In this document: in pieces, positions 1 to 32,610 of the stretch
Position numbering within the stretch: the stretch's first letter is position 1
Layout: each line of letters begins with the position of its first letter
Assembly (NCBI GenBank): GCA_013360745.1
Contig: JABWBA010000035.1
Coordinates: 1-32,610 of the forward strand
Direction: 5' to 3'
Length of the DNA stretch: 32,610 nt
Source: Chthonomonadales bacterium
GTDB taxonomy: Bacteria > Armatimonadota > Chthonomonadetes > Chthonomonadales > CAJBBX01
Made by a program: the position numbers and the translations under genes
The notes under the pieces: model-generated
The model's input: only the letters and a program-made list of their open reading frames with translations
The model's database searches: none
Told to the model about the DNA's origin: nothing

Positions 1-59
1 GGCGCTGGTCCGGCGTCTCACCCGTACGGCTGCGCATTCGGACCCCCGTCTGCGGGGCG
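1..59 (+). repeat. 59-bp direct repeat, copy 1 (window edge)
   Basis: Bases 1-59 are identical to 505-563 and diverge at base 60 (g against t at 564). The offset is 504 bases, exactly 168 codons, so both copies are read in the same frame. The repeat may extend left beyond the window. Confidence 0.95.
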
Positions 60-943
60 GCACGCACAAGCATGAGCCGGACGCGTCGGGCGTCTGGGTC
101 GGCTTTACCTACAACGACCATCTGATGAAGGGCCTCGGCGCGGACCTGCGGCAGGTCGGGGTCTCTTTGCGAGGCAGGACGGTCGCTGTGCCGGATCGCC
201 CGGACGGCGCCAACTTCCAGGGTGAGAGCTTCACGGTCCTCCTGACCAACTGCGTCGCGGATCCGCGCCCGGGTTCCGACGAGTACCGCCGCGCCGAAGG
301 CGATTGCTGGGTTGGCCGTCACGGTTACCGAAAGGGGACCGGACGACAGCGCGCCAGGGCGTTTCGAGGTTCCGTCGCGGTCGCGGGTGAGCCGGCGGTC
401 CTCGGCGACGTCTTCATCGTCGACGTACCGGAGGATCTCACCGTTCCGGGAGATCTTGGACCGCTGGAAGGGACAATGCGGACCTTCCCGGCTCCGCCGA
501 AGGGGGCGCTGGTCCGGCGTCTCACCCGTACGGCTGCGCATTCGGACCCCCGTCTGCGGGGCGTCTCGGGCCATCTGCGGGCGGATGGCGCCGGAGAGTG
601 GATATCGTTCATCGGCAAAACGCTACGGAGAGGCGAGGTGACGGCTCAGGTCTTCGTCGTCTCGCCTGTGACCGGCGAGGTCCGTCAGGTCTCGGACATC
701 GAGGAGGGCGTCATCGGCGATCCCCGGTACAGCCCCGACGGCGCCTATGTCGCCGCCTGTGCTGGCGACGGGTCCGTCATGGCCTTCGATACGACAGAGG
801 GGCGCTGGGGCCAATCGCGTCGTCTGACCCGACGCAATCGGGCGCCAGCCCGCAATATCGTCATCTCCCCTGACAGCTCGGTGATCGTCTACAATCGCCG
901 GATGGACGGCGTAGAACAGGTGTTTCGATGCGACGCCCGATAA
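2..943 (+). CDS. DUF3748 (YidR-like) beta-propeller protein, 5' end missing
   Basis: The reading frame is open from the left edge, so the N-terminus is outside the window. The segment with FTYNDHLM and DLRQVGV at about nt 98-165, then PGSDEYRRAEGDCWVG, and the later SPDG repeats (YSPDGAY, ISPDSSV) match what I recall of the DUF3748/YidR family, TolB-like propellers of unknown function. SPDG turns typify WD40/TolB blades. The protein is probably a soluble propeller; a signal peptide cannot be judged because the start is lost. The stop lies 16 bases inside the next gene, suggesting translational coupling. One oddity: the first 59 bases duplicate 505-563 exactly and sit where the family does not expect that sequence, so the first 20 or so residues may be chimeric. 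Family call is good, function unknown. Confidence 0.75.
   Translation, partial: ALVRRLTRTAAHSDPRLRGGTHKHEPDASGVWVGFTYNDHLMKGLGADLRQVGVSLRGRTVAVPDRPDGANFQGESFTVLLTNCVADPRPGSDEYRRAEGDCWVGRHGYRKGTGRQRARAFRGSVAVAGEPAVLGDVFIVDVPEDLTVPGDLGPLEGTMRTFPAPPKGALVRRLTRTAAHSDPRLRGVSGHLRADGAGEWISFIGKTLRRGEVTAQVFVVSPVTGEVRQVSDIEEGVIGDPRYSPDGAYVAACAGDGSVMAFDTTEGRWGQSRRLTRRNRAPARNIVISPDSSVIVYNRRMDGVEQVFRCDAR
505..563 (+). repeat. 59-bp direct repeat, copy 2 (inside the DUF3748 gene)
   Basis: Exact copy of bases 1-59. It encodes the VRRLTR strand region that is expected at this place in the family, so this looks like the native copy and copy 1 the displaced one. Confidence 0.95.
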
Positions 944-3738
944 GATCGCAGGATCCCCTGCGAGCCCACCCGTACCGCCGTATCCTGATGATGATATATG
1001 CGGCGGTGGCGCTGAGCCTCGCCGCCGGACCCGGATGGACGGACGACCCGTCGGGCGAACGAACCCTCTGGGCGTGGACCGCCACCCAGGGTATGGAGGC
1101 GTGGGCGGCCAACGGCGATATCGCGGACATCACAGAGCAGGGAGGGACGGTGCGGTTTCGAACGACCGGCGGCGACCCCATCCTGAACCTCCGAAGCCGT
1201 TTCGCTGTTCCCGCCACCCCATGGCAGGCGATCGAGCTTCGTCTGAAATCGGATCGGAGCGGGTTCTTCGAGATCTTCTGGACCGATACCGACGAGGGCG
1301 AGTATGACGGTTTCTCTCAGGCCCGCTCGCTCCGGATCGGCGTTTCGGGCGACGGGGCGCTCCGCACCTACCGCGCTTTCCCCTTCTGGCAGAACGTTGG
1401 CCGCATCATCAAGCTCCGGGTCGACCCGTTCGGCGGCGCGAAGTTCGAGCTGGAGTCGATCCGCATCGTGGAGACGCCGACGCCCGAGGCTGCGACCATG
1501 ACGGCCGGCGTCCTCCAGATCCCCGTGCGCACGTTGAGCCTGCAGGGCGTCGATGGGGTCCCGGTCCCCTCCGGCATCCGACTCCGTCAACGAACGCCCG
1601 ACGGTTATGGGCTCGCGGCGGTATCGACGGTCGATGCCTTCTCGATGCCCTACGTGACCGTGAAGCTCACCTCGACGCGCGTGACGCGGGCGTCGCTGGT
1701 CTTCCTGACCGATCGCCGAAACGGTCTTCTGGAGATGCCCTTCGCGGTGCAGGCCGACGGTCAGCCTCATCTCTACAACCTCGATGCGCTCTCCTATCCG
1801 GATTGGGACGGCCGCATCCTGGCCATGGGCATCCGCCCCGGCTCGAAGGAGGGAGGCGAGATCGTGCTCCACGGCCTCTCGGTTGGCGCCGCTCCCCAGG
1901 GGCCGCCCGACGTTCGAATCACCTCCTTCGACGCGGCCGAAGCGCTGCCTCGCGTCGGAGGAACCGTCCGATTGATCGCGCGCATCACCAATGTCGGGGG
2001 AACGAAGGCGTCGAACCTGGCGGTTGCCTTCACGGTCAACCCGAAGTCGGGAGCCCGGATCCTCCGATCGGAGCCGAAGCGTCCGAGCTCGCTCCTGTTC
2101 GGTCAGGAGGAGGATATCGTGTGCACGGCCTCCTTCCCCCGAGCAGGGACCTACAGCGTCACGGCCCGGGTGGTTCTCCCCGGCGGTCGGACGGTGAGCA
2201 GAACCTGCCGCCTGACGATCACCCCCCGCCCCTCTGTGGCGAGGACCGGCTATCCCCCGCCTCCCGTCCCCGCACGGGGCAAGATCGACGTCGGCGTCTA
2301 CTACTATCCTGGCTGGCGGACGGCCGGGCAATGGGCGCCAATCGCGCGATTCCCCGAGCGGAGACCTGTCCTGGGTTGGTACCGAGAGGGCGATCCGTCG
2401 GTGGCCGATTGGCATATCAAGTGGGCGGTCGAGCATGGGATCACGTTCTTCGCATACGATTGGTACTGGTCCGACGGCGGTCGGTCGTTGGAACACGCCC
2501 TGCACGACGGCTTCCTCAAATCGCGATATCGAAAGGAGCTGAAGTTCTGCCTTCTCTGGGCGAACCATAATCCGCCGAACACATCGTCGAAAGCCGACTT
2601 ACAGGCCGTCTGCCGCTACTGGATCGAGCAGTACTTCCATCAGCCGGAGTACTACACCATCGACGGCAAACCCGTGGTAATCATCTTCTCTACCCACCGC
2701 TTTCGCTCGGATATGGGCTCGCAAGCCGTCCGGGAGGCGTTCGACGACATGCGGGCGGAGTGCCGAAAGGCCGGTCTGCCCGGTCTGTACTTGATCGCCT
2801 GCGTCGGAGGCGACGCTACGGAGCCAGCGACCGCTGCAGCGGAGGGCTATGACGCGGTGACGGCCTACAACTGGCCCGGCCTCGGCCTCAAAGGCGGCGA
2901 ACGGGAGGCTCCCTTCGCGGACCTGCTCACGCCGTATGCGAAGGAGTGGCAGCGCACCATCGACTCCGGCCCCCTGCCGCTGATGACACCGATCCTGGCT
3001 GGCTGGGACAGTCGGCCATGGCATGGCGACACGGCGCTGGTCCGATCGGGCCGTACCCCGGCCAACTTCCGGAAGCACCTGGAGGACGCCCGGCAGTTCA
3101 TCCAAACCCATCCCGACCGGACCCTGCCGGTCGCCCTCATCGAGGCGTGGAACGAGCTGGGAGAAGGCTCCTATATTGAACCGCATCGGGAGTACGGCTT
3201 CGGGTGGCTCGACGCGATTCGTTCCGTGTTTGTCGGGAACAGCCCCCACGTCGATTTGACGCCGGCGGACGTCGGGCACCGGCCGCCGCAAGTCGATGTC
3301 CAGGCCGTTACGACGGGACGCTGGGACCTGTCGCGGGATGGCGCAGGTTGGGATTCGGGCATGAACCTCGCCGGATTTCGCGTCGTCGAAGGGGGGCTGC
3401 AGGCGCGCAGCACGGGCCATGATCCGGCCTTCTTCAGCCCGCCGATGCAGTTTTCGGCGGCCGGGGCTCGGAGGATCCGCCTCAGGATGAAGCTGACCGC
3501 CACGGACGGATCTCGTCGAGACGACATCGCGCAGGTCTTCTGGACCACACCGACCAGCGCCGCGTCCGAAGCCGCAAGCGTTCGCTTTCCGGTCCATATT
3601 GATGGGGAATGGCACGACTATGCGGTGGATGTAGGCGACCATGTCCGGTGGCGCGGCCTCATCTCGGGCCTCCGATTCGACCCGTGCAATCGGTCCGGAA
3701 TCGTCGTCGTGCTGGCCAGGATGGCTCTGGAACCGTAG
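928..3738 (+). CDS. Secreted GH99/WbsX-like glycan-active protein with CARDB and repeated beta-sandwich modules
   Basis: 936 residues. A basic N-terminus and a hydrophobic stretch (MMIYAAVALSLAAG, residues 21-34) form a signal peptide. Domains in order: a beta-sandwich at about 100-178, a second copy at about 240-320, a CARDB-like adhesion module at about 327-435 (ITNVGGTKASNLAV), the GH99/WbsX-like barrel from about 452 (VGVYYYPGW, FAYDWYW, WANHNPP) to about 770 (WNELGEGSYIEPH), and a third beta-sandwich at about 845-936. GH99-type enzymes act on mannans and this Pfam family (PF14307) is often mislabelled as a glycosyltransferase; the candidate catalytic acids include the Glu pair in WNELGE. 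The start at 928 overlaps the upstream stop; an alternative ATG at 988 would keep the signal peptide but has no ribosome site. Substrate is not deducible. Confidence 0.82.
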   Translation: MRRPIRSQDPLRAHPYRRILMMIYAAVALSLAAGPGWTDDPSGERTLWAWTATQGMEAWAANGDIADITEQGGTVRFRTTGGDPILNLRSRFAVPATPWQAIELRLKSDRSGFFEIFWTDTDEGEYDGFSQARSLRIGVSGDGALRTYRAFPFWQNVGRIIKLRVDPFGGAKFELESIRIVETPTPEAATMTAGVLQIPVRTLSLQGVDGVPVPSGIRLRQRTPDGYGLAAVSTVDAFSMPYVTVKLTSTRVTRASLVFLTDRRNGLLEMPFAVQADGQPHLYNLDALSYPDWDGRILAMGIRPGSKEGGEIVLHGLSVGAAPQGPPDVRITSFDAAEALPRVGGTVRLIARITNVGGTKASNLAVAFTVNPKSGARILRSEPKRPSSLLFGQEEDIVCTASFPRAGTYSVTARVVLPGGRTVSRTCRLTITPRPSVARTGYPPPPVPARGKIDVGVYYYPGWRTAGQWAPIARFPERRPVLGWYREGDPSVADWHIKWAVEHGITFFAYDWYWSDGGRSLEHALHDGFLKSRYRKELKFCLLWANHNPPNTSSKADLQAVCRYWIEQYFHQPEYYTIDGKPVVIIFSTHRFRSDMGSQAVREAFDDMRAECRKAGLPGLYLIACVGGDATEPATAAAEGYDAVTAYNWPGLGLKGGEREAPFADLLTPYAKEWQRTIDSGPLPLMTPILAGWDSRPWHGDTALVRSGRTPANFRKHLEDARQFIQTHPDRTLPVALIEAWNELGEGSYIEPHREYGFGWLDAIRSVFVGNSPHVDLTPADVGHRPPQVDVQAVTTGRWDLSRDGAGWDSGMNLAGFRVVEGGLQARSTGHDPAFFSPPMQFSAAGARRIRLRMKLTATDGSRRDDIAQVFWTTPTSAASEAASVRFPVHIDGEWHDYAVDVGDHVRWRGLISGLRFDPCNRSGIVVVLARMALEP

Positions 3739-3780
3739 CGACCAGAGAGCGAGGCGCAGCGGCGAGCCGGAACCGACCGA

Positions 3781-5202
3781 TTATCGGCTTTCGGCTTTGA
3801 ACGCGATCGATTCGGTGAACGGCGGCACGGCGACGGTCCACCGACGCTGAGCCGCATCGATCTCCCGCTGGCCGCATGGCCGTCCGGTCTTCGTATCCAC
3901 AAAGGTTACGGTCCAGCGGCTCGCTCGCCCGGGCAGCAGGACCGTGACCGCCGCGCCGGTCACCGTTCGCTCGGGCCAATCCGGCGGCTCGCTGCGGATA
4001 TCGCGGAACCAGCCGACTACGGTGTCCGGTCCGGCCAGCGCTGCCCCTTTGATGTCCGCTGAGGTTCGGCATGGCGCGGGACGAAGGTTGGTATAGGACA
4101 GGTCCTTCGTGAAACGGAGGATCGGGCGCGCCGCATCCCGGTATCGTTTGGCCACGTCACCCCGTTCGTTCTTATCGTAGCCATCCTCCCACCAGAGCAT
4201 GCGCCCGCTGACCGCGCCCGAGACCGCGGCGGCCCAGAAGGCGTGTCGGATGGCAACGTCCGCGCGGGGCGCTTCCGTGAGCGTCCTCGGCGGCGGGCGC
4301 CAATCGAGTCCGCACTCGCCCAACAGCACAGGCTTGCGATACCGGGCCAGCCGCTGGCGGGTGACGTCGATGATCAGGTCCGCGAGGCGCCCGAAGTAGG
4401 GCTGGTCGAGCGCATACGGATGGGCCTGGACGATGTCGACCGCCTTGCTCCCGAAGATCTCCGGCCAGTCTCGAATCGTGGACAGGGATACGGTCACGGG
4501 GCGGCGGAGCCGATCGTGCCGGCGGATTACGGCAGCGGCCGCTTCGATGAACTGGGCGGCGGCCGCCGGCGTCGAGCCTGTGACGAGGTCGAGCTCGGAT
4601 ATGGGCTCCCACGCCAGGATGTTCCGTCTGCCCTGCCAGCGCCGGACGAGCCCTTCAAGCCACGTCAGCCATACGCGACGGCACTGGGTGTCCGCCAGAA
4701 GCGCTGCGGGCGAAGCGGCTGGACCCCCCAACCGGACGTTGTACGGGTTGTCGTTCCAGACATACCAGAGCTCGCCGCCGGTGCCGTCGTTCCATTGGGC
4801 CCAGATGGTGAACACCGGGAGAACCGCGATCCCGTGCCGTTCCGCCGCGTCGAACACCCTCTCCCATTGCTCCGCCCAGGACTCGTCGATCTGGCCGGGT
4901 CCGCCCCGATAGGGGATGCCGTGCATCAGATGGAGCCTCGCTAGCGACTCGCCCGCAGCCTCCATCTCCCGAAAGCGTTCCTCGAACGCTTCGACGGTAC
5001 GCTCCGTGGGGTTGCGTCCCATCGTAAAGCCCGGTCGGCCCCGCACTCGAATCCATCGGTCCCCCGCTCGCATCGTTGGCGCCCGGGAGGCGCCGGGTTC
5101 CCTGATCGAGCCGACGGGTCGTACGCCATACGCAGGAGCCAGTACGAGCGTCGCGGCCAACAGGGCGACGCGGCGGTGATGTTTCGGGTTCAGAAGGCGC
5201 AT
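3781..5202 (-). CDS. Secreted GH5-like (clan A) glycoside hydrolase
   Basis: 473 residues, beginning with a basic N-region and a hydrophobic core (VALLAATLVLAPAYG, residues 12-26), so it is exported. The body is a TIM-barrel glycosidase: the strand-4 segment NILAWEPISELD places a candidate acid/base at Glu203, and the strand-7 segment VLLGECGLDW gives a candidate nucleophile at Glu296. Family GH5 and relatives usually carry Asn just before the acid/base Glu; here it is Ser202. The late segment MLWWEDGYD supplies the conserved barrel Trp. A short beta domain closes the C-terminus (about 385-473). It converges on the GH99-like gene with 42 bases between stops. No strong ribosome site is seen; a TATACT hexamer lies on this strand at about 5229-5234. 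GH5-like is confident, substrate unknown. Confidence 0.8.
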   Translation of the reverse strand: MRLLNPKHHRRVALLAATLVLAPAYGVRPVGSIREPGASRAPTMRAGDRWIRVRGRPGFTMGRNPTERTVEAFEERFREMEAAGESLARLHLMHGIPYRGGPGQIDESWAEQWERVFDAAERHGIAVLPVFTIWAQWNDGTGGELWYVWNDNPYNVRLGGPAASPAALLADTQCRRVWLTWLEGLVRRWQGRRNILAWEPISELDLVTGSTPAAAAQFIEAAAAVIRRHDRLRRPVTVSLSTIRDWPEIFGSKAVDIVQAHPYALDQPYFGRLADLIIDVTRQRLARYRKPVLLGECGLDWRPPPRTLTEAPRADVAIRHAFWAAAVSGAVSGRMLWWEDGYDKNERGDVAKRYRDAARPILRFTKDLSYTNLRPAPCRTSADIKGAALAGPDTVVGWFRDIRSEPPDWPERTVTGAAVTVLLPGRASRWTVTFVDTKTGRPCGQREIDAAQRRWTVAVPPFTESIAFKAESR

Positions 5203-5326
5203 GGGGTCGTCGGACGCGTGTGGTTCGAGTATAGCACGGCTGCGGCGCGGGATCCGCCCGGCCTCGAACCCGAGCCCGTCCTGGCGGAAATCTGCCGAAG
5301 ATCGCTGGTCCGGAGGCAGGCCGCGG

Positions 5327-5355
5327 TTGACTCAGGGATGGTACTGCGCTATACT
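5327..5355 (+). promoter_or_regulatory. Sigma-70-type promoter, TTGACT-17-TATACT
   Basis: TTGACT at 5327-5332 and TATACT at 5350-5355 are separated by exactly 17 bases. Transcription would start near 5362, about 30 bases before the GTG of the 47-residue gene. It may also feed ispG downstream. Confidence 0.75.
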
Positions 5356-5391
5356 CACGCTCCGTCATACCCACGAACCCGGGAGTAGAGA

Positions 5392-5535
5392 GTGCGAATA
5401 CGCGACAAAGAGATACGACGCGCCCGTAAACGAAAAGAGGAACGGATCAAGGCTCGGTTCAAGAGCGCCAGCTCCGCAGGGGCTTCGAAGCCTGCAGCCA
5501 AACCGAAGCCGCGTCGCAGAACGACCGCTGCCTAG
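5392..5535 (+). CDS. Very basic 47-residue protein, unknown function
   Basis: A GTG start is preceded by GGAG at 5382-5385 and by a near-consensus promoter at 5327-5355; the frame ends at TAG 5533-5535. The N-terminal half (MRIRDKEIRRARKRKEERIK) is a highly charged putative helix; the C-terminal half is a Ser/Ala/Pro/Lys tail ending in RRRTTAA. About a third of the residues are Arg or Lys, and there is no Cys, Trp or membrane segment. It recalls the short Arg/Lys-rich proteins of Planctomycetes (DUF6800-like), but I cannot assign it. Nucleic-acid or ribosome binding would fit the charge; that is inference only. It lies upstream of ispG on the same strand with a 231-base gap. It is easily missed because it is short and begins with GTG. 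Confidence 0.65.
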   Translation: MRIRDKEIRRARKRKEERIKARFKSASSAGASKPAAKPKPRRRTTAA

Positions 5536-5766
5536 GCTCGGCCTTGCTTCAGCCGGTGCGCCGTTACGGCCAGAGGCCGTGCGAATGGCGCCCGCCCCGG
5601 CAGATCGATGGTGTACACAGCGATGCGGGTCAGCCTCGACGCGACGATCACAGCGTAGGAAGTACGAGCCGCACGCCGTCGCGTCGGAGGACGATCGCCA
5701 CGGCGGTTCGTCGCGCCCGTTCTGAGCCGATCCCGTGATTCGGGTACGTAATATGAGTCCAGTTCG
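5536..5766. other. Intergenic stretch before ispG, no convincing gene
   Basis: No frame on either strand has a ribosome site and protein-like composition. It holds one small perfect hairpin, ACGGCC-AGA-GGCCGT at 5566-5580, with no T-run after it. Confidence 0.5.
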
Positions 5767-6978
5767 ATGATCCCCGTCACCTTCCCCCGCCGCCCCACAC
5801 GCCCCGTCAGGGTCGGAGACATCGTCATTGGAGGGGACCATCCGATCGTCGTGCAATCGATGATCAACGCGGAGACGCACGACATCCCGAACGCCGTAGC
5901 GCAGATCATCGCCATGCACCGGGCCGGAGCCGAGATCGTCCGGGTCACCGCGCCGAACCTGCAGGAGGCCCGATGCCTTGCCGACATCCGGGACGAAGTC
6001 CGACGCCGCTATCGGGAGGTGCCGCTCGTGGCGGATGTGCACCACCAGGGGACGGCCATCGCCGTTGAGGTCGCGCAGCATGTCCAGAAGGTGCGGATCA
6101 ACCCGGGCCTGTTCGTCTACCGTAAGAGGGTGGAGCGGAGCGAGGAATATTCCCGCTCCGAGGTGGACGAGGAGCTCGAAGCGATCGAGGCCGAGCTGAG
6201 GCCTGTGATCGGGGCGTGTCGGGAACGGGGCGTGGCCATGCGGATCGGGGTCAACCACGGGAGTCTGGCCGAACGGCTGACCGTGATGTACGGGGATACG
6301 CCGGAGGGGATGGTCGAATCGGCGCTCGAGTACATTCGCATCTGTGAGCGGCACGACTATCGGGATCTCGTGATCTCTCTGAAGGCGAGCCGCGTTCCGG
6401 TGATGCTGGCAGCGAACAGGCTGATGGCCCAGCGGATGGATGCCGAAGGGATGGACTACCCGCTCCATCTCGGCGTCACCGAGGCGGGCGACGGTCCGTA
6501 TGCGCGGATCAAGAGTACGGCCGGGATCGCCACGCTGCTGGCAGAGGGGATCGGCGACACTATCCGCGTCTCGCTTGCCGAGGACCCGATCGAGGAGCTG
6601 CCCGTCTGCTACGAGATCCTCCAGGCGTTGGGGCTGAGGAAGACCCGGGTTGAGTTCATCGCCTGCCCATCGTGCGGGCGGACGAAGTTCAACCTGCCAT
6701 CCGTCCTCCAGCGAGTCAAGGCGGCGACGAGCCATCTCGTCGGGCTCGACATCGCGGTCATGGGCTGCATCGTCAACGGCCCGGGCGAAATGGCGGATGC
6801 CGACTATGGCTACGTGGGCAAGGCGGGCGGTAAGATAAGCCTCTACCGGAAGCGGGAGGAAGTGAAGGCGAACATCCCGCAGGAGCGAGGTGTGGACGAG
6901 CTCATCGCGCTCATCAAAGCCGACGGACGCTGGATTGAGCCGGATGGGAACGATACGAGCGGAGGTTGCGACGCGTGA
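5767..6978 (+). CDS. ispG: 4-hydroxy-3-methylbut-2-enyl diphosphate synthase (IspG/GcpE)
   Basis: 403 residues, the usual length for the short bacterial form. IspG catalyses the reductive ring opening of MEcPP to HMBPP in the MEP isoprenoid pathway, using a [4Fe-4S] cluster, in the cytoplasm. The N-terminal TIM barrel carries [17 protein letters not shown] and [10 protein letters not shown]; the C-terminal domain carries the cluster ligands Cys300, Cys303 ([10 protein letters not shown]) and Cys334 ([11 protein letters not shown]), with Glu341 of NGPGE as the expected additional ligand. The ATG at 5767 gives the normal N-terminus although its ribosome site is weak. The stop TGA (6976-6978) overlaps the GTG of sucC, so the two are translationally coupled. 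Confidence 0.97.
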
Positions 6979-8147
6979 AACTCCATGAATACCAGTCCAA
7001 GATGATGCTTCGAGATCTGGGCGTGCCCGTACCGGAGAACGGCGGGACTGCGACGACGCCCGGGGCCGCGCGAGCCGCCTGCGAAGCGCTGGGCGGGCGG
7101 GCGGTGCTCAAGGCGCAGGTCCACACCGGCGGTCGGGGCAAGGCAGGCGGCATTCGGATCGCCGAGAGCCCGGCCGATGCCGAGCGACTCGCCTCCGAGA
7201 TGCTCGGGATGCTCCTGAAGACCCATCAGGCGCCCGAGGGGCTCAGGGTTGAGACGCTGCTCATCGAGGCCCCGCTCGTCATGACCCGTGAGTTCTATGC
7301 CGGCATCGTGCCCGACCGGAGCGTTGGGCGGAACACGCTGATCCTCAGCGCAATGGGCGGCATGGATATCGAGGCCGTCGCCGCTGAGCGTCCGGAAGCC
7401 GTGGCGCGGGAGCGGATCGATCCGGCCCTCGGCCTCCGACCATATCAAGCGCGGCGCGCCTGCGTACACGCGGGGATCCCCGAGGAGCTGATCCGTGGTC
7501 TGACGCCGATGCTGGTGACTCTCTACGATGCCTACATCCGACTGGACGCGACCCTGCTCGAGATCAACCCTCTCGCGGTGACCGATACCGGAGCGCTGGT
7601 GGCCGCCGATGCGAAGGTGATCATCGACGACAACGCGATGTACCGCCATCCGGAGTTGGCCGACTGGAACGAGGACGCCGCGGACAACCCGATCGAGGCC
7701 GAAGCGCAGCGCCGGGGGATCCAGTACGTCCATCTCGACGGAACGGTGGGCGTCATGGGCAATGGGGCCGGACTGGTGATGGGAACGCTGGACGAGGTCG
7801 CACGCGCAGGCGGCAAGGCCGCGAACTTCCTCGATGTCGGGGGCGGCGCTCGTGCCGACGTGGTCCAGAGCTCGCTGGAGCTGATCCTGATGAATCCCGC
7901 CGTTCGAAGCGTTCTCGTCAATATCTACGGCGGGATCACCCGGTGCGATGAAGTCGCTCGCGGAATCCTGCAGGCGACGTCTGCCATGGAGATCGACGTG
8001 CCCATCATCGTCCGACTCGCCGGTACGCGAGCGGCGGAAGGCGCAGCGCTGCTGGCCGGATCCCACTTGACGCCGGCGTTGTCGATGCAGGAGGCGGCGC
8101 AGCTGGCGGTGGACGCCGCGGCAGGAGGCCGGGTCGTTGATGGCTGA
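6975..8147 (+). CDS. sucC: Succinate-CoA ligase, beta subunit
   Basis: 390 residues. The beta subunit of succinyl-CoA synthetase carries the nucleotide-binding ATP-grasp domain and the succinate site of the TCA-cycle enzyme. Seen here: the canonical start MKLHEYQSK, the ATP-grasp segment with [21 protein letters not shown], and the C-terminal ligase domain with [12 protein letters not shown] and [14 protein letters not shown] chose the GTG at 6975 rather than an in-frame TTG at 6966, because GGAGG at 6961-6965 is correctly spaced and the family begins with MKLHEYQ. The start overlaps the ispG stop (GTGA), and the end overlaps hslU by 8 bases. The alpha subunit gene sucD, normally next door, is not in the window, and the enzyme needs both subunits. 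Confidence 0.96.
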
Positions 8148-9609
8148 GTCTGGCGTCACAAGCGGTTCCGGGAGCGAGGAGCTGACGCCGGCTCGCATCG
8201 TCGAGGAGCTGGATAAGTTTATCATCGGCCAGAGCGACGCGAAACGTGCCGTCGCGGTCGCATTGCGCAACCGATACCGGCGCCGGATGCTGCCCGAAGA
8301 TCTCCGAGACGAGGTGATCCCGAAGAATATCCTGATGATCGGCCCGACAGGGGTGGGCAAGAGCGAGATCGCCCGACGGCTGGCCGCGCTCACCAGCGCC
8401 CCGTTCATTAAGATCGAGGCCACCAAGTTCACCGAGGTTGGATACGTTGGGAGGGACGTCGACTCCGTTGTGCGGGATCTGGTTCAGACCGCGTACCGTC
8501 TCGTGGAGGCCGAGAAGCTGGAAGCGGTAGCCGCCGAGGCGCGGGAACGCGCCATCGATCGTATCGTCGATATCATGCAGCCGTCCGGACGGTCATCCGA
8601 GACTCACGAACACCAGCCGACCACGCCGTTTTCGATGACCCTGGGCTCGATCTTCGGGGGAGCAACGCAGCCGATCAAGCCGCCATCGGACGAGGATACC
8701 GGCGACGATCAAAAACAGGCGGAGCGACGGGTCCGGATTCGCAAGCGGCTTCGGGAGCAGGTGGCGGCAGGCCTCAAGGACGACGAGAAAATCGTCATCG
8801 AGGTCGAGCATACCCAGACGCCATCGCTTCAGGTCTTTTCGCCGCAGGGGATGGAGGAGATGGCGATGGATCTCCAGTCCACCCTTGGGAATCTCATGCC
8901 GGGCAGAAGGAAGCAGCGGACGCTGACCGTCCGGGAGGCTCGGGAGCTGCTGCAGCAGGAAGAAGCTCGCTCGCTCGTCGACAGGGACGCGATCGTCCGG
9001 GAAGCGGTGCACCGAACCGAGCAGGACGGCATCATCTTCATCGACGAGATCGATAAGATCGCCGGGCGCGAGGGTGGGCACGGTCCCGATGTCTCCCGTG
9101 AAGGCGTGCAACGCGATTTACTGCCGATCATCGAAGGCTCAACGGTTACGACGAAGTACGGCTCCGTCCGGACCGATCATGTCCTGTTCATCTGCGCCGG
9201 CGCCTTCAACATCTCCCGCCCCAGCGATTTGATTCCGGAGCTCCAGGGTCGGCTGCCGATACGGGTCGAACTCCAGAGCCTGGGCGAAGAGGACTTCCGG
9301 CGCATCCTGACCGAGCCCCGGAACGCGCTGACGAAGCAGTATTCGGCGCTCCTGGCCACGGAGGGACTGGTCGTCACCTTTACGGAGGACGCCATCAACG
9401 AGCTGTCAGGCATCTGCGCCCAGGTGAATCAACAGAGCGAGAACATCGGGGCAAGGCGGCTCCATACGATCATGGAGCGGCTTCTCGAAGAGGTGTCGTT
9501 CGACGCGCCGGACCTCGAGGATACAACGGTCGTTGTGGACGCGGCCTACGTTCGAGAGCGTCTGCAGGGAATCGCAGGGGACAGCGACCTCAGCCGCTAT
9601 ATTCTATAG
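8140..9609 (+). CDS. hslU: ATP-dependent protease ATPase subunit HslU (ClpY)
   Basis: 489 residues. HslU is the AAA+ unfoldase that feeds substrates to the HslV peptidase. Seen here: the N-terminal [16 protein letters not shown], Walker A GPTGVGKS (68-75), the pore-loop segment GYVGRDV, an inserted intermediate domain (about 110-240), Walker B IIFIDEID (298-305), the sensor region, and the C-terminal tail DLSRYIL, which in the family docks into HslV. The ATG at 8140 is preceded by GGAGG at 8124-8128; the start lies inside the end of sucC. The peptidase gene hslV usually sits immediately upstream of hslU but is absent here; its place is taken by sucC. The gene is followed by a convergent DUF362 gene. 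Confidence 0.97.
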
Positions 9610-9610
9610 A

Positions 9611-9633
9611 TCCGAGCGGGTCGCGAGCTCGGA
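9611..9633. terminator. Possible hairpin terminator between convergent genes
   Basis: TCCGAGC and GCTCGGA pair over 7 bases with a 9-base loop just after the hslU stop. No T-run follows, so this is only a possible terminator. Confidence 0.35.
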
Positions 9634-9690
9634 CGGCCGTTCAGCGACGCAAGTGAACCGGGCGTCCTTGCGCGCCTCCTGCAGCCGTAC

Positions 9691-10794
9691 TCAGTTGGGG
9701 ATCGTCTCGACGCTGCCGTAGCGCCGGAACAGCTCGCCCCACGGCGTCTTCATCATCGCCGCCACTCGCTTCTTGCCGATGAACGGGAACCAGTAGCCGT
9801 CGTGGTAGGCTCGGGAGGCCCAGAACGACCACGGGACGATCCATGTCCGCAGCAGAAGCCGTTCCAGGGGTTTGAGAGGCCCCCAGTAGATGAGCTTCTG
9901 CCCTCGGCTGGCGAACGTGTCCTGCTTCTCATGGAAGTGCCAGTTGATGCCCGAAATGTCGTCGCCGACGATCTCGATCTCCTTTGGGTCCCCGACGCCC
10001 AGCCCCGCCTCGTGCGCCATGCGAATGAAGTCCATGGACATCGGATCGAAGCCCATCAGCCTGGCCTCGATGGCGTCGATGGCCACCTGGTCGGCGCTGG
10101 CGAGGATCGTGTTCTTGACATGCGGGACCATGGCCCTCGGGCCGGGTCCGTCGCCCGCGATGGTCCCGTCCATGACGGCGAACAGGCCGGGATGGATCTC
10201 CTTCTGGATCGCGAGGAGATCGACCAGCGTCTCGTGGATCACCGCGTGGGTCCAGTGCCGATTATCCCGCAGGAGGCCGCCGAACGCGTTCTTCATCGCT
10301 CCGGTGATGCCCGTGAAGACGTGTGTCTTCGTGGTCGGCAGGTGGATCGCGTTCTTACCCACGAACATCGCCGGGATGATGATCCCATCGGGAAAGACGC
10401 GGTCGAGAACGCGCATGGGCGTTTTCGGCTCGTAGCGGATCCATTCGACGCCTGGTTCATAAAGGTACGTGAACTCCACCCCGTGCTTCTCCGCGACCGG
10501 CGTGAGATGGTTGCGCACGGCCCCCACCTTCGGATCGACGACAACCGTACGGTTCTGCGCGGGTATCAACCCTGTGTACCCTTCGGACCGGAGTTTGCGG
10601 ATCACAGCGTCGAACTGCCACGCGGTGGTAGAACAACCGGGAAAGTAGTGCTGCCATGAGATGTTGATCTTCAGCAGCGTGTCGTGTCCCTGGGGAAGGG
10701 CCGACCGAATGTCGGCCAGATCCATCAATCGCGCGTAGTCCTCGATGATGGTCCGGGGCGTCGTGTGAAGAACGGCGACTTTTGAGCGTGTCAT
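9691..10794 (-). CDS. DUF362 domain protein
   Basis: 367 residues from the ATG at 10794 ([13 protein letters not shown]). The segments [21 protein letters not shown] and GDGPGP are hallmarks of the DUF362 family, whose members are cytoplasmic proteins of uncertain, probably redox-linked or ligand-binding function. Many DUF362 proteins carry ferredoxin clusters; this one has a single obvious Cys (FPGCSTT) and no cluster motif. The C-terminal 60 residues are rich in Trp, Tyr and basic residues ([15 protein letters not shown]), suggesting membrane or partner contact. An in-frame ATG at 10833 and TTG at 10836 would add about 13 residues, but neither has a ribosome site and the family normally begins close to SKVAVL. 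It is divergent from the first prepilin gene. Confidence 0.82.
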
Positions 10795-10872
10795 ATCGTT
10801 ATCGGGGTGTTCCTGGAGGTCGCTGGCGGCCATCAAACCGGGTATTGCCGGGGTTCCGCAAAAATGCTCCGT

Positions 10873-10882
10873 CTATTTATAC
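10873..10882. promoter_or_regulatory. A/T island, possible shared -10 region
   Basis: CTATTTATAC stands out in GC-rich sequence between the divergent DUF362 and prepilin genes. It reads TATAAA on the minus strand and TTTATA on the plus strand. No good -35 box was found on either strand, so this is tentative. Confidence 0.3.
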
Positions 10883-10978
10883 GCAGGGAAGAAGGGAACT
10901 ATTGCAGTTCTGTCGAAGTCGGATACACGAGCAAGCGCGGAGGCTCCAACCGACGCGCCAAACCAAAGGAGGTCAACG

Positions 10979-11773
10979 GTGAAACGCTCAGGATTTACGC
11001 TCATTGAACTCCTCGTCGTCATCGCGATTATCGCTATTCTGGCGGCGATCCTCTTCCCTGTGTTCGCTCAAGCGCGATCGCAGGCGAAAAAGACCCAGTG
11101 TCTTTCGAACATCAAGCAAATGGGCCTGGGTGTCCTTCAGTATGTCCAGGACTACGACGAGAAGCTCCCCTACGGCGGACAGTCGGGCGATTGTACGCAG
11201 GTCGGGACCGCGTTCGACGGTCGTATCGTCCGGCGGGTATGGGATTGGCGCTACTCGGTCTATCCTTACATCAAGAACTCCGGCGTCTCGGTCTGTCCCA
11301 TGTGGGAGCATGAGGAGGAACCGCTCTGGGCATGGGGTCGCTGCGCCGATACGACGCTGGCCTGGCAGCAGCCCATGGCTCGGCGCTCGTATGCCGGTTG
11401 CCACAGCTGGGCCCACAACGGATACGCACCGGCCGGACGATCCATCTCGGAACCGACCCGCCCCGCAACCCTCGTGATGATCATCGAATCCCGCGAGTGG
11501 TATCCGGACCTCGGCACCTGGACCCTTCCATGGACCGTCTGGTTCGACAATGCCAAGGGTATGTTCAACGGCCATGGCACGGGCAAGGCGAACTGGTGCT
11601 TCTATGATGGACACGTCAAATCCATCAACCCCTGCGCCACGTTCGGTGCGCTCACCTGGGCTCCGGGACAGGTTCCCGCCGACGACTTCCTCTGGGAGTG
11701 GTGGTCTGGCCCCGACAGCAACGTCCTTCGCGGCTGGCAGGTTCAGTGCCGCAACATCCCCGAGAACCGCTGA
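10979..11773 (+). CDS. Prepilin-like protein 1 (type IV pilin / pseudopilin N-terminus, H-X10-DG variant)
   Basis: 264 residues. The GTG start follows a near-perfect ribosome site, AAAGGAGGT at 10965-10973. The leader MKRSG is cleaved before Phe6 (GFTLIE), followed by a hydrophobic helix ending [12 protein letters not shown], so it is a substrate for prepilin peptidase and anchored in the inner membrane or assembled in a pseudopilus. The rest is a globular domain rich in Trp, Tyr and Cys. The C-terminal motif reads H199, ten residues, D210-G211, one residue longer than the H-X9-DG motif (TIGR04294) of this class. It is a single gene closed by a terminator and is distant from the other three prepilins of the window. 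Function is probably structural or secretion-related; the exact role is unknown. Confidence 0.88.
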
Positions 11774-11813
11774 TCCGTTCCGTATCGTAGCGGCGATCGG
11801 TCTCTCATCGTAC

Positions 11814-11850
11814 GGGGGCGCCTCTCATACGAGGGGCGCTCCTGTTCTTT
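11814..11850 (+). terminator. Intrinsic terminator after prepilin gene 1
   Basis: GCGCCTCT (11818-11825) pairs with AGGGGCGC (11832-11839) across a CATACG loop, with the stem extended by three further pairs (two G-U pairs in total). The T-rich tail TGTTCTTT follows at 11843-11850. Confidence 0.75.
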
Positions 11851-12120
11851 GTCTGGAGCGTCCATCGCGGCTGGCCGCCCAGGCGGAATGGCCGATGGGA
11901 GGAGGAGGGCCCGAAGAGGTATCCTTCAGGTGTGCCCCGTGGGACCGAGGATGTCGACGCCTATAGGCCCTGCCAGGCCGACCGGGGCGGGGTGTGCGGG
12001 CCGGTACGATCGAACACGAGGCGTTGCGCGCGTACCGGTCCTGATCTGCCGACGAGCGCCTTCGATTGTGCCGCTGCGGCCTGTATTGATCATGGCAGGC
12101 GCGTGACGCCGCGAGGTAGG
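11851..12120. other. Intergenic stretch upstream of the GH51 gene
   Basis: No credible gene on either strand. It ends in the purine-rich ribosome site of the next gene. I saw no promoter with both boxes. Confidence 0.5.
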
Positions 12121-12140
12121 AGGAGGAGGAGTCAGTGTTG

Positions 12141-14123
12141 ATGATGGCGGCAAGCGTACCCGTTCCGTACCCGCCGGCGCCTGCGGTCGTCGTCTTCCAA
12201 CGTTCGGAGGACGATCTCACTCGGGTCACTCTGGCCAGCCATGCGCAACCTGCTGCCAGCATCGACCCCCGAGTCTTCAGCAACTTCCTCGAGCATCTAG
12301 GCGGTTCCGTCTATGAGGCGCTATGGGCCAACGTCATCTATAACCCGCAGTTCGAAGCCGAACGGGATGGAATGCTCGCCCGCTGGTCGCTCAGCGGTGC
12401 GCAATGGCTGGAGGGGGGTGTGCGGGGCCGGTATGTCCGCTGCACAGAGGGCACGGCAGTCGTTCAACGATTGACCCTTCCGACGCATCGCGTCCTGCGC
12501 TACAGGGGGACGATCTGGGTCCGGTCCCTGGGCAGCAAGCATCCGGTGCTCACGGTTTCGCTGCGCAAAGCGGACGGTACCGTACTGGCCGAGGCGAACA
12601 TCCGGACTGGGGGGAGCCGCTGGCTGCCGCGACGGTTCGACCTCCGGATCGCGCCCGGGGCGGTCTCCAGCCGGGAGCTGCTCGATCTCGAGCTGAAGGC
12701 CACGGTCGGTGAAGTGGATGCGGACATGCTGGAGGTATTTCCGGCGGACGCCGTGGACGGGGTCGATCCGGACGTGCTCCGCATCGCAAGGAGCCTGCGC
12801 ATCGAGCTTCTTCGCTGGCCAGGGGGCAACTTCGTCAGCGGGTATCGGTGGAAACAGGGCATCGGGCTGCGCGAACAGCGTCCAACGACGCCAAACCCAG
12901 CATGGGGCGGTTTGGAGACGCACCATTTCGGCACCGATGAGTTCATGGCGTTCTGTCGGCGCATCGGCGCACGGCCGCAGATATGCATCAACGCCGGCAA
13001 TGGGACGCCGGAGGAGGCGGCCGCATGGGTCGCCTACTGCAACGCGGAGCCCGGGACGCCGATGGGATCGCTCCGGGCCGCGAACGGCCATCCGGAGCCC
13101 TACAACGTGCGAGTATGGGAGATCGGGAACGAGCTCTACGGCGACTGGCAGATCGGGCATACCGACGCCGCTGGGAACGCCCGACGATTTGAGGAGTTTC
13201 GCTCGGCCATGCTCGCCGTCGACCCGACGATCGAGATCATCGCCACGGGCAAAGGCGATCAGTTCACGGCCCCTGGCCTCGAAGGGGATCGGGTCTGGAA
13301 CAGCGCGGTGCTCGACGCCGCGACGGCGTCGGGTGGGCCGCCCGACTATTTGTCGCTCCATCCGCTGCTCCCTCTGCCTCTTGGACTGGACCGGACGCAT
13401 ACGTATGAAGAGATCTATCTGAGCGCCATGGCGCATCCCCACTGGTGGTCCCAGACGTTCGTGCCCGATCTTCGAACGGTACTGGCGGATCACGGCGGAA
13501 CGCCTCAGCCCCGCGTCGCGGTCACGGAATGGGGGATCATCATCGGCGGCCCGAACTGGCACATCACCCCCAACCATGATCATCAGTCGGGCGCGGTCTA
13601 TGCGGCTCTCTTTTATCACGCCATGTTTCGCGCCCACGATCTGGTCGCTATCTCCAACACCACAGCCCTGATGCACGGCGGCTGCATTCGGAAGGATCGT
13701 TCGCTTGTGTTCGTCCTCCCGATGGTCCATGTTTCTCGCCTCTACGGCCAGGCGCGCCCATCGCGGCTCATACCGGTTACGGTCTCCGGCCCTGCCTACG
13801 ACGTCCCGCAAAGGGGCATCATGCCGGCGGCCGCGGCCGTGCCCTGGGTCGATGTCGTCGCCGGTGAGAACAAGGGCCGATGGACGGTGATGATCGTGAA
13901 TCGCGACCCATCGAAGCCGAGGACGGTCGAGATCACGGCGCCCCGGGCGGTATCGAGCGTTACCGTGGAAACCCTTGCGGGCGACCCTCGATCCACCAAT
14001 ACGCCGGAGGACCCAGATCATGTCGCTCCGACGCAGAAGGAGATCGAGGTGAACGGCAAAGCGTGGAGCATGGAGGTTCCCCCCTCCTCGGTAAGCATCG
14101 TTGCCCTGAGGTTCCGACGCTGA
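12141..14123 (+). CDS. GH51 alpha-L-arabinofuranosidase
   Basis: 660 residues. GH51 enzymes release terminal arabinofuranosyl units from arabinan and arabinoxylan side chains with retention. Seen here: the N-terminal FSNFLEHLGGSVYEALWA, a carbohydrate-binding-like insert (about 75-200), then LLRWPGGNFVSGYRWKQGIG, the acid/base Glu331 in WEIGNELYG, the nucleophile Glu463 in VAVTEWG, and a C-terminal beta-sandwich. No signal peptide is evident, so it is probably cytoplasmic, as is usual for GH51. A repeated AGGAGGAGGAG ribosome site ends near 12131; ATG 12141 has the best spacing, with ATG 12144 and GTG 12135 also in frame. The next gene starts 16 bases after the stop, so they form an operon. 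Family assignment is firm, the exact substrate is not. Confidence 0.93.
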   Translation: MMAASVPVPYPPAPAVVVFQRSEDDLTRVTLASHAQPAASIDPRVFSNFLEHLGGSVYEALWANVIYNPQFEAERDGMLARWSLSGAQWLEGGVRGRYVRCTEGTAVVQRLTLPTHRVLRYRGTIWVRSLGSKHPVLTVSLRKADGTVLAEANIRTGGSRWLPRRFDLRIAPGAVSSRELLDLELKATVGEVDADMLEVFPADAVDGVDPDVLRIARSLRIELLRWPGGNFVSGYRWKQGIGLREQRPTTPNPAWGGLETHHFGTDEFMAFCRRIGARPQICINAGNGTPEEAAAWVAYCNAEPGTPMGSLRAANGHPEPYNVRVWEIGNELYGDWQIGHTDAAGNARRFEEFRSAMLAVDPTIEIIATGKGDQFTAPGLEGDRVWNSAVLDAATASGGPPDYLSLHPLLPLPLGLDRTHTYEEIYLSAMAHPHWWSQTFVPDLRTVLADHGGTPQPRVAVTEWGIIIGGPNWHITPNHDHQSGAVYAALFYHAMFRAHDLVAISNTTALMHGGCIRKDRSLVFVLPMVHVSRLYGQARPSRLIPVTVSGPAYDVPQRGIMPAAAAVPWVDVVAGENKGRWTVMIVNRDPSKPRTVEITAPRAVSSVTVETLAGDPRSTNTPEDPDHVAPTQKEIEVNGKAWSMEVPPSSVSIVALRFRR

Positions 14124-14139
14124 TGGAGAGAGGTGCGGC

Positions 14140-16509
14140 ATGGTCGTCCGGGCGATTCGTGTAGTCTGCGCGATGATGATCCCGCTGCTCGCGATCCCCA
14201 TCGGCGCCGTTGCGCATGTCGACGGGGCGCGGAGTCGACCGCCCGCACCGCGGGCGGGCCATCCGGGCAACGTCTTCCTTGTCGGTGAGCCGATCACGGT
14301 CGCCCTTCCCGATGCCGGATCGGCCTGGAGCCTGAGGGACTACGCCGATCGTGAGCTCATGGCGATCCCGGCGGGGCAGACCCGGGCGGATCTGGGCAAG
14401 CTGGCCGTCGGCTGGTACCGCCTTCGGCGCGTCGGTTCGGACGAGTGGGTTTCGCTCGCCGTTCTGGAGCCCCTCAAAGCTCCCATCCCGACGACCTCGC
14501 CGATCGGCGTCGACGTGGCCATGGCGTGGTTCTATCCGGAGGATCGGATGGCGGACGTCGCATCGCTGGCGGCGCTGGCGGGCATGAACCGGGTGCGGGA
14601 TCGTCTTGCATGGGGGCATGTCGAACCCGAACGAGGCGTCTTCAAGCCGACGACCCATTACGATACATCGGCGAGGACCTGGGCGGAGAGCGGCCTTTCC
14701 GCGCTGCAGGTGAACCATTCGACGCCGAGTTGGGCGGGTTCCAGCGGCAAGCGGTTTCCCGATGACCTCCGGGACGCGTACACCTTCTATCGGGAGATGG
14801 CGCGGCGCTGGCGCGGGCAGATCGCCGCATTCGAGCCCTGGAACGAGGCGGACATCACTGCGTTCGGCGGGCATACGGGCTCCGAGATGGCGGCGATGCA
14901 AAAGGCCTCGTATCTCGGATTGAAGGCGGGCAACCCCGATGTCACGGTGTGTCTGAACGTCTTCGCAGCCCATCAACGGGCGCAGCTCGACGATCTCCAT
15001 GCGAACGAAGCATGGCCCTACTTTGATACCTACAACCTCCACCATTATGAGGCATTCGAAGCCTACCCGCACCTGTACGCCGACCATCGTTCGGTATCGG
15101 CGGGCCGGCCGCTATGGGTAACGGAGTGCAGCCTGCCCGTGCGGTGGTCCGGCGACGAACGGCTTCAAGAGCCTTCGGAGGCCGACCTCCATGCGCAGGC
15201 CGAACGGGTGGCTAAGATCTTTGCGGGGTCGCTGCATGAAGGCTCGCGGGCGACGTTCTACTTCATCCTGGGCCACTATTGCGAGGGGCAGACCCAGTTC
15301 GGCATTGTACGACGGGATCTGACACCCAGACCGGCCTACGTCGCGCTTGCGGCGGTCGGCCGGCTCCTCGCCGATGCGACCCCTCTCGGGCGCTGCAAAG
15401 CCTCCGACGGCGTCTACGCGTATGCGTTCCGCGCACGGCCCGAACGGACCTATCAGACGGTCATCGTCGCGTGGGCGCGGGACGGGGAGGCTACCCTGAC
15501 CGTACCCGAACAACCGGGCGCCGTCTTCGATCACCTGGGCCGTGTGCAGGCCCCGTCCGGTATGGACATTCGCCTGACGACCGCACCGGTCTTCATCGTC
15601 CTCAAAAGCCGGGATCTGCGCACCCTCGACCTGGAGGCGCCGCCCAGAGCGCCGGCCGAACTCACCGGCTTGCCGTCGCCGGTCGTCCTTCAGCCCGTGT
15701 TCCCCGAGGACACCACCCTCCTGTGGGCCTCGGCGCATCGGATCTCCGGAACGGAGCCAACCTCGGCTGCTCTGGCGGTTTATAACTTCGCCGAGACGGT
15801 TCAGGAAGGCGTGATCACCGCAGAGCCTCCCGAGGGCTGGAAGGTGGACGGTCTGGGCCCCGTTCGCATCAAGCCGATGGAGCGTCTGGAGATACCGATT
15901 CGGATCGATCCGGGGTCCCACGTGCGGCGCTCGGTCGAGACCCTGCGATTTCGAGGTGAGTTCCGCGGCAGGCCGCCTGCAGTTGCCTCGGTGCGCCTTG
16001 CGCCCGATTCCAGCTCCCTCGCGACCCGACCGGGCATCGCCGTGCCCGACGCCGCAACACCGAGCGCCTGGGATCTCCTGGTCTCCGGCGGACCGGCTCC
16101 CAGGGCTTCCGTCGAAGCGGATGGCGTCGTATTTGAGGCGGCGCCCTCGGGCGATCCCTGGTTCTATCCCCGGTTGAAGCTCACCGGAACGCCGCCCATC
16201 CCCGACGGTACCGCCGGGATCGCCTTGACGATCACGCTTCTCGAAGGCGAGGACGTTGTCCTGCGGGCGATCCTCGATGAGACCGGCGGCAGCAGCTACG
16301 TCTGTGATTTCGTAACCAGACCGATGCGGGGCAAAGCCGTCGAGACGGTGGCGCTGCTCGAAGGAGCCGTCTACGGCGCCGGGTGGTCGGCGCCCGATCC
16401 CAACGGCAAGCTGGACCCGTCGGCGGTGGCGGCGCTGAAAATCGGCTGCAACAGCAAAGCGGGCCCCGTGCGGTTCAAGATCAGCAATCTCCGCTGGGTC
16501 ACCTGGTAG
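14140..16509 (+). CDS. Secreted clan GH-A-like glycosidase with C-terminal beta domains
   Basis: 789 residues. Signal peptide: IRVVCAMMIPLLAIPIGAVAH (about 5-26). A short beta domain (30-115) precedes a TIM barrel with FEPWNEADI, acid/base candidate Glu236, and LWVTECSLPV, nucleophile candidate Glu329. The W-x-N-E spacing and the YNLHHYE segment fit GH39/GH5-type clan A retaining enzymes; I cannot choose a family. An NPCBM-associated-like segment follows at about 540-610 (ALAVYNFAETVQEG) and a final beta-sandwich at about 640-789. AGAGAGG about six bases before the ATG is its ribosome site. It is co-transcribed with the GH51 gene 16 bases upstream, which suggests that extracellular cleavage is followed by intracellular arabinose removal. 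It converges on the ABC ATPase gene. Confidence 0.8.
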   Translation: MVVRAIRVVCAMMIPLLAIPIGAVAHVDGARSRPPAPRAGHPGNVFLVGEPITVALPDAGSAWSLRDYADRELMAIPAGQTRADLGKLAVGWYRLRRVGSDEWVSLAVLEPLKAPIPTTSPIGVDVAMAWFYPEDRMADVASLAALAGMNRVRDRLAWGHVEPERGVFKPTTHYDTSARTWAESGLSALQVNHSTPSWAGSSGKRFPDDLRDAYTFYREMARRWRGQIAAFEPWNEADITAFGGHTGSEMAAMQKASYLGLKAGNPDVTVCLNVFAAHQRAQLDDLHANEAWPYFDTYNLHHYEAFEAYPHLYADHRSVSAGRPLWVTECSLPVRWSGDERLQEPSEADLHAQAERVAKIFAGSLHEGSRATFYFILGHYCEGQTQFGIVRRDLTPRPAYVALAAVGRLLADATPLGRCKASDGVYAYAFRARPERTYQTVIVAWARDGEATLTVPEQPGAVFDHLGRVQAPSGMDIRLTTAPVFIVLKSRDLRTLDLEAPPRAPAELTGLPSPVVLQPVFPEDTTLLWASAHRISGTEPTSAALAVYNFAETVQEGVITAEPPEGWKVDGLGPVRIKPMERLEIPIRIDPGSHVRRSVETLRFRGEFRGRPPAVASVRLAPDSSSLATRPGIAVPDAATPSAWDLLVSGGPAPRASVEADGVVFEAAPSGDPWFYPRLKLTGTPPIPDGTAGIALTITLLEGEDVVLRAILDETGGSSYVCDFVTRPMRGKAVETVALLEGAVYGAGWSAPDPNGKLDPSAVAALKIGCNSKAGPVRFKISNLRWVTW

Positions 16510-16533
16510 GTCGGTGTCTGCCTCGACAGGAGA

Positions 16534-17247
16534 TCACCAGCGCAGGTCTGCTGCGAGTACAGGGGAGGGGTTTGCCTCTATCTGAGCGACCTGTCCGCTC
16601 CGAAGCCGCACGACGCGGTCGGCCATCCGGGTGATCTCCCCATTATGGGTAACGAGGAAGACGCTTCGTCCGAGCGTTCTCGCAGCCTGCTGCATCACTT
16701 CGAGAACCCGAACCCCGGTCTCGTAGTCCAGGCTGCCCGTAGGCTCATCGGCGAGTACAAGAGCGGGCCTTTTCACCAGCGCCCGCGCGAGCGCCACTCG
16801 CTGCTGTTCGCCGCCGCTAAGGGCCGACGGAAATCGGTCGGCGTGTTCCTCAAGGCCCACGGCTCGCAGGAGCTCCATCGCATCCATGGGATCGGGCGTG
16901 AGTTCAGCGACGAGTTCGACGTTCTCCCGGGCGGTAAGCGTCGGCACCAGGTTGAAGAACTGAAATACGAAACCGACGGTGTCCCTGCGGTACCGGGTGA
17001 GCTGGGCCTCGCCCATGCTGCCGAGGTCCTTGCCCGCGACGCGCACCATACCCGTAGTCGGCGTGTCGAGCCCACCGATGATGTTGAGAAGCGTCGTCTT
17101 GCCGGAACCGCTCGGCCCGACGAAGACCACGAACTCGCCGGAAGGGATCTCCAGGGTGACGTCGGTCAGCGCCCGCACTGCGACATCGCCAGCGCCATAC
17201 CGCTTCTCGACGTGTGCGAGGCGGACGAGGGGTTCCGACCCGATCAC
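16534..17247 (-). CDS. ABC transporter ATPase, MacB/LolD type
   Basis: 237 residues. Walker A is GPSGSGKT (44-51), the signature LSGGEQQRVALARAL, Walker B with LVLADEPTGSLD, and the switch His in VTHN. The LSGGEQQRVA signature and DEPTGSLD are typical of the MacB/LolD/FtsE group, which power mechanotransmission-type exporters and lipoprotein sorting rather than classical import. The start is GTG at 17247, which shares its first base with the TAG stop of the upstream membrane-fusion gene (TAGTG). The partner permease (MacB/FtsX fold) would be expected next, but the gene ends 24 bases from a convergent glycosidase, so the permease is elsewhere or missing. Confidence 0.93.
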   Translation of the reverse strand: MIGSEPLVRLAHVEKRYGAGDVAVRALTDVTLEIPSGEFVVFVGPSGSGKTTLLNIIGGLDTPTTGMVRVAGKDLGSMGEAQLTRYRRDTVGFVFQFFNLVPTLTARENVELVAELTPDPMDAMELLRAVGLEEHADRFPSALSGGEQQRVALARALVKRPALVLADEPTGSLDYETGVRVLEVMQQAARTLGRSVFLVTHNGEITRMADRVVRLRSGQVAQIEANPSPVLAADLRW

Positions 17248-18881
17248 TATCGCCGTTCCCTCCGCGTTCGTACCGGTCGTCCGTCCGTCATACCGTCTTT
17301 GCCCGACAGGATGATGGCATCACCGGGCTTGAGGCCTCGAACGATTTCCGTGCGCTCGGCGCTCTCCTGGCCCGTTTCCACTATTCTCTTGTGGGCGCGG
17401 CCTCCGGACACCAGCCATACATAGGTCCTGCCATGATCCGTCAGCACTCCGTCCCCCGGAATAAGGAGCGCGCGTCGGCGCACGACGCTCGACCCGGTCA
17501 CATGCACTTCCATGCCCGGTTTGAGCATCGATCGTTCCTCCGCGCGCAGGTCATCAAAGGAGATCCGCACCCGAACGATCCGGGCGCCCGTACGAACCTC
17601 CGTCTGGGGGATCGCCTCCTGGCCAATCCGTTCAATCCGCCCGGCGAACTCACGGCCCGCGTAGGTCGGAGTCTCAACGGACACGTACCCGCCCATCCGA
17701 ACCGGCGCCAGGTCCTGCTCGTCCACTTCGGCCATCACCCAGATATGGTCGGGATCTACGATAGAGAAGAGCGGTGTCTGCGGCGACGCCATATCGCCCG
17801 GATCTGCATAGCGCCTGCCGACGATCCCATCGAACGGAGCGACGACACGGCGATCAGCTCGGACAGCCTGAGACTGCGCGACGCCTGCGCGGCCCTGAAC
17901 AACGCGAGCCCTGGCGGCATCGCGGTCCTGGCGTAGAGCATCGACGTGGTGTCGCCCCGCTTGAACCTCCTGGAGTGCGGCTTCGGCTGCACGTCTTGCC
18001 GATGCCGCCTCATCCCTGCGTCGCTCGTCCATCCGCACTGCTCTGGCATCCGCTTTCGCCGCAGCTGCATGGGCTTCGGCGACTCGAACTCGGGCTTGCG
18101 CTGCCGCGATCTGATCTCGTCTGGCGCCCTTCCGCACAAGCGATGCAGTCTCTCTGGCGGCTTCGAGCGCGGCTTTCAACCGGAGATCCGCCTCGCGGGC
18201 GAGGTCGACATCGCGCTTCGACGCAGCTCCTGCGTGTTCGAGTTCCAGCGCTCGACGGTAATCCGTTTCCGCTCGTGCGGATGACGCTTCGGCCTCGCGG
18301 AGGGCCGCGTCCGCTCTGGCAATCTCCTCGGGTCGGCCTCCCTCCTGGAGGTCTCGCAGCGACGCCGTTGCCGCATCGATCTCGGCGGCAGCGGCTGCCA
18401 CAGCGGCTCTGGCGGTCTCCCGCGATCGAGCCAGGGACAACAAGGCCTGCTCCTCCCGCATCCTTGCTGAGATAACTTCAGCCCGTGCACGACGCTCGCG
18501 GCTGGCCTGCCCGACAACCGCTTCAGCGAGGAGCGATGAGGCCGATGCCTCTTGCGCCTCCGCGACACGGGCGTTTGCCGCAGCCCCCGTAAGGCCGGCG
18601 TCCTCGATCGCGCTCTGGAGTATGGCAAGCGTCTGGCCGCGGCGGACCTTCGCTCCTTCCTCCACCAGCACCCGGATGATCCGACCCATTCCGGGTGAGG
18701 TGACCGACGCGGAGATGGACTCGACATAGCCGACAGCGGACCACTCGAGGACAAGAGGCTCCACCTCAGCGCGGCCGACGACCACCTCCAGGGGCGCATT
18801 CACGGCCACCACGCGCCAGATCGTGAGGGCGGCCAGGCCGATGACGATCACCATCGGCATCCCGAAACGCCGGAAAGTCAT
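17247..18881 (-). CDS. Membrane-fusion (periplasmic adaptor) protein, HlyD/MacA family
   Basis: 544 residues from ATG 18881. An N-terminal membrane anchor (MVIVIGLAALTIWRVVAV, about 10-27) is followed by a beta-barrel strand, a lipoyl half (GYVESISASVTSPGMGRIIRVLVEEGAKVRRGQ in form), a very long Ala/Arg/Glu-rich coiled coil (about 90-320), the second lipoyl half (VVAPFDGIVGRRYADPGD), and the beta-barrel and membrane-proximal domains. MacA-type adaptors are about 370-390 residues; the extra length is the coiled-coil hairpin, which is predicted to be unusually long. The reading frame is open up to 19325, but the extension is the shadow of the upstream gene; the ATG overlaps that gene's TGA (ATGA). 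With the ATPase it forms two parts of a tripartite exporter. Confidence 0.9.
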   Translation of the reverse strand: MTFRRFGMPMVIVIGLAALTIWRVVAVNAPLEVVVGRAEVEPLVLEWSAVGYVESISASVTSPGMGRIIRVLVEEGAKVRRGQTLAILQSAIEDAGLTGAAANARVAEAQEASASSLLAEAVVGQASRERRARAEVISARMREEQALLSLARSRETARAAVAAAAAEIDAATASLRDLQEGGRPEEIARADAALREAEASSARAETDYRRALELEHAGAASKRDVDLAREADLRLKAALEAARETASLVRKGARRDQIAAAQARVRVAEAHAAAAKADARAVRMDERRRDEAASARRAAEAALQEVQAGRHHVDALRQDRDAARARVVQGRAGVAQSQAVRADRRVVAPFDGIVGRRYADPGDMASPQTPLFSIVDPDHIWVMAEVDEQDLAPVRMGGYVSVETPTYAGREFAGRIERIGQEAIPQTEVRTGARIVRVRISFDDLRAEERSMLKPGMEVHVTGSSVVRRRALLIPGDGVLTDHGRTYVWLVSGGRAHKRIVETGQESAERTEIVRGLKPGDAIILSGKDGMTDGRPVRTRRERR

Positions 18882-21800
18882 CGCGTGGTCTGCCCATCGC
18901 CGATCGGTCGCGCCGGCTGAGACCGAAGCTCGACCGTGCCCTCCCGGTCCATCGTAACCGACAGTGAGCCGTTCTCCGCCCGGGCCAGACGGGACCTGCC
19001 GCCGGCAGTCAGCCGGTAGCGTCCATCCGGTCGGAGCCCTCCGACGGTCAAGCGAGCCGGGCCGGAGACCCGAATATGGATCCGTCCAGGGGTCCAGGTT
19101 TCCACATGGACGTCCGTCGGCGCAGTCAGCCCTTCGATGTTGAGGGGTACCTGACGGAGCAGCTTCGCTCGGCCCGTGAACGTGCGTGTCGGCGCGTCGG
19201 GCGCCAGTCGATGGACCCCAGGGGCGAACATGGCGGGAGCTTTCAGTCGCCATTCCCCGATCTTTCGGGCCTCCAGTTCGAGATACCCGTTCCGGTCCCG
19301 AGCCGCCACGATTTCGTCGCTGCACTCGGCACGGGTTACCATGATGTCGTGAGTCTGCCCCTCCCGATGGGGCAGTGTGAAGATCACCCGATATCCGCCT
19401 GCTCCGTCCGGCTGCACCTGGTAGCCGTCCCCGCCGTGAACCTGATGATCCTGCCAGACGCCGCCAAGCCAGAGGAGCGGCAGCTTCCAGCCTTTGAACC
19501 CGTCGACGATGAGGGGAAGGTCGCCGTGTCCGCCCTTCAGCGTCAGGGCTGCCACCTCGTCCCGCGCCCGGACATGGGGCGGCAGGTCGGAGATCTTTGC
19601 CCCCTCGTTGACGTGGATCTGCGTCGGCGCCAGGCCATACCGACGCCGCTCCCGCTCGGCCTTAAAGCCCAGCGGCGTCGGTTCACCGTGGGGCATGAGC
19701 ATCACCTCCGCTTCGATAAAATCGCCTGGCTGGAGCTGGAGGTCCGAACGATCCACCGTCAGCCATGTCGAGGCATCCCGTCCGTCGAACGCCGCCGAGA
19801 ACGCCGGTCGGTCGTAGTCCTTACCTCCAAGGCGGGCTCGGAAGCTCCGTACCAGTGTGAGAACGTTGTACTTATCGCCGGGGCCTTCCGCCCCCATGAA
19901 CGGGCTCGCCGTCGCCATCGGTTCGCCGAGGATCGTGACGTCACCGCTGGAGGGGAGGTCTCGTCGGACCGTCTGGCCGTCAGGTCCGGTCCATAGGAGG
20001 GACGCGTTGCGGCCGGTGAAGAAGCTCATATTGAGCCATCGGAAGTTCCTCCGGGCGTCTCCTTCGATGGCGCAGGGCATGTCCCAATCGTAGCGGAGTT
20101 TCACCATTGTCCGGGCCTCGTCCCGCTGAGGGGCTTCCCAGGCCTGCACCGTCGCCCGGGCCGTGTTATCCGAGGTTCGGAAGTGCATGGTGAATCGGGC
20201 CAGGTTGGGTGCGATGCTCTCGAATACGGTCTTATCGTAGCATAACCGACCTCTGGCGCCGTTATACTGGAGCCAGCCGGGCCAGTGCTGGCAGTCGTGT
20301 TGGGGCTGGCCGGGCCAGAATGGGCCCGACATGGGCCGGAAGTCCGGGATATGGAAGACGGCGCCCAGCGTCTCCATCCAGTTCATGCACCAGCAGGTGG
20401 TCTCCGAGGCGCCTGTCGAGCAGTGCCAGTAGATCAGGAAGAACCGAATGCTCGATACCTGCTTCAGCGGCCATATGCCCCAGCCGTGGGTGAGCGGGTG
20501 AACGGTGAAGATCGCGCGGGCGGCGGGCGCCAGTCTGAGGGGGAAGTAGACGTCGCCGTAGGCCGCGTCATCCGGCTCCTCCATCTCACCTGCGAAGTTC
20601 TTGGCCACGAACGCCGGTACGGGCAGCATGAATCCGTAGGGATCCGTCAGGACGCCGGCCTCGAGGTTGCCGGTCTCGGTGTGCAGCTTGACGAGCATCT
20701 CCCGAGGCTGAGCATCGTTGGTCAGATCGAAGGACGCGGCCATCCGTCGGGTCGGATTCTGGTAGGCCGGCTCGAAGCTGAACGCGCCCCCGTTGCGGTC
20801 GAGATCGGCGATGTAGAGGCCGGAGGCCTCGTCGAAGCCGAGCCAGGCGCCGTCGGTCAGCGTCACGGACCGTCGGGACAGAGGATGGATGTCCGGGGCC
20901 ATACGGCGCTCCGGAGCCAGCCCGTCGGACGGTCGGAGCGCCAACCACGCGCCGACCGCAGGCATGCTGAGTTCGGCGCCAGACTGAAAGACTCCGGGCG
21001 CGGCCAGGCCGGCGAGACCGGACCGTTCCTCGCCCAGCTGCAGGACGAGACGCTGATTGACCGTGTGGCTTCGCAGGGACCCGTCCAGCGTCAGCAGAAT
21101 GCGCCCCGGCGACGGGCCCTCGGACCCCTCCACCTTGAACTCCAATCCGAGCCGATCCGGCTGGGCGTGAAGGATGATCTCGCCTCGAAGAGGGCGGGGC
21201 ATCGTGCGCCCGGCACGGCTTCGTATCTCGACACGGCTCAGATCGGTGACGCTGGTTTCGCCCGGCGGATCCAGTCGGAGGGTCGTGATCCTCCGCTGCA
21301 TCGGCAGATCCACATCATAATCGTGCCAGTCGTTGTCTCCGGCTACGGCAAAGATCGCTACGTTCTCGGCTTCGATCGGTCCTCCGTCTGCGGCCCAGTA
21401 TACGGCTGCGCCGCCGCCCTGGTTCGACCGAAGCCTGAGACGGAGGCGCACCGGTCCCTGCAGATCGACGCTCGACAGCGTCATATGAGGATCGGAGCCC
21501 GTGGCTTCGATGCGCATGGCCCGGTCGGGGGCTCGACTGAGGGTGATGTTGTTCAGGTCCCGGCTGTCGCCGTTGTCCGCGCTATAGTCCAGCGTCATCA
21601 ATGAGGGCGGTTCGGGCCGCGCGTACTCGGCGACCTCGGCGGTCGAGAGGAGCGGGATATCGAGGATATGGGCGTCGTAGTAGTAGGGGCTGGCGTTCCA
21701 GACGTTCATTCGCGCCCGAGCGTCCGTTGCGGGCAGCCATCGCTGCGATCGCCATACATCCCAATCGGGACGGACGCCAACCGGAGCCGGCAATCGCGCC

Positions 21801-22036
21801 ACGCCCCCGGGGTCCACATGGGCAACGGTCATTCCGGCGGGACCCAGAAGGGGCTGGCCGTCCAGCTCCAGCGAAAGGATCCGCGCCGGGAGCGTCCCGA
21901 TGCGGCATCGGTAGCGGGCGCCCTGGACGACGACAACGTCCTTTTGTGCGGCGTCCTCCCAGTGGACCGTGATCTGAGGGGCCTGGCTCGGGGCGTACGG
22001 CGGCCAGAAGGCCGGGCCGATGAAGGGTGCGAACAT
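18878..22036 (-). CDS. Large beta-rich protein of unknown function, probably glycan-related
   Basis: 1052 residues; I do not recognise the family. A strong ribosome site GGGAGGT lies seven bases before the ATG. There is no clear signal peptide; the N-terminus (MFAPFIGPAFWPPY) is aromatic and proline-rich. A beta-sandwich at about 190-275 (VRLRLRLRS, VYWAADGG, DNDWHDYDVDL, LRLDPP) resembles the modules of the GH99-like protein in this window. The region at about 290-520 looks like a supersandwich; 540-600 is rich in Cys, Trp and His (HCSTGASETTCWC, HDCQHWPGW), and the C-terminus is again beta-rich. The overall look is that of large carbohydrate-active enzymes with mutarotase-like folds. It heads an operon with the membrane-fusion protein and ABC ATPase, ending in an ATGA overlap. 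Function is not assigned. Confidence 0.8.
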   Translation of the reverse strand: MFAPFIGPAFWPPYAPSQAPQITVHWEDAAQKDVVVVQGARYRCRIGTLPARILSLELDGQPLLGPAGMTVAHVDPGGVARLPAPVGVRPDWDVWRSQRWLPATDARARMNVWNASPYYYDAHILDIPLLSTAEVAEYARPEPPSLMTLDYSADNGDSRDLNNITLSRAPDRAMRIEATGSDPHMTLSSVDLQGPVRLRLRLRSNQGGGAAVYWAADGGPIEAENVAIFAVAGDNDWHDYDVDLPMQRRITTLRLDPPGETSVTDLSRVEIRSRAGRTMPRPLRGEIILHAQPDRLGLEFKVEGSEGPSPGRILLTLDGSLRSHTVNQRLVLQLGEERSGLAGLAAPGVFQSGAELSMPAVGAWLALRPSDGLAPERRMAPDIHPLSRRSVTLTDGAWLGFDEASGLYIADLDRNGGAFSFEPAYQNPTRRMAASFDLTNDAQPREMLVKLHTETGNLEAGVLTDPYGFMLPVPAFVAKNFAGEMEEPDDAAYGDVYFPLRLAPAARAIFTVHPLTHGWGIWPLKQVSSIRFFLIYWHCSTGASETTCWCMNWMETLGAVFHIPDFRPMSGPFWPGQPQHDCQHWPGWLQYNGARGRLCYDKTVFESIAPNLARFTMHFRTSDNTARATVQAWEAPQRDEARTMVKLRYDWDMPCAIEGDARRNFRWLNMSFFTGRNASLLWTGPDGQTVRRDLPSSGDVTILGEPMATASPFMGAEGPGDKYNVLTLVRSFRARLGGKDYDRPAFSAAFDGRDASTWLTVDRSDLQLQPGDFIEAEVMLMPHGEPTPLGFKAERERRRYGLAPTQIHVNEGAKISDLPPHVRARDEVAALTLKGGHGDLPLIVDGFKGWKLPLLWLGGVWQDHQVHGGDGYQVQPDGAGGYRVIFTLPHREGQTHDIMVTRAECSDEIVAARDRNGYLELEARKIGEWRLKAPAMFAPGVHRLAPDAPTRTFTGRAKLLRQVPLNIEGLTAPTDVHVETWTPGRIHIRVSGPARLTVGGLRPDGRYRLTAGGRSRLARAENGSLSVTMDREGTVELRSQPARPIGDGQTTR

Positions 22037-22110
22037 GGCTATTACCTCCCGCTGTAGATTCCATCCTGGAATCCGCCGGCGCCTCCGCGATATCCGCGAA
22101 GCGCCCGATC

Positions 22111-22148
22111 CGCGGCGCCACGATCCGGCCGGCGATCGTGGCGCCGCG
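22111..22148. terminator. Perfect 15-bp hairpin downstream of the cytochrome gene
   Basis: Bases 22111-22125 are the exact reverse complement of 22134-22148, with an 8-base loop CGGCCGGC. It lies 21 bases past the stop of the cytochrome gene on the minus strand and 75 bases before the 1052-residue gene. There is no T-run, so it may stop transcription with help, or protect an mRNA end. Confidence 0.6.
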
Positions 22149-22169
22149 TAGACGACAGGGTGCGACGGG

Positions 22170-23924
22170 CTAGCCGGCGTCGGCCCGGTCGATCCGCTCC
22201 AGCTCCAGCGGATGCTCGTGCTCCATCTGGCTTCGGGATTTCCTTCCGGTCCACCAGGTCGGGCTCATCGGAAAGTCGCCCGGGCTGAAGTGGACGTTGT
22301 AGAAGTGCCAGACTGCGATGGCGAGGAAGGCCAGGATGGCTTCATCGCTATGGGCGATATAGGCTGCCGATAGCCCGATCTCCGGCAGGACGTTGCCGAA
22401 GTAGATCGGGAACCAGAGCACGAAGCCCGAGAAGACCATGATGGGCATGCCCCAGTAGACCGCGAAGTAATCGAACTTCTGACGGAAGTCGAATCGGTCG
22501 AACCTGGGCTGCTCCCGGGCGATGCCGAGGTAGTACTTGCTGAGGCCGATGAAGTCGTGCACGTCTTTCTTCGTGGGGAGCATGGTGATGGAGGAGAGCG
22601 TAAAGCCGGCTCGCTTCCATCGGACGATCAGGTCGAGGGTATGCCAGATCCACGCGACGATCATCACGACTGCCGCAATCCGATGGGTCAGTCGGGCCAC
22701 CGGCATACCGCCTATCGCCATGTAGAGGGCATGGAGCCAGTCGTTGTGCGGAAACCGCAGCGGCAGACCGGTCAGCGCAAGGACGATGAAGCTTGTGAAG
22801 AGCAGGATATGCTGCAGGCGTTGCGGGAGATCCAGCCTCCGATACTCTTTTTCGCGGGGCTGTTTCGCCGGTTTGGGAGCAAGGGCCCAGATGACGATCG
22901 CAAGGATGAGGAGGATGATGGCCGCGACACCGGTCCAACGGGGCCGGCCGAAGCCGAGCAGGCCCATCGCCAGGGCGGAGACCAGCGCGAGATAGCTCAG
23001 GCTGACGAGGAAGGAGATCGCCCTCGTCGGCCACGGTATGGAGCGCCGGGTGAAGGCCCGAACTCGCAGATCGAGGGCGATCCCGCCCAGCAGAAAGAGC
23101 ATGGTCCCGATCGTCAGCCACTGGAAGCCCAGTTCCTCCAGTCGGAGGATCAACGATTTCTTGACCTTCAACGCGAGGTGGTTCGCTCCGGACATCGCGA
23201 AGTTCATCTTCGCTCCGGGATGACAGCCGGCCTGGCCGCAGGTCGCCGCCGCGTTGGTTCGGTGCGTAGGAGCTTTGGGATCCGATGGAGCCCGAACGTC
23301 ATGGTTCCCGTGGCAGCTCACGCACGTCGCGGCGTTCGTCATGCCGAACCGCATGAGCGCTTTACCGTGAAAGCTCTGGCCATAGGAGTGGGCCGCGTCG
23401 GGATCGACTCCATACCGACCCATCATCGAAGCGTCGCTATGGCACCGTGCGCACAGGGCGACGACGTGGCGGGGATCCCGCTTGCCCCTTAGGATGGCGT
23501 GGGGGTTGTTGTCCGAGGAGTGACAGGAGACACAGGTTGGATGGTCGCCCGCCTTCTTGTCAGAGCGCGCATGGACGCTCTCGGCGTACGCGGAGAGCGG
23601 CTCGGGGTGGCAGGTTCCGCACGCGGCTTTCTCCTTAAGCATCGCTTCGGTGTGGGGAGCCGAGGTGATCGAGCTGTGGCAGTCCTGGCACTTGAACTCC
23701 GCATGCGGTGATTGGTCGATGTCGGCTCGACGGACCGCCCGGACTTCGCCCATGTCGGAGCCGTGACACGAGAGGCACGTCTCCTCGTCATCGCGCGCGA
23801 TCTGCGCATCGGGGGTGTCCTGTCCTCCGACGGGCAGCAGGGCGCCGCAGATGAGCACGGCGCCGAGACCGCCCATGAGGAGTCCGCCCCATAGAGTGCG
23901 TTGACGGCATAGCTGACGCAGCAT
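22170..23924 (-). CDS. Seven-haem cytochrome c fused to b-type cytochrome membrane domain (CbcL-like)
   Basis: 584 residues. A signal anchor (about 10-30) precedes a periplasmic domain with six CXXCH haem sites (Cys50, 79, 102, 131, 158, 201) and one CX4CH site (Cys229-Cys234-His235). Then come about seven membrane spans (262-284, 302-324, 331-350, 372-392, 412-432, 488-510, 527-545) with His372, His414, His428 and His540 as candidate b-haem ligands, like the FdnI/HydC quinol-oxidising subunits. The fusion order matches Geobacter CbcL, an inner-membrane quinol-to-periplasm conduit, which has more haems. The tail MEHEHPLELERI is recurrent in such proteins from memory. ATG 23924 was chosen because AAGAGGA precedes it; the open frame to 24554 is a shadow. 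Role: electron transfer from menaquinol outward, by inference. Confidence 0.9.
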   Translation of the reverse strand: MLRQLCRQRTLWGGLLMGGLGAVLICGALLPVGGQDTPDAQIARDDEETCLSCHGSDMGEVRAVRRADIDQSPHAEFKCQDCHSSITSAPHTEAMLKEKAACGTCHPEPLSAYAESVHARSDKKAGDHPTCVSCHSSDNNPHAILRGKRDPRHVVALCARCHSDASMMGRYGVDPDAAHSYGQSFHGKALMRFGMTNAATCVSCHGNHDVRAPSDPKAPTHRTNAAATCGQAGCHPGAKMNFAMSGANHLALKVKKSLILRLEELGFQWLTIGTMLFLLGGIALDLRVRAFTRRSIPWPTRAISFLVSLSYLALVSALAMGLLGFGRPRWTGVAAIILLILAIVIWALAPKPAKQPREKEYRRLDLPQRLQHILLFTSFIVLALTGLPLRFPHNDWLHALYMAIGGMPVARLTHRIAAVVMIVAWIWHTLDLIVRWKRAGFTLSSITMLPTKKDVHDFIGLSKYYLGIAREQPRFDRFDFRQKFDYFAVYWGMPIMVFSGFVLWFPIYFGNVLPEIGLSAAYIAHSDEAILAFLAIAVWHFYNVHFSPGDFPMSPTWWTGRKSRSQMEHEHPLELERIDRADAG

Positions 23925-24058
23925 GACAATCCTCTTACGGATGCGTATCTCCGGATAAGCCATATAGAGCCCGGGCAGCCGCAGCGGCCTGTAACGGACC
24001 CGATCGAGCTGAGGGCAGGGTGACTGCTCCCAACCGTGATTGCGTTGATATTCTGCGA

Positions 24059-24078
24059 AGAAGGAACCCGTTCCTTCT
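24059..24078. promoter_or_regulatory. 20-bp perfect inverted repeat, probable operator
   Basis: AGAAGGAAC and GTTCCTTCT are exact reverse complements with a two-base CC centre. It sits between the divergent cytochrome and cytidylate-kinase-like genes, 135 and 114 bases from their starts. The size and symmetry suit binding by a dimeric regulator. Confidence 0.5.
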
Positions 24079-24116
24079 ATCGGTGAGGCCGGCTGTGCGG
24101 CTGAGTCTGAAACGGG

Positions 24117-24128
24117 CAGGATATCCTG
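24117..24128. promoter_or_regulatory. 12-bp palindrome CAGGATATCCTG
   Basis: A perfect self-complementary 12-mer in the same divergent intergenic region, 64 bases before the cytidylate-kinase-like gene. It could be a second operator; chance is also possible. Confidence 0.3.
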
Positions 24129-24191
24129 TCGCCGGAACGTATAGAGAAGTAGCTGTACCGTGAGGTTCCCGCATCCATAAGGAGATCGAAC

Positions 24192-24902
24192 ATGCGCATC
24201 GAAGGCACCGACCATGGGCTGACGGACAAACGACTCACGGAGTACTTTCTGCGGCAGAAAGCGGCCAGGGAGCGGTCTGTCCCTCGCGAGGAATCCCCGG
24301 ACATACCGTCGGTCATCACGGTCTCGCGCCAGTTCGGCGCCGGCGGCCGGAGCGTCACCTCCATCCTTCGCGACCGTCTGGGCCCCACCTGGGACATCTG
24401 GGATCGTGAGCTCATCGATGCCGTCGCGATGAGGGCCGAAGTGCGCCGCGAGATGGTCCAGGCGATGGATGAACGCCATCAGGATTGGCTCGGCCAGATG
24501 GTCCAGAACGTATTCGGCGGAGGGGGTATGGACACGCAGGCCTTCCGCCGTCATCTGGCCGAGGTTCTTCTCGCTCTGGCCCAGCAGGGCCGCAAGATCA
24601 TCGTCGGACGGGGCGCCAACTTCGTCCTGCCCGACGCCCTCAACGTGCGGCTCGAGGCGGATCTCGGCTTCCGGATCAAGGCGACCATGGAACGGCTCGG
24701 CCTCACCAGGGACGCCGCGACGACCGCGGTCCGTCGGGCTGATCGGGAGCGAGCCGATTTTACGCGAGGGCTGTTCGAGAAGGATATCCGGGATACGTCG
24801 GCCTACGACCTCATTCTCCGGACCGATTCCCTCGGCTATGAGACCTCCGCGGAGGTCATCCTTACGGCCGCACGACGGTACTTCGCCGCCCCGAGCCCGT
24901 GA
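24192..24902 (+). CDS. Cytidylate kinase-like family protein
   Basis: 236 residues. After a charged 38-residue N-terminus comes ITVSRQFGAGGRSV (about 42-55), the P-loop form of the cytidylate-kinase-like family (PF13189), then WDRELIDAVA, a helical insert with a glycine run, IIVGRGANFVLP and RADRERADF, a lid-like segment. These proteins share the NMP-kinase fold, but their substrate is mostly unproven and they are distinct from the essential Cmk. Ribosome site AAGGAGAT precedes the ATG. It is divergent from the cytochrome gene and overlaps the following URO-D-like gene by 4 bases (GTGA), so the two proteins are probably made together. Confidence 0.87.
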   Translation: MRIEGTDHGLTDKRLTEYFLRQKAARERSVPREESPDIPSVITVSRQFGAGGRSVTSILRDRLGPTWDIWDRELIDAVAMRAEVRREMVQAMDERHQDWLGQMVQNVFGGGGMDTQAFRRHLAEVLLALAQQGRKIIVGRGANFVLPDALNVRLEADLGFRIKATMERLGLTRDAATTAVRRADRERADFTRGLFEKDIRDTSAYDLILRTDSLGYETSAEVILTAARRYFAAPSP

Positions 24903-25939
24903 CCTCCCGGGAACGGCTTCTGGTCGCCTTGCGCGGCGGCGCGCCGGACCGTGTGCCGGTGGCGCCGTTCGGCATGGGCCGTATCCATCCCGAAACGGAT
25001 CTGGGCAGGGAACTGATCCGATCGACGGACATCTTCATCGATGTATGGGGTGGCGGCGCGCCGTTCCTGGGCAGCGCCGCCGTTGTGCGCCAGCATGAGG
25101 ATGGGGATACCGTTACGGTCGTGTACGAGACGCCGAAGGGCGACCTGACGCGGCGGATCCGACGGACGCCGGTTACCTCCGCCACGGTCGAGTTCCCGTT
25201 CAAGACGCTCGATGACGTCGAGCGTTTCCTCTCCATACCCTTCGTTCCGTCGGCCATCGATCTCTCGGCATACCGGGCGTGGAGGGAGCGGATTGGCGAT
25301 GAGGGCTTTGTGATGATCGGTCTGGGCAACGCCGTCTGTCTGCCGGCCGAGTGGTTTTCGCCCGAGGCTTTCGCCCTGGCCTGGGCCGATGCCCCGGACC
25401 TCCTGTGCGACCTCGTCCGCACGGCGGCGGAGCGGCTGGAGGCATACGTGGAGCGGCTGTGCGCCATGGGCGCGGAGGGTTTCCGGATCGTCGGCGGCGA
25501 GTACGTGACCGTGCAGCTCGGTCCGCGAGCGTTCGATGCGCTGATCACCCCGCACGATCGGAGGCTCTGCGATCTCATCCGACGGCACGGCGCGATCGCC
25601 TATTACCACAATCACGGCCCCGTCTGCCGCTATCTGCCCCGGCTCGCGGATCTGGGCATGGACGCGCTCGATCCGCTCGAAGCGCCGCCCTGGGGCGATG
25701 CCGCGGATCTTGCCGACGTGCGGGCGATCGTGGGGGATCGTCTGTGCCTGGTGGGCAATCTCGACGATATGGAGGCGCTCGAGTCGCTGCCGACGGCAGC
25801 AGTCCTCGAGATCGCGCGGGAGCGGCTCCGACAGGGGGGCTCGACGGCCTTCGTCCTCGGCGGCACCGCCTCCGGCACCTATACGGAAGCGGGTGCGCGC
25901 AACTTCATCGCGATGGCCCGGATGGTGGCCTCCCTCTGA
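24899..25939 (+). CDS. Uroporphyrinogen decarboxylase (URO-D)-like protein
   Basis: 346 residues, starting at GTG 24899 inside the upstream stop. The N-terminus TSRERLLVALRGGAPDRVPV is typical of the URO-D superfamily, whose members include HemE and the methylcobalamin:CoM methyltransferases MtaA/MtbA. Later landmarks are ALAWADAPDLLCDLV, the AYYHNHG segment, LGMDALDPLE and LCLVGNLDD. The methyltransferase-type HXCG zinc motif is replaced by HNHG, so zinc-thiol chemistry as in MtaA is doubtful, and the sequence lacks the arginine-rich HemE N-terminus. A substrate cannot be deduced. It is best treated as a URO-D-fold protein of unknown reaction, functionally tied to the cytidylate-kinase-like partner. 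Confidence 0.83.
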   Translation: MTSRERLLVALRGGAPDRVPVAPFGMGRIHPETDLGRELIRSTDIFIDVWGGGAPFLGSAAVVRQHEDGDTVTVVYETPKGDLTRRIRRTPVTSATVEFPFKTLDDVERFLSIPFVPSAIDLSAYRAWRERIGDEGFVMIGLGNAVCLPAEWFSPEAFALAWADAPDLLCDLVRTAAERLEAYVERLCAMGAEGFRIVGGEYVTVQLGPRAFDALITPHDRRLCDLIRRHGAIAYYHNHGPVCRYLPRLADLGMDALDPLEAPPWGDAADLADVRAIVGDRLCLVGNLDDMEALESLPTAAVLEIARERLRQGGSTAFVLGGTASGTYTEAGARNFIAMARMVASL

Positions 25940-25972
25940 CTCGCCACCGCCCGTCGCGCCATCGATATCCCA

Positions 25973-27100
25973 CTACGGCCCATCGCCGAAGGTGACTTTG
26001 AGGAGCTGCAGCCAGTAGCGGCGATTATCCACATAGGTGACGTAGATGATCCGGCCCCGATCCTCAGCCAGTTCGGGATGCTCCTTGCCCGCGTAACAGA
26101 AGGCGTTTTCGAAGGCCTGGTGCGGCGCACCGATCTCGGCGATCGTCCTATAGGGCCCCCAGGGGTTCGGGGCCAGGCTCAGACGGATCCGCTCCGAGAT
26201 TGCGACGGAATGGACGGCCAGGTACCCCTTCAACCATCGGTTGTAGGAGACCGAGAGCTCGCTGGGGAAGTCCGACAGCCCTTCGATATCGGCCGAATCC
26301 TCGACGCGACGGGACCATGAGGGCCTAGCGGGCGTGCCGGAGAAGTACTCATAGGCCGCCAGATTCTCGATCTGATCGCGCCGGACTCTGGCCAGCTTGC
26401 CCGGTTTCCTGCCCGCCGCTTCGCCGAGGCCGACGATGTACAGATAGGGCTCGTTCTCGGGGACGCCGCCGACGACCGCCGACCCGAACACCGGCGGGGA
26501 TGGCCGGGCGCCCTCCTTCGACGGAGGACGATAGGGCCACCAGATCTCCGATCCGTCGGCGTTCGGGAGGCGCCGGAAGGACAGGTCCTCCGGAGAGGCG
26601 GCATCCGCCGCCGCGAGCCCGTAGCCCTCGACGACGAAGCCGAACGGTCCCCCTTCGCCGGTCGTCCGTATCCGCGCCCAGTAGAGGTAGATCCGACGCT
26701 GCCGGGTGTCGTACCATCCGCCGAAGGGCCAGAGCCGGACCTCCGGACCCTCGCCCGCGAGATACGGGATCACCGGGCGGGCTAGCCCCGTCGTTCGATC
26801 GGTAAGGAACGTGTAGCGCCGGAGCGCCTTGACGCCGCCGCGGGGGACGAGGAGCCCGGTATTGGTGACTCCGCCCACATAGCGCCGCTCGGGGTTCGTC
26901 GGATGGAGCAGGAACACGTCGCCGAACAGCCAGAGCGTCCGCGGGCCGATGGGAAGCGAGTAGCCGGCATCGACGCCGCTGACGCCCGCCTGGTTGTCCG
27001 TGAAGAGGAGGCCGCCGTTCTCGACGCTGAGGACCCCTGGGCCGGCGCCGACAGCCGTGCAGGCAGCCAGGAAGCCGATGATGAGGATGAAGAGGCTCAT
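25973..27100 (-). CDS. DUF4185 lipoprotein
   Basis: 375 residues. The N-terminus MSLFILIIGFLAAC contains a lipobox (LAAC, Cys14), so it is exported and lipid-anchored. DNQAGVSGVDAGYSLPIG followed by TLWLFGDVF is the signature of DUF4185, a propeller-like domain often found with glycan-active enzymes. Later segments (PYLYIVGLGE, LSVSYNRWLKGYLAVHS, APNPWGPYRTIA) are regular blade motifs; the domain is reminiscent of GH43-like or GH117-like propellers, but I see no proven catalytic triad. The ATG overlaps the stop of the upstream Tat-exported GH-like gene (ATGA). It converges with the URO-D-like gene, 33 bases apart. Confidence 0.85.
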   Translation of the reverse strand: MSLFILIIGFLAACTAVGAGPGVLSVENGGLLFTDNQAGVSGVDAGYSLPIGPRTLWLFGDVFLLHPTNPERRYVGGVTNTGLLVPRGGVKALRRYTFLTDRTTGLARPVIPYLAGEGPEVRLWPFGGWYDTRQRRIYLYWARIRTTGEGGPFGFVVEGYGLAAADAASPEDLSFRRLPNADGSEIWWPYRPPSKEGARPSPPVFGSAVVGGVPENEPYLYIVGLGEAAGRKPGKLARVRRDQIENLAAYEYFSGTPARPSWSRRVEDSADIEGLSDFPSELSVSYNRWLKGYLAVHSVAISERIRLSLAPNPWGPYRTIAEIGAPHQAFENAFCYAGKEHPELAEDRGRIIYVTYVDNRRYWLQLLKVTFGDGP

Positions 27101-29313
27101 GGCAATCCGATCACGAGGACTTCGTGGATCGATCCGGAGTGAAACCGGACCCTGGTCCCGCTGCGGGTCAGGTTCGTCGAGCTCCCCGCCAGCCGGACGC
27201 CCCGCGCCGGCGTGTTGATCCGAACTTCAGCAGGATAGATCAGCGGCTCCTCCATCATGGGTGGGAGCACGCGCCTACCCTCGGGAAAGCCCGCTGCCGA
27301 GAACGTCGGCGCCCCGCTCCACGCAAGGAAATGGACCAGCAGTCTGTTCTTCGTTCGATCGTGCGTCACGACCGTCTCGACGTTGGGGGGCGCAACGATG
27401 TCCACCGGCGGCTTCGGGTTGAGCCATCGGATCACGCTCCGGAGGAGCCGCCGCTGCTCGGGCATCCGGTATTCGGAGACGCAGGCCGCGTCGACGGAGC
27501 AAGGCGCCGTCACAACGACGCCCTTGCCCAACGGGTGCACGAGCATGGCGGGACCCGCCTCTCGCCCGGGGCTCATATGCGAGGCCCACGGGTTGTTCTC
27601 GGAACGGTACGGGAACATCAGCCGCCCGAAGCCCGCGGCCGTCGTCGGTTCATAGACCGCCATCGGTCCCGCGCAGAGCATAGGCCAGCCTCTGGGAAGC
27701 TCACACGCGGCCTCCAGGCGGCCGGCCAGACCGGCCACGGCGTCGTGCGGGTCGAGCCTGAGATAGTGATCGCGGCGTTCGGCCTCCACGGACCTCAACA
27801 CGCCTCCGATCAGGGGTTCGGCGGAGGATCGGTCCATCAGACGCCCGTGCTGATCGGCGACGCCCGTGATGCCGGTGATGAGAAGTCGTCCCCCCTGCCG
27901 CACGTAGGCCTCGAAGACTTCGACCTCCCGAGGGGTGAGGATCGCCGTCCCCGGGAGCCAGACGATCGGATAGGGCGCCAGCGCTGCGGCTCCGATTCTC
28001 TCGTCCAGGATCACGCCCGTCGGGATGTGCGCCTGTGCCATCGCAAGGTGCGCGCCCCAGAAGGCACGCATGTACCGGGGCGGGTCGTCCCGGCCCCACC
28101 AGTCCCGGCTCAGCGACGAGTAGTAGAGGCCGACCTCGGGTCTGGGCTCATGCCCGAACATCTCCCGTTTCGCGAGCCCTTCGGCGAACGCAGCGCCGAT
28201 GGTCTCGTAGACCCGGGGCTCCAGGGCGCCGTCATAGTAGAGCTTATCGACGACGGTGACCTGCGCGCCGTGGGCCAGACAGGTCAACACCTCCCACGTC
28301 AGCTCCGCCGCCGGCTTTACCGTGAAGTCGTGATAGGTGTATACGTTGGCCGATGTGACGGCCTGGACGAGGCCATCCTCCCGGGCGCCCTGCAGAAACT
28401 GGACCAGTAGGCCCGGCGCGTTGTGGCCGAAGACCCAGGGCGATCCCTCCGCGGTGACGAAATCGCCAATGGCAGCGTGCTGGACAGGGAGCTCGCCGGG
28501 ATGCCAGTTGAACGGAGGGTAGCCGTGGTAGTTGAAGTCGACGGAGATCTCCGGCTTCGTCCGTTCGACGAACGCCTCGACCTCCTTGCAGAACCGGGCG
28601 CTGGAATCGGACCGGAACTGGAGCATGCGCGCCCACGCCTCATCCCACGTCACCCCGGGAGGGAGATCGGCGCCGTAGGTCATTCGGAACGCGGCCCTGC
28701 AGGAATCGCACCAGCATCCCACGGGCGGGAAGAAACCGTAATCGAGCATGTCGACATGGAACCCGGCGATCTCGTACGCCATCATCTCGGCCAGGACCGA
28801 CTCGATGAACTCGATATAGCCCGAGTTGTAGCAGAGACGTCCGGGAATATCCGCCCCGTCGGAGCTCTTCATCCGCCATTCCGGGTGCGCGCGCCACGAG
28901 GATTCGTCGTACTGGACCTGGCAGTAGGCGATCATGGGCAGGCGATGGGGGCGGGCGGCGTCGAGAACCTCCCTCAGGAGATCACGGCTGCCCATGTTGG
29001 GGCAGGGCCGCGCGACGCGGGAGCGATAGTAGGCGAACTCCATATCCTTCATGAAGACCACGCCATATTCGGCTCCGGCGCGCCGGAGCCCCTCCACCCA
29101 ATCGCGGCCCGAGGCCCGGGAGAAGAAGGTCCGGTCCCGATCATTGGCGCCTGTGGGGCCGATCTCGATACCCACGTGGCGCTCTCTGTACCACGGCAGT
29201 CCAGACTGCCGCTCGCCCGTGCCGCGCCCCATACCCTGTCCTCCCGCACCGACGGCGAGTCCGAGGGCGCCTGCACTCATCACGAACTCCCGCCTGGTCA
29301 CATCGTGTTCCAT
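27097..29313 (-). CDS. Tat-exported GH-like protein (GHL6/GH42-type) with beta-galactosidase trimerisation domain
   Basis: 738 residues. TRREFVMS (6-13) followed by a hydrophobic Ala/Gly stretch is a twin-arginine signal. The catalytic barrel (about 45-385) has GFHVDMLDYGF (Asp188, Asp191) and the CWCDSC element (Cys200, 202, 205) followed by a Phe, as in the hypothetical glycosyl hydrolase 6 and GH42 groups, where the cysteines bind zinc. About 390-490 resembles the GH42 trimerisation domain (VWLPGTAILTPREVE, VRQGGRLLITG). The C-terminus is a beta domain. The Tat route implies folding before export, consistent with a metal. The ribosome site is weak. It is followed by the DUF4185 lipoprotein in an ATGA overlap. 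Substrate unknown; beta-galactosidase or fucosidase-like activity is only possible. Confidence 0.82.
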   Translation of the reverse strand: MEHDVTRREFVMSAGALGLAVGAGGQGMGRGTGERQSGLPWYRERHVGIEIGPTGANDRDRTFFSRASGRDWVEGLRRAGAEYGVVFMKDMEFAYYRSRVARPCPNMGSRDLLREVLDAARPHRLPMIAYCQVQYDESSWRAHPEWRMKSSDGADIPGRLCYNSGYIEFIESVLAEMMAYEIAGFHVDMLDYGFFPPVGCWCDSCRAAFRMTYGADLPPGVTWDEAWARMLQFRSDSSARFCKEVEAFVERTKPEISVDFNYHGYPPFNWHPGELPVQHAAIGDFVTAEGSPWVFGHNAPGLLVQFLQGAREDGLVQAVTSANVYTYHDFTVKPAAELTWEVLTCLAHGAQVTVVDKLYYDGALEPRVYETIGAAFAEGLAKREMFGHEPRPEVGLYYSSLSRDWWGRDDPPRYMRAFWGAHLAMAQAHIPTGVILDERIGAAALAPYPIVWLPGTAILTPREVEVFEAYVRQGGRLLITGITGVADQHGRLMDRSSAEPLIGGVLRSVEAERRDHYLRLDPHDAVAGLAGRLEAACELPRGWPMLCAGPMAVYEPTTAAGFGRLMFPYRSENNPWASHMSPGREAGPAMLVHPLGKGVVVTAPCSVDAACVSEYRMPEQRRLLRSVIRWLNPKPPVDIVAPPNVETVVTHDRTKNRLLVHFLAWSGAPTFSAAGFPEGRRVLPPMMEEPLIYPAEVRINTPARGVRLAGSSTNLTRSGTRVRFHSGSIHEVLVIGLP

Positions 29314-29320
29314 ACGCCCA

Positions 29321-29326
29321 GTATTA
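29321..29326 (-). promoter_or_regulatory. Possible -10 hexamer TAATAC, leaderless start
   Basis: On the minus strand TAATAC ends seven bases before the ATG at 29313, the distance expected if transcription began at the A of ATG. No -35 box was found, so this is weak. Confidence 0.25.
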
Positions 29327-29405
29327 GCCGCCGTCGCGCTCGATCCTTCTATCGCTGTCGACCCCTGGCCATCCGCCGGAACCTGCTAGATCATGGCAAG
29401 CGGTC

Positions 29406-29437
29406 TTGACAAAGGGTTATCGATATGACATTATGAT
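29406..29437 (+). promoter_or_regulatory. Promoter of prepilin gene 2 (TTGACA)
   Basis: TTGACA at 29406-29411. A -10 can be CATTAT at 29429-29434 (17-base spacer) or TATGAT at 29432-29437 (20-base spacer). The same TCTTGACAAA context recurs before prepilin gene 3. Confidence 0.65.
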
Positions 29438-29552
29438 TGGACTGCGGATAGGTCCCTCTCTAGCAGCTCGATGCTCCACAGGAAGCGCCTGTTCTTCGGT
29501 TCATCAGCATCGGACCGACCGCAGGCAAACCCACTCCTGAGGAGGAGTACTG

Positions 29553-30386
29553 GTGAACAATCGACGAGGTTTTACCCTGATCGAGCTTCTCGTCGTCATC
29601 GCCATCATCGCTATCCTGGCGGCCATTCTATTCCCGGTGTTCGCTCAGGCTCGCGAGAAGGCACGTGCCACAGGTTGTCTCTCCAATACCAAGCAGATCG
29701 GCACCGCTATTATGATGTACGTCCAGGACTATGAAGAGACCATGGTGCTGGCGGTTGAATGGAACAACTGGGGTATCTGGACGGATCGCATCGAACCTTA
29801 TCGGAAGAACTGGGATTTGATGTACTGTCCGTCCGGCGGCAATCTTCGCCTACCGGTCTCCTGGGATTTTCCGCCATACCGATGGTGGGCGAACTGGCGC
29901 TACTTTACCCAGTACGGCTTCAACGCGACCTATCTAAACCGCGCCGCCGGCGACTGCTCCGACATCCAGATTAATGGCAACGCCTTCGGCCCGCCGACCG
30001 CGTTGGCAGCGATCAACCAGCCTGCGTCGACGGTGATGTGCACCGAAACCGGCCAGGATGCCCAGAACGACATCCCGGACGGCCTCGGCACCAACATCGT
30101 CTATTCTCCCGCCGGCTGGACCGCCCCTGACTGCTGCACCTATGGCGACTGGGGTCCCTTCGCCGACGGTACGCTCTGGTATGGCTTGAACGGCAATACG
30201 AAGAACACCCGCATGGGCTTCTTCCGACCGCGACACAACGAGGGCGGCAATGTCGTCTTCTGCGACGGTCACTCCAAGTTCATGCGCCCGGGCGCCCTGG
30301 CGGCCGGCACCGACTGGAATATCAACAAGAACCCGGGTGATATCTACATCGTCGATCGCTCACAGTTCCTCTGGGATCTCCAGTAA
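29553..30386 (+). CDS. Prepilin-like protein 2 (H-X9-DG type)
   Basis: 277 residues. GTG start after GGAGGAG at 29541-29547. The leader MNNRRG is followed by [16 protein letters not shown] and then [14 protein letters not shown], so it is cut by prepilin peptidase after Gly6 and carries a long hydrophobic helix. The remainder is a globular domain with several Cys and aromatic residues. The processing-associated motif is intact: His228, nine residues, Asp238-Gly239, then His. In Planctomycetes and Armatimonadota such proteins occur in many copies with an unproven function, likely surface or secretion pseudopili. Its stop TAA shares a base with the ATG of the following lipoprotein gene (TAATG). 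It is paralogous to gene 3; the first 120 or so bases are nearly the same. Confidence 0.9.
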
Positions 30387-30628
30387 TGCGTACAGGGCTG
30401 GCCATAGGCTTTGCGATGGCCGCCGTGTCGTTGGCCTGTTGTATGGGGTGTCAAAGCGGACCGGATCGCATGGCCAAGGAGTGGACCCAGGCGCCGCCTC
30501 CGGCGAGTCCCACGGCTCGTAGAGAGATGAAGCCGAGCAACATCCGCCCGCCCGCCCCGCCGGCTATGGGTGGACCCGGACGGGAACCCCCAAAGGCGTC
30601 TCCAGGACCGCCGAGACCGGGCGGCTAA
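30386..30628 (+). CDS. Small proline-rich lipoprotein, prepilin partner
   Basis: 80 residues, ATG overlapping the stop of prepilin gene 2 by one base, which implies coupled synthesis. The N-terminus [22 protein letters not shown] has a basic residue, a hydrophobic core and lipobox-like sites at Cys18 or Cys22 (MGC). The rest is extended and rich in Pro, Gly and Lys/Arg (APPAMGGPGREPPKAS), lacking predicted structure. It is probably a lipid-anchored, flexible envelope protein. The family is not recognised. The presence after a pseudopilin, as for the two small membrane proteins downstream of gene 3, suggests a shared job such as anchoring or guiding the pilin. Confidence 0.72.
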   Translation: MRTGLAIGFAMAAVSLACCMGCQSGPDRMAKEWTQAPPPASPTARREMKPSNIRPPAPPAMGGPGREPPKASPGPPRPGG

Positions 30629-30650
30629 CCGAATAGTCCCGTATGCTGCA

Positions 30651-30685
30651 AATGCGGAGTCGAGATCGTCTCTCGGCTCCGCATT
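30651..30685 (+). terminator. Strong hairpin after the lipoprotein gene
   Basis: AATGCGGAGTCGAG (30651-30664) pairs with CTCGGCTCCGCATT (30672-30685), 14 pairs including one G-U, with a 7-base loop. Only a weak T-containing tail (GGCTTGT) follows, so termination may be incomplete or factor-dependent. Confidence 0.6.
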
Positions 30686-30737
30686 GGCTTGTCGCCTAAC
30701 CTTGGGTTCTTCGCGCTCGAACAGGTAATCCTTAGTC

Positions 30738-30766
30738 TTGACAAACGGCTACCTCGGTGTTATGAT
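30738..30766 (+). promoter_or_regulatory. Promoter of prepilin gene 3, TTGACA-17-TATGAT
   Basis: TTGACA at 30738-30743 and TATGAT at 30761-30766 are 17 bases apart, a near-consensus housekeeping promoter, about 130 bases before the start codon. The long leader holds no gene. Confidence 0.75.
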
Positions 30767-30898
30767 TATTTGTCTTGGATCGGTCTTCCCAACCGCGCAG
30801 GCGGCAATGCACCACCCGAGGCTGAGATTCACTGGTTTCTGGGCGGTAGGCCGGCGTGAGGCCATCAACAAGGCAATATCTCCCAAGGAGGAGTACCG

Positions 30899-31714
30899 GT
30901 GAACAATCGGCGAGGTTTCACCCTGATCGAACTGCTAGTCGTCATCGCCATCATCGCTATCCTGGCTGCCATCCTGTTCCCTGTTTTCGCCCAGGCCCGC
31001 GAGAAGGCACGGCAGACGTCCTGCTTGTCCAACTTCAAGCAAGTGGCGCTGGCTCATCTCATGTACGTCCAGGACTTCGACGAGACGTTTGCGCCCTTCA
31101 TGTGGGGGCCCGGCGACGGCGGGTTCAGCTATGATTGGGCCACCTGTTTCACGTGGCCTCAGATGGTCGTACCCTATGTCAAGAACTGGCCGATCTTCCG
31201 TTGCCCCAGCGACGCGTATGCCAAGGATTCCCAGTCGTTGGTCAATATGGGCTATCCGGCCAACGCAACCGGGCGGCAGCTCGAGTACGCCGTGGGCCTC
31301 AACACGGACCTCGGCTACAACTACATGCACCTCGCCCCGATGAAAGGCTCCGCAGCCCAATCCCAGGGCAAGGGGATCGGTGCACTCGCGAAAGCCGCGA
31401 ATACCTATATGTTCCTGGACAGCGTCTGGGATTACGCTGGGTGCGATGTGCCTAAGGGCGGCGGCAACTGGTTCGTTGAGGCTCCGAGCTACTGGTATTC
31501 GACCTCGGAATGGTGGTTCGGCGGTTGGGATATCGACGACTGCAACAGCTGGCTCCACTACGGCGGCACGTTCCCGCGCCACAGCAATGCCGCCAACGTT
31601 GCCTTCACCGACGGCCATGTCAAGGTGCAGCGGGTGGGCGACATGCTTCAGGGCGTCAACCCCCGGACCTACGAAGTTACGGATCGCGCTGCGTTTCACT
31701 GGAGCGTGGACTGA
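30899..31714 (+). CDS. Prepilin-like protein 3 (H-X9-DG type)
   Basis: 271 residues. GTG start after AAGGAGGAG, the same arrangement as gene 2. Leader MNNRRG, then [16 protein letters not shown] and [14 protein letters not shown]; Gly6 is the expected cleavage residue. The globular domain is rich in aromatic residues ([29 protein letters not shown]). The motif His228, nine residues, Asp238-Gly239-His is intact. It shares its first 50 residues with gene 2, then diverges strongly, which is typical of tandem duplication followed by diversification of the exposed domain. It has its own promoter. Two small membrane-protein genes follow after a hairpin region. Confidence 0.9.
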
Positions 31715-31727
31715 TCCTGACTCCATG

Positions 31728-31765
31728 CCCTAGCACGCGTACGTGCTCACATACGCGTGGTAGGG
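31728..31765. terminator. Long imperfect hairpin after prepilin gene 3
   Basis: CCCTAGCACGCGTA (31728-31741) pairs with TACGCGTGGTAGGG (31752-31765), 13 of 14 positions, around a 10-base loop. The left arm can also fold on itself (GCACG-CGTA-CGTGC). No T-run follows. Confidence 0.5.
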
Positions 31766-31786
31766 CCATGGCGATCGCCGGACAAG

Positions 31787-31815
31787 CGGGGCGGTTCCTG
31801 AGCGACACCGCCCCG
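31787..31815. terminator. Second GC-rich hairpin after prepilin gene 3
   Basis: CGGGGCGGT (31787-31795) pairs perfectly with ACCGCCCCG (31807-31815) with an 11-base loop. ACTTCCTG follows, with little T content. It could attenuate transcription into the small membrane-protein genes. Confidence 0.5.
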
Positions 31816-31855
31816 ACTTCCTGCGGAGGACGCATTCCGCGAGAGGTATGATGCA

Positions 31856-32059
31856 ATGAATCAGCGCGTCGGCTGGCCTGTGCTCGTCCTTGTCGCGGTC
31901 TTGCTGGCAGGCGGTATCTATGTGTACGCGAAGAAGATCCTGTCTCTGGGACCTACCCCGGTGGATACAGCGGCGAACATCCCTCCGAGACAGCCGGGCG
32001 ATGATAAACCGGCCCAACCACCGCCGGGTATGGTCGTCCCCGGTACGATAAAGCGGTAG
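31856..32059 (+). CDS. Small single-span membrane protein with proline-rich tail
   Basis: 67 residues. GAGAGG at 31841-31846 precedes the ATG. One membrane span (VGWPVLVLVAVLLAGGIYVY, about 5-24) with a short basic N-terminus and a KK pair after it; the rest is a soluble Pro-rich tail (QPGDDKPAQPPPGMVVPG). The orientation is probably N-in, tail outside. No known family. It lies 141 bases after prepilin gene 3 and 22 bases before a second gene of the same type. Confidence 0.72.
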   Translation: MNQRVGWPVLVLVAVLLAGGIYVYAKKILSLGPTPVDTAANIPPRQPGDDKPAQPPPGMVVPGTIKR

Positions 32060-32081
32060 TTCGCATAGGAGAGCGCAGTCA

Positions 32082-32324
32082 ATGCAAAATAAAACGTTCC
32101 TCGTCATCGTTGTTGCGATCGTGGCGGTTGGGCTCGCGGTGATCATCGGCGCGCGCGCGTTGAGCCATGCGGGCCGTCCCGATACCGCTGAGGCGCAACA
32201 GGCGATCGAGACGGCGTCACAGGGGCGGGTTACAAACCCCGCGATGATGCCGACTGCAAGTCAACGACAGCAGCCGAACTCCCTTGCCGGACGATTGCCC
32301 GGCAATAAAGGCGGAGGACGATAG
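32082..32324 (+). CDS. Small single-span membrane protein with low-complexity tail
   Basis: 80 residues. AGGAG about 10 bases before the ATG. MQNK, then one span (TFLVIVVAIVAVGLAVIIGA, about 5-24), then a polar tail rich in Ala, Gln, Gly and Asn with a basic end (LPGNKGGGR). It has the layout of the preceding gene without obvious sequence identity. It precedes prepilin gene 4, so the pattern of prepilin followed by small membrane protein continues. Function unknown. Confidence 0.72.
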   Translation: MQNKTFLVIVVAIVAVGLAVIIGARALSHAGRPDTAEAQQAIETASQGRVTNPAMMPTASQRQQPNSLAGRLPGNKGGGR

Positions 32325-32333
32325 GAATAGCCT

Positions 32334-32352
32334 GCAACCAGACGCTGGTTGC
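32334..32352. terminator. Hairpin between small membrane protein and prepilin gene 4
   Basis: GCAACCAG and CTGGTTGC pair perfectly over 8 bases around ACG, ten bases past the stop. No T-run follows. Confidence 0.4.
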
Positions 32353-32509
32353 CCCAGTCTGAACTCGTAGTGATAGTGCAGGTACGATGCCTGGCCGCCT
32401 GCTCGTCACGTAAGACTGGTACGGTACGCGTCCTATTTATGGCTCCTCCGTGGGCCTGGGCGGGACCCGATACGTATCAGCGAGCCATGGAGGCAACCAG
32501 TAAGGAACC

Positions 32510-32610
32510 ATGCAAGACCGTAAGACCGGCTTCACGCTCATTGAGCTGTTAGTCGTTATCGCCATCATCGCAATCCTCGCGGCCATCCTCTTCCCGGTGT
32601 TCGCGCAGGC
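32510..32610 (+). CDS. Prepilin-like protein 4, cut by the right edge
   Basis: The first 33 codons and two bases of a fourth prepilin gene. ATG after AAGGA at 32502-32506. The leader MQDRKTG is followed by [18 protein letters not shown] and ILFPVFAQ, the same helix as the other three, with Gly7 as cleavage residue. The globular domain lies outside the window, so its motif cannot be checked. Confidence 0.88.
   Translation, partial: MQDRKTGFTLIELLVVIAIIAILAAILFPVFAQ

Follow-up and report, generated by a model that had tools for sequence, protein, structure and literature searches.

The window, by which we mean the whole 32,610-nucleotide stretch that was analysed, is contig C9 of an Armatimonadota MAG of 3.32 Mb (127 contigs, 97% complete). 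On its minus strand we found an open reading frame of 584 aa, which begins with an ATG at 23924 and ends with a stop codon at 22170-22172. The open frame continues upstream of this ATG to 24554. An AAGAGG stretch lies six bases 5' of the ATG, and the N-terminus that follows is hydrophobic by hydropathy (residues 14-32), so the start at 23924 is favoured. The first 235 residues contain six CXXCH motifs and one CGQAGCH motif of the CX4CH type (Table 1). When residues 1-262 were shuffled, six or more CXXCH motifs appeared in none of the 2000 shuffled sequences (0/2000; mean 0.06), indicating that the six motifs are not due to chance. The Pfam domains above their cut-offs were Ni_hydr_CYTB (PF01292, residues 364-542, 38.8 bits vs 30.1), Paired_CXXCH_1 and Cytochrome_C7. 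An earlier note on this DNA had described a protein with six CXXCH motifs and one CX4CH fused to an FdnI-like b-type domain, and this description was confirmed by the translation, Pfam, the motif count and the fold match given below, with the gene on the minus strand.

Table 1. Features of the CbcL-like gene and its product in the window (residue numbers refer to the 584-aa protein)
Feature	Window position	Strand	Basis
CbcL-like cytochrome c/b fusion, 584 aa	22170..23924	-	translation, Pfam, homologues
Hydrophobic N-terminal signal/anchor, residues 14-32	23829..23885	-	hydropathy
Heptahaem c domain, residues about 45-258, presumably periplasmic	23151..23792	-	Cytochrome_C7/Paired_CXXCH; folds HAO/HDH, OcwA, MtrA
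Haem site 1, CLSCH, 50-54	23763..23777	-	invariant in alignment A1
Haem site 2, CQDCH, 79-83	23676..23690	-	motif and alignment
Haem site 3, CGTCH, 102-106	23607..23621	-	motif and alignment
Haem site 4, CVSCH, 131-135	23520..23534	-	motif and alignment
Haem site 5, CARCH, 158-162	23439..23453	-	motif and alignment
Haem site 6, CVSCH, 201-205	23310..23324	-	motif and alignment
Haem site 7, CGQAGCH (CX4CH), 229-235	23220..23240	-	motif and alignment; CXXCH in 5/25
Interdomain segment of three long helices, 258-348	22881..23153	-	model, hydropathy
FdnI-like di-haem b domain, 357-584	22173..22856	-	1kqf_C Z 14.8, 206/216 residues; PF01292
His372, b-haem ligand, equivalent to FdnI His18	22809..22811	-	alignment; 25/25
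His414, b-haem ligand, equivalent to FdnI His57	22683..22685	-	alignment; 25/25
His525, b-haem ligand, equivalent to FdnI His155	22350..22352	-	alignment; 25/25
His540, b-haem ligand, equivalent to FdnI His169	22305..22307	-	alignment; 25/25

The genes around this open reading frame are partly carbohydrate-active by Pfam, including an arabinofuranosidase and a GHL6/GH42M protein, so that the carbohydrate-related surroundings claimed earlier were borne out for part of the neighbours. The CbcL-like gene stands alone amid unrelated window genes, some of them for carbohydrates, and this setting counts against a role in the outer-membrane conduit discussed below. A search of plasmid records returned no match. 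Elsewhere in the window, three similar proteins belonging to one cluster are encoded at 10979-11773, 29553-30386 and 30899-31714; the one that was scanned has an N_methyl pilin-type start and a DUF1559 domain.

We examined the distribution of the gene in 291 genomes of the phylum, and found a match at an E value of 1e-20 or lower in 88 of them. A single match spanning both domains was present in 37 genomes, which belong to families f1, f11, f15, f20 and f35. These 37 form the full-length set, defined by one match that runs from residue 116 or earlier to residue 577 or later; distant relatives in which the c and b parts match separately, commonly 11-haem proteins of around 690 aa, fall outside it. 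Alignment A1 comprises 25 of the 37 full-length sequences, including the window protein, to which the 24 relatives are 43-65% identical, and alignment A2 comprises 22 of the 30 named loci. The nearest named relatives are from Chthonomonadales MAGs and other Armatimonadota, and more distant ones are from Gemmatimonadota, Leptospiraceae, Candidatus Eisenbacteria and Achromatium. In the tree of the 25 sequences and three outgroup rows, the sequences of the gene's own family form one group (support 99/95), which fits vertical descent within that family.

Each of the seven C...CH sites is found in 25/25 aligned sequences. Outside the motifs, histidines 118, 142, 186, 208 and 249 are invariant (25/25), His74 and His91 occur in 22/25 sequences and His128 in 21/25. 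With five invariant and two near-invariant histidines, bis-His ligation is possible for all seven haems. The c domain was also modelled alone (pLDDT 85.6). Foldseek alone gave one weak match for this model (E 0.41), and when the 16 chains selected by Foldseek went into the fold comparison, all 12 entries listed were multihaem cytochromes, with Z of 7-8 for HDH/HAO, 5.9 for OcwA, 5.2 for MtrA of the Mtr complex and 2.4 for NrfH. The likeness of the predicted heptahaem fold to the HAO/HDH haem core, OcwA and MtrA, at middling Z and with models that carry no haems, suggests a continuous haem chain and implies no catalytic role.

CX4CH sites occur in cytochromes c3, where, in the words of the earlier note, they are unusual and mark specific haem positions. 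We found that the seventh site of the window protein is CX4CH in 20/25 aligned sequences and CXXCH in 5/25, with the remaining haem plan unaltered. Mapping the two labels on the tree required four changes, three of which are forced by well-supported branches, indicating at least three independent switches. The occurrence of CXXCH in 5/25 sequences and the repeated switches show that the CX4CH spacing is tolerated and not required. The reading of the CX4CH as an essential mark of a special haem position was rejected on these grounds. The decahaem protein of the conduit described below also terminates in CX4CH.

For the membrane part, the whole-protein model (pLDDT 77.2, pTM 0.68) had E. coli FdnI as its sole Foldseek match under E 0.001 (E 3.3e-05). 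VIA-align superposed the b domain on FdnI (1kqf_C, the cytochrome b556 subunit of formate dehydrogenase N) with Z 14.8 and rmsd 3.1 over 206/216 residues, followed by hydrogenase-1 cytochrome b with Z 9.4. In the full-length comparison, FdnI and two chains of hydrogenase-1 cytochrome b are followed by transporters, receptors, subunits of oxidases and cytochrome b6f (Z about 6-7), which were taken as common helical arrangements. Histidines 372, 414, 525 and 540 align with FdnI histidines 18, 57, 155 and 169 and are invariant; we take these four positions to be the two haem pairs of FdnI. Residues 478-483 align with FdnI 109-114, presumably part of its quinol site, and Lys483 is invariant. The earlier note had named two outcomes that would speak against its reading, a best match to a family without a quinol site and b-haem histidines that are not paired. 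Neither was found, as FdnI is the best fold and its four histidines are all matched, in the pairing that we assume for FdnI.

Besides the four b-haem ligands, His428 and His571 are invariant. His428 (window 22641-22643) lies 14 residues past His414, is conserved in 25/25 sequences, and is present in an 11-haem relative of the same phylum too. Three long helices separate the c and b domains in the model (Table 1). The second and third of them fall in a gap when the protein is aligned with the 11-haem relative, so that either the branch of the window gene gained a helical hairpin or the 11-haem relative lost one.

FdnI has the same four-helix fold and the same four b-haem histidines as the b domain of the window protein, but it lacks c haems and partners with formate dehydrogenase. 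It is the top structure, and formate dehydrogenase gamma (TIGR01583) is the top curated family, as would be expected if the protein were a membrane subunit of formate dehydrogenase, hydrogenase or a similar periplasmic dehydrogenase with extra c haems. However, the matches to NCBIfam curated models were all sub-threshold, and the best of them, TIGR01583, stays far below its cut-off (50.4 vs 115.85 bits). In addition, the Pfam scan of 10 nearby window proteins revealed neither a formate dehydrogenase or hydrogenase nor an iron-sulphur protein, and the relatives of the gene adjoin cytochrome genes, with no conserved gene for a catalytic subunit next to them. We therefore regard a dehydrogenase subunit as highly improbable. 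The assignments to formate dehydrogenase gamma or hydrogenase cytochrome b were rejected on score, as was the NapC/NirT or ImcH type (PF03264, 14.4 bits vs a cut-off of 24.1); a separate NapC/NirT-type protein adjoins the gene in some relatives.

The fusion of a multihaem c domain to an FdnI/HydC-like di-haem b domain is shared with CbcL, MtrH and MtoC. According to the family description in the quinol oxidase survey of 2018, c-haem motifs lie in the N-terminal half, a HydC/FdnI-like transmembrane domain lies in the C-terminal half, and the number of haem motifs spans 3-23 (PMC6295460). The window protein has this architecture, and its seven motifs are within that range. Judged by the described architecture, the CbcL-like order of an N-terminal multihaem c domain and a C-terminal FdnI-type b domain, as claimed in the earlier note, is present, and the protein fits the architectural definition of the wider CbcL/MtrH/MtoC family. 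It does not belong to CbcL in the strict sense (the Geobacter clade), with seven haem sites and not nine: Geobacter sulfurreducens CbcL (GSU0274) is described with nine CXXCH motifs (PMC9129911), whereas the window protein has six CXXCH and one CX4CH. A further mark of that clade is a quinol oxidation on which the use of low-potential extracellular acceptors depends. Six helices were predicted for CbcL in the survey (PMC6295460), compared with seven long helices at residues 258-545 of the window protein (model and hydropathy peaks), although the methods differ between the two counts.

In the same survey, mtrH and mtoC are described next to outer-membrane conduit genes (PMC6295460), and the relatives of the window gene likewise adjoin such genes. 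Among the sampled Armatimonadota genomes that have both genes, the CbcL-like gene lies 10 kb or less from an outer-membrane cytochrome gene in 12 of 24, and all 12 belong to family f15. The conduit cluster consists of a decahaem MtrA/DmsE-like protein, a barrel and an octahaem outer-membrane cytochrome. In one relative (locus L062) the cluster starts with the decahaem protein and continues with the beta-barrel (Porin_4), octahaem cytochrome, CcmF, monohaem cytochrome and CbcL-like gene. The octahaem cytochrome of L062 matches the MtrC/MtrF domain (33.6 vs 30) and has the N-terminal sequence LQSC, which we read as a putative lipobox. Conduit genes lie inside the retrieved stretch at 6/30 named loci; in this count, many stretches are truncated where a contig stops, and split forms of distant relatives make up some of the loci.

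The arrangement of decahaem, barrel and outer-membrane cytochrome genes resembles that of Shewanella MtrCAB and Geobacter GSU2203-GSU2204, in which these genes are likewise adjacent. Unlike MtrCAB, the conduit has a cytochrome with eight CXXCH motifs that is far under the OmcA/MtrC cut-off (P0004, TIGR03507 30.7 vs 209.3), and its barrel gave no match to an MtrB model. The MtrC/MtrF domain PF22113 is above its cut-off in P0004 (33.6 vs 30).

We also found a conserved monohaem cytochrome of some 110 aa, which contains a DSDGDG-like stretch, matches Temptin_C weakly and adjoins either the CbcL-like gene or the outer-membrane cytochrome. In 11/30 named loci (the same stretches) its gene lies just upstream of the CbcL-like gene, at a distance of 188 bases or less. 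This makes it a candidate shuttle between the CbcL-like protein and the outer-membrane cytochrome. CcmF is located in the conduit cluster (L062:7197-9590), and CcmE lies beside the CbcL-like gene in another relative (L068:11875-12264); their placement suggests that haem maturation genes are kept with the conduit.

In the genome that carries the window, contig C47 has the genes of the decahaem protein (344 aa) and the barrel as its final complete ones. This decahaem protein is 47% identical to the L062 copy, and the barrel is 29% identical over the matched part. Past the barrel, a new frame with a signal-like start opens before the contig end. Contig C66 breaks off inside an outer-membrane cytochrome, of which 469 aa with eight CXXCH motifs are left (48% identical); it is adjoined by a monohaem cytochrome (L091:7032-7370) that is 44% identical to that of L062. 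From these sequences, we conclude that a predicted conduit is present in the genome itself, split over two contig ends and away from the window. The decahaem protein (L088:4990-6021) scores 178.7 bits against the 192.2 cut-off of TIGR03508, and P0002, which is 47% identical to it, scores 200.1. Against the conduit reading, the decahaem protein is thus below the curated cut-off and the profile search gave no family match for the barrel; PF22113 is not listed among the domains of the conduit cytochrome of this genome. The genome search that had been proposed for outer-surface multihaem cytochromes thus yielded an octahaem outer-membrane cytochrome at the end of C66. The suggested link to extracellular electron transfer gained support in two ways: relatives carry the gene beside the outer-membrane conduit, and the genome itself has a conduit.

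The co-occurrence of the two genes was then compared over the 291 genomes. An outer-membrane cytochrome is present in 24/37 genomes with the CbcL-like gene and in 37/254 without it (odds ratio 10.8, p 4e-10, shared descent ignored); thus, 37 of the 61 cytochrome-bearing genomes are without the CbcL-like gene. The gene's own family comprises 12 genomes. Of these, 8 have the gene and 6 the cytochrome, all 6 among those 8, and the 4 genomes without the gene are also without the cytochrome. In the 6 genomes of this family that have both, the two were found on one contig in none, which, like the 37 cytochrome-bearing genomes without the gene, counts against the conduit reading.

Since 13/37 genomes with the gene have no outer-membrane cytochrome, other acceptors are possible. 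The same 13 genomes count against the conduit reading in that 9 of them have neither NrfA nor a HAO-like protein, and only 3 have any decahaem match. The same quinol oxidase might serve a periplasmic reductase (NrfA, a HAO-like octahaem cytochrome or an unknown one) and not the conduit, which in the window's own genome would then be fed by another protein. The best folds of the c domain are HDH/HAO, and both controls are enriched with the gene, again with descent ignored: NrfA occurs in 15/37 genomes with it and 33/254 without it (odds ratio 4.6), and HAO-like cytochromes in 6/37 and 15/254 (odds ratio 3.1). Both are encoded in the window's own genome, NrfHA on contig C6 and a HAO/hydrazine-dehydrogenase-like octahaem cytochrome on C64 (L089:4012-5553; type found in 21/291 genomes). 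However, NrfA is already adjoined there by its own NrfH (157.6 bits vs the 134.2 cut-off). Across the 291 genomes, no NrfA or HAO-like gene lies on the same contig as the CbcL-like gene, whereas the outer-membrane cytochrome is within 10 kb in 12/24. Moreover, a periplasmic partner of the NrfA or HAO-like kind is itself missing from those 9 of the 13 genomes. Service to a periplasmic reductase is thus rather unlikely in our view.

A different role is supported by the domain make-up, the conserved ligands and the fold of the b domain, as well as by the clustering in relatives and the conduit genes that this genome itself carries. Taken together, this data suggests that the protein is an inner-membrane quinol:cytochrome oxidoreductase of the CbcL/MtrH/MtoC kind, a quinol oxidase supplying an extracellular electron conduit, to which we assign a probability of roughly 70%. 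In the proposed mechanism, the FdnI-like b domain would oxidise quinol, at a presumed site and with the quinone type likewise presumed. Electrons would traverse the membrane via two b haems, putatively ligated by His372/His540 and His414/His525, and would then enter the fused seven-haem periplasmic chain. From this chain they may pass to carriers in the periplasm, of which the conserved monohaem cytochrome is the probable recipient. Next in the likely order would be the decahaem MtrA/DmsE-like protein in the outer-membrane barrel, and then the octahaem outer-membrane cytochrome, which would be exposed at the cell surface. The final acceptors may include material outside the cell (mineral, humic matter, an electrode or a partner cell) as well as soluble ones.

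The direction of flow in this mechanism could also be the reverse, with a donor outside the cell (Fe(II) or a partner cell) supplying electrons that pass through the conduit to the quinone pool, as proposed for MtoC. CbcL/MtrH/MtoC homologues are described from Fe(III) reducers as well as Fe(II) oxidisers, and the direction is not told by any sequence feature (PMC6295460). Against inward flow, the genome resembles that of a heterotroph in its gene content. It has carbohydrate-active and nitrite reductase genes, and contig C17 has genes that we take to be those of the nitrate reductase NarGHJI and alternative complex III. Inward flow is decidedly unlikely on this basis, and quinol oxidation with outward transfer is the reading that we carry forward.

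Armatimonadota are mostly known as heterotrophs. We propose, as a claim evenly balanced in our judgement, that extracellular respiration may be an old, vertically kept trait of this phylum. In at least two families (f1, f15), members that degrade carbohydrates would possess a complete route from quinol to the surface, made up of the heptahaem CbcL-type oxidase, the monohaem shuttle and the decahaem-barrel-octahaem conduit, in some genomes with haem-maturation genes. If this route works as proposed, it would give the phylum a testable link from the breakdown of carbohydrates to respiration of the mineral, humic or interspecies type. The protein and the matching conduit suggest that a little-studied phylum may respire on material outside the cell. 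The phylum is missing from the CbcL/MtrH/MtoC table of the 2018 quinol oxidase survey (PMC6295460), and its name does not occur in the main text of the MtrCAB survey of 2022 (PMC8805035). In the literature searched, we found no report of CbcL, of such a conduit or of an extracellular electron transfer route in Armatimonadota. The nearest is a mention, for one hot-spring taxon, of multihaem cytochromes that are embedded in the membrane and have no known function (PMC11788075). The novelty is the phylum and the coupling, not the kind of protein.

Several observations were made at the loci of relatives. Immediately upstream of one closely related copy of the gene, we found a protein of 777 aa with three CXXCH motifs and a hydrazine synthase alpha middle domain (L056:7448-9778; PF18582, E 3.5e-20). 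The record of locus L068 is labelled Methanoregulaceae archaeon SJ84, but its gene order is the same as that of the Fimbriimonadaceae locus L069, with near-equal lengths, and it is probably a mis-binned bacterial contig. At another locus (L070:11802-13292), a NapC/NirT-type multihaem protein of 497 aa with six CXXCH motifs, ImcH-like by its domains, directly adjoins the gene. This type is present in 20/291 genomes, 12 of which have the CbcL-like gene and 15 the outer-membrane cytochrome. This distribution indicates that the phylum may hold two quinol oxidases, like Geobacter.
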